From Halobacterium hubeiense (lineage in GTDB: Archaea; Halobacteriota; Halobacteria; Halobacteriales; Halobacteriaceae): a stretch of DNA of 64,000 nt. Each line of letters opens with the position of its first letter. Positions within the stretch are counted from its first letter, which is position 1. The DNA lies in the NCBI RefSeq assembly GCF_001488575.1, contig NZ_LN831302.1, positions 1,116,001 to 1,180,000 of the forward strand, given 5' to 3'. The position numbers and the translations under genes are program-made. The notes beneath the pieces are model-generated. The model was not told the origin of the DNA. It did no database searches and worked only from the letters and a program-made list of their open reading frames with translations. This document shows, in pieces, positions 1 to 64,000 of the stretch.

Positions 1-546
1 AACAATGGCCTCCATCCCTTCAACGCCTAAATCCTCGACATCGATGTAATCCCCAGATTCGTCCCTAATTTTCGTCGCATCTTCAACATCCATGTTCTCA
101 GGATGGCCAACGACCTCAAACCGTAGATCGAGAACTTCTTCGGAATCTTTCGCCCGGACATCTTTAAGAGAAGTGGGAAGACTAAATTGGTTCTCTTCGG
201 TTTCTTCTAGTGCTCCGTGTGCTTCATTCGCATTTTGCTTGAGGTCGCCATAGTTAATCCCATCAATTTGATAGAACTGTAGGTTGAACGAGTCTCCCTT
301 CTCACCATATTCCTCAAATAATTCATGGATATATTCTCCGTATTGTTCATCACCCAGATCTACTCGGAGTGTTTCACAGAACGATTCCGGCTTGTTGTCG
401 ACTAAAAAGTGGAAGTCCCTCCCCGCCTCTTCAAGCATGTCTTGAATAGTCTCGTCATCCTCTGTTCGATATGATGCAGCGGGGATTCTACTAGCCATTT
501 GATCAACCGAAAGCTGATCTTGAAAGATGTACCTGTTCCTACTCAT
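1..546 (-). CDS. Hypothetical protein, C-terminus beyond window
   Basis: An open frame runs from an ATG at 546 to the left edge, about 182 codons, with no stop. I do not recognise the family. The sequence is acidic, has no membrane segment, and is AT-richer than the core, so it looks acquired. Its start overlaps the stop of the upstream gene (539-892) by eight bases, so the two are probably translated together. An internal ATG at 498 is an alternative start, but the coupling favours 546. Function cannot be assigned. Confidence 0.6.
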   Translation of the reverse strand, partial: MSRNRYIFQDQLSVDQMASRIPAASYRTEDDETIQDMLEEAGRDFHFLVDNKPESFCETLRVDLGDEQYGEYIHELFEEYGEKGDSFNLQFYQIDGINYGDLKQNANEAHGALEETEENQFSLPTSLKDVRAKDSEEVLDLRFEVVGHPENMDVEDATKIRDESGDYIDVEDLGVEGMEAIV

Positions 547-892
547 CGATATCAACCTCAAGTTCATCAGCGAAAAGCGGCGCTTCTTCGGATATCTCTC
601 TCAGCTTTCTATAGGTTTCTTCTGTTTCATCAACAGCCCGTTTTAATTGATAGCTGGGCTCCAACAATCGTTTAAATCCGGAATCAATGTCCGTAGGTTG
701 GACGCGAGCAGATCCCCTTTCAGCAGCGGATTGTGCAGAAAGATACCAGGCGACTTCAATCATCTTCTCCATTCGGGCTTTGAAATAGTCATCTGTACCG
801 TCCCCCACATTTTGCTCGTGCATATCCCTCATTAAACCCCTAAGCGGGGTAACTTTGATTGGGTCGTGTTCATCAAAAGGGTCCTCAGACAT
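539..892 (-). CDS. Small protein with possible histone-like fold
   Basis: 117 residues, acidic, no membrane segment. Residues 40-77 have a long amphipathic helix, then a short ERGSARVQPTDID stretch, then another helix. This spacing resembles helix 2, loop 2 and helix 3 of archaeal histones or CBF/NF-Y subunits (alanine-rich helix, RG, V-x-P-x-D-I). The match is by eye and partial; helix 1 is not clear. It is first in a pair with the gene at 1-546, whose ATG lies inside its last codons. It may be a DNA-binding or scaffold partner of that protein, but this is inference. Confidence 0.55.
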   Translation of the reverse strand: MSEDPFDEHDPIKVTPLRGLMRDMHEQNVGDGTDDYFKARMEKMIEVAWYLSAQSAAERGSARVQPTDIDSGFKRLLEPSYQLKRAVDETEETYRKLREISEEAPLFADELEVDIDE

Positions 893-915
893 ATATCCCC
901 ATCTGAAACTTCATT

Positions 916-924
916 GTATAAAAT
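916..924 (-). promoter_or_regulatory. TATA-like box for the 892 gene
   Basis: Read on the minus strand this is ATTTTATAC, 24-32 bases before the ATG at 892. That is the usual archaeal TATA distance for a leaderless transcript. Confidence 0.5.
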
Positions 925-1001
925 CTTCTCATTAGATAGAATATCAACTGGAGCGATTAGAGAAGCCCTGGATATAGTATAGAGGCACGCCGATGAGCGT
1001 T

Positions 1002-1235
1002 CTATTTGACTCGACTTGGTCTTGGTCGCGGCTGATTCTGCGCGTCAACTTCGCCTCGAAGGTACAGCCGCCCCCACGTCGTGATCTCGTAGATGTCCTC
1101 GTGCTGCCGGTCCACGAGACCAGCATCAGCGAGCATCTGACACCGCGCCCGAATCTGTCCGCGCGAAATGTTCATCTCTTCGAAGCGGGGATGCTGGACA
1201 TACAGCTCGTATTCTGAAACCAGACTGCCGCTCAT
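1002..1235 (-). CDS. Winged-helix protein, PhiH1-repressor-like, short form
   Basis: 77 residues resembling the haloarchaeal PhiH1-repressor-like winged-helix family: a recognition-helix region (RGQIRARCQMLADAGLVDR) followed by a wing ending in YEITTWGRLYLRGE. The wing matches the related protein at 8466-8735 (SLTIWGCLYLDGEA). The first helix seen in the longer relative is missing or replaced, so the start may be wrong or the gene truncated. It lies 22 bases after the membrane protein gene at 1258-1875 on the same strand, probably in one transcript. Such genes are common on viruses and plasmids of halophiles, which fits the island. The DNA target is unknown. Confidence 0.65.
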   Translation of the reverse strand: MSGSLVSEYELYVQHPRFEEMNISRGQIRARCQMLADAGLVDRQHEDIYEITTWGRLYLRGEVDAQNQPRPRPSRVK

Positions 1236-1257
1236 AGAGAATAGAAGCGATCTCGTC

Positions 1258-1875
1258 TTACTGCGCGGCCTGACGTTTGTAGTCCCGCAGTCGCTTTTGC
1301 ACGTCTTCCATGCAGTCCTCTGGCTTGCGGTCGGAAGGCCAGCTACGGCCGTGGCCGTCCGCGAGGTTTACCCAGAACTGCCGCTCGTCGCTGTCGTAGT
1401 TCACTGACGCGATAGAGTCGAAGTAGAACTCTTCCGTCGAATCACCAATCTCTTCGTTCAGCGAGGGCATCTCGAGTTCTGCGTCGTCGTGGATGATGAG
1501 GGAGTGGTCGGTGACGACGAGCGTGTGCGTTTCGTACACCTTCGACGGCTTCCGGAGGATTTTGCTCCCGCGTTCGTAGTGCGTCCGATACGTTTCCGCG
1601 TTGTCCTCCGGACGAGTCGAGAGTGCTTCCTCGACGACGCGGTCGACTCGCTCGTGGAACCGGTTGAGGACACTCTCGTAGTTGTTGTTGACGTGACGGA
1701 CCCCACCAAAGTACCAGATGAACGGCGACGCGAAGAACGCGAGTGCCCCCAACAGGAATGGCATATCCATCCCCTGACCGATGACACCGCCAACAACGGT
1801 GATCGCTGCGATACTGACCTTTCCATTCCACCCCATAACCCACTGCGGTTTGTTGATTTGGTCCCCTACGGACAT
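1258..1875 (-). CDS. Membrane protein with PH-like cytoplasmic domain
   Basis: 205 residues. Two hydrophobic segments at about residues 20-38 and 40-58 form a hairpin anchor. They are followed by a helical stretch with NNNYESVLNRFHERVDRVV, then a beta-rich region (about 110-190) alternating hydrophobic and acidic residues like a bacterial pleckstrin-homology domain (SLIIHDDAELEMPSL, EEFYFDSIASVNYD). No catalytic motif is visible. It sits upstream of the short winged-helix gene on the same strand. The likely role is a membrane-associated sensor or scaffold, but the domain call rests on pattern only. Confidence 0.65.
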   Translation of the reverse strand: MSVGDQINKPQWVMGWNGKVSIAAITVVGGVIGQGMDMPFLLGALAFFASPFIWYFGGVRHVNNNYESVLNRFHERVDRVVEEALSTRPEDNAETYRTHYERGSKILRKPSKVYETHTLVVTDHSLIIHDDAELEMPSLNEEIGDSTEEFYFDSIASVNYDSDERQFWVNLADGHGRSWPSDRKPEDCMEDVQKRLRDYKRQAAQ

Positions 1876-2031
1876 GGCCCACGCTGGAAATTACAGGAAC
1901 TTAATGCTATCTGCTTGATTATAGACGCCGATAATTCGGTACAAGTACACGGACGAAACTACGCGTCTAATTCCCCGACGTCGGGGTCTCCAGCCAGTTG
2001 TCGCTCTTGCAGTCGATGATTCCCCATCAGG

Positions 2032-2175
2032 ATGTGGGCGGTCTACCCGTGGTACTGGCGCGGCGTCGCGCTCGTGGGCGGCCTCGTTGCCCTCGACGAC
2101 GCCGTTAGCCACGCCTTCGGCATCTGGACGCCCCTCGACGCCGGCTGGGGGCAGGTCTGGCACCTCGTCCCCTGA
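2032..2175 (+). CDS. 47-residue virus-type mini-protein
   Basis: ATG at 2032 opens a 47-codon frame rich in Trp and hydrophobic residues, with DDAVSHAFGIWTPLD in the second half. From memory, short proteins with a D-D-x-V-S-H-x-x-G-x-x-T-P-L-D core recur in haloarchaeal viruses and proviruses; I cannot search to confirm. The N-terminal half could form one membrane helix. It stands alone between two opposite-facing gene groups. The composition is GC-rich, unlike its neighbours, so it may be a remnant of a larger viral module. Confidence 0.5.
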   Translation: MWAVYPWYWRGVALVGGLVALDDAVSHAFGIWTPLDAGWGQVWHLVP

Positions 2176-2358
2176 GCGCTGTCAACGAATACCGGATTAT
2201 TCGACGATTTTACTGCTCAAAATGTCCGGTAAGCAGGAGTGCAAACTCCTCATTAGCAACCTCAACCGGCACTAGCCCCAAGAGAACCTTTATCCATCAG
2301 CCAACCACAAGGAAGGATAATAGTCGACCGTGACGCATCACAAGAGAGGGATACGGAT

Positions 2359-3459
2359 ATGCAGATAGAGCAGGGTAATTACACGCTTGAGCAGCTCTGT
2401 CAAGAGGTCATAGACCACACTGAAAGCGCGTTTGAGCAGTACCACGTCAAGCATCTCAAGTTCTACTTCTACATCGCAGACGAGGACTGGAATCCGAACT
2501 TCCCAGACAGGTACGAAACACAGGATTACGGGGAGATGACGAAGGTTTCTGCCGGATATACGAATCGGTTCGGAGCGGAAGATCGCGCGGACTTCTTCAT
2601 CGGTCCATACGGCGACGAGAGCGAAATCATCACAATCCTGACTGCAGAGACGCAGGAGGCTATTGATCAAGCTCTTCTCCCCATGCTAGGCCGGAGGGAC
2701 GACATCTCCCTTATGCCAATCATGCTGGAAGACTTCCAGCGGATGAACGAACTTGTTCTAGAGCACAACGACATCCGAATTACCGAATTCAAGTCCGAGC
2801 GAGTCCCCGACCTGGCAGAGGCCGATATCCGACCTAGCGTACAGCGTTCTATTGAGTACAAAGGTCGGGACGGGAAGGAAGCAATCGAGGAACTCCGAAG
2901 CGGGTACGGTGTCGTACCCGTCCGAATCCAGTACGAGCATCAGAACCTCTCCCTGAAAATCGACTCCCGCGGGAAGTTTACGCTGAAGAAGATGAACTCG
3001 GAGAACTTCGATCTCCTCTTCGAGCTTGTTGAGGAAGTCATCGAGAACGTTCTGGAGCTGAAGGACATCACTCAAGAGATCCGATTTACCGAGGAGGAGG
3101 TAGAATCGGGAAATTTGTCGATTACGGTGCCCAAAGTTGAAGCGGGTGAAATTACCTTCGACCGTGAATTCACTCGCGTACTAGCGGAGGATTTTGTCGA
3201 GGGCACCAGAAACCGCGACCGGGTCGACTTCAGTTTCACAGATGTAACGATGCAGGCCGGTTCACTCGACTTCTCCGCTCAGGTAGTCGACGAGAATCGG
3301 AACTCGTTCTTCAACATCAGCGCCACTGCGGACGAGATGCGGATTGTTCCCGAGACGAACTGCTCGTTTCCCTCCCTGATCGAGTTCTACTTCTGTGTGT
3401 TGCAACTTGTCGACGGGAGCGCCGAGCTGGACCTGCACAATTCTCAGACTGCTTCATAG
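2359..3459 (+). CDS. Unknown partner protein of the PD-(D/E)XK operon
   Basis: 366 residues, acidic, no signal peptide or membrane segment, and no family I recognise. The N-terminal half (about 1-140) begins with a helix, then an aromatic-rich strand (KHLKFYFYIADEDW). The C-terminal half is predicted beta-rich with a repeated strand character. A purine-rich AGAGAGGGAT stretch at 2342-2350 may be a ribosome site. Its TAG is immediately followed by the ATG of the nuclease-like gene, so the two are one operon. GC is visibly lower than the core, suggesting transfer. By context it could be the specificity or sensor subunit; this is inference. Confidence 0.7.
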   Translation: MQIEQGNYTLEQLCQEVIDHTESAFEQYHVKHLKFYFYIADEDWNPNFPDRYETQDYGEMTKVSAGYTNRFGAEDRADFFIGPYGDESEIITILTAETQEAIDQALLPMLGRRDDISLMPIMLEDFQRMNELVLEHNDIRITEFKSERVPDLAEADIRPSVQRSIEYKGRDGKEAIEELRSGYGVVPVRIQYEHQNLSLKIDSRGKFTLKKMNSENFDLLFELVEEVIENVLELKDITQEIRFTEEEVESGNLSITVPKVEAGEITFDREFTRVLAEDFVEGTRNRDRVDFSFTDVTMQAGSLDFSAQVVDENRNSFFNISATADEMRIVPETNCSFPSLIEFYFCVLQLVDGSAELDLHNSQTAS

Positions 3460-4536
3460 ATGGTCAATATCGAACCTCCCTCCGACCTACCTGACCATCA
3501 CACGAGCGAATTCAGAAGTGCATATCGAGAGTGCATAATACCCAAGAACAGGGATTTCGATCGCGAAGGCTACAAGGATGACCTTGAGAACTTCATTGAC
3601 CAAGAGCGAGAGCACCGGAGACTGGTCAATTTCTGTGTCTTCCCGTTCGTCCAGTCTGATTCGGAGGGATACCAGTTCGTCCGTGCGGATCCGCTAGAGG
3701 AATGTGGAGTCAAGAATTTCGACTTTCTACTTCACGACTTAGAGGGGAAGGTCATCTTTGGAGAAGCAAAGGCCACCCTCCCAACGAACGTTGACAGCGA
3801 GATTAACGATCTCCTTGAGCAGCGAGAGACGGTCGAGGAGTGGCAAGACTATATCGAGGAGCACTACCTCGGAAAAGAGATGGTGTTCGCAGAGTATGTG
3901 CTAGCGACGTACGATAACTACGCCACTACCGCATCTCGGAAAATGTTGGCGAGAGGCGAGGATGTGAAGGTCTGGGGAGTGAACAGAACGGAGAAGGAAC
4001 TCAATCTCAAGAAGAGTCTGCCGGACGAAACCCCCGATAATCTCCCGGGTGACGACCCCATCGCCGAACTCTCTAAGCTAGCCAAACACTCGATTGGTCC
4101 ACTCAACTCAGTACTAGAGAATTGTAGGACTGCGACGGGAGCAGTTAGCGTTCTACCCGAATCGGCAGATATTGACCAGCTCCGGGTAATCACTCGCGCC
4201 TATTCCTCAAGAGGGAGAGACACATTCATCAATCGCTCAGACATCAGGCGTGAGATCAAGGCGGGTGCGCGGAACTACGGATCTGAGCGGATTGATGAGA
4301 TCACCGACGAATTGATCGAACTGGGACAGGAAATCGGATTACTCAGGAGTTGGGAAGACGGTCCTGCAGATTACCGAGTTGTCTCTCAGTACACTTCTAG
4401 AAAGGGGATTGAGAAGACGCTGAAGAAGAAGTGGAAAGACCACAAGGTCAAAGAGAAGTACAGCAAGATGCAGGAGGCATGCCGCGAGTACGCCCGAGAA
4501 GAGGTGGGTAAGCAGACGCAGCTGAGTGAGTTCTGA
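3460..4536 (+). CDS. PD-(D/E)XK nuclease-like protein of two-gene operon
   Basis: 358 residues. A PD-(D/E)XK core is visible: an acidic helix around residues 41-52, then D88 in NFDFLL, a turn, then a hydrophobic strand ending in GEAKA with E102 and K104. This arrangement is typical of restriction-endonuclease-fold enzymes that cut DNA. About residues 170-320 are helical with a possible winged-helix segment (about 240-300, RSDIRREIKAG...ELGQEIGLL), and the tail is strongly basic and helical (TLKKKWKDHKVKEKY). Directly adjacent to the upstream gene with no gap. It probably belongs to a defence or restriction-type module; no methyltransferase is beside it. Confidence 0.7.
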   Translation: MVNIEPPSDLPDHHTSEFRSAYRECIIPKNRDFDREGYKDDLENFIDQEREHRRLVNFCVFPFVQSDSEGYQFVRADPLEECGVKNFDFLLHDLEGKVIFGEAKATLPTNVDSEINDLLEQRETVEEWQDYIEEHYLGKEMVFAEYVLATYDNYATTASRKMLARGEDVKVWGVNRTEKELNLKKSLPDETPDNLPGDDPIAELSKLAKHSIGPLNSVLENCRTATGAVSVLPESADIDQLRVITRAYSSRGRDTFINRSDIRREIKAGARNYGSERIDEITDELIELGQEIGLLRSWEDGPADYRVVSQYTSRKGIEKTLKKKWKDHKVKEKYSKMQEACREYAREEVGKQTQLSEF

Positions 4537-4573
4537 GACTTTACAACTACTTCACACTCCTGCTCTCCTTCGC

Positions 4574-4786
4574 TTATGCCTTCACAAACAAATCGCCGCG
4601 GTAGTGGTTTAGGAACGTGTCGACTCTTTGGTCATCGTCGACTCGCTTGATCACGGAGCAGTAAGCTCGGGATTTGTACTACCCTATTCCGATGTCGGAG
4701 AAGACTGGAATCTGCGACAAACACCCGTCGTAGTACTCCTTGCTTCCACGACACCACAGATTCAGGCTACTTGATGGGGTGAATAG
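4574..4786 (-). pseudogene. Possible decayed gene end with in-frame stop
   Basis: On the minus strand one frame reads about 70 codons with protein-like composition but one internal TAG (about 4681) and no start codon. The last part ends DTFLNHYRGDLFVKA and stops at TAA 4574-4576. It lies in the same frame just after the TGA of the membrane protein gene at 4787. It could be the worn end of a lost gene or a former extension of that gene. I do not recognise the family, and chance cannot be excluded. Confidence 0.3.
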
Positions 4787-5677
4787 TCAACTTTGGAGTT
4801 GAATACTACCCGCAATATCTGCTTCATCTAATTCACGCTGAGATATTCCGTATTCACGACGGAGACTGACTTTTCGGTCCCTCAGTGCTTCAAGTAGATC
4901 TTTAGAACGATTAACTAGATTCTCTTCGCCTCGTTCAATCTTTTCAAGTTCAATCCCGGCTTCTTCGCGAGCAGTTTGGCAGAACTCGTCCCCATAAGAT
5001 TCCCAGACCTCGTACAGCTCGCTGTTTTCACCGAACTCGTTGGAACGCTTTACTGCCCCATAGACGAGAGTGTCAATATCAGGGTATTCGCCACGGGGAT
5101 CCTTGATTTCCTCCTCCTCAACGAACTCCTTAATTCGTGGCCGAATCTTCTCGGCAGCTTCGTCCCCAAGATCGGCTAAGTTCTCGATGAGTTCCTCGTA
5201 CTCCACTAGCTCATTCCAGAGGTTTTCATCTGCGTTTTTGAGCCTGTATAGTGCGGCTGAGTCGGGTGATTGGTTGATTACTCCAGACACTCTCCCAGCT
5301 GTGTAATGGTTTTGCGGACCGTCAATTAACACCCAGTTCCACTGCAAGTCTTCTTTTTCATATGCCCTTATGTTGTCCTCACATCCCTCAATAGCATAGT
5401 CTAAGACCTGAACAATCTCGTCGATGACCAGTGGCTTCTCGCGCTCGCGCTGAATTTTCTCGACGGTAGCTGTTTGCTGGCGAATAGAAATTAATGTCGC
5501 GCCGGCCAAAATCAGCGTTCCCGTGGCCCCTAGGCTACTGGCAACCAACATCGCCCTACTCTGATTTGGCAATCTACCCCAAAACCACCAGACCGTCAGA
5601 GAAATCCCAAAGCCCAGTACTATGATGGCAATCCCTGCCGCGTAATATTCCCGGTCCTGAACTTTCATCTGTGTCAT
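4787..5677 (-). CDS. Two-helix membrane protein with long helical domain
   Basis: 296 residues. Two membrane helices at about 12-33 and 42-64 are followed by a coiled-coil-like segment (IRQQTATVEKIQREREKP) and a long charged helical cytoplasmic domain. No enzymatic motif is visible. Proteins of this shape are common as unknowns in plasmid and defence islands of archaea and bacteria. A TATA-like CTTTTAGG on the minus strand lies about 27 bases before the ATG. An alternative start is the methionine at residue 4. It is divergent from the serine recombinase at 5829. Function unknown. Confidence 0.65.
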   Translation of the reverse strand: MTQMKVQDREYYAAGIAIIVLGFGISLTVWWFWGRLPNQSRAMLVASSLGATGTLILAGATLISIRQQTATVEKIQREREKPLVIDEIVQVLDYAIEGCEDNIRAYEKEDLQWNWVLIDGPQNHYTAGRVSGVINQSPDSAALYRLKNADENLWNELVEYEELIENLADLGDEAAEKIRPRIKEFVEEEEIKDPRGEYPDIDTLVYGAVKRSNEFGENSELYEVWESYGDEFCQTAREEAGIELEKIERGEENLVNRSKDLLEALRDRKVSLRREYGISQRELDEADIAGSIQLQS

Positions 5678-5784
5678 TTTGGGGAACCGATTGCTTCCTC
5701 CCTAAAAGCCGGGGACTACACTGACAATCTGGATACTGCGACAATTCTGTGGTTTTGTTGGTGGTGTATGCAAACGGTCGTTCT

Positions 5785-5799
5785 CGTACAGGCTGTACG
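5785..5799. promoter_or_regulatory. Perfect palindrome before recombinase, operator candidate
   Basis: CGTACAG-G-CTGTACG, seven-base arms around one base, lies 30-44 bases before the recombinase start and between two divergent genes. It contains TACA-N3-TGTA, also present in the palindrome at 7088-7102. Confidence 0.5.
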
Positions 5800-5828
5800 T
5801 TTCTCCCGCTTTTATTAGGTAAGTCCCC

Positions 5829-6503
5829 GTGTACGGGAACATAGGCGACGACCAGGTAGCTTGCTACTGTCGAGTCAGTACCGACGACCAGAGCCTCGAC
5901 CGCCAGCTCACCGCGACCCAAGAGTACGCCGAGCGCGAGTTCGGTGCGGACCTCGCGGACCTCTCGATCTACCGCGACAAGTCCACGGGGACGAACACCG
6001 AGCGCTCCGGCTACCAAGAGATGATGGCCGACGCCGAGGACGACGAACTTCGCGCTGTCGTCGTCCACAGCATTTCCCGGATTTGTCGGTCCATCTCTGA
6101 CTTGGAGCGGACTACCTTGCGGCTCGAAGACGCCGGCACGGAGCTACACATCGTCTCCGAGGGACTGACGCTGCGGCCCGACGAGGAAGACCCCTACCAG
6201 ACGGCGCTGTTCCAGCTACTGGGCGTGTTCGCCGAACTGGAAGCGAATATGGCCCAGCAGCGCACGAAGGAAGGCATCGCGGCGCGACAGGCCAACGAGG
6301 ACTACCATCACGGCCCCGCGCCGCTGGGCTTCGAGAAGGACGACGGGCGGCTCGTCGAGGCCGACGACTACCACGACGTCGTCTCCGTGCTCGACATGGT
6401 CCAGAAAGACGAACTCTCGAAGCGCAAGGCAGCCGAGCGGTTGGACAGTTCGCGGCCGACGATTAATCGAGCGCTGGAGCGAGCAGAGCTATACGGGCTC
6501 TAG
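5829..6503 (+). CDS. Small serine recombinase (resolvase/invertase type)
   Basis: 224 residues starting with GTG. The N-terminal catalytic domain carries the nucleophile S17 in CYCRVSTDDQS, followed by YRDKSTGTNTERSGYQEM and the RICRSISDLE region, all standard for the resolvase family. The long E helix (LFQLLGVFAELEANMAQQRTKEG) is present, followed by a C-terminal helix-turn-helix (residues about 195-220, LSKRKAAERLDSSRPTINRAL). The enzyme makes double-strand exchange at short sites via a phosphoserine link. Length fits resolvases, not large phage integrases. Palindromes and a direct repeat downstream could be its sites. Confidence 0.9.
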   Translation: MYGNIGDDQVACYCRVSTDDQSLDRQLTATQEYAEREFGADLADLSIYRDKSTGTNTERSGYQEMMADAEDDELRAVVVHSISRICRSISDLERTTLRLEDAGTELHIVSEGLTLRPDEEDPYQTALFQLLGVFAELEANMAQQRTKEGIAARQANEDYHHGPAPLGFEKDDGRLVEADDYHDVVSVLDMVQKDELSKRKAAERLDSSRPTINRALERAELYGL

Positions 6504-6562
6504 GTCGTAGAATTCGTGCCACCTCGATCCTCTGAGAGCATGAGAGTTAGTGCAGACTTGTG

Positions 6563-6670
6563 ATGAACTACGGCGGCTTGGAAGTCTGGGACACCTTCCG
6601 CGAACACTACCTCGGGCAGTACAGGGTGACAGCACAACAGCGGGCAAGAGAGAAAGTTCCGTGGTTATAG
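6563..6670 (+). CDS. Possible 35-residue small protein
   Basis: ATG at 6563 (a GTG precedes it directly) opens 35 codons with a natural-looking amphipathic sequence (GGLEVWDTFREHYLGQYRV). It follows the recombinase on the same strand after 59 bases. No family recognised. Short length makes chance possible. Confidence 0.3.
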   Translation: MNYGGLEVWDTFREHYLGQYRVTAQQRAREKVPWL

Positions 6671-6712
6671 CTTCTTGGTCGTCAGAAAGACAACCTGTTA
6701 CCGACTTTTACG

Positions 6713-6729
6713 CTTACAGCGTTTGTAAG
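6713..6729. repeat. Inverted repeat CTTACA-N5-TGTAAG
   Basis: Perfect six-base arms around GCGTT in the region after the recombinase. It could be an operator or a recombinase site. The outer TACA...TGTA resembles the palindromes at 5785 and 7088 but has a five-base spacer. Confidence 0.4.
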
Positions 6730-6773
6730 TGGTACTGGCAAAGGTTTATGCACTCTGCCCATTCAATCCTACA

Positions 6774-6794
6774 TGGGGACGTGCAGGTGTCCGG
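6774..6794. repeat. Direct repeat copy A near recombinase
   Basis: A 21-base segment (core GGACGTGCAGGTGTCCGG) recurs exactly at 7016-7036, 242 bases away in the same orientation. This copy runs into an inverted repeat, CCGGGT-N6-ACCCGG, at 6791-6808. Position next to a serine recombinase makes it a candidate recombination site. Confidence 0.55.
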
Positions 6795-6822
6795 GTTAGT
6801 TGACCCGGGCCAGCACGTTGTT

Positions 6823-6975
6823 CTAGACCAATAGAGAGTGTCCTAGAGCCCCGGTTATCACCAGAATCAACAGCACGACGCGTAGTGATAACCGAAGCAC
6901 TTCGAGACAGTCTCTAATGCGGTCAAGTAGGTCTATTTTGTCCTCGTCCTGTTTGTGTTCTAGGTCGGACGACAT
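6823..6975 (-). CDS. Small membrane protein, 50 residues
   Basis: ATG at 6975 to TAG at 6823 gives 50 residues: a charged N-terminal half (SSDLEHKQDEDKIDLLDRI) and a C-terminal membrane helix (LRVVLLILVITGALGHSLL). This plan resembles the other small single-helix protein at 7910-8137. Such proteins are common in haloarchaeal plasmids and viruses. The gene contains a perfect ten-base inverted repeat (6852-6861 with 6885-6894), which may be accidental. Function unknown. Confidence 0.5.
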   Translation of the reverse strand: MSSDLEHKQDEDKIDLLDRIRDCLEVLRLSLRVVLLILVITGALGHSLLV

Positions 6976-7015
6976 GCGTTGCTATCGGGCCATAGAAGCC
7001 GTGACACCCGGAACG

Positions 7016-7036
7016 TGGGGACGTGCAGGTGTCCGG
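7016..7036. repeat. Direct repeat copy B near recombinase
   Basis: Second exact copy of the 21-base segment at 6774-6794. Here it is followed by GGCCGG, making a short CCGGCCGG palindrome instead of the hairpin that follows copy A. Confidence 0.55.
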
Positions 7037-7087
7037 CCGGCCCGCATAGACAAACATACGGACGGACATAAAAAGCTCCGCGGTCAC

Positions 7088-7102
7088 TATACAAATTGTA
7101 TA
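7088..7102. promoter_or_regulatory. Palindrome TATACAAATTGTATA, operator candidate
   Basis: Perfect 15-base palindrome between the divergent genes at 6975 (minus) and 7164 (plus). It shares TACA-N3-TGTA with the palindrome before the recombinase. The HTH protein encoded just downstream is an obvious candidate binder. Confidence 0.5.
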
Positions 7103-7163
7103 CTGGCTCGGCTGGGGGTACTCCAACGGTAGGATGATTACATTCGTTGCCTAAAGTCCAAAC

Positions 7164-7559
7164 GTGGCTATCGAACGAGTAGAGGGCTCCCTCGAGTTAG
7201 GGGAAGAGAAACTGATAAAGAAAGAGGAGGGAGTCGTCAAAATGCTTGACGACGAAGACGACCCTGCTGAGATATACTGGGTCGTAGATTTGAGAGACCG
7301 GACTGATAGGGAAGCGTACTGTGCTCGGGGGTGGCTCGCACCGGACCTCTGTTATGAACTGATTAGCCGAGGTGGTTCTGTAAAGGAAGGCGAAGATGGT
7401 TTCATCCCGACAGCAACGGCTGTATTAGGGAAACCAGCGATTACAGCTTACCTCCGGATTGTCAAGATGAAACCACGTAGAGAGATAGCCGCCAAATTAG
7501 ATGTGTCTCGGTCTACCATAGACCAATATCTTTCAGACTTTGCTAAAGGCGACCGATAG
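7164..7559 (+). CDS. Small protein with C-terminal helix-turn-helix
   Basis: 131 residues from GTG at 7164. The C-terminal 30 residues form a clear helix-turn-helix (KPRREIAAKLDVSRSTIDQYL), of the type found in sigma-like or resolvase tails. The N-terminal 90 residues are acidic with no recognised domain and contain two cysteines (YCARGWLAPDLC). It probably regulates transcription within the island, perhaps its own promoter through the palindrome 62-76 bases upstream. It could also be a copy-control or recombination accessory protein. A weak TATA-like GATTACATT lies about 25 bases before the start. Confidence 0.65.
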   Translation: MAIERVEGSLELGEEKLIKKEEGVVKMLDDEDDPAEIYWVVDLRDRTDREAYCARGWLAPDLCYELISRGGSVKEGEDGFIPTATAVLGKPAITAYLRIVKMKPRREIAAKLDVSRSTIDQYLSDFAKGDR

Positions 7560-7600
7560 GAGAAGTGTCCACATCTACAAATCGACCTTGCTGTCGTCGA

Positions 7601-7666
7601 CTAGTCGAACACGTAGCCGGGGCGCTGCGGGCTCGGCTCGGGCACGATTTGATCGGCGCGCGCCTC
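7601..7666 (-). pseudogene. Relic of a PhiH1-repressor-like gene end
   Basis: The last 21 codons plus stop of a winged-helix gene survive here. They encode ARADQIVPEPSPQRPGYVFD, nearly identical to the C-terminus of the intact protein at 8466-8735 (which ends VLD). Similarity stops abruptly at the Glu codon (7664-7666) and the upstream sequence is unrelated. This is a partial direct repeat of about 65 bases flanking the segment 7667-8465. It marks either a deleted paralogue or a duplication made by insertion. The rest of 7667-7909 shows no convincing gene. Confidence 0.65.
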
Positions 7667-7909
7667 ACGACGCCCTCTAAGTATTTGAACTCCGCAAGAA
7701 CGACCACAGTTATCGTTCGATTGGAGGCGAGGTTGAGGGCATTAGCAAGGACAAAGCGCCCCTCACCTGAAATCGTCGGGAAGAGTACAAAGCGGCAGTA
7801 CAGAGCCGGAAAGTGTGAGACTCCACCGCGGAGGTTCGTAGGCAGGTAGATTTATAGACCACCGTCACGGATTTGCTATCGCAACGCTAGGGTGTTGTAG
7901 GCCGCTCGG

Positions 7910-8137
7910 CTATTCAGCCGAACGGTCCTTGCGGTTCTGCAGAATATACTTGAGCAATAGCCCCAGCACTACTAGTCCGGTTAGGCGAGGGTCCATTTCG
8001 GGAGTCGGGAGTAGAAAATATACACGATGCCGACTCAGTAACTCCTCGATGTTTGTAAGGAGAGCCGAAAGGGTCGCCAGCCGGTCCAGTAGCGGTTCGT
8101 CGTCGGCATCGTCTTGGGGCGGTTGCTCTGATGACAT
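7910..8137 (-). CDS. Small single-helix membrane protein
   Basis: 75 residues: an acidic N-terminus (EQPPQDDADDEPLLD), an amphipathic helix (LATLSALLTNIEELLSRH), and a C-terminal membrane helix (LTGLVVLGLLLKYIL) ending in a charged tail. This is the same plan as the 50-residue protein at 6823-6975. Small membrane proteins of this kind are often seen in haloarchaeal plasmids and proviruses. The ATG at 8137 has no strong upstream signal. Function unknown. Confidence 0.5.
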   Translation of the reverse strand: MSSEQPPQDDADDEPLLDRLATLSALLTNIEELLSRHRVYFLLPTPEMDPRLTGLVVLGLLLKYILQNRKDRSAE

Positions 8138-8255
8138 AGATGAATCTACGGGAGTGTGAGACGAGGAGAACCGGTGCTAGGGTGCGTAGGCCGCTCGTCT
8201 CGAGGCTTTCACGTCTTCGCCGGGGCGCGTCCACTTCGGGGTTGGTCTCGAACCG

Positions 8256-8263
8256 TATTTAAA
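8256..8263 (+). promoter_or_regulatory. TATA box for the 8284 small gene
   Basis: TATTTAAA centred about 24 bases before the ATG at 8284, the distance expected for a leaderless archaeal message. Confidence 0.5.
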
Positions 8264-8283
8264 TTGTCGTAACCACGGTGAAA

Positions 8284-8469
8284 ATGGAACCTAATGGGGG
8301 TGTAGAGGGCCTGTACATGCGGATAGCATGGTATAAGATATTATCGATCTATAACATACCATTTTTCACACCCACTTCGCCCTTATCAACAATTCCGTTT
8401 ATCTGGGGAGCGATTGTGCTAATTGCATTTCTCCGACTGGAAGTCGAATACGATTCACTACCTGATTAA
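8284..8469 (+). CDS. Small hydrophobic protein, possibly real
   Basis: 61 residues from ATG 8284 (a GTG two codons earlier is also possible). The second half has a hydrophobic stretch (IPFIWGAIVLIAFLRLEV) that could be one membrane helix. The case for a gene rests on the good TATA box at leaderless distance. The frame overlaps the stop of the winged-helix gene on the other strand by four bases. An inverted repeat, ATGGTAT (8328-8334) with ATACCAT (8356-8362), lies inside it. No family recognised. Confidence 0.35.
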   Translation: MEPNGGVEGLYMRIAWYKILSIYNIPFFTPTSPLSTIPFIWGAIVLIAFLRLEVEYDSLPD

Positions 8470-8735
8470 TCCAGCACGTAGCCGGGCCGCTGCGGGCTCG
8501 GCTCAGGCACGATTTGGTCGGCGCGTGCCTCCCCGTCGAGGTAGAGGCACCCCCAGATGGTGAGCGAGAAGAGTTCGTAGTTGTCAGTCCACGGCTCGAC
8601 GTAACCAGCCTGTGCAAGCACGCGAAGCCGCTCACGAATCTTCTGCGTGCTCATGGGCCGCCGACGAAACCGCGCGATAGTACGGGGCGTCGCGGCGGCG
8701 TCCGTGTCGAGGTACTCTAGATATCCGGTCGTCAA
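8466..8735 (-). CDS. Winged-helix protein, PhiH1-repressor-like
   Basis: 89 residues with the full family layout: an N-terminal helix (GYLEYLDTDAAATPRTIARF), the recognition region (STQKIRERLRVLAQAGYVEP), and the wing ending in IWGCLYLDGEARAD. The frame has no ATG or GTG near the expected start; TTG at 8735 is the best candidate, and the frame opens at a stop about 14 codons upstream. The 5' end may therefore be slightly decayed. Its last 21 codons are duplicated as a relic at 7601-7666. It probably controls island genes as a repressor. Confidence 0.7.
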   Translation of the reverse strand: MTTGYLEYLDTDAAATPRTIARFRRRPMSTQKIRERLRVLAQAGYVEPWTDNYELFSLTIWGCLYLDGEARADQIVPEPSPQRPGYVLD

Positions 8736-8778
8736 GCGAACACATCCACCCGGCCGGGCTTGCGCATCGTCATGACTC

Positions 8779-8798
8779 TCTTAGTGGATCCACTAAGA
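8779..8798. promoter_or_regulatory. Perfect 20-base palindrome upstream of MBL lipoprotein
   Basis: TCTTAGTGGATCCACTAAGA is its own reverse complement. It lies 30-49 bases before the ATG at 8828 and at the boundary between the accessory island and GC-rich core sequence. Candidate operator, hairpin or past junction site. Confidence 0.55.
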
Positions 8799-8827
8799 CC
8801 ATCTGATTGCGCCCCGTCGACCACGCT

Positions 8828-10291
8828 ATGACTCGGCGGCGCACACTCGGTGTTCTGGCGGTCGCAGTCCTCGTCCTTCTGGCCGGGTGTAGCGGCGCCG
8901 TCAGCGACGGGCCGACAGCGACGGACCAACAGACATCCGCGACGACTGAAGCGACCAATACGACGACCACCACTACGGAAACTCCGAACGGCACGCTCTC
9001 GGTCCACTTCATCAACGTCGGGCAGGGCTCCAGCATCCTCGTCGTCGGCCCAGAGAACGAGACGATACTAATTGACACGGGCGACTGGACGGACGACGGC
9101 GAAATCGTCCTCAACTACCTCCAGCGACAGGGCGTCGAGCGACTGGACTACCTCGTGACGTCGCACGCTGACGCCGACCACATTGGCGGCCACGAGGCGG
9201 TCATCAACTACTTCGAGACGCAGGGTGAGGGCGTCGGCGCGGCCTACGATCCCGGGATCGCGTCGAGCTCGCAGACGTACCAGGAGTACCTCGACGCCGT
9301 GGATGGCCACGATGTTCCGCTGTTCCAGACGCGCGCCAGCGACGAGATTCCGCTGGCGAACGCGAGTGTGGACGTGCTGGCGCCGCCGCAGGACCGCCTC
9401 GCGGACGGCGACCGCAACGAGAACAGCGTCGTCCTGCGCATGGCGTTCGGGCAGTCGACGTTCCTGCTGCCGGGGGACGGCGAGGCGGCGAGCGAGCGCT
9501 ACCTCACCGAGGCGTACGGCGCGGGGCTGAACGCCACGGTGTTGAGTGCGGGCCACCACGGTAGCCAGTCCAGTTCGAGCGCACAGTTCCTCGACGTCAC
9601 GGATCCGAGGGTCGCCGTGATTTCGAGCGCGTACGACTCCCAGTACGGTCACCCGCACGAGGACGTCCTCCAGCGGTTCGCCGATCGGTCGATTCGGACG
9701 TACTGGACGGCGACCCACGGGAACGTTGTACTGACGAGCAACGGCTCCGCGGTGACGGTGGCGACCCAGCGCGATGCACCGACGGCACCACTGGAGCTCC
9801 GTGACGGCGATTCACTTAATCCGGGAACTAGCGACGACGTCGAAGTCCGCACGGTCGTCCCGGCCAGCGGAACCGGATTGCCGCCGGACGGTGGAACGAC
9901 GACCGAACCCACCACGAGCACGACGACTGCGGAGTCGACGACCACGAAAACCGGAGACGCCGGCAGCCTCGCCGTCGTCGGCGTTCATGCGGACGCGACG
10001 GGCAGCGACCGAGAGAACTTGAACGACGAGTACGTCGTCTTCGAGAACACCGGCAGCGAGACCCTCGACCTCGAGGGCTGGACGGTCAGCGACGCGGCCG
10101 ACCATGCGTACGTGTTCCCGAGCGACGTCACGCTCGACCCGGGCGAGCAGGTCACGCTGCACACGGGCAGCGGCGATGATTCGGCGTCCGACCTCTACTG
10201 GGGGTCGGGGAGCCCGGTCTGGAACAACGCCGGAGACACTATCATCGTCGAGACAAACACCGGAACCGTGGTCGTGGAGGAAACCTACTGA
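8828..10291 (+). CDS. Lipoprotein with ComEC-type MBL and lamin-tail domains
   Basis: 487 residues. The start at 8828 gives a lipoprotein signal with RR near the N-terminus and lipobox LLAGC (C21), so export and lipid anchoring are likely. After a Thr-rich linker comes a metallo-beta-lactamase domain of the ComEC/Rec2 type, with the metal motif SHADADHIGG (about residue 112) and GHHGSQSS (about 243). A second Thr-rich linker precedes a lamin-tail domain (about 375-487, DEYVVFENTG, LEGWTVSD). The likely role is an extracellular nuclease or phosphodiesterase. It overlaps the downstream DUF3006 gene by one base. Confidence 0.85.
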   Translation: MTRRRTLGVLAVAVLVLLAGCSGAVSDGPTATDQQTSATTEATNTTTTTTETPNGTLSVHFINVGQGSSILVVGPENETILIDTGDWTDDGEIVLNYLQRQGVERLDYLVTSHADADHIGGHEAVINYFETQGEGVGAAYDPGIASSSQTYQEYLDAVDGHDVPLFQTRASDEIPLANASVDVLAPPQDRLADGDRNENSVVLRMAFGQSTFLLPGDGEAASERYLTEAYGAGLNATVLSAGHHGSQSSSSAQFLDVTDPRVAVISSAYDSQYGHPHEDVLQRFADRSIRTYWTATHGNVVLTSNGSAVTVATQRDAPTAPLELRDGDSLNPGTSDDVEVRTVVPASGTGLPPDGGTTTEPTTSTTTAESTTTKTGDAGSLAVVGVHADATGSDRENLNDEYVVFENTGSETLDLEGWTVSDAADHAYVFPSDVTLDPGEQVTLHTGSGDDSASDLYWGSGSPVWNNAGDTIIVETNTGTVVVEETY

Positions 10292-10581
10292 TGACGAACG
10301 ACGGCACCTACACAGCGGTCGTGGACCGCTTCGAGGGCGATCTCGCGGTCCTCCTGCTCGAAGCGGACGGGGAGACGGTCGGTGAGCGCGTGCTCGACCG
10401 GCAGCGACTCCCGGAAGCGGGACGGCACGTCGACGCGGTGTTCACCGTCGAACTGGCTGACGGTGACGTCACGACCCTCGACTACGAGCCAGCGGTCACC
10501 GAGTCGCGCGCCGAGGACGCCCAGCGCCGCTTCGACGACCTCTCGCAGCGGCCGCCGTCGCGGGACGACGAGTCGAAGTGA
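10291..10581 (+). CDS. DUF3006 domain protein
   Basis: 96 residues. The pattern TAVVDRFEGDLAVLLLE is typical of DUF3006, a small beta-barrel-like family of unknown function. The ATG overlaps the TGA of the MBL lipoprotein, so they are co-translated. DUF3006 genes are known to sit beside ComEC-type MBL genes, which supports a linked role. No signal peptide, so it should act in the cytoplasm. The C-terminal 25 residues are charged and probably disordered. Confidence 0.8.
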   Translation: MTNDGTYTAVVDRFEGDLAVLLLEADGETVGERVLDRQRLPEAGRHVDAVFTVELADGDVTTLDYEPAVTESRAEDAQRRFDDLSQRPPSRDDESK

Positions 10582-10587
10582 CGCGTT

Positions 10588-11130
10588 TCAGTCGCCGCTC
10601 CCGGTGGCTTCCCGCGAGTAGAGCGTCCCGCCGCAGCCGGCGCACCGGTACGACTCGGGGTTCTTCACGAGCTTCGACTCCCGGTAACGCGGCAGTTCGC
10701 TCCCGCAGTCCTTGCAGACAACCCACCAGTTCGGGTCGGCGAACCGCTCGCACGTGACCGACGTCTGGAGTTCGCCCGCCCACTCGCGGAACGCGTCCCC
10801 GTGGCTGCCATCCCCGGCCTCGTTCAGGAGGTGGACGTGAATCAGTTCGTGACGCACCACTTCCGCGGTCGCGCCCCAGCCGTGCTCCTGGAAGTACTCC
10901 CACGTCAGCGAGACGGTTTCCGGACTGTCGTCCCGGTACTTGACGGCGCCCGCGCGCCGCTTCGCGCGCTTGCTCACCTCCCAGTCGAGCGCGCTCACGT
11001 CCACCGTGAGGTCGTAGCTGTCGACGACGTCCCGGGCGTACACCTTCGCGACCGCGAGGAACTCCGCGGTGGAGACGTCCGCGTCGACCGCGTAGAACTC
11101 CGTGTCCAGGCCCGAGGGCTCACCTGTCAT
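10588..11130 (-). CDS. SprT-like zinc metalloprotease domain protein
   Basis: 180 residues with start at 11130. The SprT core has HELIH (H94, E95, H98), the metal-binding and catalytic motif. A C-terminal zinc ribbon has paired cysteines CKDC (139, 142) and CAGC (163, 166). SprT-family members, including eukaryotic Spartan, cut proteins crosslinked to DNA; archaeal roles are inferred. It lies 55 bases after the PD-(D/E)XK-like gene on the same strand. Longer upstream readings lack the family pattern. Confidence 0.85.
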   Translation of the reverse strand: MTGEPSGLDTEFYAVDADVSTAEFLAVAKVYARDVVDSYDLTVDVSALDWEVSKRAKRRAGAVKYRDDSPETVSLTWEYFQEHGWGATAEVVRHELIHVHLLNEAGDGSHGDAFREWAGELQTSVTCERFADPNWWVVCKDCGSELPRYRESKLVKNPESYRCAGCGGTLYSREATGSGD

Positions 11131-11185
11131 TGGTTCCGCGTGGTCGGCCGGGTTTGGTTCGTCGCCATAGCTCGTTTCACCGGTC

Positions 11186-11821
11186 TCAGAAGTACTGGTC
11201 GGGCTGGTCCGCGAGCTCCCACGCGAGTATCGCGCCGCGGCAGAGGACGTCGTGTTGGAGGCCCGAGAACGGCGCGACCGTGTCCACGACGATCTCGTGG
11301 TTTGTCCACTTCTCGACAGCGTCAACGAACTCCGCTGCAATCTCCTGGCCAGTTATCTCGCTGCCCGGGCCGTCGACCGGCCGGTAGTAGGGCGCGAGGA
11401 ACGTCTTCATTGCCCGCACGTCCGCGTCCGCGAGCTTCGATACGTCGTGGACGAACGACCGCGGGTTCCGGTCCTGGTAGGGGCTGAAGACCTTGCTGAA
11501 CCCTTGCGAAGAGGGCTGACTGTTGGCCTTCTGGAAGCGGAACAGCTTCGCCTCGCAGAACTCCCTGTCGCCGCCGGCCTCGATGACGATGTCCGCGGAT
11601 TGGCCGCCCGGGTACCGCACATCGCTGGCGTCAGACTTCGCGGTGTAGATGCTCCCGTCGAAGACGCCCTGTTCCTCGACTTCGCTGACGAGCGCGTCGA
11701 TCTGGTTGTCCTCGTCGTGCGGGCCGATTCCCTCACCGTACGTCCGGTTCTCGCCGATAGTCTCGTCGACGCTGCCGATGACGTCCGCGAACCGCTCGGC
11801 GAGCACCCCCGTTCGCGTCAT
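11186..11821 (-). CDS. PD-(D/E)XK nuclease-like protein
   Basis: 211 residues, no membrane segment. The segment around SADIVIEAGGDREFCEAKLF has D77, then E90 and K92 in a strand, which matches the PD-(D/E)XK nuclease core. The rest is a mix of helices with no second domain recognised. It lies between the HNH-membrane gene and the SprT gene on the same strand. The grouping of three DNA-acting candidates suggests a shared DNA processing or defence task. The family could also be a restriction-like enzyme without a cognate methylase. Confidence 0.6.
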   Translation of the reverse strand: MTRTGVLAERFADVIGSVDETIGENRTYGEGIGPHDEDNQIDALVSEVEEQGVFDGSIYTAKSDASDVRYPGGQSADIVIEAGGDREFCEAKLFRFQKANSQPSSQGFSKVFSPYQDRNPRSFVHDVSKLADADVRAMKTFLAPYYRPVDGPGSEITGQEIAAEFVDAVEKWTNHEIVVDTVAPFSGLQHDVLCRGAILAWELADQPDQYF

Positions 11822-11913
11822 TTCACTTCCCTCCGGACTGCGGGGGTAAATAGCTGGTCGAAGACGGCCCGAGGGTTCGTGTCGTTACCCGATTGGGCCT
11901 CCACGAAAATCGG

Positions 11914-12843
11914 TCACTCCGATTCAGCCCACCGCCGTTTCGCGGCGAGTCCAGCGGCGCCGGCCAGGACCGCGCCGACGAACGCGAGCCAGTAGAGGCC
12001 GGGGCGCTCGTGGATTGGCTTCCGGACGGTGAGCGTGAGGCTGCCGCGGTCGTAGACCGCCGAGTCGACGTCGGTGACCGCGTACGGGTCCGTGGAGACG
12101 TAGGCTTCGACCCAGTAGTCGGCGCTCGCGGGGTAGCCGGCGGCGTACGCCGCGACATCCCCGCTGGCGACGGTGAGTTCCTCGGTGTGGGTCTCCCCGG
12201 GGGCGAGCGAGAACTGCACCTGCTCGATGACGCGCCGGCTGTCGGTCGTCCAGCCGGTGACTTGCGTGACGTCGACGGCGCCCGAGAGGCGGCGGTCGCT
12301 GGGGTTGCGGACTGTGACTCGCAGGGTCGTCCTGTCGCCCGGCGAGATGACGGTGTTCTCCAGCGTGTACGCGACTTCCAGGGGTGGCCCGACGTTGTAC
12401 TCGTAGTCGCGGCCGTAGCCGTCGGGGTCCTCGACGACGCGGGCGTAGTCGACGACGTGTTCCTTGGTCTCCGTCTGGCCGGCGGGCAGCACCTGCTGGG
12501 CGGCGCTGTACGTGACGAACCCGAAGACGGCGAGGCCGACGAGAAGGAGTGCGATGCCGAACGCGACCGGGTCGATGTCCTGCGTGCTGGACCCGCCCGT
12601 CCCGCCGGACTGGCGGCCGCCGATTGGGTGGCCGTGGATGTCCTCGTGGCAGGACTTGCAGACGGTCGTGAGGTTGTGGAGTTCGTGGGAGCCACCGCGG
12701 GATTTCGGCGTCTTGTGGTGGGCGTGGAGTTCCGCGTTCCCGCGCGGCCCGCCCGAGCGGCCGCATCGCTGACAGTGGTAGTTGTCTCGCCGGTAGACGC
12801 GCCGCCGCCGGCTGTCCCAGTCGGACGGGTAGCCGTCGCCCAT
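11914..12843 (-). CDS. HNH nuclease domain fused to membrane-anchored exterior domain
   Basis: 309 residues from ATG 12843. Residues 1-72 form an HNH nuclease with two CxxC zinc pairs (C24/C27 and C62/C65), HH at 42-43, N57 and H66/H70. A Gly/Ser linker leads to a membrane helix (about 92-115). The following 170 residues look like an exterior beta-sandwich domain (NPSDRRLSGAVDVTQVTGW, SLAPGETHTEEL), and a second membrane helix closes the protein near 280-302. The nuclease would face the cytoplasm. This tethered arrangement is unusual. Longer readings upstream look non-coding. Confidence 0.8.
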   Translation of the reverse strand: MGDGYPSDWDSRRRRVYRRDNYHCQRCGRSGGPRGNAELHAHHKTPKSRGGSHELHNLTTVCKSCHEDIHGHPIGGRQSGGTGGSSTQDIDPVAFGIALLLVGLAVFGFVTYSAAQQVLPAGQTETKEHVVDYARVVEDPDGYGRDYEYNVGPPLEVAYTLENTVISPGDRTTLRVTVRNPSDRRLSGAVDVTQVTGWTTDSRRVIEQVQFSLAPGETHTEELTVASGDVAAYAAGYPASADYWVEAYVSTDPYAVTDVDSAVYDRGSLTLTVRKPIHERPGLYWLAFVGAVLAGAAGLAAKRRWAESE

Positions 12844-12972
12844 CGTCGCGACCCGATGGTATCCGGCGATTAGAACGTGGTGGTTCGCGGCCGGTCGCGA
12901 CGCCACTGGCGCGGCTACGCAACGCTACCGACGCGGCGACTCGAAAAACGGGGGCGAGCGGCGGTGCGGCCG

Positions 12973-13350
12973 TCAGCCCTCGATGGGGATGGTGTGGCCG
13001 CGCGTGTCGGCGCCCTCGCTGATGGGGAGACGGATTTCGAGGACGCCGTTGTTGTACGAGGCGGTGATCTCGTCCTCCCGGACTTCCTTCGGGAACCGGA
13101 AGCGTCGGTGGTAGGTCTTCTTCCGGTTCCGGCGTTCGTCGACGTGCTCGGCGGAGACGTTGAGGACGCCGTCGTCCCAGGCGACCTCAATGTCGTCGGT
13201 GTCGAAGCCGGGCACATCGATGGAGAGGACGAACTCCTCGTCCTCCTCGTACAGTTCGTAGTCGCTGCCACCGAAGCCGCCCTCGCCGAACAGCCGGGAG
13301 GGCAGGTCCAGGCGCTGCATCCACGAGCTGCCGGTCGCAGGCAGTGCCAT
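12973..13350 (-). CDS. Hsp20 / alpha-crystallin small heat-shock protein
   Basis: 125 residues. The alpha-crystallin domain spans about 30-120, with VLSIDVPGFDTDDIEVAW, the RRFRFPKEV segment, and GVLEIRLP ending in a short tail. Small heat-shock proteins hold unfolding proteins as oligomers. A strong ribosome site (GAGGTGAG, minus strand 13356-13363) lies five bases before the ATG, so this message has a leader. A TATA-like TTTACGAA lies about 45 bases upstream. Length is slightly short for the family, with a brief N-terminal arm. Confidence 0.9.
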   Translation of the reverse strand: MALPATGSSWMQRLDLPSRLFGEGGFGGSDYELYEEDEEFVLSIDVPGFDTDDIEVAWDDGVLNVSAEHVDERRNRKKTYHRRFRFPKEVREDEITASYNNGVLEIRLPISEGADTRGHTIPIEG

Positions 13351-13494
13351 GGCTTCTCACCTCGGTTCCAGCCGGTTATGTGGGCGTGATTCGTAAAGAA
13401 CCCAACGAAAACAACAGAATTATTATTCGTTTTTATGTATGTGTTCGATATTGGGGAATACTATAGGACCAGTGCGGGCGGCGTCGACGAGCGG

Positions 13495-14508
13495 CTACCG
13501 AAGCTCCTTTTGAAGTTCGACGACGCCCACGACGGCCGTGCATGCGACGAATGCGGTCGTGCCAAGTTTGCCGCCGGCGCCGCCGAACACGGGCGACGTA
13601 AGCAGAAAGACGACGGCCGCGAGTGCGCCCGCGAGCGCGACGACGCGATTGCTGTGGAGGCGTCGCGGCGCCGACATCCCGACGAACGACGCGCAGAACG
13701 CGACTGCGGCGAGTGGCGCGTCGGTCACATGCGAGAGTGCGGGGCGGAGCGCGACAGCGAGTACGCCGACGAGGGCAGACGCGACGACCGTGCTGTGGCC
13801 GCGTTCGGCGTGGAGGTGGAACGCCACGACGGCCGCCACGGCGGCGACAGGCACGGCAACGAGAAGCGTGCTTGTGGGAAGTGCGGTCCCCGAGGGGAAG
13901 GAGGCGGGCGTTGCGACGGCGGCAGCGAGACAGCCCGCGAACGCGAGTGTCCCGAGTTTCCCACCGACGCCGTCGAAGACGCCGTCGGCGGCGACGAGGC
14001 CGACACCCGCAGCGAGCCCCGCTGTCGCGACGCCGACGGGCGTCGGGAAGAGCGCGGGCGACGCCATGCCGACGAAGGACCCGCAGTAGACGGCGACGGC
14101 GATAGCCGGCACGACGAGCCCGGCAACGAGCCCGACGCCTGCGGAGGCGAGCACGGGGCCGAGGTCGGCGTGCACGCTGAGCGCGTACGTCGCGACGCTA
14201 CCGAGCACAGTGGCGGCGACGGTGACGCCGGCATCGCGGACGTGGAGCGTGTCGGCGAGCGGGATGGCGTCGAGGACATCGCGTTCCGCGACGACGGCAG
14301 TGCCAGCTGCGAGCACGATGGCGGTCCGCGCTGCCGTCGTGGTGCCGGTGTCGGGCTGCGCCGTGGCCGCGCCCGCGAGAAGGACGGCGGGTGCGAGCGC
14401 GAGCGCAGCGAACCCGGTGCGGCGGAGCATTCCGAGCACGCCGCCGTCTATCCACAGTCGGTGGTTGGGGGTTTCGATTCGGGAATCGACGGCAGGCGCC
14501 GCCGCCAT
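13495..14508 (-). CDS. Polytopic membrane protein with internal repeat
   Basis: About 337 residues with roughly ten hydrophobic segments. Two halves share a repeated element: CGSFVGMASP...GGKLGTLAFAGC and CASFVGMSAP...GGKLGTTAFVAC. Such duplication is typical of transporters and channels with pseudo-symmetry. The start at 14508 is chosen because upstream residues overlap the divergent GTP cyclohydrolase III gene; the methionine 26 codons further in is an alternative. The cysteines and GGKLG could be functional, but no known family is recognised. Confidence 0.65.
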   Translation of the reverse strand: MAAAPAVDSRIETPNHRLWIDGGVLGMLRRTGFAALALAPAVLLAGAATAQPDTGTTTAARTAIVLAAGTAVVAERDVLDAIPLADTLHVRDAGVTVAATVLGSVATYALSVHADLGPVLASAGVGLVAGLVVPAIAVAVYCGSFVGMASPALFPTPVGVATAGLAAGVGLVAADGVFDGVGGKLGTLAFAGCLAAAVATPASFPSGTALPTSTLLVAVPVAAVAAVVAFHLHAERGHSTVVASALVGVLAVALRPALSHVTDAPLAAVAFCASFVGMSAPRRLHSNRVVALAGALAAVVFLLTSPVFGGAGGKLGTTAFVACTAVVGVVELQKELR

Positions 14509-14574
14509 CTGGCCGTCATTTTTGGAACGCAATCCACAACCGATATACCGCCGTGGGGCCGAGTGTCGGTAACC

Positions 14575-15342
14575 GTGACGAACACGCAGGTCACTCTCGT
14601 GCAGTTGGACAACTACGGGCCGTGGACCGTGACGCCGTCGCCGCGGCGCGAAGTCGACCTCCAGACGATGCAGTCCCGGCTGTACGCCGACCTCTCGCAG
14701 GCGTTCGGGATGCGGGACGGCTACGTCTTCTTCACGCGCTTCGACAACATGATCGCGGTGAGCAACGGGCTCGACCTCGAAGACCACGCCCGCGTCCAGG
14801 AGTCGATTCGGAACCGCTACCCCGTCACCGTCAGCCTCTCCATCGGCACCGGCGCCTCACCCGCGGACGCGCTCGTCGAGGCGACCGCCGCCCTCCAAGC
14901 ACAGGGCAGCGCGCAGGACGCCGACCGCCGCGAGGCCCTGCTGGGCCAGCCCATCGACGAGGAGACACGCACGGACGACGACGTCCAAATCGCGCACTTC
15001 GACGTCGTGGACGCCACCGGCACGTATACCGACGAGCTCGACGCGTACTCGTCGTTCGTCCACATCGAGCAGGGGTACGCCGCACTCATGCAGCACATGC
15101 ACGACGCCCACGACTCCCTCTCCTTCTTCGTGGGTGGCGACAACATCATCGCGGTCTGCCCGGACCTCACGCCCGCCGACTACGAGGAGGCAATCGAGCA
15201 CGTCCGCGACACCGCGGGCGTCGATATCCGCGTCGGCGTCGGGCACGGCGTCTCCCCGCACGACGCCGGCATGGGCGCCAAGCACGCGCTCGAAGACGCC
15301 CGCGAACACGAGACCGAGGTCGAAGTCGTCCCCGAGCCCTGA
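14575..15342 (+). CDS. gch3: GTP cyclohydrolase III (archaeal)
   Basis: 255 residues from GTG 14575. It makes 2-amino-5-formylamino-6-ribosylaminopyrimidinone phosphate from GTP, the first step to riboflavin and deazaflavin F420 in archaea. Two related halves each carry a nucleotide-cyclase-like fold, visible as VFFTRFDNMIAVSNG in the first and SFFVGGDNIIAVCPD in the second. The asymmetric repeat and length match the family. A TATA-like ATATACC lies about 22 bases before the GTG, so the message may be leaderless. No other flavin gene is adjacent. Confidence 0.9.
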   Translation: MTNTQVTLVQLDNYGPWTVTPSPRREVDLQTMQSRLYADLSQAFGMRDGYVFFTRFDNMIAVSNGLDLEDHARVQESIRNRYPVTVSLSIGTGASPADALVEATAALQAQGSAQDADRREALLGQPIDEETRTDDDVQIAHFDVVDATGTYTDELDAYSSFVHIEQGYAALMQHMHDAHDSLSFFVGGDNIIAVCPDLTPADYEEAIEHVRDTAGVDIRVGVGHGVSPHDAGMGAKHALEDAREHETEVEVVPEP

Positions 15343-15385
15343 CCGGACCGGCCGTTTTTTGCTCGCCGCGCCCGAACTGCGCGTG

Positions 15386-16627
15386 ATGGTCGACGGCGAG
15401 CGACTCCCCGGCGCGCCCGCCCGCGAGGAGCGCATCGTCCTGCACGTCGACATGGACTGCTTTTATGCTAGCTGCGAGCGCCGCCGTGAACCCGAGCTGC
15501 GCGGCGAACCCGTCGTCGTCGGCATGGGCTACGAACCCGGCGAGACCGTCGGCGCGGTTGCGACTGCCAGCTACGAGGCCCGCGAGTACGGCGTCGAGAG
15601 CGCGCAAGCCATCGGCGCCGCCCTGGAGAAGCTCCCGCGGAAGGCCGACGAGCCCGACAACCCGGACGCGGGCTACTACCGGCCCGTGGACCTCGACTTC
15701 TACCAGGACGTGGGCGGCTCGGTCAAGGAGATTCTGCACGAACTCGGGGACACAGTACGGGAGGTGAGTATCGACGAGGCGTACCTCGATGTCACCGACC
15801 GGACTGCGTGGGGCGTCGCCGAGGGGTTCGCGCGCCACGTCAAACAGCGCATCGCCCGTGAGGTCGGCGTGCCCGCGAGCGTCGGCGTCGCGCCCGACAT
15901 GAGTACCGCGAAGCTCGCCAGCGACTACGACAAGCCCGACGGCCTCGTCGTCGTCGAACCCGACGAGGTACGGGAGTTCCTCGCGCCCATCGACGTCGCG
16001 GACGTCCACGGCATCGGGCCGGTTCGCGCCCGCGAACTCCACGAGATGGGCATCGAGACCGCGGGCGACCTCGCGAGCGCGGACCCTTACGAGCTCACCG
16101 ACAAGTTCGGCGACCGCGGCCGCGACCTCTACCGGCGCGCTCGCGGCGAGGACAACCGGCCCGTCGAACCCCGTGGAAAGCCCAAGAGCCTCTCCCGGGA
16201 GTCCGCGTTCGACGGCGCGACCGACGACTTCGAGCGCGTGCGCGAGCAGGTCGCGACGCTCGCCGAAGCCGTCGCGGACCGCGCCACCCGCAAGGACGCC
16301 TTCTACCGCACCATCGGCGTGAAGGTCGTGACGCCGCCCTACGACGTTCACACGCGCGCCGAGTCCCTGCCCGGGCCAGTCGACGACCCGGTGCTCGTGG
16401 ACGACGTCACGCAGGACCTCCTCGGGGAGTTCGCGGGCGAGTCCGTGCGGAAGGTCGGCGTGCGCGTCTCCAACCTCGACTTCTCGGAGCGCGAGCAGGC
16501 GAGCCTCGACGGCTTCGAGGCCGATGACGCCGGCAATGCGACGCCCTCGACCTCCCTGCGGGAGCGTCGGCGCGATGACCCCGACGGCGGCCGCGACGGT
16601 CAGATTTCGCTGGACGAGTTCGAGTGA
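15386..16627 (+). CDS. dinB: DNA polymerase IV (Y family)
   Basis: 413 residues. It copies past DNA lesions. The catalytic carboxylates are visible in HVDMDCFYASCE and in VSIDEAYLDV. The helix-hairpin-helix region (VHGIGPVRARELHEMGIETAGDL) and little finger follow. The extreme C-terminus QISLDEFE resembles a PCNA-interacting peptide, as in archaeal Y polymerases. Start at ATG 15386 lies 43 bases after gch3 on the same strand. Length is slightly larger than bacterial DinB because of an acidic C-terminal extension. Confidence 0.95.
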   Translation: MVDGERLPGAPAREERIVLHVDMDCFYASCERRREPELRGEPVVVGMGYEPGETVGAVATASYEAREYGVESAQAIGAALEKLPRKADEPDNPDAGYYRPVDLDFYQDVGGSVKEILHELGDTVREVSIDEAYLDVTDRTAWGVAEGFARHVKQRIAREVGVPASVGVAPDMSTAKLASDYDKPDGLVVVEPDEVREFLAPIDVADVHGIGPVRARELHEMGIETAGDLASADPYELTDKFGDRGRDLYRRARGEDNRPVEPRGKPKSLSRESAFDGATDDFERVREQVATLAEAVADRATRKDAFYRTIGVKVVTPPYDVHTRAESLPGPVDDPVLVDDVTQDLLGEFAGESVRKVGVRVSNLDFSEREQASLDGFEADDAGNATPSTSLRERRRDDPDGGRDGQISLDEFE

Positions 16628-16744
16628 AACGCTTTCCAAATTCACCTGCCGTATTCGACGGTGGACTACAACGGTGTAATAATTAATTGTAATCTCAATA
16701 AAAACTTTTTTGAGGTGGTGAAATCGCCTGATAAATTGCAACAT

Positions 16745-18139
16745 ATGGCAATCGAGTTCGCACACAGTCCACTGCTCACGTTCGCGGCCGGGCTGGCCGT
16801 GGTCGTGTTGCTGTTGGTCGTACTAGACCTCCCCGCGTTCGTCGGGCTCACGATTGCGGCGTTCACTGTCGGCCTCGTCAACGCCGTCTTCGTCCCCGAC
16901 TTCGCGATGGCAGACGCGGCATCGCGGACGGCGACAGCCTTCGGGGACAACATGGCCGGCATCGGTATCCCCATCCTGATGGCCGCTATCATCGGGAAGT
17001 CGATGCTGGAGAGCGGCTCCGCCCAGCGCATCGTCCGCGGCTTCCAGTCGCTGGTCGGCAAAGGCAACTCCGACCTCGCGCTGTGGGGGAGCAGTTCCGT
17101 CCTCGCCATTCCCGTGTTCTTCGACAGCGTGTTCTACCTGATGGCGCCGCTGGCGCGCTCGATGCGCGCCCGCGTCGGGAAGAACTACGCGCTGTACCTC
17201 GTCGTGGTCGGCGCCGGCGCGGCGACGACCCACGTCTTCGTCCCGCCGACGCCCGGTCCGCTGGCGGTCGCGAACGAAATCGACGTCGACCTCGGCATCA
17301 CTATTCTCGTCGGCGTCGCCACCGCAATCCCCGCGGCAATCGTCGGCGGGCTCGTCTACGGTCGCTGGATCAACGCCCGCCTCGACATCCCGCTGCGGGA
17401 CGCGATGGGCACCACCACCGAGGAGTTGGAGGAGCGCGCGGAGCGCGAGACCTCGAACCTCCCCGGCGTCCTCGAATCCATCATGCCCATCGTCCTCGCA
17501 ATCGGGCTCGTCGGCTCCGCGACTGCCGTCGATGCCTTCGACGAGTGGTACCCCGTTCTGGAGACCGTCCAGCCGGTCGTCGCCTTCCTCGGTGACAAGA
17601 ACGTCGCGCTCACCATCGCCGCGATGGCCGCCGCGGTCACGTACCTCCGCTGGACGGGCCTCTCGCGGTCCGTCTGGGAGGACGAACTCACGGAAGCGCT
17701 GAAGTCCGGCGGCAACATCGCCGCCATCACCGCGATGGGTGGGGCGTTCGGTGCACTGCTGCGAGCCTCCAGCATCGGCACGTACATCGCCGACGGCCTC
17801 CAGGAGTTCGGCATCGGCCTGCTGGTGACCGCGTGGCTCATCGCCGCCATCGTCCGCATTGCACAGGGTTCCGCGACTGCCGCGATGCTCACCGCCGCCG
17901 GCATCATGGCGCCGCTGGCCGGCCAGCTCGACGTCAGCGCCGCGTACCTCGTGATGGTCATCGGCGCGGGCGGGAACATCTGCTCGTGGTACAACGACTC
18001 GGGCTTCTGGCTCGTGAAGGAAATCGGCGGTCTCACGCAGGCGGAGACGCTGAAAACGTGGACCGCACTGACGACGGTCATCTCCGTCACCGGACTGGTG
18101 ACGGTGCTGCTTCTGTCGTCGGTGCTGCCGCTGGCCTGA
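16745..18139 (+). CDS. gntP: GntP-family permease
   Basis: 464 residues, about 12-14 membrane segments. Typical GntP-family features include HVFVPPTPGPLAVANEI and the C-terminal GNICSWYNDSGFW. The family imports gluconate, glycerate or related hydroxy acids with protons. The ATG at 16745 follows an AT-rich stretch; upstream GTG codons after a GAGGTGG sequence at 16710 give an alternative start about 10 codons earlier. A UspA-type gene follows closely. No sugar-acid kinase is nearby, so substrate is uncertain. Confidence 0.85.
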   Translation: MAIEFAHSPLLTFAAGLAVVVLLLVVLDLPAFVGLTIAAFTVGLVNAVFVPDFAMADAASRTATAFGDNMAGIGIPILMAAIIGKSMLESGSAQRIVRGFQSLVGKGNSDLALWGSSSVLAIPVFFDSVFYLMAPLARSMRARVGKNYALYLVVVGAGAATTHVFVPPTPGPLAVANEIDVDLGITILVGVATAIPAAIVGGLVYGRWINARLDIPLRDAMGTTTEELEERAERETSNLPGVLESIMPIVLAIGLVGSATAVDAFDEWYPVLETVQPVVAFLGDKNVALTIAAMAAAVTYLRWTGLSRSVWEDELTEALKSGGNIAAITAMGGAFGALLRASSIGTYIADGLQEFGIGLLVTAWLIAAIVRIAQGSATAAMLTAAGIMAPLAGQLDVSAAYLVMVIGAGGNICSWYNDSGFWLVKEIGGLTQAETLKTWTALTTVISVTGLVTVLLLSSVLPLA

Positions 18140-18194
18140 CCTCGTCTCGCATCGCTGCCAGAACACTCACCACACACGACTCGAACCAAACACT

Positions 18195-18641
18195 ATGGAT
18201 CGCGCACTCGCAGTCATCGACCCGACCGACGCAGCGAAAGACCTCCTCCACGAAGCCGGCACGCTCGCCGCCGGCGTCGGCGCCGACCTCGTGGTGATTC
18301 ACGTCACTACCGAGGATGAGTACGGCGGCCGCCGCGAGGCGATGGAGGCGATACCGAACGGTTCGGCGAGCTACACGCCCGACGACGCCGAGGCGGGCGC
18401 CGCGCAGTTCGCCGCCGACCTCGCCGACGAGATTCTCGGCGACCTCGACGTCGAGTACGAGACCGCCGGCTACCTCGGCAAGAAAGCCGGCAAGACCCTC
18501 GACGCGGCCGCCGAGTACGGCTGCGACCACATCTTCCTCGCGGGCCGCAAGCGCTCGCCGACGGGGAAAGCCATCTTCGGCGACGCAACACAGAAAGTCA
18601 TCCTCGACTCCGACGACCCGGTCACCGTCGTGACCGCGTGA
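18195..18641 (+). CDS. UspA-family universal stress protein
   Basis: 148 residues with one Usp domain. The C-terminal nucleotide-binding pattern is visible (GRKRSPTGKAIFGDATQKV, then DDPVTVV). It lies 55 bases after the GntP permease on the same strand, a pairing common in haloarchaea where Usp proteins accompany transporters. It probably binds ATP and modulates the permease or a stress response; the role is inferred from context. Confidence 0.85.
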   Translation: MDRALAVIDPTDAAKDLLHEAGTLAAGVGADLVVIHVTTEDEYGGRREAMEAIPNGSASYTPDDAEAGAAQFAADLADEILGDLDVEYETAGYLGKKAGKTLDAAAEYGCDHIFLAGRKRSPTGKAIFGDATQKVILDSDDPVTVVTA

Positions 18642-18724
18642 CCGGCCGCGCTCTTTTCCGGTCAGTCGCCGCTGGAGGCAGCATATAGAACACCGCGATG
18701 CCGACGCGTCGCTGGCGTCCGGCG

Positions 18725-19372
18725 TTATACGAGCGGCTCCACGAGGTCTTCGAGCGCCGCTCGCGGGTCGTCGGCCTTGGCGACGCCGCTGGCGAGCAGC
18801 ACGCCGCTGGCGCCCAGTTCGCGGGCGGCTTCGAGGTCGTCGCCCGTGCTGATGCCGGCGCCGCAGTAGACGTCGACGCTCGGGTCCACGGCCTCCGCGG
18901 CCGCGACCGCGTCCTCGACGATGCCCGGGTCGGCCTGCGAGACCGGCGTCCCGGTGCCGATGAGCTCCGGCGGTTCGACGGCGACGGCGTCCGGGCCGAG
19001 CGCTGCAGCCGCGGCGATCTGCTCGGGGTTGTTCGCGCAGACCACGGTGTCGAGGCCGACGCGGTCGGCGGCGTCGAGGCTGCCGTCGATGTCCGCGAGC
19101 TTGCGGCGGTGCTCGGAGTGATTCAGGAGCGTGCCGACCGCGCCGTTCGCCTCGACGGACTCGGCGAGCACGCTGCCCGTGTGGCTGCCGTGTTCGACGG
19201 GGCTGACGTGCTGGGCGTACGTCGTCGCGCCCGTCTCCGCGACCCGCGCGAGGTCCGCGGACTGCGGGGCGACGGCGATGGTCGCGTCTGTCTGTTCGGC
19301 GACGTCGGCGGCGGCCTCCGCGACCGCGACCGGGTCGCAGGGGTACGCCTTCAGATTGACGAGTACGAACAC
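18725..19372 (-). CDS. tpiA: Triosephosphate isomerase (archaeal short form)
   Basis: 215 residues. It interconverts dihydroxyacetone phosphate and glyceraldehyde 3-phosphate in glycolysis and gluconeogenesis. Catalytic residues are visible: K8 in NLKAY, H85 in LLNHSEHRR, and E133 in [10 protein letters not shown]. The phosphate-binding end has GAGISTGDD and [11 protein letters not shown]. The length matches the shorter archaeal form, about 30 residues less than bacterial enzymes. It stands alone, transcribed opposite to the Usp gene. Confidence 0.95.
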
Positions 19373-19488
19373 GTCTCCAACGCCGTCCTCGGAGGCGAAA
19401 AAGCTGTAGGTTCAGCAGGAATTGCCGTCGGCAGCGGTCGAAGCGGCGACAGTGCGCGTCGGCACGGTCGCAGTGGTGCTATCGGGAG

Positions 19489-20025
19489 CTAGCCGTCGTC
19501 GCCCTTGCGGCGAACCTTGTCGCCGAGCGTCAGCCCCGCGCTGTCGCTGGACGACGACCAGTCCTCGTCAGTGTCGCCGCCGGACTCGGTCAGCGAGATG
19601 CCGAGCTTGGTCTCGAGCTTCTCGCGGACGTCGTCGCTGGGGAGGCTGTCGCCGCGTTCGAGCTTCCGGATGACGCTGGCCTTCTCGTTGAGGTCGTCGG
19701 CCAGCTCCTCCTGGCTGAGCCCCTCGCTCTCGCGGGCCGTCCGGATGCGGTCGTCGTAGTCGCCGGCGAGCTCCTCCATCTCGTCGAACATGTCGCGGCG
19801 GCGGCGCCCGCCCGAGGAGCCACCACTGGACGAGGATGACGAGGAGCCGCCCGAGGACGAACTAGACGAGGACGTCGAGTACTTCGTGCTGGTGGTGCTG
19901 GAGGACTCCGTCTGGACTTCCGTGCCGAAGTCGGCGCAGTCGTCGCAGACGTCGATCTCCGCCCCCTCGATTTTGACGGTCTTCGGGGACGAGACCTCCT
20001 TGCCACACATCTCGCACTGGGCCAT
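19489..20025 (-). CDS. Archaeal multiprotein bridging factor 1 (aMBF1)
   Basis: 178 residues from ATG 20025. An N-terminal zinc ribbon (CEMC at 4-7, and CDDC further in) is followed by a long Ser/Gly/Thr-rich linker (about 45-75), then a Cro-type helix-turn-helix (GLSQEELADDLNEKASVIRK, LERGDSLP). This is the standard aMBF1 layout, a co-regulator associated with TBP and ribosomes. A TATA-like ATTTAAG box lies 26-31 bases before the ATG. The linker is unusually serine-rich for the family. Confidence 0.9.
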   Translation of the reverse strand: MAQCEMCGKEVSSPKTVKIEGAEIDVCDDCADFGTEVQTESSSTTSTKYSTSSSSSSSGGSSSSSSSGGSSGGRRRRDMFDEMEELAGDYDDRIRTARESEGLSQEELADDLNEKASVIRKLERGDSLPSDDVREKLETKLGISLTESGGDTDEDWSSSSDSAGLTLGDKVRRKGDDG

Positions 20026-20073
20026 ACGAACGGGTAGCCGGGGCCGACGCTTAAATGGCACGCCGCCGGCGCT

Positions 20074-20673
20074 TCAGGACAGTTGGCGCCACGCGGAGAC
20101 GAACCGCTGAATCGCGGTGAGGTGGCCGACGACGGCGAACAGCGCGAGCAGCCACGCGGCCAGCGAGAACCCACCGACAGCCGGGATGAACACGGAGAGC
20201 CCGCCGGTGATGCCGACGAGCGCGAGCCGGTCCGCGCGCCCGAGCAGGCCGCCGTAGACGCGGTCGAGGCCGACCGCCTGCGCTTGCGTCCCCAGATAGG
20301 AGGTGAGCAGGACGCCAGTAACAGCAGCAAGGCCGAGGTCGTAGCGGCCGATGCCGGCGGCGAGGCCGGCGACGATGACCACGTCCGCATACCGGTCGAG
20401 CACGTGATCGAGGAGGTCGCCGGCCACCGAGTCCGTGCCGAGTTCGCGTGCGACCGCGCCGTCCAGGAGGTCCAGCCAGCCATTCACGACGACGCAGAGC
20501 GCGCCCACCGCGTACAGGAGGGGCGTTGCGCCGTAGAACGCGGCGGCGGCGCCGACCGCGAACACGAACGCAACGACGCTGATGACGTCGGGCGTGGCGC
20601 CGACGGCGACGGCTGCGCGCACCCACGGCCGCAGCAGCCGGTTCGCGAGGTCACGGTACGTGTCGAGGGTCAT
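20074..20673 (-). CDS. CDP-alcohol phosphatidyltransferase, likely archaetidylinositol phosphate synthase
   Basis: 199 residues, about six membrane helices. The family signature D-x2-D-G-x2-A-R-x8-G-x3-D-x3-D is exact at residues 68-93 (DLLDGAVAR...). The enzyme couples a CDP-archaeol lipid with an alcohol phosphate at the membrane. In haloarchaea, this short form beside an AK6-type kinase is most often annotated archaetidylinositol phosphate synthase; serine and glycerol versions are possible. Its ATG overlaps the kinase stop, so it ends a three-gene operon with hisC. Confidence 0.8.
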   Translation of the reverse strand: MTLDTYRDLANRLLRPWVRAAVAVGATPDVISVVAFVFAVGAAAAFYGATPLLYAVGALCVVVNGWLDLLDGAVARELGTDSVAGDLLDHVLDRYADVVIVAGLAAGIGRYDLGLAAVTGVLLTSYLGTQAQAVGLDRVYGGLLGRADRLALVGITGGLSVFIPAVGGFSLAAWLLALFAVVGHLTAIQRFVSAWRQLS

Positions 20674-21176
20674 AGATACTCAGTGAAGTCCACCTCGCCC
20701 GCGGAGGGGTCGCGGTCGCCCGCGAGCACGGCTTCGATGTCGTCGGCGACCGCCGCCGGGTCGCGGTCGGTGGTGTCGATTTCGTAGACGTTCGGCTTCC
20801 CGTGGTCGCGGACGGTCTCCGAGAGGATGACGTCCAGCGCCTCGCTCTCGGCGTTCTCCTCGGCCTTCTCGCTGGGTTCGCCGCGCTCGATGAGCCGGCG
20901 CTCCAGCTCGCCGGGCGCACAGCGCAACACGACCACGCGGTCGGCGTCCAATAGGTGCGATAGGTGCGACTCCACGAGCACGTCCTCGCGGCCGTCCAGC
21001 CAGTCGCGGACAGCGTCGAGGTCCGCGACCTTGCTGTCCCGCGCCTCGTCGACCTCCGTGTAGAGGTCCTCTTCCTGGATGACGTCGTTGAGGTGGACGA
21101 TGTCGAGGTCGGTGTCGAGGTGCTCGGTGGCGGTCGTCTTCCCCGTGCCCGGCGTCCCGGTGACAGCGACTCTCAC
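20670..21176 (-). CDS. AK6/Fap7-type adenylate kinase
   Basis: 168 residues from a GTG at 21176 that overlaps the hisC stop by four bases. A Walker A loop starts at residue 6 (GTPGTGKTT), followed by the NMP-binding region and the LVESHLSHLLDADRVVVLRC segment typical of AK6. The family has adenylate kinase activity and is linked to small-subunit ribosome maturation (Fap7). A basic LID segment (LERRLIERG) is present. It is translationally coupled to genes on both sides. Confidence 0.85.
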   Translation of the reverse strand: MRVAVTGTPGTGKTTATEHLDTDLDIVHLNDVIQEEDLYTEVDEARDSKVADLDAVRDWLDGREDVLVESHLSHLLDADRVVVLRCAPGELERRLIERGEPSEKAEENAESEALDVILSETVRDHGKPNVYEIDTTDRDPAAVADDIEAVLAGDRDPSAGEVDFTEYL

Positions 21177-22246
21177 TCTGCAAGCACCTCGTTGAGCACC
21201 GCGACGGCGCGCTCGGTCTCCTCGCGGGTGCCGCAGGTGATGCGGACGTGCTCGGGGAGCCCGAAGCTCGAACAGTCCCGAATCAGGACGCCCTTGCGCT
21301 TGGCTGCCTCCGCGACTTCGGTGGCGTCGCCGACGTCCGCGAGCACGAAGTTCCCGTGGCTCTCGTACGTCCGGGCGTCGAGTTCGTCGTGCATGTACTG
21401 TCGCGCCCACTTGACGCTCTCGACGGTCTGCTCGACGTGCTCGTCGTCGTCCAGTGCGGCGGTGCCCGCGCGGCACGCGATGGCGCTGGCGGCGAACGGC
21501 GTCTGCACGCGAGCGTACGCGTCCGCCCACGCCGGGGGCGTGAGCGCATACCCGAGGCGGATGCCCGCCAGTCCGTACGCCTTCGAAAACGTCCTGAGAA
21601 CTGCAATATCGTCCCGTTCGTCGAGCAGCGAGACGGCCGAAGGCGCGTCGGTGAACTCGCCGTACGCCTCGTCGACGACGACCAGCGTGTCCTCGTCGGC
21701 CCGGTCGGCGACCTCCTCCACGGCGTCCAGCGTGAACCGGTGGCCCGTGGGGTTGTGGGGGCTCGTCAGGTAGACGACGCGCTCGCCGTCGTACGCGTCC
21801 AGCACGCGCTCCGCGGTGAGCGCGAACCCGTCGTCGGTCCGCACGTCGTACTCGGCAACCTCTCCGTGGTGGAAGCGCGCACTCATCCCGTAGTACGTGA
21901 ATCCGGGCGTGGGGACGAGCACGCGGTCCCCGGGTGCGAGCGTCGCCCGAGCGAGGTAATCGAGCGCGCCGTCGCCGCCGTTCGCCAGCCACACCTGCTT
22001 GTCGCTGACGTCCCACTGGTCGGCGAGCGCGGCGGTGAGGTCGGCGTGGACGGCTTTCGGGTAGCGGTGGACCTCCGAGGCGGTCTCGCGGATGGCGGCT
22101 TCGGCCTTCGGACTCGGGCCGTGGGGGTTCTCGTTCGAGGAGAGCTTCACGAACTCCGCGGGGTCGCGTCCCAGCTCCCGTGCGACCTCCTCGATGCCCC
22201 GACCGGCCCGGTACTCCACGTGGTCGGAGAGGTCCCGTAGTTCCAT
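21173..22246 (-). CDS. hisC: Histidinol-phosphate aminotransferase
   Basis: 357 residues, start at 22246. PLP-dependent fold type I enzyme of histidine synthesis. The PLP lysine is K222 in TFSKAYGLAG. N165 (SPHNPTG), D192 and Y195 also fit the cofactor site, and SSNENPHGP is near the N-terminus. A TTAAGG box lies about 26 bases before the ATG, pointing to leaderless transcription. It heads the operon hisC / AK6 kinase / lipid synthase with overlapping stops and starts. No other his gene is in the window. Confidence 0.93.
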   Translation of the reverse strand: MELRDLSDHVEYRAGRGIEEVARELGRDPAEFVKLSSNENPHGPSPKAEAAIRETASEVHRYPKAVHADLTAALADQWDVSDKQVWLANGGDGALDYLARATLAPGDRVLVPTPGFTYYGMSARFHHGEVAEYDVRTDDGFALTAERVLDAYDGERVVYLTSPHNPTGHRFTLDAVEEVADRADEDTLVVVDEAYGEFTDAPSAVSLLDERDDIAVLRTFSKAYGLAGIRLGYALTPPAWADAYARVQTPFAASAIACRAGTAALDDDEHVEQTVESVKWARQYMHDELDARTYESHGNFVLADVGDATEVAEAAKRKGVLIRDCSSFGLPEHVRITCGTREETERAVAVLNEVLAE

Positions 22247-22343
22247 GCCCGAGTCGAGTGGCGCGCGGGCCTTAAGACTGCCTTCACGGAGCCGTCCGCC
22301 GATACCCCGGCGTTTTACGACGCACCAGTCACTACTGGCTGAC

Positions 22344-22769
22344 ATGGCAGTCACCGAGACAGTCGTGTACGCCTTGCACCTGTTGTTCGCCGGGCTGTGG
22401 ACCGGGAGCGTGCTGTTCGCCACCGCGACGCTCCCCGGCATCGCCAGCAGCCTCCCCGCCAGCGCCCGCGATTCGTTCGTCGGCACGCTCCGCAACATCT
22501 CCCGCGGTAGCTCCGCCGTCCTCCTCCTCTCGGGCGGCTACATGCTCACGCTCGCCGGTTACACGGACGGCGGCACGCTCACGGGCACGGGCCGCGGCCA
22601 CCTCGTGTTGACGATGCTCGTGCTGTGGCTCGCGCTTGCCGGCCTCACCGAGGTCGCCGCCAGCAAACTCGAAGACGGCGAGGACGCCTCCTCCATCCTC
22701 TACGGCGCCTCCGTCGTCGCCGTCCTCCTGCTGCTGGACGCCGGCGCGCTCGCTACCGGCGCCTTCTGA
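22344..22769 (+). CDS. Small membrane protein, CopD-like
   Basis: 141 residues with four membrane helices. The first helix, YALHLLFAGLWTGSVLF, has the histidine and tryptophan pattern of CopD-family membrane domains. It is divergent from hisC and precedes the Rieske protein gene on the same strand by 76 bases. A role in metal or redox handling is possible but inferred. No signal peptide. Confidence 0.6.
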   Translation: MAVTETVVYALHLLFAGLWTGSVLFATATLPGIASSLPASARDSFVGTLRNISRGSSAVLLLSGGYMLTLAGYTDGGTLTGTGRGHLVLTMLVLWLALAGLTEVAASKLEDGEDASSILYGASVVAVLLLLDAGALATGAF

Positions 22770-22845
22770 CAGCGGCCGACGCTACTTCTCCGCGCTAGCC
22801 GCCGCGACCGTGAGTACTAACGGGGTCGCCGCCACGGGTTACCGT

Positions 22846-23265
22846 ATGAGCCGCTATCGCGTGACGAGCGTCGCGGACGTCCATGAGGAGGGCGGCACGG
22901 TGTTTACGGTGCGGGACGAACACGGCGGCGACGAGGAAGTCCTGCTGGTGCCCTGCGAGGACGGCGTGGAGGCGTGGGTGAACCGCTGTACGCACGAGCC
23001 ACAGCGCCTCTACCGGGAGGGCGTGGGTGCGACTGTGCGGAACGGCGAGGTCGTCTGCCCGCGACACGGGTCGATGTTCGACACCTGTAGCGGCCACTGC
23101 GACAACGGCGAGGCCGCGGACACGACCCTCGTCGACGTCGAAATCACCGTCGAGGACGGCCAAGTCTACCTCACGGACGACGACGTGCAGTACCTCCACG
23201 ACGGCCTCAAGCAGGACGACGAGGACGACGAAACCCCGAGTTCGACCTCGCACATCCAGTTCTGA
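22846..23265 (+). CDS. Rieske [2Fe-2S] protein
   Basis: 139 residues, one Rieske domain. Cluster ligands are visible as C48-x-H50 (RCTHEP) and C71-x2-H74 (CPRHGSMF). No membrane anchor, so it resembles the soluble ferredoxin-like Rieske proteins. The C-terminal 30 residues are very acidic, as is common in halophiles. The electron partner is unknown. It may be expressed with the CopD-like gene upstream. Confidence 0.93.
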   Translation: MSRYRVTSVADVHEEGGTVFTVRDEHGGDEEVLLVPCEDGVEAWVNRCTHEPQRLYREGVGATVRNGEVVCPRHGSMFDTCSGHCDNGEAADTTLVDVEITVEDGQVYLTDDDVQYLHDGLKQDDEDDETPSSTSHIQF

Positions 23266-23279
23266 ACGTGAGACGGCGA

Positions 23280-24218
23280 TTAGTGCTCGTACTCACGCAC
23301 GGACGCTTCCAAGTCCGCGTAAAAGCTCGCCCAACCGAACCGATTGACGTCGTCCCAGGCCTCCAACAGGTCCTGTGAGTCGAATATCCAGCCGGTCGCC
23401 TTCCCCACGAGCGGGACGCGGTTGACCGCGAGGCGAGCCGCGCTCAGGTAGATGCGGTTCGGGTCCGATACCGAGTTGACCGCCTCGTGTCGCATCTCCG
23501 CGGCGGCCTCCTCGATTCGCTGTCGCTCTCGTTCCACAGCCACAGGGTCATCAATAAGATCCTCAACCTCCGACCGGAATCGGCTGAGGTGGTGATGATG
23601 CCGGAAGTCGTCAATGAGTTCCAGCGGTGGCCCATCCGGAGAGATGTAGTTCGGAATACCAGAACACACCGCGCGGTCGACGATTTGGGCGTCCGTTTGC
23701 GTCGCTTCCACGGCAGTCATTACGTCCGACAGATACTCCGTCAGTGGTGTGTTGGCGACGTACTCCGCGTTGATGTGCTCACTGACGAAGAAGTCGAACT
23801 TCGAGTTCGAGATGCTCGGCCGAGGCGTCGCGCCGATTTCTACATCCCCACCCTGGCCGTGATCATCGTGGGTCGCGAACGGTGCGGCCGTCGTCACAAT
23901 GTCCTCCCAGTCGCTGTACGGGAACTGATGGTGTCCGGGTCGGTCTGCCACGAGCGATTGGGCACCTCGCTCGTCTCGCTCGTACAGCGCGGCCAATTCG
24001 GCTTCATCGTACTGGTCGGTGACGAACTTGACGAAGTCGAGTTCTCTCATGTTCTCGGGGCAAACCACTGGGTCGTAGAACCACAGTTCGTCGTAGAGCA
24101 CCGACAGTCCGATCGGCGCCTCCAGTAGTGGGTTCGGCGATCCGTTCGGTGTCGTTGTCCGCTCCCAATCATACCCGATTGGGGAACTGAGACCGACATA
24201 CGCTCGCTTACCGGCCAT
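23280..24218 (-). CDS. Hypothetical protein, unrecognised
   Basis: 312 residues, soluble, no recognised domain. Features include an N-terminal beta strand with GLSSPIGYDW, histidine-rich patches (DDFRHHHHLSRF), and a C-terminal helical half (VERERQRIEEAAAEM). Codon use is a little less GC-rich than the neighbours, so it may have been acquired. It stands alone, convergent with the Rieske gene and separated from the DoxX gene by 56 bases. It does not look like a nuclease or a transposase. Function unknown. Confidence 0.6.
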   Translation of the reverse strand: MAGKRAYVGLSSPIGYDWERTTTPNGSPNPLLEAPIGLSVLYDELWFYDPVVCPENMRELDFVKFVTDQYDEAELAALYERDERGAQSLVADRPGHHQFPYSDWEDIVTTAAPFATHDDHGQGGDVEIGATPRPSISNSKFDFFVSEHINAEYVANTPLTEYLSDVMTAVEATQTDAQIVDRAVCSGIPNYISPDGPPLELIDDFRHHHHLSRFRSEVEDLIDDPVAVERERQRIEEAAAEMRHEAVNSVSDPNRIYLSAARLAVNRVPLVGKATGWIFDSQDLLEAWDDVNRFGWASFYADLEASVREYEH

Positions 24219-24274
24219 ACGGTGTTGAGTTCGTGGCAGTGCTAATAGGCTCTAGGGTGACGGAGCAAGAATAG

Positions 24275-24667
24275 TTACTCCTCACTCCGGTACGCCTCCA
24301 GGAGGAAGACGAGCACGCCGCCGAGCATCGCGAGGTTCCCGAAGAACGCGAGGCGCTCGCCGCTCGCGTCGTCCTCGTCGGCGTTCCAGAAGTCGTGCAT
24401 CGTCGCCGTGACGACGGTGAGGAACGTCGCCGCCGCGCCCGTCGCGAGCTTCGGGAGCCGCCAGACGGCGATGCCGAGGCCGGCGGCGACCATCGTCCCG
24501 GACGCGAGCGGCGCCAGCACGTCGGGCATCGGGACGCCCGCGGACTCGGCGTACTCGACGGCGTCCTCCATGTCGCGGAAGTCCTCGCTGGCCTGCGCGG
24601 CGAGCCCGAGGCCGAGCGCGACGCGCCCGAGCGTCGACAGCGACCGGTCGTCGGTTTGGTCTGTCAT
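24275..24667 (-). CDS. DoxX-family membrane protein
   Basis: 130 residues, about four membrane helices: ALGLGLAAQ, MVAAGLGIAVW, TFLTVVTATMHDFW and LAMLGGVLVFLLEA. The DoxX pattern includes the MHDFWN element near the third helix. The family's roles include thiosulfate:quinone oxidoreductase subunits and stress-linked membrane proteins. The start at 24667 drops an unrelated upstream extension. It is divergent from proC. Confidence 0.8.
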   Translation of the reverse strand: MTDQTDDRSLSTLGRVALGLGLAAQASEDFRDMEDAVEYAESAGVPMPDVLAPLASGTMVAAGLGIAVWRLPKLATGAAATFLTVVTATMHDFWNADEDDASGERLAFFGNLAMLGGVLVFLLEAYRSEE

Positions 24668-24769
24668 CGTACTATTGTTTTCGTGCCGAGGACAAAAGCT
24701 TGCTTGCGGGTCGAGGCGGCTGTCGGAAGCGCAGACGGTATGACCCCCAGTCCCTTCTGTAGGGGTAAG

Positions 24770-25546
24770 ATGAAACACGTCAGCGTCATCGGCTGCGGGA
24801 ACATGGGCGGGGCGTTCGTCCGTGGGCTCGCGAAGGCCGGCGGGTACAGAGTGACGGCAATCGACCTCGACCCCGACGCACTGGAGGGCGTCGCGGACGC
24901 CGCCGACGAGACGACCACGGACAGCGCGGCGGCACGGGACGCGGACGTCGTCGTCCTCGCGGTGAAACCCAGCGTCGCCGCGGCCGTGCTGGACGACCTT
25001 GACCTGCGCGCCGACCAGACTCTCATCACGCTCGCGGCGGGCGTCCCCCGCGAGTTCGTCGCCGCGCAGACCGACGCCAACGTCGTCCGCATCATGCCGA
25101 ACCTCGCCGCCGAGACCCGCGACATGGCCGCGGCGGCGACGCAGGAGGGCATCACCGATGAGGTGCGCGCCATCCTCGACGACCTCGGGGAGTTCGTCGT
25201 CGTCGACGAGTCCAAGATGGACACCGCGACCGCGGTCAACGGCAGCGGCCCGGCGTTCGCGTTCTACCTCATCGAGGCGATGAAAGACGCCGGCGTGGAC
25301 GCCGGCCTGGACGCCGAGCAGGCGGAGACGCTGGCCGCGCAGACGTTCAAGGGTGCCGCGGAGACGGTACTCCAGGACGAGCGCAGCGTCGACGAACTCA
25401 TCGACGCGGTCTGCTCGCCGAAGGGGACGACCATCGAGGGCATGGACGTGCTGTGGGACAGCGACGCTGACGAGGCCGTGCGCGCGGCTGTGAAGGCCGC
25501 CGAGCGGCGCTCCCGGGAGCTCGCGGAGGAGTTCGAGAATGAGTGA
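24770..25546 (+). CDS. proC: Pyrroline-5-carboxylate reductase
   Basis: 258 residues. It performs the last step of proline synthesis with NAD(P)H. The N-terminal dinucleotide motif is [10 protein letters not shown]. The C-terminal signature ([13 protein letters not shown], then [11 protein letters not shown]) is present. Its stop overlaps the proB start by eight bases, and proB overlaps proA, giving a tight proCBA operon. Length matches the family. Confidence 0.95.
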
Positions 25547-26387
25547 GCAGATTCAGACGAACGCCGTCGACACCGACGCCGTCGAGCGCGCCCGCCAGCG
25601 CGCCGCGGACGCCCAGCGCGTCGTCGTGAAGGCGGGGACGAACTCGCTGACCGACGACCAGTCGCAACTCGACCGCGACAAACTCGACAAGCTCGTCGAC
25701 GACATCATGGACCTCCGCGAGCGCGGGAAGGACGTGCTGCTGGTGTCCTCGGGCGCGGTCGGCGCCGGGAAGGGCCGCGTCGACGAGGACGTCGAGACCG
25801 TCGAGGAGAGTCAGGCGCTGGCGACGGTCGGGCAGAGCCACCTGATGCGCCACTACACGGAGAGCTTCGACCGCTACGACCAGAAGATCGCCCAGCTGTT
25901 GCTGACCGAGCACGACCTCTCGAACCCCGAGCGGTTCACGAACACCCGCAACACCGTCGAGACGCTGCTGGACTGGGGCATCGTCCCCATCATCAACGAA
26001 AACGACGCGGTCGCCACCGAGGAGATTCGCATCGGCGACAACGACATGCTGTCGTCGTCGGTCGCCATCGGCGTGGACGTCGACCTGCTGGTGACGCTGA
26101 CCGACGTGGGTGGCGTCTACACCGCGAACCCGAAACACGACGACACCGCCGAGCGCATCGAGTCCGTCGCCGAGAACTACAGCGAGGTCCAGCAGCTGGT
26201 CAGCGAGAGCACGCCCGAGCAGTTCGGTGGCATCCAGACGAAAGTCGAGCGGGCGCGCGCGGCCGCCGAGCACGACATCCCCGCGGTCATCGCGAAGTCC
26301 ACGGAGCCCGGCGTGCTCGGGAAAATCGCTACTGCCAAGCCCGTCGGCACGCTATTCGTTCCCACGAACGGTGACACCGATGAGTGA
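25539..26387 (+). CDS. proB: Glutamate 5-kinase, no PUA domain
   Basis: 282 residues. It phosphorylates glutamate to start proline synthesis. The amino acid kinase core is clear: [39 protein letters not shown] and GVYTANPK. The C-terminal PUA domain found in many bacterial enzymes is absent, giving the shorter archaeal form. An extension of about 25 residues precedes the core. Overlaps with proC and proA indicate co-translation. Confidence 0.95.
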
Positions 26388-27711
26388 ACGCGACACCGAC
26401 GCCCAGGTGACCGAAGCGGAGCGCGCGGCACTTGACCTCGCGAACGTCGACGAGGCGGCGCGAAACGACGCGCTGCAGTCGATGGCGGACGCGATTCGCG
26501 CCCACGAGGACGAGATTCTCGCCGCCAACGAGGAAGACGTCGAGGCGGCCGAGGAGATGCTGGAACGCGGCGAGTACACGCAGGCGCTCGTGGACCGTCT
26601 CGAACTCGACGCCGCGAAGCTGGACGACATCGCGGCGATGGTCGAGTCAGTCGCCGAGCAGGACGACCCGCTCGGGGAGACGCTGGCGGCCCGCGAACTC
26701 GACGAGGACCTCGAACTGTACAAGGTCGCGGTGCCCATCGGCGTGGTCGCGACCGTCTTCGAGTCGCGGCCGGACGCGCTCGTCCAGATTGCGGCGCTCG
26801 CGCTGAAGTCCGGGAACGCGGTCATTCTGAAGGGCGGCAGCGAGGCCAGCGAGTCCAACCGCGTGCTCTACGACGTCATCCGCGAGGCGACGGAGGACCT
26901 GCCGACGGGCTGGGCGCAGCTCATCGAGGCCCGCGAGGACGTCGACCGGCTGCTGGAGATGGACGACAAAGTGGACCTCGTGATGCCGCGTGGGTCCTCG
27001 GCGTTCGTCAGCTACATCCAGGACAACACCCAGATTCCCGTGCTCGGCCACACGGAGGGCGTCTGCCACGTCTACGTGGACGAGGACGCAGACCTCGAAA
27101 TGGCTGAGGATGTCGCCTTCGACGCGAAAGTCCAGTACCCCGCGGTGTGCAACGCCGTGGAGACGCTGCTCGTCAGCGAGGCCGTCGCCGACGAGTTCCT
27201 CCCGGGAATGGTCGAGCGCTACGAGGACGCGGGCGTGGAACTGCGCGGCGACGAGGCGACCCGCGACATCGTGGACATCGACCCCGCCACGGAGGACGAC
27301 TGGGATACCGAGTACGGCGACCTCGAACTCGCCATCAAAGTGGTCGAGGACGTCTACGACGCCGTCGACCACGTCAACGCCCACGGCTCGAAGCACACCG
27401 AGTCCATCCTCACGGAGGACGAGGACGCCGCCGCCGTGTTCATGCGGGGCATCGACGCCGCGAGCGTCTTCCACAACGCCTCCACGCGGTTCGCGGACGG
27501 CTACCGCTACGGGCTCGGCGCCGAGGTCGGCATCTCCACGGGCAAGATTCACGCCCGCGGTCCCGTCGGCCTCGAAGGCCTGACGACGTACAAGTACTAC
27601 CTGGAGGGCGACGGCCAGCTCGTCGCGACCTACAGCGGCGAGGACGCCGCGCCGTTCACCCACGAGGACTTCGACGCGGAGTGGCAGCCCGGCCGGCTCA
27701 GCGGCGAGTAG
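26380..27711 (+). CDS. proA: Glutamate-5-semialdehyde dehydrogenase
   Basis: 443 residues. It reduces glutamyl phosphate to the semialdehyde. Aldehyde-dehydrogenase-like features include [20 protein letters not shown], the LIMPRG-type segment ([14 protein letters not shown]), and the catalytic cysteine in [13 protein letters not shown]. The start ATG at 26380 lies inside the last codons of proB. It completes the three-step proline pathway encoded by this operon. Length matches the family. Confidence 0.95.
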
Positions 27712-27913
27712 TTCTAACTGCGGTTTCTTCATTCAGAGCGATTTTGAAACGGCGGAATGAGGCCATTAGATACGCTAATACTGGCTATACCGGCACCAGT
27801 GTGGCGTAGATAGAATCGTTCGACACGGGCAGGTGTTCGTCTGCCACGACCGCTCGGTAGGCGTGCGACCGCATCGGTGAGTTCGGAACGCCGAATCGGC
27901 GAAACGATTAATA

Positions 27914-27931
27914 GTATTACTAACGTATTAC
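27914..27931. promoter_or_regulatory. Direct repeat GTATTAC, antitoxin operator candidate
   Basis: GTATTAC occurs at 27914-27920 and 27925-27931, eleven bases apart (one helical turn), between the TATA-like region and the ATG at 27938. Ribbon-helix-helix antitoxins bind such tandem sites. Confidence 0.45.
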
Positions 27932-27937
27932 GTCTGT

Positions 27938-28219
27938 ATGTCCGAAGCAGCCACGGAAGGGGACGAGGAGGACGAAATCGTCACGGTGAATTTCAAAGCC
28001 ACGCAGTCGTTCCTCGACGAAATCGACGAAGCGTGGCAGGGCCGCGGGTTCAACAGCCGGAGCGAGTTCATCCGGTACACGCTCCGTGACGCCGTCGAGA
28101 ACCCGACGTTCGACCGCGACGAGCTAATCGCACTGCTCGCTGCTGAGGCAGACGCCCGTGAGGGAACGACGATGGACGCCGAGCAAGCGCGGGAGTCGTT
28201 CGGCACGAGCGATGAGTGA
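27938..28219 (+). CDS. Ribbon-helix-helix antitoxin
   Basis: 93 residues. The ribbon-helix-helix DNA-binding domain is at about 14-50: strand VTVNFKATQSFLDEID then helices with NSRSEFIRYTLRDAV, the RSEFIR element being typical of CopG-type proteins. The acidic C-terminal tail would bind the toxin. Its TGA overlaps the toxin ATG by eight bases. Probably represses its own promoter through the GTATTAC repeat just upstream. Confidence 0.88.
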   Translation: MSEAATEGDEEDEIVTVNFKATQSFLDEIDEAWQGRGFNSRSEFIRYTLRDAVENPTFDRDELIALLAAEADAREGTTMDAEQARESFGTSDE

Positions 28220-28496
28220 CGAGGAGTGGACGTGGGAGCTCTCCGCGACGGCGCAAAGCGACCTCGACTCGCTATCGCTCGAGGAACAGGACCGAATTCT
28301 CGACAAACTCGACGAAATCGTCAATTCCCCGTGGCGCGACCCGCCGGACTACGGTGAACCGCTGCAAAACAGCCCGCACAGGAAAATCCGAGTCGGCGAG
28401 TTCCGTCTCGCCGCGACGTTCCGACAGGACGAACAGCGACTCGTCGTCGCCCGAATCAAGCGCCGTGGCGGTGCATACACGGCTGACGACGATTGA
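28212..28496 (+). CDS. RelE/ParE-family toxin
   Basis: 94 residues. RelE-like features are the N-terminal helices (SATAQSDLDSLSLEEQDRIL), the central PLQNSPHRKIRVGEFRLAATF, and the basic C-terminal strand (RLVVARIKRRG). RelE-type toxins cleave ribosome-bound mRNA; ParE-type toxins act on gyrase. The sequence fits RelE slightly better, but the two cannot be told apart by eye. Coupled to the antitoxin by start-stop overlap. Confidence 0.88.
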   Translation: MSDEEWTWELSATAQSDLDSLSLEEQDRILDKLDEIVNSPWRDPPDYGEPLQNSPHRKIRVGEFRLAATFRQDEQRLVVARIKRRGGAYTADDD

Positions 28497-28751
28497 TGTG
28501 GGCGTCGTTGTTCGTTCCCCGCACTGAACGGTAGCCTTCCGCGCTGGACGCCGAGGACGACGACCGCGGTGGCGGCGACCGCGACGGTGACGACCAGCGC
28601 AGCGGCCGCGACAGTCGTTCGGAGGCTGTGCGCGCCGGCCGGAACGTGAGAAGGCTCTGGTCTCAGCAGGGGCGAGCGAACGACGCCGCGCTCGTAGGGG
28701 TCTGAACGACGCTTCTGTAAGCTGGTTTGCCGAAATTCGCTTCTGGCCGCG

Positions 28752-30347
28752 CTACAGGCGCTCGGCGACGTGGTCGGCGGCCTTCAGCGCGAGCGCCGCG
28801 ATAGTCAGCGTGGGGTTCATCGCGCCGCCCGTCGGGAAGACGCTGGAGGACGGAATCGTCAGATTCCGGAGGTCGTGGGTCCGTAGCTGGGGGTTCACGA
28901 CGCTCGTCTCGGGGTCGGCGCCCATCCGCGTCGTGCCCATGTGGTGGAACGCCGGCCCCGTCGATTCCGGGCCGACCGTCCACTGGACGTCGGCGCCGAG
29001 TTCCGCCAGCACCTCGCGTTGAATCTCGTTGGCGCGCTCGATGGTCCGTCGAGTGTACTCGTCCAGCGACCACACCACGTCCGGCACGGGGTTGCCGTGG
29101 TCGTCAGTGCGCTCGGGGTGGAGCCGGATTCGGTTCTCCTTTTGCGGGCGCTGCTCGACGAGCGCGCCCATCGCGACGTGCGTGCCGTAGCCGTCCCGGA
29201 TGCGGTCGAGCATCTCGTCCCCCCAGTCGTCGCCGGTCAGCGCCATCTCCACGGGCGACGGGCCCGCGTAGTTCAAGAATTCGAGCTTGATGGCGCCCCG
29301 CGAGTCGTCCTCGCGGTCGTAGAACTGGTGGCTCTCCGTGGTGTTGAACCCGACGTGGTTCTGCCGCGTGGGCTCGTCGAGCGTGCCGCCCACCCCCGCG
29401 AACAGGTGGTCCATGAAGTACCGGCCCACCAGCCCCGAGGAGTTCGCGAGGCCGTCGGGGTACTGCTCGGATTCGGAGAGCAACAGCAAGCGGGGGTTCT
29501 CGACGCCGCCCGCCGCGAGCACGAACTCGCGGGCCTCCTGCCGGTGCTCGCTGCCGTCGGGCGTCGCGTACACCGCGGCCGTCACGCGCTCGCCGGCGTC
29601 GTCGTGTTCGAGGCGCTGGACGGGCGCGCGGTCCACGACGCGGGCGCCCTGCTGTTCGGCGCGCGCGACGTGAATGGTCGCGTCGTACTTCGCGCCCGAC
29701 GGGCAGACGGGCTGGCAGGTGCCGTATCCGACGCAGGCGCTCCGGTCGTCGCGGGATTCGGAGAGGCGGGCGTTCGGCACTGAGTGCGTCGTAATTCCGA
29801 GTGCCTCGCAGGCGTCGGCGAACAGCGAGTCCGAGTAGCTCGGCGGGAACGCCGGCAGCGGGTGGGGCCGCTCGCGCGGCGGCGCGAACGGGTTGTCGCT
29901 GGCGCCCGCGACGCCCAGCGCCTGCTCGGCGTCGGCGTAGTACGGCCGCAGGTCGTCGTAGCTCACCGGCCAGTCCGCGCCGACGCCCGTCTCGCTGTCG
30001 AGCCGGAAGTCCTGCTCGTGCAGGCGCATCACCATCCCCTGCCAGTGGAGGGTGGACCCGCCGACGCCCTTCACGCGCGCCGCGTTCAGCGGGTAGTGGC
30101 GCTCGCCCGTGGACGCGTACGCGTCCCGCGGGCCGCCCATCTCCCACACCGAGTCGGGGCCGTGCGCGGGCCGAATCGAGCGCTCCATGCGCTGTTCGCG
30201 GTCCGCCTCGTCGAAGCGCGGGCCGGCTTCCAGCACGACCACGTCGTAGCCCTCGCTGGCCAGTTTGTCCGCGACGATGCCGCCCGCGGGGCCGGCGCCC
30301 ACGATGCAGACGTCCGCGCGCTCGGACGGCTGGCGGTTCGCCGCCAT
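28752..30347 (-). CDS. GMC oxidoreductase, large subunit
   Basis: 531 residues. FAD-binding starts with CIVGAGPAGGIVADKLA. A cysteine segment, CVGYGTCQPVCPSG (mid-protein), recalls the iron-sulfur site of FAD-dependent glucose dehydrogenases. The C-terminal catalytic region includes TGPAFHHMGTTRMG and TGGAMNPTLT. It probably oxidises an alcohol or sugar group. Start ATG 30347 overlaps the stop of the small-subunit gene by one base; the preceding GTG is an alternative. No cytochrome subunit gene is beside it. Confidence 0.88.
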   Translation of the reverse strand: MAANRQPSERADVCIVGAGPAGGIVADKLASEGYDVVVLEAGPRFDEADREQRMERSIRPAHGPDSVWEMGGPRDAYASTGERHYPLNAARVKGVGGSTLHWQGMVMRLHEQDFRLDSETGVGADWPVSYDDLRPYYADAEQALGVAGASDNPFAPPRERPHPLPAFPPSYSDSLFADACEALGITTHSVPNARLSESRDDRSACVGYGTCQPVCPSGAKYDATIHVARAEQQGARVVDRAPVQRLEHDDAGERVTAAVYATPDGSEHRQEAREFVLAAGGVENPRLLLLSESEQYPDGLANSSGLVGRYFMDHLFAGVGGTLDEPTRQNHVGFNTTESHQFYDREDDSRGAIKLEFLNYAGPSPVEMALTGDDWGDEMLDRIRDGYGTHVAMGALVEQRPQKENRIRLHPERTDDHGNPVPDVVWSLDEYTRRTIERANEIQREVLAELGADVQWTVGPESTGPAFHHMGTTRMGADPETSVVNPQLRTHDLRNLTIPSSSVFPTGGAMNPTLTIAALALKAADHVAERL

Positions 30348-30877
30348 CACTGCGGCCCCCGCTGGTAGCTCGCCGTGCCACCGGGGTGGCCCTGCGGGTT
30401 CTCGATGCCCGCGAGCTTCCCGCCGGTGGGTGTGGAGAACAGCGCGTACAGCAGTTCGTTCACGAGGTAGTAGCGGACGCGCTCGCGCTCCTCGCCGTCA
30501 GGCACGGGGTCGGCAGTGTCGGCATTCATCCCGGCGAGTAGCTGTTCGCGCTCGTTGGCGTCGAGCACGGCGAAGTCCGCGTCGTGCCAGTGCTGGGTGT
30601 AGTCGTCCAGCACGGCCACGGCGCCCGCGACGCCCGCCGCGTACTCCGGCCGGTCCCGGAAGCGGCCGACGCTGTACTCGCGGACGAACGATTCGACGCC
30701 CTCGACCTCGCTGGGGTAGACGACGTCCGCGACCGCGACCAGCGTCGCTACCTCGTGGTCGCCGACTGGATTGTCGTCGCTGTCCCGCTGCGAGAGTTCG
30801 AGCGCGCCCGCGCCAACTGCGCCCGCGGCACCCGCGGCGCCGAGCGCGGCGAGCACGTCCCGTCGCGTCAGCTCCAT
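30347..30877 (-). CDS. Gluconate 2-dehydrogenase subunit 3-type protein
   Basis: 176 residues. A twin-arginine export signal (TRRDVLAALGAAGAAGAVGA) starts the protein, suggesting the complex is exported folded. The rest matches the small subunit of GMC dehydrogenases (VADVVYPSEVEG, YYLVNELLYALFSTPTGG). It is needed for export or stability of the large subunit. Coupled to the downstream GMC gene by overlap. The conserved C-terminal GTASYQRGPQ fits the family. Confidence 0.85.
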   Translation of the reverse strand: MELTRRDVLAALGAAGAAGAVGAGALELSQRDSDDNPVGDHEVATLVAVADVVYPSEVEGVESFVREYSVGRFRDRPEYAAGVAGAVAVLDDYTQHWHDADFAVLDANEREQLLAGMNADTADPVPDGEERERVRYYLVNELLYALFSTPTGGKLAGIENPQGHPGGTASYQRGPQ

Positions 30878-30924
30878 TCGCCCGACTCTTAGGTCGGCCT
30901 AATCTTCAGCGTTGTCCTTCCCGC

Positions 30925-31653
30925 CTACCGGCGTTCGACGTCGTGGGTGAGCGTGCCGACGCCCTCGACTTCGACCTCTACCTCGTCGCCGTCCTCCAGT
31001 TCGTCGACGCCCGCCGGCGTCCCCGTGATGATGATGTCGCCCGGTTCGAGGGTTAGGTACTCCGTAATCTCGGCGACGAGCTCCGGCACGGAGAAGATGA
31101 AGTGCTCGATCGAGGAGGACTGGCGGGTCTCCCCGTTCACGCGCAGTTCCACGTCCGCGTCCGCGGGCACCTCGTCGGGCGTCGCCAGCACGGGCCCGAG
31201 TGGGCACGCGCCGTCGAAGGCCTTCCCGCGCACCCAGTTCTGCTCCTCGGACTGGTCCGTGCGGTTCGAGACATCGTCGGCGGCCGTGTAGCCCGCAACC
31301 ACGTCCATGGCGTCGGCCTCGTCGACGTTTCGGGCCTGCTCGCCGATGACGACCCCGACCTCCGCCTCGTGCTCGACGTAGTTGTCCCCGGGGAGCGTCA
31401 CGGTGTCGCCGTCGCCGGCGACGGCGTTCGGCGGCTTCAGGAACAGGAGGGGGCGGTCCGGGACTTCCTCGCCGCGCTCCTCGGCGTGCTTCGCGTAGTT
31501 CCGGCCGACGCAGACGATTTTCGACGGCTCCGCCGGCGCCAGCACCTCGACGTCCTCGACGTCGTACGTGCGGTCGCCGAACGAGACCGTGCCGTCCTCG
31601 TACTCGCCGCGTCGTACTGCCCCTGCCGGGTCGCGGAAGCGCATCCAGTGCAT
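30925..31653 (-). CDS. Fumarylacetoacetate hydrolase-family enzyme
   Basis: 242 residues. FAH-fold features: KIVCVGRNYAKHAEE, the metal ligand segment YVEHEAEVGVVIG, GYTAADDVSNRTDQ and GDIIITGTPAGV. The family includes acylpyruvate hydrolases and decarboxylases of aromatic degradation; the substrate cannot be read from sequence. The start at 31653 places a short N-terminal extension before MRFRDPAG. It stands between the GMC pair and the HalX regulator without clear pathway partners. Confidence 0.88.
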   Translation of the reverse strand: MHWMRFRDPAGAVRRGEYEDGTVSFGDRTYDVEDVEVLAPAEPSKIVCVGRNYAKHAEERGEEVPDRPLLFLKPPNAVAGDGDTVTLPGDNYVEHEAEVGVVIGEQARNVDEADAMDVVAGYTAADDVSNRTDQSEEQNWVRGKAFDGACPLGPVLATPDEVPADADVELRVNGETRQSSSIEHFIFSVPELVAEITEYLTLEPGDIIITGTPAGVDELEDGDEVEVEVEGVGTLTHDVERR

Positions 31654-31709
31654 GTCCGCGGGTTCCCGGGGTGACCGCGTAAGCGTTCCGGGTGCGGCAA
31701 GCCGCGGGC

Positions 31710-32540
31710 TCAGTTGACGCGGTAACCGCTGGGCGTTGCGCCCGCCAGCGTCTCCCCGCAGTTCGTGCACTGCCACGTGTCCGACCCGAGCTTCCGGTAG
31801 CCTGCCCCCAGCCCCCGGCCGTGCCACGTCGTCCAGTCGAACGAGCACGCCGGACACGACTCCGGGAGCCCCCGCGCCGCGGGGTCCGGGGGCGTTCGCC
31901 CGTCCGCGACGAGCGCTTCGAGACGGTCCCCGCGGTTCTTCAGCGCTGCCAGACTCTCCGCGTCGAGGTACGCACGGAACTGCCGGAGGTAGCGCCGCGA
32001 GCGGTCACGGACCGCGCGCAGGCGGTCGAGTTCCGCGTCGTCGACGGCGGCCTCGTCCGTGCGCAGTTCGAGGTTCCGAATCGTGACCGAGACGCGGTAG
32101 TAGCGGTCCAGCGTCGCGGCGTAGTGCGCGCGGACGTAGAGGCGCTTGACCCGCTCGGCGAACGCCTCCCGGTCCACGGGCGCGACGAACTCCACGTCTC
32201 GAGGCACGTCGGCGTCCCGCGTCTCGTCGGTCGCCAGCAGCCCCACGTGGGCGTGCGGCGAGGCTGCCACGGTCCGGCGGACGGTCGCCTGCAGGCGGTT
32301 GGTGGACTCCGCGCAGGACAGCAACGCGACCGCGACGTTCGCGGTGAGGGCGACGTCAAAGGAGTCGGCGTCGGTGAACGTCCGGACCGTAATCTCGTCG
32401 GGCACCACGGTCCGAATCTTCGAACACCAGTTGGGGCCGGCGAGCACGTGGACGTTCGCGCGCAGCGGCGGCCGCTGGCGGTCCGCCGAAACGCTCGCGC
32501 CGTCGTCCCCCTCCGGCGGCGACGGCAGGTCGTCTCTCAT
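31710..32540 (-). CDS. HalX-type regulator with pseudo-receiver and zinc ribbon
   Basis: 276 residues. The first 130 residues resemble a response-regulator receiver fold, but the strand that should carry the phosphorylated Asp reads VALLSC, so it looks inactive. A HalX-like helical region follows (about 143-205, YYRVSVTIRNLELRTDEAAV). The C-terminus is a zinc ribbon with CPAC and CTNC. The combination suggests a haloarchaeal regulator not controlled by a standard kinase. Domain calls are by pattern. No histidine kinase is adjacent. Confidence 0.75.
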   Translation of the reverse strand: MRDDLPSPPEGDDGASVSADRQRPPLRANVHVLAGPNWCSKIRTVVPDEITVRTFTDADSFDVALTANVAVALLSCAESTNRLQATVRRTVAASPHAHVGLLATDETRDADVPRDVEFVAPVDREAFAERVKRLYVRAHYAATLDRYYRVSVTIRNLELRTDEAAVDDAELDRLRAVRDRSRRYLRQFRAYLDAESLAALKNRGDRLEALVADGRTPPDPAARGLPESCPACSFDWTTWHGRGLGAGYRKLGSDTWQCTNCGETLAGATPSGYRVN

Positions 32541-32586
32541 GCGTGCGAACGGTTCGCACGGGAGGGGCTTAGTCGTTCGCGCCGCG

Positions 32587-33570
32587 CTACCAGCGGTGGT
32601 GGACGTGCTCCTCGACGTACTTCTCGTAGACGTCGCGGGTCGCGCCGTGGGCCTCGTGAGTGAGCGGACGGGCGTTCGACGCCGCGACGTTGCTCCGGAT
32701 GTGTTCGGGCGTCGTCGACCCCGGAATCACGGTGGAGACGGCGTCGAAGTCCAGAATCCAGCGGAGCGCGAACTGCGGGAGCGTGAGCTTCTCGGGGACG
32801 TGCTCGCGGAGTTCGTCGACGGCGGCGACGCCCGCGTCGAGGGGGACGCCCGCGAACGTCTCGCCGACGTCGAAGGCGTCGCCCTCGCGGTTGAAGTTCC
32901 GGTGGTCGTTCTCCGGGAACGCCGTGTCCTCGTCGATGGCGCCCGTGAGCAGTCCCGACGCGAGCGGCACGCGCACGATGACGCCGACGTTCTCGCGGGC
33001 GGCGGCGTCGAGGAAGCGCTCGGCGGGCCGCTGGCGGAGCGGATTGAAGATAATCTGGACGGTCTCCACGCCCGGGTACTCGATGGCCTTCATCCCCTCC
33101 TCGACCTTCTCGACGCTAACGCCGTAGTGGTCGATTTTCCCCGCGTGCTGGAGGTCCGCGAGCGCGTCGAACGTCTCCGGCTGGTAATACGTCTCCGTGG
33201 GCGGACAGTGCAGTTGGAGGAGGTCCAGCGACTCCACGCCGAGGTTCTCCCGGGAACGGTCGACGAACCGTTCGAGGTTCTCGTGGTCGTAGCGCGCTGC
33301 CTCGTGGGGGTCGAGGCGGCGGCCAGCCTTCGTCGCGACCACGGGGTCCTCGTCGCGCTCGTCGAGGACCTCGCGGATGAGGCGCTCGCTGCGGCCGTCG
33401 CCGTAGACGTCGGCGGTGTCGAGGAAGTTCACGCCCGCGTCCAGCGCGGCGCGCACGGCGTCTTTGCCTTCCTCCTCGCCGACGTCGCCCCAGTCGGCGC
33501 CGATTTCCCACGTGCCGAGGCTGACTTCGCTGACGTCGAATCCGGTCGAACCGAGTCGTCGCTGCTTCAT
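32587..33570 (-). CDS. Aldo/keto reductase
   Basis: 327 residues. The TIM-barrel aldo/keto reductase tetrad is visible: D and Y in DTADVYGDG, K in VATKAGRR, and H in LLQLHCPP. N-terminal RRLGSTGFDVSEVSLGTW and C-terminal STVIPGSTTPEHI complete the family pattern. It reduces an aldehyde or ketone with NADPH; the substrate is unknown. The start at 33570 begins the conserved region directly. Alone on its strand between unrelated genes. Confidence 0.93.
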   Translation of the reverse strand: MKQRRLGSTGFDVSEVSLGTWEIGADWGDVGEEEGKDAVRAALDAGVNFLDTADVYGDGRSERLIREVLDERDEDPVVATKAGRRLDPHEAARYDHENLERFVDRSRENLGVESLDLLQLHCPPTETYYQPETFDALADLQHAGKIDHYGVSVEKVEEGMKAIEYPGVETVQIIFNPLRQRPAERFLDAAARENVGVIVRVPLASGLLTGAIDEDTAFPENDHRNFNREGDAFDVGETFAGVPLDAGVAAVDELREHVPEKLTLPQFALRWILDFDAVSTVIPGSTTPEHIRSNVAASNARPLTHEAHGATRDVYEKYVEEHVHHRW

Positions 33571-33627
33571 ACCGGACGACGGACCCGAACGCACCTAACG
33601 GTGTGGGATAGCCGCGAGGCTGTCCGG

Positions 33628-33822
33628 TTAGTCCATGGGCGGCGCGAGGAGTCCGAGGCCGACAACGAACGCGGGGAGGCCGACGACCAGCAGGGATGCG
33701 ACACCGAGCGGATTCAGTCCGTTGACGACGGCCGTCAGCAACGTTAGCTGGGCGAGGACCAGCGCGAGCAGGCCATCACGCCTGTCGGCGGTTCTGGTGC
33801 GGGACTCGGGGGCGGCGTCCAT
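33628..33822 (-). CDS. Small two-helix membrane protein
   Basis: 64 residues: a charged N-terminus followed by two membrane helices ([19 protein letters not shown] and [19 protein letters not shown]). It precedes the aldo/keto reductase on the same strand and is divergent from the MBL hydrolase. Similar tiny membrane proteins are common in haloarchaea. No function known. Confidence 0.6.
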
Positions 33823-33903
33823 AGACGGGGTCGCGTCGGCCTCGCGGAAGTATCCACCGGGCCGTCACCTTTTATGTGTGCTTCGGGAGTAGTTGGGGAT
33901 GCT

Positions 33904-34626
33904 ATGGAACTCACTTGGTTCGGCCACTCGACGTGGCGCGTGGAAGTCGGCGAGACGACGCTGCTCATCGACCCGTTCTTCGACAACCCCAAGACCGACA
34001 CCGACCCCGAGGAAGTCGACCCGGACCACGTGCTGCTCACGCACGGCCACGCCGACCACATCGCGGACGTGGACCGCTACCGCGGCACGCACTTCGTCGC
34101 GACGCCCGAGCTCGCGGGCTACCTCGGCGACCAGTACGACATCGACGACGCCACCGGGATGAACCTCGGCGGCACCGTCGAACTCGGCGACGCCTACGTG
34201 ACGATGGTGCGCGCGGACCACTCCAACGGCATCGACACCGGCTACGGCACCTCGGCCGGGATGCCCGCGGGCTACGTGATTTCGGACACGAAGCCCACGC
34301 AGGTCGCCGACGAGGAATCCGAGACGTTCTACCACGCCGGCGACACCAGCCTCCACACCGAGATGCGGGACGTCATCGCGCCGTTCCTCGAACCCGACGC
34401 CGTCGCCGTGCCTGTCGGCGACCACTTCACGATGGGGCCGTGGCAGGCCGCCGTCGCCGTCGACTGGCTGGACGCCGACGTCGCGTTCCCGATGCACTAC
34501 GACACGTTCCCGCCCATCGAAATCGACACCGACGACTTCGTGCGCGAGGTCGAAGCCACCGGCAGCCCCGCCGACGTCGAGGTGCTCGACGGCGACGAGA
34601 CGTTCCACCTCTCCGAGGGGTATTGA
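33904..34626 (+). CDS. UPF0173-like metal-dependent hydrolase (MBL fold)
   Basis: 240 residues from ATG 33904. The metallo-beta-lactamase fold has the metal motif [11 protein letters not shown], a DHS segment ([11 protein letters not shown]), [10 protein letters not shown], and a C-terminal [10 protein letters not shown] histidine. This matches UPF0173/UlaG-type hydrolases of unknown substrate. A TTTTATG box about 30 bases upstream suggests a short or absent leader. An upstream in-frame methionine exists but the family starts at [11 protein letters not shown]. Confidence 0.9.
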
Positions 34627-34703
34627 CGCCGCGCCGGCGTGCCGTCGCGTCGCCCGCTGAAAGAACAACGCTTACGGCTCTGGCGGGCGACCGAACGGAC
34701 GCA

Positions 34704-35102
34704 ATGACTACCATCGAAGTCACGAGCACGTCCGAGGAAGGCTACGTCACGCGGTCCCGCGTCGGGGACTTCGAACTGACCATCGACGCCACCGACGAGG
34801 AGGGCCCGAACCCGAACGCGACGCTCCTCGCGGACTACGCGTCCTGTTTCGTCCCGGCGTTCCGCGTCGGCGGTCAGAAGGAGGGCTTCGACGACCTCGG
34901 TCGAATCGACGTCGACGTCGAGGGCGACGTCGATGACGACGACGACCTCGAGGCGATTCGCTTCCACCTCCTCGTCGAGGAGGACCTCGACGACGACGAG
35001 TTCGACGCCATCGTCGAGCGCGCCGAGGACATCTGCCACGTCCACAGCGCGCTCCGCGAGGGCCTCCACGCCGAGATCACCGGCGAGACCGGCGGGTTCT
35101 AG
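34704..35102 (+). CDS. OsmC-like peroxide-detoxifying protein
   Basis: 132 residues. OsmC-family proteins reduce organic peroxides with two cysteines, seen here in LADYASCFVPAF and AEDICHVHSAL. The first segment replaces the common CxxxC-type spacing with an acidic, halophilic version. No signal or membrane segment. It follows the MBL hydrolase by 77 bases on the same strand. A redox role is known for the family; the actual substrate is not. Confidence 0.85.
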   Translation: MTTIEVTSTSEEGYVTRSRVGDFELTIDATDEEGPNPNATLLADYASCFVPAFRVGGQKEGFDDLGRIDVDVEGDVDDDDDLEAIRFHLLVEEDLDDDEFDAIVERAEDICHVHSALREGLHAEITGETGGF

Positions 35103-35162
35103 ACGCTCCCGCACCGTTTTTTCGTCGTAGCTTACAAGCACGCCGACCGCGTAGCTGCGTCC

Positions 35163-35612
35163 ATGTCCAACGACTGGCAGGATTTGGTGGTCGGCGCGCG
35201 CATGGCCGTCGACCAGGAGTTCACCGAGCGCGTGCGAGGGTCGTCGCTGTCGAACTCCCAGTGGGGGCTGGTGATGACCGCCGTCGAGTTCGACATCGAA
35301 GACGCCGCCGACCCGGAGAATGCGCGCATCGTCGCCGACACGTCCAAACTCGAACACGTCCTCCCGGAGATGCAGAACGTCGACGACCAGATGGCGATGG
35401 GCGGCGGCGGCGCTCGCGGACAGTCGAATGATAGCGGCAGCGTCGTCGGCGGCATCAAGGACGCCCTCGGGCTCGGCAGCGACGACGACGGCGACGAGGA
35501 ACTGGAAGCGGAAGCGACGCAGCTCGCCGACGAGTACGCCGACGCGCTCCAGTCCCACCTCGAAGACGAGGGGAAGTGGGAGTCGGTGCGGCGCGCCGCG
35601 GCCGACGACTAG
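35163..35612 (+). CDS. DUF5799-like conserved haloarchaeal protein
   Basis: 149 residues. Begins SNDWQDLVVGARMAVDQEF and ends in an acidic tail. A glycine-rich loop and poly-Asp stretch lie in the middle (about 79-105). The family appears restricted to haloarchaea and has no known function. The family number is from memory. The gene's last bases overlap the stop of a small gene on the opposite strand. Confidence 0.75.
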   Translation: MSNDWQDLVVGARMAVDQEFTERVRGSSLSNSQWGLVMTAVEFDIEDAADPENARIVADTSKLEHVLPEMQNVDDQMAMGGGGARGQSNDSGSVVGGIKDALGLGSDDDGDEELEAEATQLADEYADALQSHLEDEGKWESVRRAAADD

Positions 35613-35755
35613 CCGTCTCCGGAGTGGAAAAGCGTCAGTTCCTCGGCTTCGTAGATGTTGAGGAGTTCCTCGACGAGTTCGTCGTAGGACTCGTCGTCTT
35701 CGCGGAGCGCGTCCAGTCGCTCGGTGGTTTCCTCGCTGAGGTGGACGTCCGGCAT
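35609..35755 (-). CDS. Small antitoxin-like protein, 48 residues
   Basis: ATG at 35755 gives 48 residues beginning PDVHLSEETTERLDALRED, then an acidic helical tail (SYDELVEELLNIYEAEEL). The first strand and helix resemble short antitoxins or RHH-like proteins of haloarchaea that are often found without a toxin. Its stop overlaps that of the DUF5799 gene. No toxin gene is nearby, so it may be a solitary regulator. Confidence 0.65.
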   Translation of the reverse strand: MPDVHLSEETTERLDALREDDESYDELVEELLNIYEAEELTLFHSGDG

Positions 35756-35827
35756 ACGCAAAGCCACGGCCGCCGCCAGCATAACTTGTCGGGAAGGTTT
35801 TTGCCCCGTCGCACCCACGCTACGACC

Positions 35828-36121
35828 ATGTCTGACGGCTTCAACCTCGACCTGCGGAACGCCGAGGAGGAGATCGACGTCCCCGAGTCCTTCGACGGGA
35901 GCGTCGTCCTCGGCGTCCTCGACGGCACGACGCCGGACGGCGACTGGCTCGACGAAGTCCACGACGGCAACGTCCTCCTGCTCGCCGTCGACGGCGACCT
36001 CAACGACCTCGCCGCCGGGTTCGCCGGCAACGTCAAGGACGCCGGCGGCACGCTCATGCACTTCCGGGAGTTCCTCGTCGTCGCGCCGCCCGGCGTCGGC
36101 GTGGACGCCGACCGGCTCTAA
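35828..36121 (+). CDS. DUF5779-like conserved haloarchaeal protein
   Basis: 97 residues: GSVVLGVLDGTTPDGDWLDEV, NVLLLAVDGDLNDLAAGFA and the C-terminal FLVVAPPGVGVDADRL. The alternation of strands and helices suggests a small alpha/beta domain. The family number is from memory and its function is unknown. It is divergent from the antitoxin-like gene and convergent with the sugar dehydrogenase. Confidence 0.75.
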   Translation: MSDGFNLDLRNAEEEIDVPESFDGSVVLGVLDGTTPDGDWLDEVHDGNVLLLAVDGDLNDLAAGFAGNVKDAGGTLMHFREFLVVAPPGVGVDADRL

Positions 36122-36145
36122 GGCAGAGAATACAGTACGGCGCGG

Positions 36146-37429
36146 CTACCAGGTCAGTCCGTCGTACGTGATGCCGTCGCGGCGTTCGACGATGCGCCGG
36201 CCGTCGACGACCACGGGTTCAGCCATCGCATCGAATTCCTCGTCGAGTGCGGCGAACTCGTCCCAGTCCGTGACGAACACGGCGCCGGATGCGCCGTCGA
36301 GTGCTGCTCGCGCGCTGTCCGTATACTCGACGTCGGGGCGTTTCTCGGCCATTTTCTCGGTCGCGACCGGGTCGTACGCGACGACGTCGGCGCCACGGTC
36401 GTGGAGGCCGTCGATGACCGGAATCGCGCGCGTCCCACGGATGTCGTCGGTGCCAGGCTTGAACGAAAGGCCGAGCACGGCGACGCGCTCGCCGTCGACG
36501 TCGACGTGGTCGTCGAGCAGCGAGAGGAGGCGTTCGGGCTGGCGGTCGTTGACCTCGACGGCGGCTTCGAGGACCGCGGGGTCGTAGCCTTCGTCCTTGG
36601 CCGCAGAGATAATTGCAGCCGTATCTTTGGGAAAACAACTTCCGCCCCACCCCACTCCAGAACGGAGGAACTGGCCGCTGATGCGGTCGTCGTGTGCGAT
36701 GGCGTCAGCGACCTTGTAGGCGTCGACGCCGAACTCCTTGCAGATGTTCCCGATGTCGTTGATGAGGCTGACTTTCGCCGCGAGGAAGCCGTTGTTCGCG
36801 TACTTGATCATCTCGGCCTCGCGCAGCCCCGTCTCGACGACCGCTGGATCGCCGTCGGCAGCATCGACGAGCGGCTCGTAGACGTCGTGGAGCACGTCGT
36901 AGGCCGCCTCGTCGGTCGCGCCGTAAACGACCTTATCCGGATGCAGGAAGTCCTCGACGGCCGTCCCCATGCGGAGGAATTCGGGATTCATCGCGAGCGT
37001 CGCGCCGTCGAACCCGCCGCGTTCGAGCGCCGGCGCGACGACGTCCTCAGTCGTGCCGGGGACAACCGTGCTCTTCACGACGACGACGTGGTCGTCCTTG
37101 CCCGCGAGCGCTTCGCCAAGTGACTCGGCGCCCGCCTGCATAATCGAGGTGTCGATGCGGCCATCCTCTTCAGAGGGCGTCGGCAACGCGAGAAACGTCA
37201 CGTCCGTCTCGCGCACCGCATCGTAGTCCGTCGTCGCTCGTAGTTGGTCGCCCGCGTGCTCGGCGATGCGTTCCTCGAGCCCGGGCTCGTGAATCGGCGC
37301 GCGCCCGTCGTTGATGGTGTCGACGATGTCCTCGTCGACGTCCACGTTCACGACGGAGTGCCCGAGGTCCGCGAAACACGCCGCGACAGTCGTGCCGACG
37401 TAGCCGCTGCCGACGATGCTGACGTTCAC
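36146..37429 (-). CDS. aglM: UDP-glucose 6-dehydrogenase (nucleotide-sugar dehydrogenase)
   Basis: 427 residues using the GTG at 37429. It oxidises UDP-glucose to UDP-glucuronate twice with NAD. The Rossmann motif is [11 protein letters not shown], with [15 protein letters not shown] and the catalytic cysteine C265 in [11 protein letters not shown]. The GTG has an AGGTGGA ribosome site just upstream and a TTAATA box further up; the ATG at 37453 is an alternative. The product could feed uronic acids into the glycan made by the 41-59 kb locus. Other UDP-sugar substrates (for example N-acetylmannosamine) are possible. Confidence 0.85.
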
Positions 37430-37501
37430 GTTGAGTCCACCTTGCCAGCCCATACGCGAGGGTCGTATTAATGCCGTTCGTCCCGGACAGCAGCGGCTCG
37501 T

Positions 37502-37852
37502 TTACGCCGTCCCCTCGAACATCGCGTCCGCGGACGTCTTCTCGCGGTTGAACGACGTCACCGTCGCGCGAATCACGTCCCCCTCCGAGACTGCGTCGGG
37601 GACGTCCTCGGTGAACAGCACGAACCCCTCGACTTTGCCGACGGCAACGCGTTCGCCGGAGTGATGGTCGGTGAACTCCGTGATTCCAAACTCGTAGGTC
37701 TCCCCAAGTTCGACCGGCGGGTCGCGTTCCTGCGCAGCCTCGTGGGCGCGCTTTGACTCGCTGCTGCCCGAGGACAGCCGTCGCCAGAGCAGCAGTGTAG
37801 CGAGTACGACGATAGCTGCGCCGACGCCGGCGGCGACCAGCACATAGTCCAT
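37502..37852 (-). CDS. Membrane-anchored TRAM-domain protein
   Basis: 116 residues. One N-terminal membrane helix (LVAAGVGAAIVVLATLLLW) is followed by a charged linker and a TRAM domain (about 48-114, GETYEFGITEFTDHHSGERVA, EGDVIRATVTSFNREKTSA). TRAM domains bind RNA; in cold-adapted archaea free TRAM proteins act as RNA chaperones. Anchoring to the membrane is a variation seen in haloarchaea. It lies 48 bases upstream of the sugar dehydrogenase on the same strand. Confidence 0.85.
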   Translation of the reverse strand: MDYVLVAAGVGAAIVVLATLLLWRRLSSGSSESKRAHEAAQERDPPVELGETYEFGITEFTDHHSGERVAVGKVEGFVLFTEDVPDAVSEGDVIRATVTSFNREKTSADAMFEGTA

Positions 37853-37988
37853 GCCGTACGCCTCGCAGTCGAGGGCCTACAATCCGTCGAATATGGGCGT
37901 GCCAGCCATTGGTTCGTACGGCGTAGGTGTTCCGGCGGGAACCGTGGCCGGACCCTGTTTTTTGTGAGTGGTCGCCGTACGTGGGTGT

Positions 37989-38702
37989 ATGCCGATGAAA
38001 GCCACCGGGACTGCGACCGGGTACGCGGAGATCGACCGCTTCGACGACGGCGTCGGGTGGATCGCCCACCCTAATGAGGAGATGCGACGGGCGAGTCATG
38101 CGTTGCGTGTGCCCGCGGGTGAGCCGGGCACCGACGACGCGAGCGGCGGAGCCGGGAGCACCGACGACGGCGATGTCTGGATAATTGATCCCGTGGGCGC
38201 CGACGGCGTTGACGACCTGTTCGCGGAGTTCGGCGACGTCCGCGGCGTGGTCGTGCTGATGGACCGCCACGGCCGGGACGCCGCAGCGGTCGCACAGCGC
38301 CACGACGTGCCGATTTTCGTGCCGTCGTTCGTGGACCCCGGCATCGACGCCCGCACTCAGCCCGTGACCGACCGCCTGCCGGGCACCGACTTCGAGGTCG
38401 TGCGGACCGTCGACTGGCCGGGCTGGGACGAGGCCGCGCTCTTCGACGGCGAGACGCTCGTCGTCGGCGACGCCGTCGGCACGGCCACATACTTCACGAC
38501 CGGCGACGAGCGCGTCGGCGTCCACCCGATGCTGCGCGTGAAGCCGCCGCGCGCGCTCGAAGGGCTCCGGCCGGAGCGCATCCTCGTCGGCCACGGGGAG
38601 GGCGTGATGCGCGACGCAACGAGTGCGCTGGAGTACGCGCTCGACGGCGCGCGGCGCCGCGCGCCGAAGGCGTGGCTGGACGCCGTGCGGTCGATGGTGT
38701 AG
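37989..38702 (+). CDS. Degenerate metallo-beta-lactamase-like protein
   Basis: 237 residues. Layout and strands (VWIIDPVGADGVDDLF, GVVVLMDRHGRDAAAV, LVVGDAVGTATYF, ERILVGHGEGV) recall the MBL fold with the HxHxDH metal motif replaced by DRHGRD. It therefore may have lost metal catalysis or use a different site. The start at 37989 is preferred over an upstream GTG. No partner gene is adjacent. The fold assignment is moderately supported. Confidence 0.7.
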   Translation: MPMKATGTATGYAEIDRFDDGVGWIAHPNEEMRRASHALRVPAGEPGTDDASGGAGSTDDGDVWIIDPVGADGVDDLFAEFGDVRGVVVLMDRHGRDAAAVAQRHDVPIFVPSFVDPGIDARTQPVTDRLPGTDFEVVRTVDWPGWDEAALFDGETLVVGDAVGTATYFTTGDERVGVHPMLRVKPPRALEGLRPERILVGHGEGVMRDATSALEYALDGARRRAPKAWLDAVRSMV

Positions 38703-38750
38703 GGTCACGCTGTTACTCAGGTTCGGGGCGATTGGGTGGGTCGCGTCGAG

Positions 38751-38794
38751 CTTAACCAACACTCGCCCGCTATCGCCCGCCACTGTTGGTTAAG
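38751..38794. repeat. Perfect 11-base inverted repeat, long hairpin
   Basis: CTTAACCAACA (38751-38761) and TGTTGGTTAAG (38784-38794) are exact reverse complements around 22 bases that themselves carry CGCCCGC twice. It lies 48 bases after the stop at 38702. Possible terminator, regulatory RNA end, or terminal repeat of a lost element. Confidence 0.5.
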
Positions 38795-38977
38795 GCCGAG
38801 ACTGGGGGACGTGTCGAACCCTCGCTTGAGAGCGCCCCAGTGCTCGAACGTTTTGGAGGACGCGCTGGCGTTCGCTCGTGGCGTGACGCTACAGGCTACC
38901 AACCGATGACGTAGTCGTGGTGACTGTCTACGAGGGCGTTCGCCGTAATCCGAGTGCCGATACACCTATTCATTTGC

Positions 38978-38996
38978 AGTTACAATATAGTTACAA
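38978..38996. promoter_or_regulatory. Direct repeat AGTTACAA, operator candidate
   Basis: AGTTACAA occurs at 38978-38985 and 38989-38996, eleven bases apart, right before the ATG at 38999. Suited to an autoregulatory antitoxin. The spacing equals that of the repeat before the RHH antitoxin. Confidence 0.45.
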
Positions 38997-38998
38997 CG

Positions 38999-39376
38999 AT
39001 GGCTGTCCGCTTCGACGACTACGACCCAGACGACGGTCGAATCGACGTCTCGGACGGGACGAACGCCCACACCATCCTCTCGTTTCTCGCCGAGAATCCT
39101 GACCTCGGGTTCACGCCCAAGGAAATCCACGAGCAGACTGGTGTGCCCCGCGGGAGCGTCGGGAGCACGCTCGCTCGCCTCGAGGAGCATGGCCTCGTCC
39201 GACACAAAGGTGATTACTGGGCAGTCGCCGAAGACGACCGCCTCGGCTCGATCGTCGCGATGAACCACTCGTTCGACGCGTTCGCAGCGTACACCGACCG
39301 ATACGCGGACAACGACGACTGGGCTGCGGACCTCCCCGACCTCGACGAGAACCACGACGTGGACACGGAGGCCTAG
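38999..39376 (+). CDS. Winged-helix antitoxin-like protein
   Basis: 125 residues. A winged-helix domain (about 20-75) is visible: HTILSFLAENPDLGFTPKEI, then TGVPRGSVGSTLARLEEHGL and a wing with RHKGDYWAV. The C-terminal half is acidic and likely binds the toxin. Only three bases separate its stop from the GTG of the PemK-type gene. The start 38999 follows a TATA-like CCTATTCA about 30 bases upstream. Family of haloarchaeal MarR-like antitoxins. Confidence 0.8.
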   Translation: MAVRFDDYDPDDGRIDVSDGTNAHTILSFLAENPDLGFTPKEIHEQTGVPRGSVGSTLARLEEHGLVRHKGDYWAVAEDDRLGSIVAMNHSFDAFAAYTDRYADNDDWAADLPDLDENHDVDTEA

Positions 39377-39379
39377 CTT

Positions 39380-39715
39380 GTGGCGTACGCACAGGGCGCA
39401 ATCGTTGTCGGGGCCGACCCTTTCGGCGGGAGTCAACAGCGCCCGTATCTCGTGCTCTCGAACACGACGCATCCGTTCCACGGCACCGAGTATCTCGCTG
39501 CGCTCGTGACGACCACCGAGCGAGCGCAGGCAGTTCCGCTGGCTGGCGCGTACGCCGAAGGCCAACTCCCCTACGAGTCCTACGTCAACCCCGGGAATAT
39601 TCTCACACTGAAGGAGACTGCCATCGAGAAGCGCGTCGCCCAAGCCACCGTAGACGTTGTCGCATCAACCATCGACGAACTCACTGCGTACGTCGCGCCC
39701 GAATCGACACTGTAG
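39380..39715 (+). CDS. MazF/PemK-like toxin
   Basis: 111 residues from GTG 39380. The SH3-like PemK fold is suggested by QGAIVVGADPFGGSQQRPYLVLSN at the N-terminus and VNPGNILTLKE and EKRVAQATVDVV later. Such toxins cleave RNA at short sequences. Directly follows the winged-helix gene in an operon. The pairing with a winged-helix antitoxin, rather than an AbrB or RHH type, is less common. Confidence 0.8.
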   Translation: MAYAQGAIVVGADPFGGSQQRPYLVLSNTTHPFHGTEYLAALVTTTERAQAVPLAGAYAEGQLPYESYVNPGNILTLKETAIEKRVAQATVDVVASTIDELTAYVAPESTL

Positions 39716-40555
39716 TCGTTCAAGGTGCGACATCGGGACTGTGCCTGCAGAGATTCGACGGTGACCGTGCACTGAAGCCACGCACATCCCGACAGATCGC
39801 TGCGCCGGATTCGACCAAGGACACCTACAGAGGCTCTCAGTCCGCAACAACCCCATCCGAAGCGTCTGTAGCACAGGCGCAGCCAGACGCTGGAGAAGTA
39901 CTCTCGAAGCACGACTGGCACACGGATTTAGGCGCGTGAGCCAGAGCTAGCACTCGCTGGGACCCGACACACCGAGCGATCGTGGCGGTTCGTGGTACAG
40001 ACCCGTGCTGTCACGTGGTTTTCGCAACCGGGATCGGCGAATCGTCCTCACCCGTGCGTCAGTGGGTGATTGTACTAGGTGGCCGCCGTCTGGTGGTTCG
40101 CAGCGACTGCAGTGGTCGTCGTCCGTTCGACAGCCGGAATTCGTTGTAAATATTTCCAACACTAGCGTCGTCTATGCTCGCTTTTGCCGATGTACACACT
40201 GCTTCACTCTGGCGAATCGGCGAGTCGGCGAAACATTCCACGATAGCTAATATGTTCTCAGACGGAGATTCCTAATCGTACGTTGCAGCGGCTGTCACCC
40301 AGGATTAGTGTGGTCGTGCTGACTGCCCGTCCTCGTTGGCGGCCTTGCGTATCGCGTCGCTCGCTACGAACAGTGACAACCCCGGTTCTTGCGGACGATT
40401 CGTTCTCTGTAGTTCGGTGTCGGTCTGGACGCGAAGCGTCGACCTGCAACGCCCGTCCGTTCTCGCCAACCGAGCGCGACTGCTCGTCGCGGAGGCGGTC
40501 GATGGTGTGCAGTCGCGGTCGCCACCTATTCGACGCGTGAGGACCAAACGTGGCT
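39716..40555 (+). other. Gene-poor 840-base stretch
   Basis: No convincing gene. Short frames on both strands have untypical composition. A protein-like stretch at about 39816-39950 (LQRLSVRNNPIRSVC, then a stop) may be a relic. A possible TATA, CCTATTCG at about 40525-40532, sits 25-30 bases before the SDR gene at 40556. Confidence 0.4.
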
Positions 40556-41191
40556 ATGGACGTACTCGTTGCTGGTTCGCACGGCCAGGTTGGACAGCAT
40601 CTCACGGAACGGCTCGCGGATGGCGAGCACCGCGTCTACGGGATGGTCCGGGACGAAGCCCAGACCGACGACATCGCGGCGCTCGGTGCCGAGCCAGTCG
40701 TCGCAGACCTAACGGAGTCAGTCGCGCACGCCGTCGATGGCTGCGACGCCGTCGTGTTCGCCGCCGGGTCGGGCGGTGAAGCGGTCGAAGCCGTTGACCG
40801 CGACGGCGCGATTCGGCTCGTCGACGCCGCCGCGGACGCGGGTGTCGAGCGCTTCGTGATGTTGAGTTCGATGTTCGCCGACCAGCCTGCGGCCGCGCCG
40901 GAGCCGCTGCGCGACTACCTGCGCGCGAAGGGCGCAGCCGACCGATACCTCCGCGAGAGCGACCTGACGTACACCGTGGTCCGCCCCGGCGAACTCACGA
41001 CCGAGCCGGCGACGGGCCGGATTCGCACGGCCGCCGACCTCTCGCAGACAGACGGCGACGTGCCCCGCGAAGACGTCGCGCACACCCTCGCAGCGACGCT
41101 CACCACCGAGGCGACGTACGGCGAAACCTTCGAGGTGCTGTCCGGGGACGAACCGGTCGAAGCGGCGCTGACCGACCCGTTACGCGAGTGA
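40556..41191 (+). CDS. NAD(P)-binding SDR-type protein (NmrA-like)
   Basis: 211 residues, start at ATG 40556. The N-terminal Rossmann motif is VLVAGSHGQVGQHL (GxxGxxG). It continues with VVFAAGSGG and VERFVMLSSMF, as in NAD(P)-binding epimerase or flavin-reductase-like proteins of the extended SDR type. The C-terminal region has DVPREDVAHTLAATL. A redox or sensor role is likely but unspecified. It lies convergent with aglJ and is not obviously part of the glycan locus. Confidence 0.85.
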   Translation: MDVLVAGSHGQVGQHLTERLADGEHRVYGMVRDEAQTDDIAALGAEPVVADLTESVAHAVDGCDAVVFAAGSGGEAVEAVDRDGAIRLVDAAADAGVERFVMLSSMFADQPAAAPEPLRDYLRAKGAADRYLRESDLTYTVVRPGELTTEPATGRIRTAADLSQTDGDVPREDVAHTLAATLTTEATYGETFEVLSGDEPVEAALTDPLRE

Positions 41192-41204
41192 CGACGGTGC
41201 CCGC

Positions 41205-42122
41205 TCAGTCCTCGCGCAGCCGGTCGATGCGCTGGCGCTGCTCGCGGTGCAGCGAGACCATAATATCGGAGACCACGCCGAACATCACCAGCTGGACGCC
41301 CAGCAGGAGGAGGACGCCGGCGACCATCGTGAGCGCTTCGTGGGAGATGTTCTTCACGAACCAGTCGTAGCCGACGTAGCCCGCGAGCGCGACGCCGGCG
41401 GTGCCGAAGACGGCGCCGACGCTCCCGAAGTAGAACAGGGGGTTGGAGGTCTTCGCAAGGCTGTACAGCGTGAAAATGATTCTGCCGCCGTCCGAGATCG
41501 GGTGGAGGTTCGTCTCCGAGCCCTCGGGTCGAGCGCGGTACGTCGTCGGCACCACCTCGACGGGAATGTTGTGGCGCGCGCATTCGACGGCCATCTCCGT
41601 CTCGATGCCGAACCCCTCCGCGGAGAGGAACATCTGCTCGAACGACTCGCGGGTGAATGCACGGTACCCCGAGAGGATGTCCCCATACTCTTCGCCGTGA
41701 ATGCGGTGGAACGCCCGGTTGATGAGACGGTTGCCAAACTGGTTGAGTTTCGTCATCGCGCCCGGCTGCATGTCCGCCGTGCGGTCGCCGACGACGTGGT
41801 CGGCGCGTCCCTCGACGAGCGGGTCGAGGAGGCGCGGCGCTTGCTCTGGTGGGTTCGTGGCGTCGCCGTCGAGCAAGAGGACGTACGTCTCGTCGATGTG
41901 TTCGACGCCCTCACGGACTGCTTGTCCTTTGCCGGAGCCGGTTTGTTCGATGACGTCCGCGTCGTGCTCGCGTGCGATCCTTTGGGTATCGTCCTCGGAG
42001 TGGCCGTCGACGACGAGAACGTGGCCGATGCCGACGTCGTAGAGCCCGTCCACGACGCTGCCGATGGTCGTCGCCTCGTTCCGCGTCGGAACGAGCGCGC
42101 ACACGTCCTCGTAGTCGGTCAT
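41205..42122 (-). CDS. aglJ: AglJ-type dolichol-phosphate glycosyltransferase
   Basis: 305 residues. GT2 family: ALVPTRNEATTIGSVV, the metal motif LLLDGDATNPPE, and LSGYRAFTRESFEQM. Two C-terminal membrane helices (PLFYFGSVGAVFGTAGVALA and LTMVAGVLLLLGVQLVMF) anchor it. In Haloferax AglJ adds the first hexose to dolichol phosphate for N-glycosylation. This homologue begins the glycan locus in the window. The start 42122 leaves a clean N-terminus. Divergent from the next GT. Confidence 0.82.
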   Translation of the reverse strand: MTDYEDVCALVPTRNEATTIGSVVDGLYDVGIGHVLVVDGHSEDDTQRIAREHDADVIEQTGSGKGQAVREGVEHIDETYVLLLDGDATNPPEQAPRLLDPLVEGRADHVVGDRTADMQPGAMTKLNQFGNRLINRAFHRIHGEEYGDILSGYRAFTRESFEQMFLSAEGFGIETEMAVECARHNIPVEVVPTTYRARPEGSETNLHPISDGGRIIFTLYSLAKTSNPLFYFGSVGAVFGTAGVALAGYVGYDWFVKNISHEALTMVAGVLLLLGVQLVMFGVVSDIMVSLHREQRQRIDRLRED

Positions 42123-42210
42123 TACCGGGAGTGGTTGGTCGGAGCGCAAAAACGTATTCCTTTCAAATATTGGCGGAGGGGTTTTACCCCGACGTATGCT
42201 ACTCCAACAT

Positions 42211-43353
42211 ATGAACACACTCGCAGTGGCCGCGCTCGCGCTTCTCGCGGTGACGGCCGCACCCTACGTCGGCTATCTCGCGCTCTACGCGTGGGTTCGG
42301 CCGTCAGGGTCGCCGGCGGACAAGCGGGAGTCCGAACCCTCGGTCAGCATTGTCCTCCCGACGTACAACGAGGAGAAAATCGTCGAGACGAAACTCAACG
42401 ACATCCTCGAACTCGACTATCCAATGGAGAAAGTGGAGTTGGTGGTCGTCGACTCCTCGACGGACGACACGCAAGACATCATCCGCGAGTACTTCGCGGA
42501 GTTGGACGCCCCGGAGCTCGTGTTGCTCGAAGAGGACGAGCGCCGCGGGCTCGCCCCCGCACTCAACGACGCCTACGCGGCGGCGTCGAATGAGATGGTC
42601 GTGAAGACGGACTGCGACTCAAAACTCCCGCCAAATGTTCTCAGGGAGGCTGCTGCGAATCTCGCCGACGATGATATTGCGGCGGTGACTGGTCGGAACG
42701 TCGAAGTCCTGGGTGGCAGCGAGGTGGAGTCGGGCTATCGCGGCGTGCAGTCACATATCCAGCAGTTGGAGTCGCACCTCGACTCGACGCTCATCTTCCA
42801 CGGGCCGTTCTCCGCGTTCGAGAACGACGCCATCCTCCCTATCGACCCGAATTCGCTGGCCGATGACACGGAGCTTGCGTTGAAGATTCGCCGGCAAGGT
42901 GGCCGCGTCATCTTCGACCCCGCCGTGCAATACATGGAAGCCAGCTTCTCGGACTTCGTGAAGCGCCGCAAACAGAAAGACCGCCGTGGGATGGGCTTGA
43001 TTCGGTTGTTAGTGCAGCACCGGGACGCGCTCGGGAAGTACGGGAAGTACGGCAAGGTCGTGTTGCCGTTCAACTGGTGGTTCATGATCGTCTCCCCGTG
43101 GCTGCTGGCCGCAACGCTCGTCGTCGGGACTGGTGCAGCCTTCTCGCTGTTCGGTGTGGGTGGGCTGGTGTTGCCCGCCGCCATCGCGGCGTTCGCGTAC
43201 CTCGGGCAGAAAGACGTACTCGGGCCGGCGCAGGCGCTGTACTCGATTTTCGACACGCAGGTGTCGCTGGTGCGGGCAAGCGTGGAGTTGCTGCGCGGGA
43301 GGGGTGACGGCACGTGGGAAGTTGACGCGGAACTGCGCGAGGCGTTCGAATGA
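42211..43353 (+). CDS. Membrane-bound GT2 glycosyltransferase
   Basis: 380 residues. An N-terminal membrane helix (LAVAALALLAVTAAPYVGYLA) is followed by a GT2 catalytic domain: VSIVLPTYNEEKIVETKL, KTDCDSKLPP as the DxD-like site, and DDTELALKIRRQGG with FDPAVQYMEA. Two or three C-terminal helices follow (PWLLAATLVVGTG). It may act on a lipid-linked sugar on the cytoplasmic face. The ATG at 42211 is preferred over 42196 by the conserved helix. Role in the glycan is inferred. Confidence 0.85.
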   Translation: MNTLAVAALALLAVTAAPYVGYLALYAWVRPSGSPADKRESEPSVSIVLPTYNEEKIVETKLNDILELDYPMEKVELVVVDSSTDDTQDIIREYFAELDAPELVLLEEDERRGLAPALNDAYAAASNEMVVKTDCDSKLPPNVLREAAANLADDDIAAVTGRNVEVLGGSEVESGYRGVQSHIQQLESHLDSTLIFHGPFSAFENDAILPIDPNSLADDTELALKIRRQGGRVIFDPAVQYMEASFSDFVKRRKQKDRRGMGLIRLLVQHRDALGKYGKYGKVVLPFNWWFMIVSPWLLAATLVVGTGAAFSLFGVGGLVLPAAIAAFAYLGQKDVLGPAQALYSIFDTQVSLVRASVELLRGRGDGTWEVDAELREAFE

Positions 43354-43390
43354 AAAACGATAATCACGCAGGGCGGAGGACGGGACGATA

Positions 43391-44515
43391 ATGGCTGACG
43401 ACGTCGAGGAGCCGGACGTCTCTGTCGCGATTCTCCATGACCGATTCCCCGGAATCGGTGGTGGGGAGAAGTTCGCTATCGAGGCGGCACGCGTACTTGA
43501 CGCCCCGATATACACGATGTACGTCTATCCGGAAACGGACATCCCGGATGATATTGAAGTTATCCCGATACGCCAGGACAAGTACACTGGGTTCCTCTCC
43601 CGGCGGATTCTCGGATGGAAAAACGAGGGCTCGAATCCACTCGAAACGTTGAGCGTCGCGATGGACATGACGGACGCACACTCAGACCTCGTCGATTATG
43701 ACGTGATTCTTTCGAGTGCGCCGCTCAGCAAGAACTACGTCCCAACGACGGACCAGCGCGTCGTGCACTATCCACACAGTCCACCTCGCTGGCTGTACGA
43801 CCTCTTTCGGGACCGGATGGAGTCGTTCGATTATCCTGGGATTCGGTTCGTGTTGAAGGCGTACGCGAAGTGGTGGCGTGCTCTCGACAAGGAGGCCAAC
43901 GACTACGTCGACACGTTCGTCGCTAACAGCGAGCTGATTCGGGACCGAATTCGTCGATTCTACGACGAGGATGCGGAGGTCGTGTATCCCCCGATTACGG
44001 GCGATTGGCGGAACGAAGGCGACAACGGATACTTCATCACGTGGTCGCGGCTCGCACCCGAGAAGCGTATCGACTTGATCGTCGAGGCGTTTACCGAGTT
44101 AGACGAACGGCTTATTGTGGCCGGCGACGGAGAGCAACGCGAGAAGCTAGAAGAGATGGCGCGAGGTCACGACAACATCGAGATTCGAGGATACGTCGAC
44201 GACATCGAGTCCCTCGTAGCGAGCGCGACGGCGGTCATCTACGCCCCGAAGCAGGAGGACTTCGGGATGGTTGGTGCGGAGGCGATGATGGCCGGGAAAC
44301 CGTTGCTCGGGGTTGATGAGGGGTTCACGGCCTATCAGGTTGAAGAAAACGTGACAGGTTTGCTGTTTGAGCCCACTGTGGGATCGATTCGTGAGACTGT
44401 TCGGTCGTTCGAAGCTACAGAATACGATGCAGGTAAGATTCAGGACGAAGGTAATCGATACCAGTACAGTGAGTTTGAGGCGGGGATTCGTCACGCTGTC
44501 CGCTGTGGGGACTGA
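43391..44515 (+). CDS. GT4-type glycosyltransferase
   Basis: 374 residues, soluble. N-terminal acceptor domain (AILHDRFPGIGGGEKFAIEAA), C-terminal donor domain with the typical FITWSRLAPEKRIDLIVEAF and the nucleotide site KQEDFGMVGAEAMMAGKPLL, where the glutamates fit the EX7E pattern. Retaining GT4 enzymes extend glycans on a lipid carrier. It starts 37 bases after the previous GT on the same strand, likely in one message. Faces the flippase gene tail to tail. Confidence 0.9.
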   Translation: MADDVEEPDVSVAILHDRFPGIGGGEKFAIEAARVLDAPIYTMYVYPETDIPDDIEVIPIRQDKYTGFLSRRILGWKNEGSNPLETLSVAMDMTDAHSDLVDYDVILSSAPLSKNYVPTTDQRVVHYPHSPPRWLYDLFRDRMESFDYPGIRFVLKAYAKWWRALDKEANDYVDTFVANSELIRDRIRRFYDEDAEVVYPPITGDWRNEGDNGYFITWSRLAPEKRIDLIVEAFTELDERLIVAGDGEQREKLEEMARGHDNIEIRGYVDDIESLVASATAVIYAPKQEDFGMVGAEAMMAGKPLLGVDEGFTAYQVEENVTGLLFEPTVGSIRETVRSFEATEYDAGKIQDEGNRYQYSEFEAGIRHAVRCGD

Positions 44516-44528
44516 CCTCTGTCCCCGG

Positions 44529-45974
44529 TCAATTATTGGCGCTCTCTACGATTGGCTGTAAGATCGAGCGAACCGTATGCCGGAACTGAGAGCTGATAGC
44601 CGTCAAGGAGATGAAGTAGGTGACGACACCTAGACTCACAACCACGAGGAGTGCAACGACGCTTCGTGAGGCAACGACGTGTTCCGCACCCGTCACAACA
44701 GCGAACATGGTCAATGCAGCGATGACTTGATGTAGGAGCGGCCTTGGATAAAGCTCCACGCCTTGGGTCGAGTCCCGAACGACGGACGCACTCATCGCGA
44801 AACGGAGAGATTCGGCGGCGATCGTTGCGATGACCGCCCCGAGCGTTCCAATTTCTACCACCAAGAGGAATCCGAGGAGCAGGTTCAGACTCAGTGTCAC
44901 TGCATCGATTCGAAACACCTTGTCTGGGCGGTCCATACCGAATAGAGTCTGCCGATAGATCGAGCTCTGTGACCGGACAACTTGATACAGGGCTAACCCA
45001 ACGAGCAAGGTTGCCGCCGACCGGAAAGCCGGTTCGTATACGGTGATGATGAGCCATTCAGGGATTGCCAGCGCGCCGAAAAAGATCGGAAGGGATAGTA
45101 AACTCCCGAACGAGAGTGTGTTCGTTAGCTCTCTGCTGAAGGACTCGGAACGACTGTGTAGATTACTTATCTCGCTCATGAGTCCGGAGCTTGCGACTTG
45201 TGAGAGGAATATCGCTGGAACCGTTAGTTTCAGTGCCGCCTGATAGTAGCCGACTGCGTTCTGCGTGACGAGGAACCCGATTAGAATCATGTCGTACTCG
45301 CTGTAGACCTTCCCGATAAACGATGTAGGGACCATGTACTTTGTGTACTCCCAGAGTGACTGAATCGTCTCCCTTGATGGGATCGACGGCTTGACGCGGA
45401 GCGCGTGCTGCGTCAGCGGCAAGCACAGTAGTGTCGCTCCGACAGTACCGTAGATGACGCCTGATGCTCCGAACCCAAGCAGAATTAGGGAGAGCTGTAA
45501 GCCGAGTGTAAGAACTGATCGAACCGTATCAATCCATATTTGTCGGCTAAGAAGCCCACGAGCCGCCAGTAATGTCTGGTATGGAGAAAACAGCACCAGC
45601 GCAGACATCAGTCCAATCAGGAGCCACGCTGCGTTTTCGAGGCCAGTGTAGGTGACGAGGTGACGTTCGACCGCGAGCGCCGCAATCGCAGTCGTCGCGA
45701 TGACGGCGATATTGAACAGTCCGACAGCGCCCACAATTTCCCGGTTGTCGATGTCTGCTTCCGCGAACCGGCGTTTGGCCGCCCCCTCATATCCAGTTAT
45801 TTGTTTCAACACCCCTACTACCGAGATAAGGAGGTAGACCCCGCCGAAGTCAGTCGGGCCGAGTACCCGCGCGAAGACAATAATTCCGACGAACCCCAGT
45901 ATCGCCTGAATAAACTTGGCGGTGGCAGCCTTAGTGACCTCGAACCCAAAATTCTCGTATAATTTCTCTGCCAT
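44529..45974 (-). CDS. Oligosaccharide flippase (Wzx/AglR-like)
   Basis: 481 residues with 12-14 membrane helices. The N-terminal EVTKAATAKFIQAILGFVGIIVFARVLG fits the polysaccharide-transporter (MOP) family, with PYQTLLAARGLLSRQIWID and EYDMILIGFLVTQNAVGYYQ later. It would move the lipid-linked glycan across the membrane. AglR in Haloferax has this proposed role. Position within the glycan locus supports it. No frameshift is visible. Confidence 0.85.
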   Translation of the reverse strand: MAEKLYENFGFEVTKAATAKFIQAILGFVGIIVFARVLGPTDFGGVYLLISVVGVLKQITGYEGAAKRRFAEADIDNREIVGAVGLFNIAVIATTAIAALAVERHLVTYTGLENAAWLLIGLMSALVLFSPYQTLLAARGLLSRQIWIDTVRSVLTLGLQLSLILLGFGASGVIYGTVGATLLCLPLTQHALRVKPSIPSRETIQSLWEYTKYMVPTSFIGKVYSEYDMILIGFLVTQNAVGYYQAALKLTVPAIFLSQVASSGLMSEISNLHSRSESFSRELTNTLSFGSLLSLPIFFGALAIPEWLIITVYEPAFRSAATLLVGLALYQVVRSQSSIYRQTLFGMDRPDKVFRIDAVTLSLNLLLGFLLVVEIGTLGAVIATIAAESLRFAMSASVVRDSTQGVELYPRPLLHQVIAALTMFAVVTGAEHVVASRSVVALLVVVSLGVVTYFISLTAISSQFRHTVRSILQPIVESANN

Positions 45975-46001
45975 CGTTAGGTAATGTGGGCGTTCACCGC
46001 C

Positions 46002-46901
46002 TCATGCCCGATATCCCAACGCTTCGAGGTTTTCATCGACTGAGGATCCCTCCGGATGGTCTGTCGCTGTGACACCCGCGTCGACAATCGATTTCCGTTC
46101 GTTGCCTTCAATTACAGCCCATGGGACATCCACCAGCGATGGTATACGGACCCCCCCGGGGTGCCCATACACGCGCATCGGGAGGACTGGTGCTCGCTCA
46201 CCGAGGGCATTTCCATGGTCACTGGTAACAACCGTCCGCCCTGGGATGTGTTTGAGGAGTGTTTCCAGTTCTTCGAGTACGAGACGCAGATTGTCCGCGT
46301 ACAGTGACCATATTTCCTCGCGTGTAGCCTCACCTCGTGCGAGCGCCTTCCATGGGTTCCGTTTGGTCGCCGCGTCGAAGGGGCTGTCCGCTCCGAGAAA
46401 TGGCCGGTGTGGTTGCAGGTAGTGAACGAGTAGTCGTTTGTCAGGATGTCGTTCCGCCGCGTCGAGGGCTCGCGACGTCATCTCTTCGGGGGTCACAACG
46501 TTGTCGACTTCATCCCAGACTTCCACCATCTCGTGGAACGTGTCGTCCACCACCTGTGAAACCCACCCGTTCGACGAGAGATACACCGTGTCGCCTAGTT
46601 CGCGGCCGGCGAAGTTTTCGCGTGCCCACTCCGGAGTTTTACTTCCCAGACTCGTGACACGGTTGTATTCGTCGAACCGATTCAAGTCCGCAACCTCCTC
46701 GAATAGGTCGGCGCGGCACCCATCAAGGACGATTAGGTTGTCCCAGTCCTCCTCCATCAGCCGAATTGACCCCCGCTTTGTCGGATACAGATTCGTGTGA
46801 AACGGGCCTAGGACGTGGTTCGCGAGGCGGTGTCGCCACCAGAAGCTGTCGTCATAGTTCTCCCGGATCTCGTCGTATGCGTACGAAAGTTTCTCGATCA
46901 T
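46002..46901 (-). CDS. Alkaline-phosphatase-superfamily protein, sulfatase-like
   Basis: 299 residues from ATG 46901 (a GTG precedes it). Superfamily marks are LIVLDGCRADLFEE with the metal Asp D60, and VVTSDHGNALGE near the C-terminus. The usual nucleophile segment ending in LTG is not recognisable, so activity may differ from true sulfatases. The N-terminus has a helical region without a signal. Its start overlaps the stop of the next sulfatase-like gene, so the pair is co-translated. It probably edits or transfers a charged group on the glycan. Confidence 0.8.
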   Translation of the reverse strand: MIEKLSYAYDEIRENYDDSFWWRHRLANHVLGPFHTNLYPTKRGSIRLMEEDWDNLIVLDGCRADLFEEVADLNRFDEYNRVTSLGSKTPEWARENFAGRELGDTVYLSSNGWVSQVVDDTFHEMVEVWDEVDNVVTPEEMTSRALDAAERHPDKRLLVHYLQPHRPFLGADSPFDAATKRNPWKALARGEATREEIWSLYADNLRLVLEELETLLKHIPGRTVVTSDHGNALGERAPVLPMRVYGHPGGVRIPSLVDVPWAVIEGNERKSIVDAGVTATDHPEGSSVDENLEALGYRA

Positions 46902-48031
46902 CACTTGTATCCAAGGTCCTGCAAGTCCTCTTTGAGGGCGTCAGTTCGGTACACTGTATCGGGGTCGAAACGATTCCATCGTCTAGTGAGTTCTCCCCGG
47001 GCCGAAACGTTGTTAGCGTCGATGCAGTCTCCGTTGAGCGTACGGAAATCTGTGCCATTATAGAGATACTCCTCGTCCATGACAGCCTTCTCTTCACCGT
47101 ATGTCGCGTAGGCGTGCGTCCGGTTGAACTCCCCCTTCCCGAACGGTTCGCCCAGCATTATGGACCCGATGTCGATGTGCGAGACGACCGTCCCGCTGTC
47201 CCAGTTCACGTTCCGCGTTCCGAACGGGACCCTGAGTAATTCTGGTGCCATCACCCCCGGATGACCCCACGACGGCTCATAGTCCTCGCCCAGCAACTCA
47301 CCGTGGTCAGCGGTGAAAACGACCTCCGTGTCCGACGACAGGCTGTCCCACAGGTCCGAGAGTGTGGCGTCGAGTTCTCGAATCTCTTGTTCGTACGCCC
47401 TCCCGACGAGTGTCTCATCCTCTTTTGACCCATTTCCGTTTAGCACCCGTCGGCTAGCGTTCTGAGCTTCGACCCGCCCCATCTCCCCGTCATCAGGCTC
47501 ATAAGGATGATGTGGTTCCATGAGGTGAATCCATCCCAGCCACTCGTCACGTCCCTCAATTTGTGTCAGCAGCGTTTCGATGACGTCCTCGGCGGGGCGG
47601 AATGTCCGCCCGACATCTTTGAACTGGTTTCGAACGCTCTGGAGCGCGTTCCAGCCGGTCGAGAGCAGTCGATGGTGGATCGTCCCCGGCGTGACAGCCT
47701 TCTCGACTCGCTGCTTGAGGCCCATGTCGCCCGGGTTCGGGGCTTCGAAGTAGTCGAAGGCGTGACCATATCCGTACCGCTCCGAGAGCAGGTGGTTCGT
47801 GGAGATGCCGACAGTGTAGCCATCGAACTCGGCGGCGAATTCGGCCATCTCGTCAATACCGCCCGGAGTGGGGTACTGTCCTGTGAGAATCCCGGGGAAG
47901 CTTCCCGGAGTCGCGGTGCTGACCGCGAACGCCGTCTCGTGAGAAGCATCGAGATAATCCTGTGTCGCTGGCATCAGGTGGTACTTATCGTACCGGAGGG
48001 AGTCCACCGTTACCAGCAGCTTCCCAGACAT
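46901..48031 (-). CDS. Sulfatase-like alkaline-phosphatase-superfamily enzyme
   Basis: 376 residues. Starts KLLVTVDSLRYDKY, with metal Asp D10. The nucleophile region reads STATPGSFPGILTG, putting Thr41 where sulfatases have cysteine, and VFTADHGELLGEDY carries the second metal site. There is no signal peptide. Thr at this position is known in phosphoglycerol-transferase-type members, so it may be a transferase rather than a sulfatase. Coupled to the gene at 46002 by overlapping stop and start. Confidence 0.85.
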   Translation of the reverse strand: MSGKLLVTVDSLRYDKYHLMPATQDYLDASHETAFAVSTATPGSFPGILTGQYPTPGGIDEMAEFAAEFDGYTVGISTNHLLSERYGYGHAFDYFEAPNPGDMGLKQRVEKAVTPGTIHHRLLSTGWNALQSVRNQFKDVGRTFRPAEDVIETLLTQIEGRDEWLGWIHLMEPHHPYEPDDGEMGRVEAQNASRRVLNGNGSKEDETLVGRAYEQEIRELDATLSDLWDSLSSDTEVVFTADHGELLGEDYEPSWGHPGVMAPELLRVPFGTRNVNWDSGTVVSHIDIGSIMLGEPFGKGEFNRTHAYATYGEEKAVMDEEYLYNGTDFRTLNGDCIDANNVSARGELTRRWNRFDPDTVYRTDALKEDLQDLGYK

Positions 48032-48230
48032 GGCGACAACTTCCTCTTCGAGGATTATAAGTGCGGCTTTTCAGGTGGGAACCGGGCCAGTGATCCGATG
48101 ACATAATAATCGCAGATTCACATTCCATTCGTCCAGTGGAGCGAAACTAGTTATATTGAGGGACACCTCCTCAAAGGTACCATCTAAACATTAAAGGGGA
48201 TGCCTCGCCTATTATTTTCTAATTTCAGTG

Positions 48231-48872
48231 ATGTTTAGGAATCTTTTCCAGCCAGTATACGACCAATTTCGGACAGTGTTACCGCGGAAGCAGAGCACCT
48301 GTAATGGCGTCAAGACTCGACGCGCCTACTTATTCGACCGGACAACGAAGTGGCCGGACTACGAGGAGGAACTTCTCGCGACGCTGCGAACGCACGTTAC
48401 CCCAGATGACTCCGTTGTTATCGTCGGTGGAGGCTGGGGCGTTTCAGCAGTTACCGCCGCAGAACGAGGCGCCACGGTGACGGTTTATGAACCGAGCAAT
48501 GAGCAGGTAGAGCGGGTCAAGGAAACAGCGGACCTCAACGACGTGGTTGAGTCGGTCACGGTTCAGCACGCAAAAGTCGGTGAAACCGGCGAGGTGTGGG
48601 GAAAAAGCTCGGCGTCCGTCGTATCACCAAGCGACCTACCGGAATGTGACCTTCTCGAACTCGACTGTGAGGGGGCGGAGTTGGAAATACTCCGTGCGAT
48701 AACGGTTACGCCGGATGTCATCGCCGTCGAGTGTCATCCAAGCCACGGTGTGTCTGAGGACGATGTACGAGCCGTGATGACTGACCTCGGCTACGAAATC
48801 ACGAATAGGGCTCACGAGAGCCAGTCGGACAGCGTTGTCATACTCACTGGGGAGTTGCATTCGGGCTCCTAG
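48231..48872 (+). CDS. FkbM-family methyltransferase
   Basis: 213 residues. The SAM-binding strand is SVVIVGGGWGVSAVTAAERG, followed by VTVYEPSNEQVERVK and an FkbM-type core (CDLLELDCEGAELEILRAI). It would add methyl groups to sugar hydroxyls, which fits a glycan locus. The start at 48231 or the GTG one codon before it are both possible. Upstream sequence is AT-rich (ATTATTTTCTAATTTCAG). Divergent from the two sulfatase-like genes. Confidence 0.83.
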   Translation: MFRNLFQPVYDQFRTVLPRKQSTCNGVKTRRAYLFDRTTKWPDYEEELLATLRTHVTPDDSVVIVGGGWGVSAVTAAERGATVTVYEPSNEQVERVKETADLNDVVESVTVQHAKVGETGEVWGKSSASVVSPSDLPECDLLELDCEGAELEILRAITVTPDVIAVECHPSHGVSEDDVRAVMTDLGYEITNRAHESQSDSVVILTGELHSGS

Positions 48873-49732
48873 ATGGGATCCCAAGTCTCGTCAATCGACC
48901 ATCGCAGTCTCAGATATGTTCTGTGTGAAAATTGTCTCTAAGAAGATAGAGGTATTTGTTACGATGACTTGAGACGATTAACGATACGAACTTCGCATTT
49001 CGTCACGGCTCCCCTTCAGAACACGCGACTCGAAGATACCTACTATTATTTTCGGTTTCAGATTGCTGAAGACGAGCTGGTCTCTATCCCAGTTCCGAAC
49101 GTCGCGTCGATCTGACGGCCCCGTCAAATCCCAATCCTACACCTGAATACGGCGTGGTGACGAGTATGAACCGAATCTCGTCTCGAAATTGGAAACTGGT
49201 TTGAGTGAAATTAACGATTTTATGAGATTGAGGATCGATTCGGATTTTTATCAAATACTCGGATCTGGTTGGCGCTCAGCCAGAGTATATCCGCTCATGC
49301 GAGGTGAACTAATGTCGCTACTATCTGTTACAGGAGAACCTTAGTCACGGGGGCAAGTCGTCCATTCCTGTGTAGATTCGTCGACCGGTGGTGATTAGCG
49401 AGTGTCAACAGATATACGGACCGTCACAAGTCACCCCACAGTCGTTAAAATCAATGCCAAGGGCGCAGAGAATGACGTTCTTTAGGGGTTGATAACGATA
49501 AGAGAATTCCCCGAAACTTTACGTCGAAATCCATCCGCAACTACTGGCTCAGTTCGGACGTACCGATGAAACTCTCCTACAGCTATTAGAGCGCCACGAA
49601 TATGGGTATTCAAATCCAGAAGCATCGCGAGTCGGGAGACCAGTGAGGTCACGCGATAGGCGAGCAACCGGCAGAGAGAACCTATCTTCTCCGCGCCGAA
49701 CGGAAAGACCGTATAAGACCGAACGAAATCGG
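48873..49732 (+). other. AT-rich 860-base stretch, gene-poor
   Basis: Low GC compared with neighbours, with no complete gene convincing to me. A 57-codon fragment is listed separately at 48942-49115. The small minus-strand frame at 49482-49667 lacks convincing composition. The base shift suggests a deletion scar or recent insertion in the glycan locus. Confidence 0.45.
48942..49115 (+). pseudogene. Possible gene fragment in AT-rich gap
   Basis: From a TAA at 48939 to a TGA at 49113 one frame runs 57 codons with natural-looking sequence (YYYFRFQIAEDELVSIPVPN) but no good start. It may be the C-terminus of a lost glycan gene. No family is recognised and it may be chance. Confidence 0.25.
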
Positions 49733-51157
49733 TCAGATATAGCCCAAGTCTTCGAGCCGTCCTTTCGTCGCGTCGTCAACGTCGACAGACTGTTCGGTCG
49801 CCTCGGCCTGCCGCTTGTAATCCGCCAACGGAACGTCGAACAACTCCGTGGCCCATTCAGGCACGTCCTCCAACGAGCCGACTTCCTCCTGCCATGACGA
49901 TTTCGAGCGGTTGATCCGGTACTCTGTTTGGTTGCCCCTCGAGTCCCACTCAACCTTCGTTTCGTCGCGGTACACGCAGCGAATCATCCGGTCCCAGAAC
50001 TCGTACTCCTCGTCGTCGGGGTCGGGACCGCCGACGCCCATACCGACCACCTCGGCGGGCACCCGGTCCCGAAACGTCGGGTCCGGATTGCCTTCGACCA
50101 TGCCGACAATGAGGTCACCAAGGTCGAGGTGGGAAAACAGGTCAGTGTAGGTATCCTGCATCCCGTCCGGCGCATTAACTATGTAGAGCGGAACGTGAAG
50201 GAGTCCCTCGGTGAGACTGCTCGTGTGGCCGATCCATCGATTGTCCGCCGGGTAGACCAGATTCTCGCCGTGGTCTGCGGTGATGAGGAAAATTGTCTCC
50301 TCGTCAGTCTGCTCCTGCACGTCGTCGATGAACTCCGACACCTTCCGGTCGAGGTAATCGATAGCAGTAGCGTACAGTTCGCGGTGGTACTCGATATCCT
50401 CCTCGTACGCCTTCCAGTTCCCGCCGTTGATGTCCTGATCATCGAAGTTGAACGAAGTCCAATCATTCGGGGCCGAGTGCATGCTCCGGTCGTATCCTCG
50501 GACGTGATGTACCGGCCCGTGAGCGTCCATAAAGTTCGTGAAGAGGAAGAACGGTTCGTCGCCTTTCACCGCTTTCGAGCGGGCGCTCCGTGCGACGACA
50601 CTTGCTCCGTCGTCGAGTAATTTCGGGACCGGAGCTCGTCGCAGGAGGTCGTTCAGTTTGAACAGCCCGCCGTTTGCGAGACTCTGAAGAGGATGCTCGT
50701 GCGCGGCGCTCTGGCGGAGGAACTCGACGTACCGCGCAAGTCCTGTTTCCTCGCGTTCCTGAATGAACTTCTCCATGTCCATTCCGTCAGGAAACCGCCG
50801 ATGGGGGGCAATATCGGAGTAATCGTCAAAAATTGCATCAAAGCCGAACGTGGAGCTAGCGTATACGTTTGCGCTCGCACCGTACGCGCTGTGGCTCGGG
50901 AGGTTACCGAGGAACGTATCGTCTCGGCTGATACCGGTGAAGACACGATTATGCGTGTGGACGCCGTGCTGGTGGGGGAGTAATCCCGTCATGAAACTCG
51001 GATGGCTCGGGACGCTCCACGAACTCGCTGCTCGGCACTGGTCGAAGGACACGTTCGCGCGAGATTGAATTCGTGTCGCGTGTTCGTCGAAGAAGTCCTT
51101 TCGTACCGAGTCGAGAACAATCAGGACGACGTTTGGTGTGGGTTGTGAATCAGTCAT
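49733..51157 (-). CDS. Sulfatase-like alkaline-phosphatase-superfamily enzyme
   Basis: 474 residues, no signal peptide. Metal Asp in VVLIVLDSVRKDFF, nucleophile segment SSWSVPSHPSFMTGL with Ser48, and LITADHGENLVYP near the middle. The motif is S-V-P-S-H, with His replacing the Arg of the C/S-x-P-x-R sulfatase signature, so formylglycine-type maturation is uncertain. It is longer than the other two AP-superfamily members of the locus. Its ATG overlaps the stop of the upstream GT4 gene by eight bases. Confidence 0.85.
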   Translation of the reverse strand: MTDSQPTPNVVLIVLDSVRKDFFDEHATRIQSRANVSFDQCRAASSWSVPSHPSFMTGLLPHQHGVHTHNRVFTGISRDDTFLGNLPSHSAYGASANVYASSTFGFDAIFDDYSDIAPHRRFPDGMDMEKFIQEREETGLARYVEFLRQSAAHEHPLQSLANGGLFKLNDLLRRAPVPKLLDDGASVVARSARSKAVKGDEPFFLFTNFMDAHGPVHHVRGYDRSMHSAPNDWTSFNFDDQDINGGNWKAYEEDIEYHRELYATAIDYLDRKVSEFIDDVQEQTDEETIFLITADHGENLVYPADNRWIGHTSSLTEGLLHVPLYIVNAPDGMQDTYTDLFSHLDLGDLIVGMVEGNPDPTFRDRVPAEVVGMGVGGPDPDDEEYEFWDRMIRCVYRDETKVEWDSRGNQTEYRINRSKSSWQEEVGSLEDVPEWATELFDVPLADYKRQAEATEQSVDVDDATKGRLEDLGYI

Positions 51158-52196
51158 GATGGAATGAAGTTATCGCGTCTCTGAACTCCGCTGCCTGAGT
51201 ATCTTCCGTTATGTTAATAACCTTCTTTCGCTGCCCTTTGCCGAGTTCCACTCGCTCCGCTCCGGGCCGTTCGAGCGTCTTTCGAAGCGTCTCAGTGAGG
51301 GATTCGGCTGTGAGTTCGGCGACGACGGAGTCGTTAACAAGTTCTCTTGCCCCGACGCCGGTCGTGACGACAGTTGGCGTCCCCGACAGCATGCCCTCCG
51401 CTGCCGCGACCGAAAATGCATCTCCGGAAGAGGGTTGCACGTACAGTGTCGCCCGGTCGAAGAAGTCGACGAACGTCTCGATATCGACGTATCCGGGTGT
51501 CTCTATCTCTGGCCGTGTGCTGTACGGCTCATCAGGGTGGTCAGGACCGAGAATCGTGAGCGAAATGTCGTCGCGCCACCGGTCCCGGAGAACCGAGACG
51601 GCATCACAAAGCATCGGGTAGTTATTCGCGGGCTTCGCAGTGCCGACGGTCAAGAGGTGGATACCCTCCGATGTCCGCGAGGAGGGCGTCAGTGCGCGGA
51701 GCTGTTCGTGTTTGGCGTCGACGATGGGCGGATACACTTTCTGCGACGGGACGCCGTCGATGTAGCGGCGAACCGACGCATCGACGTCGTCGCTAATCGG
51801 GATGACGCCGTCGAGCAGTCGACTCGCCACGGGCCCGAGTGCGCGCCACAAATAGCGGGTCGGACGGCCGTCGAGTTCATAGAACGTTTCGTCGGCCGCG
51901 AGGAACACGAGCGTCGCATCCGGGTTTATGAGACCATACGCGAGGAGAGTCTGAAGCGGTGCGGAGCCCTCCGCGATGACTACATCGTAGGACCGTGAGA
52001 GCGATAGTCCGGTCCTCAGTCGGTCGAATTCGGAGTGGGTGTTTCCCCGACACTCCCCTCGTTCGTCGCCTGTCTCGAAATGAACGAAGTCGGCGTCGAC
52101 CGCAGTTCCGAAGGTGACGTGTGCCGGGTGAGGGTCATCACCCTGATACAAGAGGCACACTTGCTGAGACGAGAGTAAATCGGACGACGGGGGCAT
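51150..52196 (-). CDS. GT4-type glycosyltransferase
   Basis: 348 residues, soluble. The donor-domain signs are LLTVGTAKPANNYPMLCDAV, then VQPSSGDAFSVAAAEGMLSGTPTVV, which contains the E-x7-E-like segment. The N-terminal domain is shorter than usual and begins with a Ser/Gln-rich stretch. It should extend or modify the lipid-linked glycan. It is the first gene of an operon with the sulfatase-like enzyme at 49733, joined by overlap. Confidence 0.82.
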   Translation of the reverse strand: MPPSSDLLSSQQVCLLYQGDDPHPAHVTFGTAVDADFVHFETGDERGECRGNTHSEFDRLRTGLSLSRSYDVVIAEGSAPLQTLLAYGLINPDATLVFLAADETFYELDGRPTRYLWRALGPVASRLLDGVIPISDDVDASVRRYIDGVPSQKVYPPIVDAKHEQLRALTPSSRTSEGIHLLTVGTAKPANNYPMLCDAVSVLRDRWRDDISLTILGPDHPDEPYSTRPEIETPGYVDIETFVDFFDRATLYVQPSSGDAFSVAAAEGMLSGTPTVVTTGVGARELVNDSVVAELTAESLTETLRKTLERPGAERVELGKGQRKKVINITEDTQAAEFRDAITSFHHD

Positions 52197-52356
52197 TAGT
52201 TGTAACTAGTTCGCGGGGCCATATTTCCCTGTTGGTCGTTGGAGACGTGAGGCATAAAACCGTTGCTGAACTGCCAATCGACACAGTGAGCCGCGATTGG
52301 AGGGGTACCGGGGTTCGTCAAACTAAAGTGGCGCCTCCGTATTCTCTGGTGTACTG

Positions 52357-53646
52357 ATGAAACCGCCACGTTCGAGGTTTTTTTCCCGCTATTTGTCGCA
52401 AATACAGTCTCAGACTACACGGTCTGAACAGCCCCTCGTGTTTGCCGCCGCTGCGCTCTTTCTCGTGTATCCGGCCATCGTGGCGGTTGCAACCCTTCTC
52501 GGGGCATCCTTTGAGCTGAACTTCATGGATTTCGGCGCTTACTACAGCGCTGCCGGGCGCTTTTTGGAGGGGGGATCACTGTACTATACACCCTCTCGAC
52601 CCGCGGCGCCGTCCCACCCTGGTGGAGTGTTCCCCTACCTCTATCCACCGGTCGTTATTGTACCGTTCATCCCGCTCGCGCTTCTGCCGTTCTGGGTGGC
52701 CGCTGGTATTTGGGTTACCGTGTCTCTCGCGGTCGCGGTTTTCGGTGCTAAGACACTCCTCAACGCGTATGATATCCGTCTATCGCGAGCGAAGATGCTC
52801 CTGCTCGCCTACGGTATTTTTGCGTTCGCGCCGACACTAATTTGGTTCAAGCTCGGACAAGTTACGGGGATGTTCGTTGGGAGCCTCTGTTTCGCAGCCG
52901 CGTCTCTCGAACGCAATCCCGACGGCAGATTCGGGTGGTTAGGTCTTGCACTGTTGCCGGCGGTCGTGAAACCCCCTTACGCAGTCACGATGGCTCCAGC
53001 TTTGAATGACTACCAGCGCGTACTCCGAGTAGTCATCCTCGGAATTGCCGTCATCGCGGTGAGCGTATTACTGTTCGGCATTGAAGCGCACGAAGCGTAC
53101 CTCGGGGTCCTCCGTGAAGGGAAAGGTTGGCACCTCGATGCACTCCCGATTTCGAAGTTCAGCTTCTTCGTCTTTCGTCCATTTCACGTCCTCGGGTCGG
53201 CCCGAATCGTCCTTCGCGGTGTCCTCCTTGTCGCGTTAGTAGGTTACGTGCTGGAGCGTAGATCTCGTCGGCCCCGCGTCGAACGCGCGCTGTTTGCGCT
53301 CGGCTGCGCTGCCGTCCCCGTGCTCCATCCGACGGTGAACACTCTAACGCTCAACGCTCTCATCCCGGCCTACCTAATCGTGTTCGTGTCGGAGTTCCGC
53401 CGGTCAGATGGGGCGCTCACTATACCACTGCTGTCGCTCGTGCTCGTTCAAATTCATCCCTACGCCACATCTGTTTTATCGTGGATCGGAATAGGGGCAC
53501 TATCTCCGCTTGACCCCCTCACCCCACTCGTTCCAGTCCTTCAGCCGGGACTCTGGGGAATCGTATCTCTCGTCGCATTCATCGTTTATCGTATCGAACG
53601 CGACGAGGGTGGTTTCCCGCTTCCTGAGGATGGTAGCGTTCGCTGA
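52357..53646 (+). CDS. Polytopic GT87-like (DUF2029) glycosyltransferase
   Basis: 429 residues with about ten membrane helices. The GT87 signature lies in the first exterior loop: NFMDFGAYYSAAGRFLEGG, with the catalytic-type acidic residue, and PYLYPPVVIVPFIPLALLPFW follows. VKPPYAV is in the fifth loop. Such enzymes use polyprenyl-phosphate sugars outside the membrane. It could add a final sugar after flipping. Convergent with the second GT87-like gene at 53659. Confidence 0.82.
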   Translation: MKPPRSRFFSRYLSQIQSQTTRSEQPLVFAAAALFLVYPAIVAVATLLGASFELNFMDFGAYYSAAGRFLEGGSLYYTPSRPAAPSHPGGVFPYLYPPVVIVPFIPLALLPFWVAAGIWVTVSLAVAVFGAKTLLNAYDIRLSRAKMLLLAYGIFAFAPTLIWFKLGQVTGMFVGSLCFAAASLERNPDGRFGWLGLALLPAVVKPPYAVTMAPALNDYQRVLRVVILGIAVIAVSVLLFGIEAHEAYLGVLREGKGWHLDALPISKFSFFVFRPFHVLGSARIVLRGVLLVALVGYVLERRSRRPRVERALFALGCAAVPVLHPTVNTLTLNALIPAYLIVFVSEFRRSDGALTIPLLSLVLVQIHPYATSVLSWIGIGALSPLDPLTPLVPVLQPGLWGIVSLVAFIVYRIERDEGGFPLPEDGSVR

Positions 53647-53658
53647 CCGACGCTATCG

Positions 53659-54969
53659 CTACGGCGTACCCGATACAGCACGTCGCGCCCACCAGAGCGC
53701 CAGCGCGTAGAATGCGAGAACGCCGTAAACGCCGGGCTGGAGGAGCGTGAGCGCTGGGTGTGCATTCAACAGGCCCACAAGGTTCGCGTGACCTGATCCA
53801 ACGACGACTTCCATCACATAGGTGTGTACGTGCGTGAGAACGAATGCTCCACCGAGAATCGCAAACGACCAGCCGCCGGCCCGGAATGCGTGAACACCGA
53901 ACACGACGAACGCCGCCAACACCAGTCCGAGGTCAATAAGCGTCGTGCTTCCGAGGACGGTGAACAACAGGAGAATCGAGAGCGCGTACAGCGCGATGTC
54001 CGCCTCGTTTCGTCGGACGTAATGTACGAACACCCAGACTACGGGGACGATAGTGAGGAGGCGAGCGAATACCGCGTACTCCCCGAGGAACCAGAAGACG
54101 TTGAGCGCCTCCACACCCCATGTTGTGACTGGTCCGATGCTCTTGGACGACCCAAGTAGTGTGTCTACGATGATGCCATAATACTCAGCAGTGGTGTCGA
54201 ATCCGAACGTCGCCACGGATAGCGCGTTCGCCGCCATGATAGTGAAACCGAACCCGAGGATGCCACGCCACCGATTGTTATCGAGAGACGCGAAGACCAT
54301 GGTAGGTGCGGCCCAGTAGGGCTTCACGAGTGTCGCCAGCGCGATGGCTGTACCTCCTCCGGCGTATAACGAGCGTCTATACGACCACCACGCAACAGCG
54401 GCACACAGATACGCGAAAGGAGTTATTTGGCCAACTTTGAAGTTTGCGACCATTGGGGTGAACCCGAGCGAAGCAACGGAGATACCGGTTAACGTCCTCT
54501 TTGACGGGTGGAAATCAACGTATGCGGCCTCGGTATCGAGAAAGAGGTACGTCCCGAGTCCGGTAGCGAGAAGCGACAGGCCAAGCAGAAGAAATTTGTA
54601 GGCGACGTAGCCGAATTGGGAAACTGCCGCAAAAAAGTAGTAAGTAACTGGGAAGTAGTGAAACTCTTGAATATTGTCTGGTTGCCACGTGTTATAGAGT
54701 GGTCCACCGCTCCACACACGAATAACCATGTTGTAGAATGCGTCGGTATCAGTGGGACGCTCAATAGCGTAACGGTAGTCAGCCTCTGGTGGAACAGTAA
54801 TATCGCCTTCGGGACTTATCTGGGTTGTCGTGTACTGAATGTCTCCTGTTTCCGTCGTCTTGAGCGTACCAGTTCCAGCTAGTACGCCGACTAGAAGTAT
54901 ATTTAGGATACATAAGGAGAGGCATATCAAAAGAATAGTTCTTCTAGATGGGGATTGAAGGATCGACAT
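53659..54969 (-). CDS. Second polytopic GT87-like (DUF2029) protein
   Basis: 436 residues with about ten membrane helices. Acidic loop residues lie in TDTDAFYNMVIRVWSGGPLYN, then FHYFPVTYYFFAAVSQFGY, and ATLVKPYWAAPTMV corresponds to the VKP segment of its neighbour. It is divergent in sequence from the protein at 52357 but has the same plan. Both probably act on dolichol-linked sugars at the outer face. The first membrane helix follows directly after the N-terminus. GC is lower than the core. Confidence 0.8.
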   Translation of the reverse strand: MSILQSPSRRTILLICLSLCILNILLVGVLAGTGTLKTTETGDIQYTTTQISPEGDITVPPEADYRYAIERPTDTDAFYNMVIRVWSGGPLYNTWQPDNIQEFHYFPVTYYFFAAVSQFGYVAYKFLLLGLSLLATGLGTYLFLDTEAAYVDFHPSKRTLTGISVASLGFTPMVANFKVGQITPFAYLCAAVAWWSYRRSLYAGGGTAIALATLVKPYWAAPTMVFASLDNNRWRGILGFGFTIMAANALSVATFGFDTTAEYYGIIVDTLLGSSKSIGPVTTWGVEALNVFWFLGEYAVFARLLTIVPVVWVFVHYVRRNEADIALYALSILLLFTVLGSTTLIDLGLVLAAFVVFGVHAFRAGGWSFAILGGAFVLTHVHTYVMEVVVGSGHANLVGLLNAHPALTLLQPGVYGVLAFYALALWWARRAVSGTP

Positions 54970-55183
54970 TTGTCGGCCTATGGAAGATGCATATTAATAT
55001 AGGTTGGTTTTGAGGGGGCATATATTGTTCTTCTCTATGGACTTGCACTATCGCTTATACTAGTTTGAATTTATATTAAAGAATTCTAAGCAACTCTAAA
55101 CGCAGTCTCTCGGTCGTACTTTACGATTTCTACCTTCTCCAACTTCACAAGGCTTATTCGCGCGCTGTCAGTCCCTACCACCA

Positions 55184-58100
55184 ATGAGCGAGAAGAACGA
55201 GAAGTCGAGAGCATCCTCCACTTCGACCGATTCAGCTCTCGACGCTCTCGAAAATTGGTACCACGTACCCGTGCTGGGCGCTGTCCTCGCGTTCATGTTC
55301 TGGGTGCGCGTGCAGGCGTGGGAGAACTTCACGCAGAACGGCGAAGTGTACTTCTCCGGAAACGACGCATACTACCACTTCCGGGAAGTGATGTACACGG
55401 TCCAGAACTGGCCGTCGACGATGCCGTTCGACATCTGGACGAACTTCCCGAACGGAACCGCAACCGGCCAATTCGGGACGCTGTTCGACCAAATCATCGC
55501 CACCGCAGCGCTCATCGTCGGACTCGGTAGCCCCTCTCAGGAAACGATTTCGATGACGCTGCTGTTTGCGCCAGCGGTCTTCGGCGCGCTGCTCGTCATC
55601 CCGACGTACTTTATCGGGAAGCGGCTGGGTGGCCGTCTCGGTGGTGTATTCGCCGCAGTCGTTCTCGGTCTCCTGCCGGGCTACTTCCTCTCGCGGAGCC
55701 TCGTCGGTGCGGCTGACCACAACGGCGCGGAGCCGCTGTTCCAGTCATTGGCAGTACTCGCGACGATGATTGCGCTCACCGTCGCACAGCGAGAGAAACC
55801 CGTCTACGAGCAGTTCCTCGACCGCGACGTCGCCGGCCTCCGCCGCGTCGTCGGCTGGAGTGTCGTCGCTGGCGCTGCCACCGCAGCCTACATGTGGGTG
55901 TGGCCGCCGGGCATCCTGCTGGTCGGCATTTTCGGTGTGTTCTACCTCGTGAAGCTGACGAGCGACTACTACAGCGGCACGAGCCCGGATCACGTCGCCG
56001 TCGTCGCTGGCGTGAGTTCGGTGACGACCGGCCTGCTGATGTTGGTGCCGCTGTCGACGCTTTCCTTCTCGCCAACGAACTTCTCCATCCTCCAGCCGCT
56101 GTTCTCGATTGCGGTCGGTGTCGGCGCGGTGTTCCTCGCCTGGCTCGCCCGCGAGTGGGACAACCGTGAACTTGACGCCACTTCGTATCCGTTGGCCGTC
56201 TTCGGCATCCTTGTCGTCGCGCTCGGTGCGACGACCGTCGTGCTCCCCGAGTTCTGGGGCATGCTCCAATCGAACCTTCTGCGCTTCGTCGGCTTCAGCG
56301 CCGGCGCAGCCACCCGCACTATCGGCGAGGCGCAGCCGTTCCTCTCGCAGACGAGCCGCTACGGCCTCGGGATGTTCGGCGTCATCTTCCTCGAGTACGG
56401 ACTCGCGTTCCTCACTGCATTCCTCGGCGCAGCGTGGATTCTGCTCCGGCCGCACTTCCGGAGTGGCAACCCACGGCGGATGGGTGGCGCAGCGGCCGCA
56501 GCCTTCGTGGTTGGGCTCGTGTTCGTGGCACCGGGCATCGGTGACGCGGTCGGCACGCTCCTCGGCGTCGACGGTCAGCTCGGCTCGCTGGCCATTGTCG
56601 CCATAACGCTGCTTGCGGTCACGGTGACTGGCGACTACGACGCGGAGAAACTGCTTGTCGTCGTCTGGGGCGCGTTCATCACCTCGGCGGCGTTCACGCA
56701 GGTGCGGTTCAACTACTACCTCGTCGTGCCGGTCGTGGTGCTGAACGCGTACGTGCTGAAAGTCGTACTCGGTCTCGTGAGCCTCGACAAGCCGGCCGCA
56801 CAGATCGAGGATGTCGATTGGTACCAGGTCGGGACGGTCGTCGCCGTCGTGCTGGTCGTGCTCGTCCCCATCGCGGCCCCCGTTGCCGCGTCCGCGACCG
56901 GTGACGGTGCTAGCCCGATTCGGCTGACGAACAATCAGGGCCAGCAGGTGCCGCTGCAGTCCGCGACGACCGTCGGCGCATCGCACGGCCCGGGTGCGGT
57001 GACGGTGTGGGACGACGCGATGGAGTGGATGCAGAACAACACGCCCGAGCAGGGGAACTTCGGTGACGCGAACAACGCCGATCAGCTGGACTACTACGGG
57101 ACGTACAGCCAGACCGACGACTACGACTACCCCGAGGGCGCGTACGGCGTGATGTCGTGGTGGGACTACGGTCACTGGATGACCGTCGAGGGCGAGACGA
57201 TTCCGGTCGCGAACCCGTTCCAGCAGAACGCGGACAACGCGGCGAACTTCCTGCTCTCGCAGAACGAGACGGAGGCCGCGAACGCGCTCGACGTCGTCAA
57301 CGAAGACGACGCGCAGACGCGGTACGTCGCGGTAGACTCCCAGATGGTCTCCCCCCAGCAGAAGTTCGGCGCGCCCATCCAGTTCTACGACGGTCCGCGG
57401 AACGTCAGCACGGGGACGTTCTACACGCAGAACATCCTCTCGCAGTACGGTGAGGACGGCCAAGTCACGAACTACGGGGCGTTCCAGCAGCTCCCGACGC
57501 TGAACCATCAAGCGTACTACGAGTCGATGATGGTGCGGCTCTACCAGAACCACGGGAGCGCACAGCAGCCCCAGCCGGTCGTCGTCGACTGGCAGGACAC
57601 CTTCCAGACGGCGACTGGCGCGGACCTGTACAGCTTCGACCAGTCGGCGTCCCCAATTCAGCAGTTCAACAGCATGAGCGCGGCCGAGCAGTACGTCGCC
57701 AACGACACTACCGCCCAGATCGGCGGCTTCGGGAGTAACCCGCCGGAGTACGTCGAGGCGCTGGAGCACTACCGGCTCGTCGGCACGAGCGACGACCAGG
57801 GCGTGAAGCTCTTCGAGCGCGTCGAGGGGGCGACCGTCGAGGGCACCGGCCCCGCGAACACGACGGTCACCGCGTCGGCCACGCTGAACATGACCCACCT
57901 CTCGCAGGGCAACCAGACGCCGCAGTTCGAGTACACGCAGCGTGCCGACACTGGGCCGGACGGCGAGTTCACGATGACGCTCCCGTATGCTACAACTGAT
58001 TACGAGGCATATGGGCCAGCAAACGGGTACACGAACACGTCGGTTCGGGCAACAGGCCCCTACGAGATCACGAGCTCCTCCACAATCACTGAAGACCGCG

Positions 58101-58399
58101 AGATTGTGACGTGGAACACGACCGCTCAGATCACCGAAGGCCAAGTTATTGGCGAGAACGAGACCGCCTCAACAGTCGAGCTAGACCGTCACGTCAGCGG
58201 GACGCTCGGCGATACGAACAACACGACGCAGAATAATACAACGCAGACGAATGTTGCATCGTCCGAAATCACAGCAGACTCGGTCAAATCCACAGAGACG
58301 ACGCAAGCTGACCGATTAGACACCCAATCCCCGTTCGGTGCGGCCGCCGCGTTCGTCGCGCCCGCCGTCGTCGGCGCGCTCGGTCGGCGGTACGCATAA
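55184..58399 (+). CDS. aglB: Oligosaccharyltransferase AglB
   Basis: 1071 residues. AglB moves the glycan from dolichol phosphate to asparagine in N-x-S/T of S-layer and archaellin proteins at the outer face. The N-terminal half has about 13 membrane helices. The first loop metal site is in SGNDAYYHFREVMYTV. The hallmark WWDYG is at about residue 660 (VMSWWDYGHWM). A C-terminal exterior domain follows, rich in NTT sites that could be self-glycosylated, then a final hydrophobic segment. GCTTATTC at about 28 bases before the ATG is a possible TATA. It overlaps the DUF368 gene by one base. Confidence 0.95.
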   Translation: MSEKNEKSRASSTSTDSALDALENWYHVPVLGAVLAFMFWVRVQAWENFTQNGEVYFSGNDAYYHFREVMYTVQNWPSTMPFDIWTNFPNGTATGQFGTLFDQIIATAALIVGLGSPSQETISMTLLFAPAVFGALLVIPTYFIGKRLGGRLGGVFAAVVLGLLPGYFLSRSLVGAADHNGAEPLFQSLAVLATMIALTVAQREKPVYEQFLDRDVAGLRRVVGWSVVAGAATAAYMWVWPPGILLVGIFGVFYLVKLTSDYYSGTSPDHVAVVAGVSSVTTGLLMLVPLSTLSFSPTNFSILQPLFSIAVGVGAVFLAWLAREWDNRELDATSYPLAVFGILVVALGATTVVLPEFWGMLQSNLLRFVGFSAGAATRTIGEAQPFLSQTSRYGLGMFGVIFLEYGLAFLTAFLGAAWILLRPHFRSGNPRRMGGAAAAAFVVGLVFVAPGIGDAVGTLLGVDGQLGSLAIVAITLLAVTVTGDYDAEKLLVVVWGAFITSAAFTQVRFNYYLVVPVVVLNAYVLKVVLGLVSLDKPAAQIEDVDWYQVGTVVAVVLVVLVPIAAPVAASATGDGASPIRLTNNQGQQVPLQSATTVGASHGPGAVTVWDDAMEWMQNNTPEQGNFGDANNADQLDYYGTYSQTDDYDYPEGAYGVMSWWDYGHWMTVEGETIPVANPFQQNADNAANFLLSQNETEAANALDVVNEDDAQTRYVAVDSQMVSPQQKFGAPIQFYDGPRNVSTGTFYTQNILSQYGEDGQVTNYGAFQQLPTLNHQAYYESMMVRLYQNHGSAQQPQPVVVDWQDTFQTATGADLYSFDQSASPIQQFNSMSAAEQYVANDTTAQIGGFGSNPPEYVEALEHYRLVGTSDDQGVKLFERVEGATVEGTGPANTTVTASATLNMTHLSQGNQTPQFEYTQRADTGPDGEFTMTLPYATTDYEAYGPANGYTNTSVRATGPYEITSSSTITEDREIVTWNTTAQITEGQVIGENETASTVELDRHVSGTLGDTNNTTQNNTTQTNVASSEITADSVKSTETTQADRLDTQSPFGAAAAFVAPAVVGALGRRYA

Positions 58400-59334
58400 T
58401 GGCCGGGCACGACTGGCTGGCGGTCTACCTGAAGGGTGCCGCGATGGGCGCCGCGGACGCCGTCCCCGGCGTTTCGGGCGGGACGATCGCGCTCATCACG
58501 GGCATCTACGAGCGCCTCGTCGGCGCCATCGCGGCGCTGGACCCCGTGGAAGCGCTGGGCTTGCTCGCGCTCGTCCCACAGCTCGGGAGCGCCGACGCTC
58601 GCGGGGAGTTCGAGGAGACGCTCGTCCGGATGGACGTGCCGTTCCTCGCACTACTAGGCATCGGCGTCGTTACCGCCGTCGTCACCGTCGCGAACGTCGT
58701 CCACGTCGCTATCAACGACTTCCCGGGCGTAACGTTCGCGTTCTTCTTCGGACTCATCGCGGCCTCCGTCGTCGTGTTGCTTAGCGAAGTCACGCTCGAC
58801 ACACCAGGCAGGGTCGGGGCGGCCGTCGTCGGGTTCGCGCTCGCGTTCGTCCTGAGCGCGCAAGCGCAGACCGGCGCGCTCCCCGACGTGCTGCCCATCG
58901 TCTTCCTCGCGGGCGCCATCGCCATCTGCGCAATGGTGCTGCCCGGCGTCTCGGGGTCGCTTCTGTTGTTGACGCTGGGGTTGTACGACACGATGACGTC
59001 GGCGGTCAGCGACGCGACGGACGCCGCGCTCGGCGGCGACCTCGGCGCGACCGTCGAACCGGTGACGACGCTCGTGGTGTTCACGGCGGGTGCCGTCGTG
59101 GGCGTGCTGTCGTTCGCGCGCGTCGTCGAGTGGGCGCTGGACCACTACCGGGCGGCGACGCTGACGTTCCTCGTCGCACTGATGGCGGGCGCGCTGCGGG
59201 CGCCGGCCATCCAGATTAGCGACGCGAACCCCGAGTGGACGGCGGCGAGCGCGGGCGGCGTCCTCGTCGCGGGCGTGCTCGGCGCGGCGGTCGTGCTCGT
59301 GCTGGACGCGACGACCGACGACCTCGACTACTGA
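58399..59334 (+). CDS. DUF368 (PopT-type) lipid phosphate transporter
   Basis: 311 residues with about eight membrane helices. Two related motifs mark the inverted repeats: DAVPGVSGGTIALITG near residue 20 and MVLPGVSGSLLLL near 180. The bacterial relatives (PopT) carry undecaprenyl phosphate back across the membrane after glycan transfer. Its ATG overlaps the aglB TAA, so it is made together with AglB. Recycling of dolichol phosphate released by AglB is therefore a sound inference, not shown. Confidence 0.85.
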   Translation: MAGHDWLAVYLKGAAMGAADAVPGVSGGTIALITGIYERLVGAIAALDPVEALGLLALVPQLGSADARGEFEETLVRMDVPFLALLGIGVVTAVVTVANVVHVAINDFPGVTFAFFFGLIAASVVVLLSEVTLDTPGRVGAAVVGFALAFVLSAQAQTGALPDVLPIVFLAGAIAICAMVLPGVSGSLLLLTLGLYDTMTSAVSDATDAALGGDLGATVEPVTTLVVFTAGAVVGVLSFARVVEWALDHYRAATLTFLVALMAGALRAPAIQISDANPEWTAASAGGVLVAGVLGAAVVLVLDATTDDLDY

Positions 59335-59393
59335 CGCCGACAGTTCCCGCCGCTGGAGGTGGGGTTTTCCTCGCCGCGCTCGAACGCACAGCC

Positions 59394-59756
59394 ATGCTTC
59401 CCTTCGACGACGAGACGGTCACGCAGGTCGCCGCCGACGCCGGCGTCACCGAGTCGGCGCTCCGCGAGGCCGCCAAATCCGTGCAGGCGACGCTGGCCGA
59501 CTTCCCGGGGCTGACCGTGGACGGCCTCGTCTACGAGTGGCGGCAGGCGTTCCGCGAGGACCCGCTCGTGGAGCGGCGGCCCGACGCGTGGATTCTGCGC
59601 GTCCCCGAGCGCGTCTGGGCGGACGTCCGCGAGCGGGCGGTCATTCCGAATGACATCGAAGACGCGCTAATGGCGCTGTACGCGACGGAAACCGACGAAG
59701 ATGGAGGCGGCGTTGCGCTCGTGATTGCGCGCAACTCGGCGACCGAATTGCGGTGA
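59394..59756 (+). CDS. DUF5800-like conserved haloarchaeal protein
   Basis: 120 residues: DDETVTQVAADAGVTESALREAAKSVQ at the N-terminus resembles a helix-turn-helix, then WRQAFREDPLVERRPDAWILRVPERVW. It appears limited to haloarchaea; the family number is from memory. It follows the DUF368 gene by 59 bases and may share its message. Function unknown, perhaps DNA-related given the first region. Confidence 0.75.
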   Translation: MLPFDDETVTQVAADAGVTESALREAAKSVQATLADFPGLTVDGLVYEWRQAFREDPLVERRPDAWILRVPERVWADVRERAVIPNDIEDALMALYATETDEDGGGVALVIARNSATELR

Positions 59757-59779
59757 GAACGGTGTCGCGGCCGACCGGC

Positions 59780-60220
59780 TTACAGGTCGCGCTCGGGTTC
59801 CGGTTCGTGCTCGGGATCCAGCTCGGGTTCGGGCTCTGGCTCGGGTTTGGATTCCGTGTCGATCTGGTCCTCGTACGCGAGGTTCATGATCCACTGCGAG
59901 AAGGCGTCGCTCTGGGCGTCGACTTCCTCTTCACCGACGAACGGCGACAGCATTTCGCCGGCCATCAAAAGCGAGAAGTCGAGGTCGCGTTCGTTGATGA
60001 CAGGCGTGATGAGGTAGGTGGTGTTGCCCTCGTGGACCGTCTCCTCGCGCTCGACGAACCCCCTCTCCTCGAGCTTGGAGGCGATGCGGCTGCCCTTCCG
60101 CGAGGAGACGTCCAACTCCTTCCAGAACTCGCTCTGGTGGACGCCCCGCGTCTCTCGAACGAGTTCCAGCCCGCGTCGCTCGTCCTCCGAGAGGTCCGAC
60201 TCGGTGGCTTCGGCGCTCAT
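59780..60220 (-). CDS. HTH transcriptional regulator with Glu-Pro tail
   Basis: 146 residues. A MarR-like winged helix is at about 10-75: LSEDERRGLELVRETRGVHQ, SEFWKELDVSSRKGSRIASK, LEERGFVERE. The C-terminal tail repeats Glu-Pro (EPEPEPELDPEHEPEPE), an extended acidic segment. The start at 60220 follows a GTTAAACC TATA box 25 bases upstream, so it is probably leaderless. The domain resembles membrane-proximal or transposon-type regulators of haloarchaea; target unknown. Confidence 0.8.
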   Translation of the reverse strand: MSAEATESDLSEDERRGLELVRETRGVHQSEFWKELDVSSRKGSRIASKLEERGFVEREETVHEGNTTYLITPVINERDLDFSLLMAGEMLSPFVGEEEVDAQSDAFSQWIMNLAYEDQIDTESKPEPEPEPELDPEHEPEPERDL

Positions 60221-60345
60221 GTACGACACAGGGTGTGCGCGCGGTTTAACCTTTGCGAGGAAAGCTCCCTCCTCAAGCAGCAACACAGGGAGCGAAGCGA
60301 CCGAGTAACGCAGTGGAGCGAGAATACAGCCACCCCTTGATTAGG

Positions 60346-61035
60346 CTATAGTTGGTTGTCCACGCGCCTGAAGTCGGTCTCGCAGGGCGGGCCGTCCGCG
60401 AACTCGTAATCGACCCCGCCGTCGGCGCGAACCGTCACGAGCGACGACGACCGCGTGCCGTAGCCGTCGCGGTGGACGCACGCACCAGTCTCGTGATCGC
60501 GGAGCGCGTTCCGGGCTGCCTCGCGCCACGCGTCCGGGCTGTCGTGACCACGAAGTGCATCGCGGACCACGCTGGACTTCTCAGTGCCGTCGTCGAAGCC
60601 GGCGTTCACGACGACGTGGGTCCCGGGGTTGAAGGCGTGCGTCCGCAGCACGCCGTCCCACTCCAGGAGCACGCACTCGTGTTCGTCCGCGATGACGAGG
60701 TTGAACCCCGCGTACTCGCGGTCGGCGACCTCACGCTCCACAGTTTCAATCGCGTCGTCGGCGGACCCGGCCGCGAGCGCGTCAGTGACGAGGCGGCCAC
60801 GGGAGCGCTCGCCCTCGATGTCCGTATCTCGATTCGTCACGCCGACGAACACGCGGTGCTCGTTCACGCCCAGCCACGTGCCGCCGGCTTCCTCGTCTCT
60901 GGGCATCAGCACCTCGGGATTCGCGCCGCGGACGGCGGGCGGCGAGGACGGCCGGCCGACTGCTTCGTCGCGGTTCGCCCCGACCACGAGCGGCGCGTCG
61001 TCGTAACCCTGCCACGCGAATGCCAGCGTACACAC
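60346..61035 (-). CDS. NRDE/TANGO2-family protein
   Basis: 229 residues. The hallmark is ANRDEAVGRPS near residue 20, preceded by MCTLAFAWQG, with GTWLGVNEHRVFVGVTNR and GFNLVIADEHE further on, then DGYGTRSSSLVTV. The N-terminal Cys2 fits an Ntn-hydrolase-like nucleophile after Met removal. The eukaryotic relative TANGO2 is linked to haem or lipid metabolism, while archaeal roles are unknown. Single gene between regulators. Confidence 0.88.
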   Translation of the reverse strand: MCTLAFAWQGYDDAPLVVGANRDEAVGRPSSPPAVRGANPEVLMPRDEEAGGTWLGVNEHRVFVGVTNRDTDIEGERSRGRLVTDALAAGSADDAIETVEREVADREYAGFNLVIADEHECVLLEWDGVLRTHAFNPGTHVVVNAGFDDGTEKSSVVRDALRGHDSPDAWREAARNALRDHETGACVHRDGYGTRSSSLVTVRADGGVDYEFADGPPCETDFRRVDNQL

Positions 61036-61093
61036 GCCCCGGGCTACGACCCGCGCGCACTTAGTTCTCGTCGGCGTTGGTCGGGGCAGGTGG

Positions 61094-61549
61094 TCACCGG
61101 TTCCACGTAATCTCCGAGAGTTGGTCTGGAATGCTGGTCAGGCGACGTTCAAACGTGTGATACGGATGCTCGTCTTCGATGTGGTCGGCAGACCGTCGCT
61201 CGGTCGTTCCATCCGCGTACTCGACCTGAAGATGAACAGGACCATACGCCGGGTCTGTCTCGTCAGCGTGCCACCCAAACCCACGACCGGACTCCAGATT
61301 CCACCACTGAATCCAGTAGTGCGGGCGCTCCCCCTTGAGGTCGAATTTGACCCGGAGACGAACGTTCGAAGCCGAGTATTCTCGTTCGAGAAACGCGACG
61401 GGGTCGATTTCTGCGACGACTTCGTTGGCGTCCCGTTGGGACGGCTCGTACCAGACAGTTACACAGCCACCGGTCCGTGAGAGCCGGTCGTGAACACGGC
61501 GGAAGAGCTTTGTCTCGACGGGTCGCCCCACGCCGAAAATCGGGGCCAC
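61094..61549 (-). CDS. Possible TumE-like toxin of a two-gene module
   Basis: 151 residues from GTG 61549. The sequence is rich in aromatic and charged residues: FDLKGERPHYWIQWWNLESG, then FGWHADETDPAYGPVHLQVEY, and the C-terminal DHIEDEHPYHTFERRLTSIPDQL. The end resembles the TumE/DUF6516 toxin region by pattern only. It follows the winged-helix gene at 61556 by seven bases, so both are one operon. The role as toxin is inferred from that pairing. No catalytic motif is certain. Confidence 0.5.
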   Translation of the reverse strand: MAPIFGVGRPVETKLFRRVHDRLSRTGGCVTVWYEPSQRDANEVVAEIDPVAFLEREYSASNVRLRVKFDLKGERPHYWIQWWNLESGRGFGWHADETDPAYGPVHLQVEYADGTTERRSADHIEDEHPYHTFERRLTSIPDQLSEITWNR

Positions 61550-61555
61550 GACGAG

Positions 61556-62077
61556 TCACCCCGCGCCTTCGCGCCGGGTGTTCGCAGGGACGTCGTCAGT
61601 GAGTGACTGGATGTCGTCGTAGAGCTGGAGCGCAGTTTGAATGGTATCGCGCGACCGGAGGCTGTTCTCCCAGCGACGGAGCGTCTGTCGCCGTTCTCGA
61701 ATCTCGTCAGCAGACCGGTCGTCTCCGAGCGTCGCTTCGAGGTCCTCGGGAGAGTCCACCTTGTACGTCGTTTTCCAGTCCTCGATTCGGTCTGCGATGG
61801 CTTCGAGTTCCCCCCGGAGTTCCGCTCGGTCGTTGGTCAGGATGAGTTCTCGAAGGTGGTCGAAGTAGGCCCGGGTCGGATCCGGAACGTACGTGTCGTC
61901 CTCAGTCACGAGGAGGACGCCCGACTCGGCGAGGTTGTCGAGGTGCTTCTTCGCGGTATCCCACTTGACGTCTGCCTGGTCCGCGATCCAGTTGGCAGTC
62001 CGTGGCTCCGAGAGCGTCGTCGCAATCGTCTCGACGCGCTCTCGGGCCGTCATTGACTCGGTCCACGATTCGACCAT
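61556..62077 (-). CDS. Winged-helix antitoxin-like protein (DUF7342-type)
   Basis: 173 residues with start at 62077. A winged-helix domain at about 10-65: MTARERVETIATTLSEPRT, WIADQADVKWDTAKKHLDNL, AESGVLLVTED. Then comes a helical region (EDWKTTYKVDSPEDLEATLG). The family is frequent in haloarchaea next to small unknown proteins; the number is from memory. A TATA-like TATATGG sits 25-31 bases before 62077; an ATG at 62104 is an alternative. Likely autoregulated antitoxin for 61094. Confidence 0.7.
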   Translation of the reverse strand: MVESWTESMTARERVETIATTLSEPRTANWIADQADVKWDTAKKHLDNLAESGVLLVTEDDTYVPDPTRAYFDHLRELILTNDRAELRGELEAIADRIEDWKTTYKVDSPEDLEATLGDDRSADEIRERRQTLRRWENSLRSRDTIQTALQLYDDIQSLTDDVPANTRREGAG

Positions 62078-62120
62078 GATAGCGGATACGCAGCAGAAGC
62101 CCATATACTCTGGGGGCGAA

Positions 62121-62134
62121 CCCAATATATTGGG
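62121..62134. promoter_or_regulatory. Perfect palindrome CCCAATATATTGGG
   Basis: 14-base perfect palindrome 44-57 bases upstream of the start at 62077 and 17-30 upstream of the alternative ATG at 62104. Its AATATATT core could serve as a TATA box, so a bound dimer would block transcription. Candidate operator. Confidence 0.55.
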
Positions 62135-62214
62135 AATACTGTTGTGAGCGGGAACTCGGCTCGACGTGGCAACCACCCCGGGCGAGGTGCTCGCGCACTG
62201 CTATCCAGTCTCGC

Positions 62215-63678
62215 CTACTCGGTCCCGAGGTCGCGCCGCACCGCCTCGCGATCCACGGTCCCCGAGGCAGTCCGCGGCACTTCTTCGGCGAACGCAATCG
62301 TTCGGGGATGCTTGTAGCCAGCGATCCGGTCCTCGCAGAACGCTCGGAGGTCGTCGGTGGTTACCGTTTCCTCGTCGGGGACGACGAGCGCGGCGACGCG
62401 CTCGCCCCACTCCTCGTCGGTGACGCCGACGACGGCGGCGTCACCGACGGCGGGGTGGTCGCGGAGCACGGCCGCGACTTCCTCGGGGTGGACGTTCTCG
62501 CCACCCGTGACGATTTGGTCGGTCTGGCGGCCGCCGACGTGGAGGAACCCCCCAGAGTCCACGAACCCGAAGTCGCCCGTACAGAGACCGTGCTGGCAGA
62601 ACCGCTCGTCGTTCGCGTCAGCGGAGAGGTAGCCGGGCGTGACCGTCGGCCCGGAAACGACGAGTTCGCCCGTCTCGCCAGCCGGTAGGGCGTCGCCGTC
62701 CTCGCCGACGACGGTCACCTCGGTGCCGAGAAGCGGCCGCCCCGAGCTGTCCGGGCGGTCGCGGGCCTCCGTCGCGTGCAGCGTCGCGACCTGCGAGGTG
62801 GTCTCGGTCATCCCGAACGTCGGACAGACCGGAACGCCCGAGTCGAGCGCGCGCTCGACGAGTTCGGGCGGCGTGGGCGCACCGCCGACGAGCGCGAACC
62901 GCAGGGTGTCCGGGACGCCGCCCGCGTCGAGCAGCCGCGAGAGCATCGTCGGGACCAGCGAGACGCCCGTGCAGTGGTGCGTGGCGAGCGCGTCGCGCAC
63001 GTCCTCGGCGTCGAAGCCGCGCGTGAGCACCGCCGTCGTCCCGTACAGCGCCGAGCGCAGGACGACCGAGAGCCCGCCCATGTGGTACAGCGACAGCGGA
63101 CAGAGCCAGCTGTCCTCGGGGAGCACGCCGAGCCGGAACGCCGAGGCGACAGCGCTCGCGGCGAAGTTCGCGTACGTCAGCCGGACCGCCTTCGGGTCGC
63201 CGGTCGTCCCCGACGTGAACATGACGGCGCGCGTGTCCGTCCACGAGAGATCCGCGGGCTCGACGGCGTCCGGCGACCGCGCGCCGAAGTGCTCGACGTC
63301 GCCCCCGGCGTCCACGCTCACGGCTGGTACGGGAAGCTCGCGGGCGGCGTCCGCGGTGTCGTCCTCGCAGACGACGAGGACGGGGCCGACGCGTTCGGCC
63401 TGCGCGCGGAGTTCGGGCGTCGCGAGCCGCGCGTTCAGCGGCACGAGCACCGCGCCGAGTCGAGCGCACGCGAACACCAGCCGGACGAACGCGGGGCGGT
63501 TCTCCATCAGCACCGCGACTCTATCGCCGTGCTGGACGCCACACGCGGCGAGCCGGCCCGCGGTCTCCTCGACCTCGGCGTCCAACTCGCGGAACGTCCA
63601 CGACGAGTCGGTCGCGGCGTCCACGAGCGCGGTCGCGTCGGGGTTGCTTCGCGTCTGGAGTGCAATCGCGTCACGCAT
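62215..63678 (-). CDS. menE: o-Succinylbenzoate-CoA ligase
   Basis: 487 residues, acyl-adenylate-forming enzyme. P-loop-like segment VMFTSGTTGDPKAVRLT, then FGMTETTSQVATLH, the GDFGFVDSGGFLHVGGR domain hinge with QIVTGGENVHPEE, and the catalytic lysine near GYKHPRTIAF...TASGTVDREAVR. Position next to menC sets it apart from fatty-acid CoA ligases. It activates succinylbenzoate with CoA in menaquinone synthesis. The start overlaps the menC stop by eight bases. Confidence 0.9.
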   Translation of the reverse strand: MRDAIALQTRSNPDATALVDAATDSSWTFRELDAEVEETAGRLAACGVQHGDRVAVLMENRPAFVRLVFACARLGAVLVPLNARLATPELRAQAERVGPVLVVCEDDTADAARELPVPAVSVDAGGDVEHFGARSPDAVEPADLSWTDTRAVMFTSGTTGDPKAVRLTYANFAASAVASAFRLGVLPEDSWLCPLSLYHMGGLSVVLRSALYGTTAVLTRGFDAEDVRDALATHHCTGVSLVPTMLSRLLDAGGVPDTLRFALVGGAPTPPELVERALDSGVPVCPTFGMTETTSQVATLHATEARDRPDSSGRPLLGTEVTVVGEDGDALPAGETGELVVSGPTVTPGYLSADANDERFCQHGLCTGDFGFVDSGGFLHVGGRQTDQIVTGGENVHPEEVAAVLRDHPAVGDAAVVGVTDEEWGERVAALVVPDEETVTTDDLRAFCEDRIAGYKHPRTIAFAEEVPRTASGTVDREAVRRDLGTE

Positions 63679-64000
63679 CCGCGTTCACCTCCGGCAGATT
63701 GACGCCGTGACCCGGTTCCTCGGGCACGCGAATTCGGCCGTCTTCGACGGGCGCGGGGTCGGCCGCGAGGTCGTCGGCGAGCCGGTCGGCGGTCGCGAGC
63801 CCGCACGCGGGCACGCCGGGAATCGCGGCGGCGAGGTGGACAGCGGCGGTGCGCGCGACGACGGCGTCCACGGTCGTCGTCACGACGGGTTCGACGCCCG
63901 CGTCGCGAGCCTCGCGAGCGGCGTCGAGCGCGCGGTCCACGCCCCCGAGCGCCATCGGCTTCAGCACCACGCAGTCCGCGGCGTCGAAGATGTCGGCGAG
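63671..64000 (-). CDS. menC: o-Succinylbenzoate synthase, C-terminal part
   Basis: The visible 109 codons are the C-terminal part of an enolase-superfamily enzyme, with CVVLKPMALGGVDRALD and a final VNLPEV. The N-terminus and catalytic barrel strands lie past the right edge. It dehydrates SHCHC to o-succinylbenzoate before MenE. Translational overlap with menE supports the pathway call. Confidence 0.8.
   Translation of the reverse strand, partial: LADIFDAADCVVLKPMALGGVDRALDAAREARDAGVEPVVTTTVDAVVARTAAVHLAAAIPGVPACGLATADRLADDLAADPAPVEDGRIRVPEEPGHGVNLPEVNADA

Follow-up and report, generated by a model that had tools for sequence, protein, structure and literature searches.

In most haloarchaeal genomes, the gene for the oligosaccharyltransferase AglB is directly followed by one for a membrane protein of the DUF368 family, and we consider it likely that this protein serves AglB by returning dolichol phosphate across the membrane, the two genes forming an ancestral haloarchaeal unit. 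To our knowledge, there is no established transporter for returning the spent lipid carrier after archaeal N-glycosylation. The pair described here lies in a stretch of Halobacterium hubeiense DNA, 64,000 nucleotides long, which was analysed as a whole and is referred to below as the window (Table 1).

Table 1. Features of the aglB–DUF368 pair and its immediate surroundings, in window coordinates
Feature	Position	Strand	Basis
Possible TATA-like box, ~28 nt 5' of the aglB ATG (weak)	55153..55159	+	by eye
aglB (1071 aa), archaeal oligosaccharyltransferase of the STT3 family	55184..58399	+	PF02516, AglB_core, AglB_L1, TIGR04154
WWDYG catalytic motif of AglB	about 57158..57172	+	sequence and translation
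TAATG, one base common to aglB stop and DUF368 start	58397..58401	+	sequence
DUF368 gene; membrane protein of 311 aa, polyprenyl-phosphate transporter-like, predicted to return dolichol phosphate	58399..59334	+	PF04018
First signature motif MGAADAVPGVSGGT, residues 16–29	58444..58485	+	alignment
Second signature motif MVLPGVSGS, residues 179–187	58933..58959	+	alignment
Stem and T-rich stretch 3' of DUF368, where the two-gene unit may end (weak)	59345..59373	+	consensus scan

The product of the first gene is identified as an archaeal STT3 oligosaccharyltransferase on two counts: its score of 870 bits against TIGR04154 (archaeo_STT3) lies above the curated cut-off of 450, and it contains the WWDYG motif. 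At the level of individual domains, it scores 82 bits against PF02516, 69 bits against AglB_core and 54 bits against AglB_L1, with PF02516, PF22627 and PF18079 all above cut-off. A weaker second STT3 homologue is found elsewhere in the same genome (G000:C1:160890). The position of the TATA-like box, picked out by eye, hints at a leaderless aglB start; inspection of the sequence upstream of the DUF368 ATG revealed no AT-rich box comparable to that of aglB.

The second gene, the only one of its family in the source genome, encodes a protein that scores 220.8 bits against PF04018 (gathering cut-off 26) and covers positions 1–227 of the 246 in the profile. It carries the marks by which DUF368 proteins are recognised – two conserved PGxSG motifs, with an acidic residue preceding in the first. 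When 101 haloarchaeal, 22 other archaeal and 59 bacterial DUF368 sequences were compared, M16, G17, D20, P23, G24, S26, G27 and T29 of MGAADAVPGVSGGT proved common to all three groups, as did M179, L181, P182, G183, S185 and G186 of MVLPGVSGS. Its scores against the NCBIfam equivalogs NF052563 and NF052564 (PopT and VCA0040), 93.2 and 196.7 bits, fall below the cut-off of 400, and it is therefore classed as a member of the DUF368 family rather than as PopT or VCA0040 itself. PF04018 is the sole domain found in it; the VTT domain (PF09335) of the DedA/UptA proteins was not. The AlphaFold2 model is helical and has a mean pLDDT of 92.1, but despite this confident model neither sequence nor fold comparison (E ≤ 0.001) yielded a solved structural relative in the PDB. 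No viral relatives of the protein were found in viral contigs.

The PopT family members VCA0040 of Vibrio cholerae and SAOUHSC_00846 of Staphylococcus aureus share with the window protein both the Pfam family and the two signature motifs. Unlike them, the window protein is encoded with an oligosaccharyltransferase in a host without peptidoglycan, and its presumed substrate is dolichol phosphate instead of undecaprenyl phosphate. As reported by Sit et al. in 2022, the H. volcanii DUF368 protein HVO_RS12060 partly replaces VCA0040, an undecaprenyl-phosphate translocase, and the authors comment, in general terms only, on a possible relevance of their results to dolichol phosphate (PMC9876793). 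Like the window protein, HVO_RS12060 is a haloarchaeal member of the family; Haloferax relatives of the window protein are about 51% identical to it and lie beside aglB. The evidence for HVO_RS12060 consists of complementation in V. cholerae only, and linkage to aglB is absent from the available parts of that paper (PMC9876793). An earlier report of the linkage was not found in the literature searched, though priority is not certain. The complementation result is thus prior work, and what the present analysis adds is the linkage to aglB.

An earlier note on this DNA had read the DUF368 start codon as overlapping the aglB stop, and so it does: in the junction gcaTAATGgcc, TAA (58397–58399) and ATG (58399–58401) have a single base in common. 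In the overlapping cases, this arrangement may couple the translation of the two genes. Among 68 pairs in which the distance from stop to start was measured, overlaps of 1 or 4 nt occur in 11 – a generous count, as the choice of start preferred codons near the aglB stop – and the gap is no wider than 10 nt, overlaps counted in, in 34 of the 68. The remainder have gaps of 11–157 nt, the wide ones notably in family f3. The exact overlap of stop and start is a local trait, not the norm of the class.

For a wider view, we searched 292 genomes of the class for the positions of both genes and tallied the distances between them. DUF368 was found in 289 of the 292 and aglB likewise in 289, both being placed in 286; because each is near-universal in the class, their co-occurrence is uninformative. 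Their arrangement is a different matter. The earlier note had staked its case on DUF368 not being rare beside aglB elsewhere, and rare it is not: in 191 of the 286 genomes it is the very next gene downstream of aglB, without exception on the same strand, and in a further 12 it lies within 3 kb (1.8–2.7 kb). The two are apart in 83 genomes, either far from each other on the same contig (44) or on different contigs (39, partly an effect of draft assemblies and contig breaks). Direct adjacency is found in 18/18 genomes of f1, 82/103 of f4, 30/72 of f3 and 30/58 of f2 among the larger families, and in 6/7 (f6), 7/7 (f7), 10/10 (f8), 6/6 (f9), 2/3 (f10) and 0/2 (f11) among the smaller. Set against a random-position expectation of about 0.002 per genome, this is far beyond chance; the genomes are not independent, yet nine of the ten families surveyed contain the pair. 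The single clear exception in the class, a near-complete 1.9 Mb genome (G021, L209), has aglB and lacks DUF368.

In the mechanism that we propose, AglB would, at the outer face of the membrane, attach to protein the glycan carried by dolichol phosphate and leave bare dolichol phosphate outside; the DUF368 protein would then bring it back to the cytoplasmic face for reloading by the Agl glycosyltransferases. The substrate of DUF368 would accordingly be dolichol phosphate, the direction of transport inward, and AglB dependent on its neighbour. The haloarchaeal glycan carrier is described as mainly dolichol monophosphate (PMC3871713, PMC4476749), and AglB should therefore release dolichol phosphate directly at the outer face; a phosphatase should then be dispensable, so that the haloarchaeal system could isolate carrier return on its own. 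A bolder version, to which we give rather less than even credence, has a dedicated return transporter not only encoded with the oligosaccharyltransferase but perhaps also physically coupled to it, making release and return one unit.

How far such a role could extend is limited by the distribution of the family. Of 197 genomes sampled across the phylum, roughly 160 fall outside the class; 28 of these have DUF368, and in none of the 28 is it adjacent to STT3. In Methanosarcina acetivorans, Sulfolobus acidocaldarius and Methanocaldococcus jannaschii, STT3 and VTT-domain proteins occur without DUF368. The description of DUF368 as "the archaeal" recycler of dolichol phosphate, as the earlier note put it, thus does not hold for archaea in general. 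Looser linkage in the non-halobacterial family f30 (three genomes, L118–L120, with DUF368 about 13 kb from STT3) was not counted, since genes for thermosome, TiaS, a histidine kinase and other unrelated proteins intervene in the best-annotated of the three.

The other known polyprenyl-phosphate transporter family, DedA/UptA, has VTT-domain members in 69 of 70 haloarchaea, which makes redundancy likely and means that DUF368 may not be the sole recycler. This breadth, together with the VTT-domain proteins of the DUF368-less Methanosarcina, Sulfolobus and Methanocaldococcus, would also suit a scheme in which DedA/VTT proteins are the main archaeal dolichol-phosphate recyclers and DUF368 is auxiliary, of importance only where salt is high or conditions are alkaline, much as the V. 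cholerae DUF368 protein is reported to be needed only under alkaline or high-sodium conditions (PMC9876793). We judge this unlikely, given that DedA/UptA, a family separate from DUF368, is without linkage to aglB: none of the 150 DedA-type genes listed (from 67 genomes, with aglB placed in 62) lies within 1.5 kb of aglB, whereas DUF368 does so in 39 of the same 62 genomes. Furthermore, the UptA model, with a cut-off of 250 bits, gives the two DedA-type proteins of the source genome no more than 25 and 19 bits, and they may belong to other DedA subfamilies.

The pair has neighbours that belong to glycan assembly on dolichol phosphate. In many genomes, a gene for an AglG-type glucuronosyltransferase (521 and 534 bits against NF041394, with a cut-off of 440) is oriented divergently to aglB, and one for a Wzx-like flippase lies directly upstream in Haloferax and Haladaptatus. 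Haloferax-like genomes (L201–L208), identified by DUF368 proteins 74–93% identical to a named Haloferax protein, have a gene for a UDP-glucose dehydrogenase (AglM-like) in the interval from aglB to DUF368; this gene runs against the pair in L208 and with it in L204. The agl cluster of H. volcanii runs from aglJ to aglM and includes aglB, aglG and aglM (PMC5867893) – the same gene types as found here beside aglB and DUF368. As described, that cluster ends at aglM, and DUF368, being the next gene past the AglM-like one in the Haloferax-like genomes, would by analogy be the next gene beyond its edge. In the window itself, aglB adjoins a glycan island (46901–54969) with two GT87-type genes, one GT4 glycosyltransferase gene and two sulfatase-family genes. 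On the other side of the pair, a small ORF on the forward strand (59394–59756) begins 60 bases past DUF368 and has no Pfam or NCBIfam match in its frame, and a TANGO2-like protein (PF05742, 105 bits) is encoded further downstream on the reverse strand (60346–61035).

A protein adjoining an enzyme that requires a flipped substrate might itself do the flipping, that is, DUF368 might flip glycan-charged dolichol phosphate outward for use by AglB rather than act as a return transporter; AglR, proposed for DolP-mannose, aside, the available portion of one account of H. volcanii names no flippase for the pentasaccharide precursor (PMC3871713). Several genomes, however, carry Wzx-like flippase genes beside aglB, and bacterial DUF368 proteins are reported to act on the bare carrier (PMC9876793), which leaves this alternative highly improbable.

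The proposal of a return transporter gains further from the age of the pairing. When 102 DUF368 proteins were placed in a maximum-likelihood tree, all main haloarchaeal branches proved to contain aglB-adjacent copies; since these include the deep branches, the pair is ancestral and adjacency the older state. Separated copies fall mostly in one supported subclade (100/97) from families f2 and f3. One f3 genome, G005, carries both an aglB-adjacent copy and one of the displaced type (L116, L117), which suggests a later replacement of DUF368 in part of that family; the same genome offers a natural test of DUF368 redundancy. A second separation is seen in genus g10 of f4, where aglB moved and DUF368 retained its downstream genes. 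As for persistence, flanks were compared for 26 pairs: no gene family is found within 4 kb upstream of aglB in more than 12 of them, and the most frequent one downstream of DUF368 is present in only 8, so that the pair is more durable than its surroundings.

This last observation speaks against reading the linkage as envelope co-expression only, with DUF368 moving some other anionic lipid or serving another polyprenyl-phosphate pathway. The separation of the genes in 83 of the 286 genomes would fit such a reading, as would the unrelated genes – for chaperonin, UreF, MutS-like and peptidase proteins, among others – that surround displaced copies, but a pair kept across families while everything else turns over makes it improbable to much the same degree as an outward flippase. 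The neighbours of displaced copies were also considered as a clue to function; they are mixed, with a GT2 glycosyltransferase near six loci, and give no clear signal.

For haloarchaea, then, the earlier note's proposal of DUF368 as recycler of dolichol phosphate remains plausible: the protein belongs to the family and keeps its motifs, its linkage to aglB is ancestral and specific, and partial complementation by a haloarchaeal member has been published (PMC9876793). Other archaea, mostly without DUF368, must use something else, the DedA proteins being obvious candidates. In nearly every haloarchaeon, by comparison, the conserved pairing names one candidate gene, for which Haloferax volcanii and Halobacterium salinarum are hosts that allow a direct test, and if haloarchaeal recycling of dolichol phosphate does depend on DUF368, the N-glycosylation cycle of archaea would gain its missing final step.
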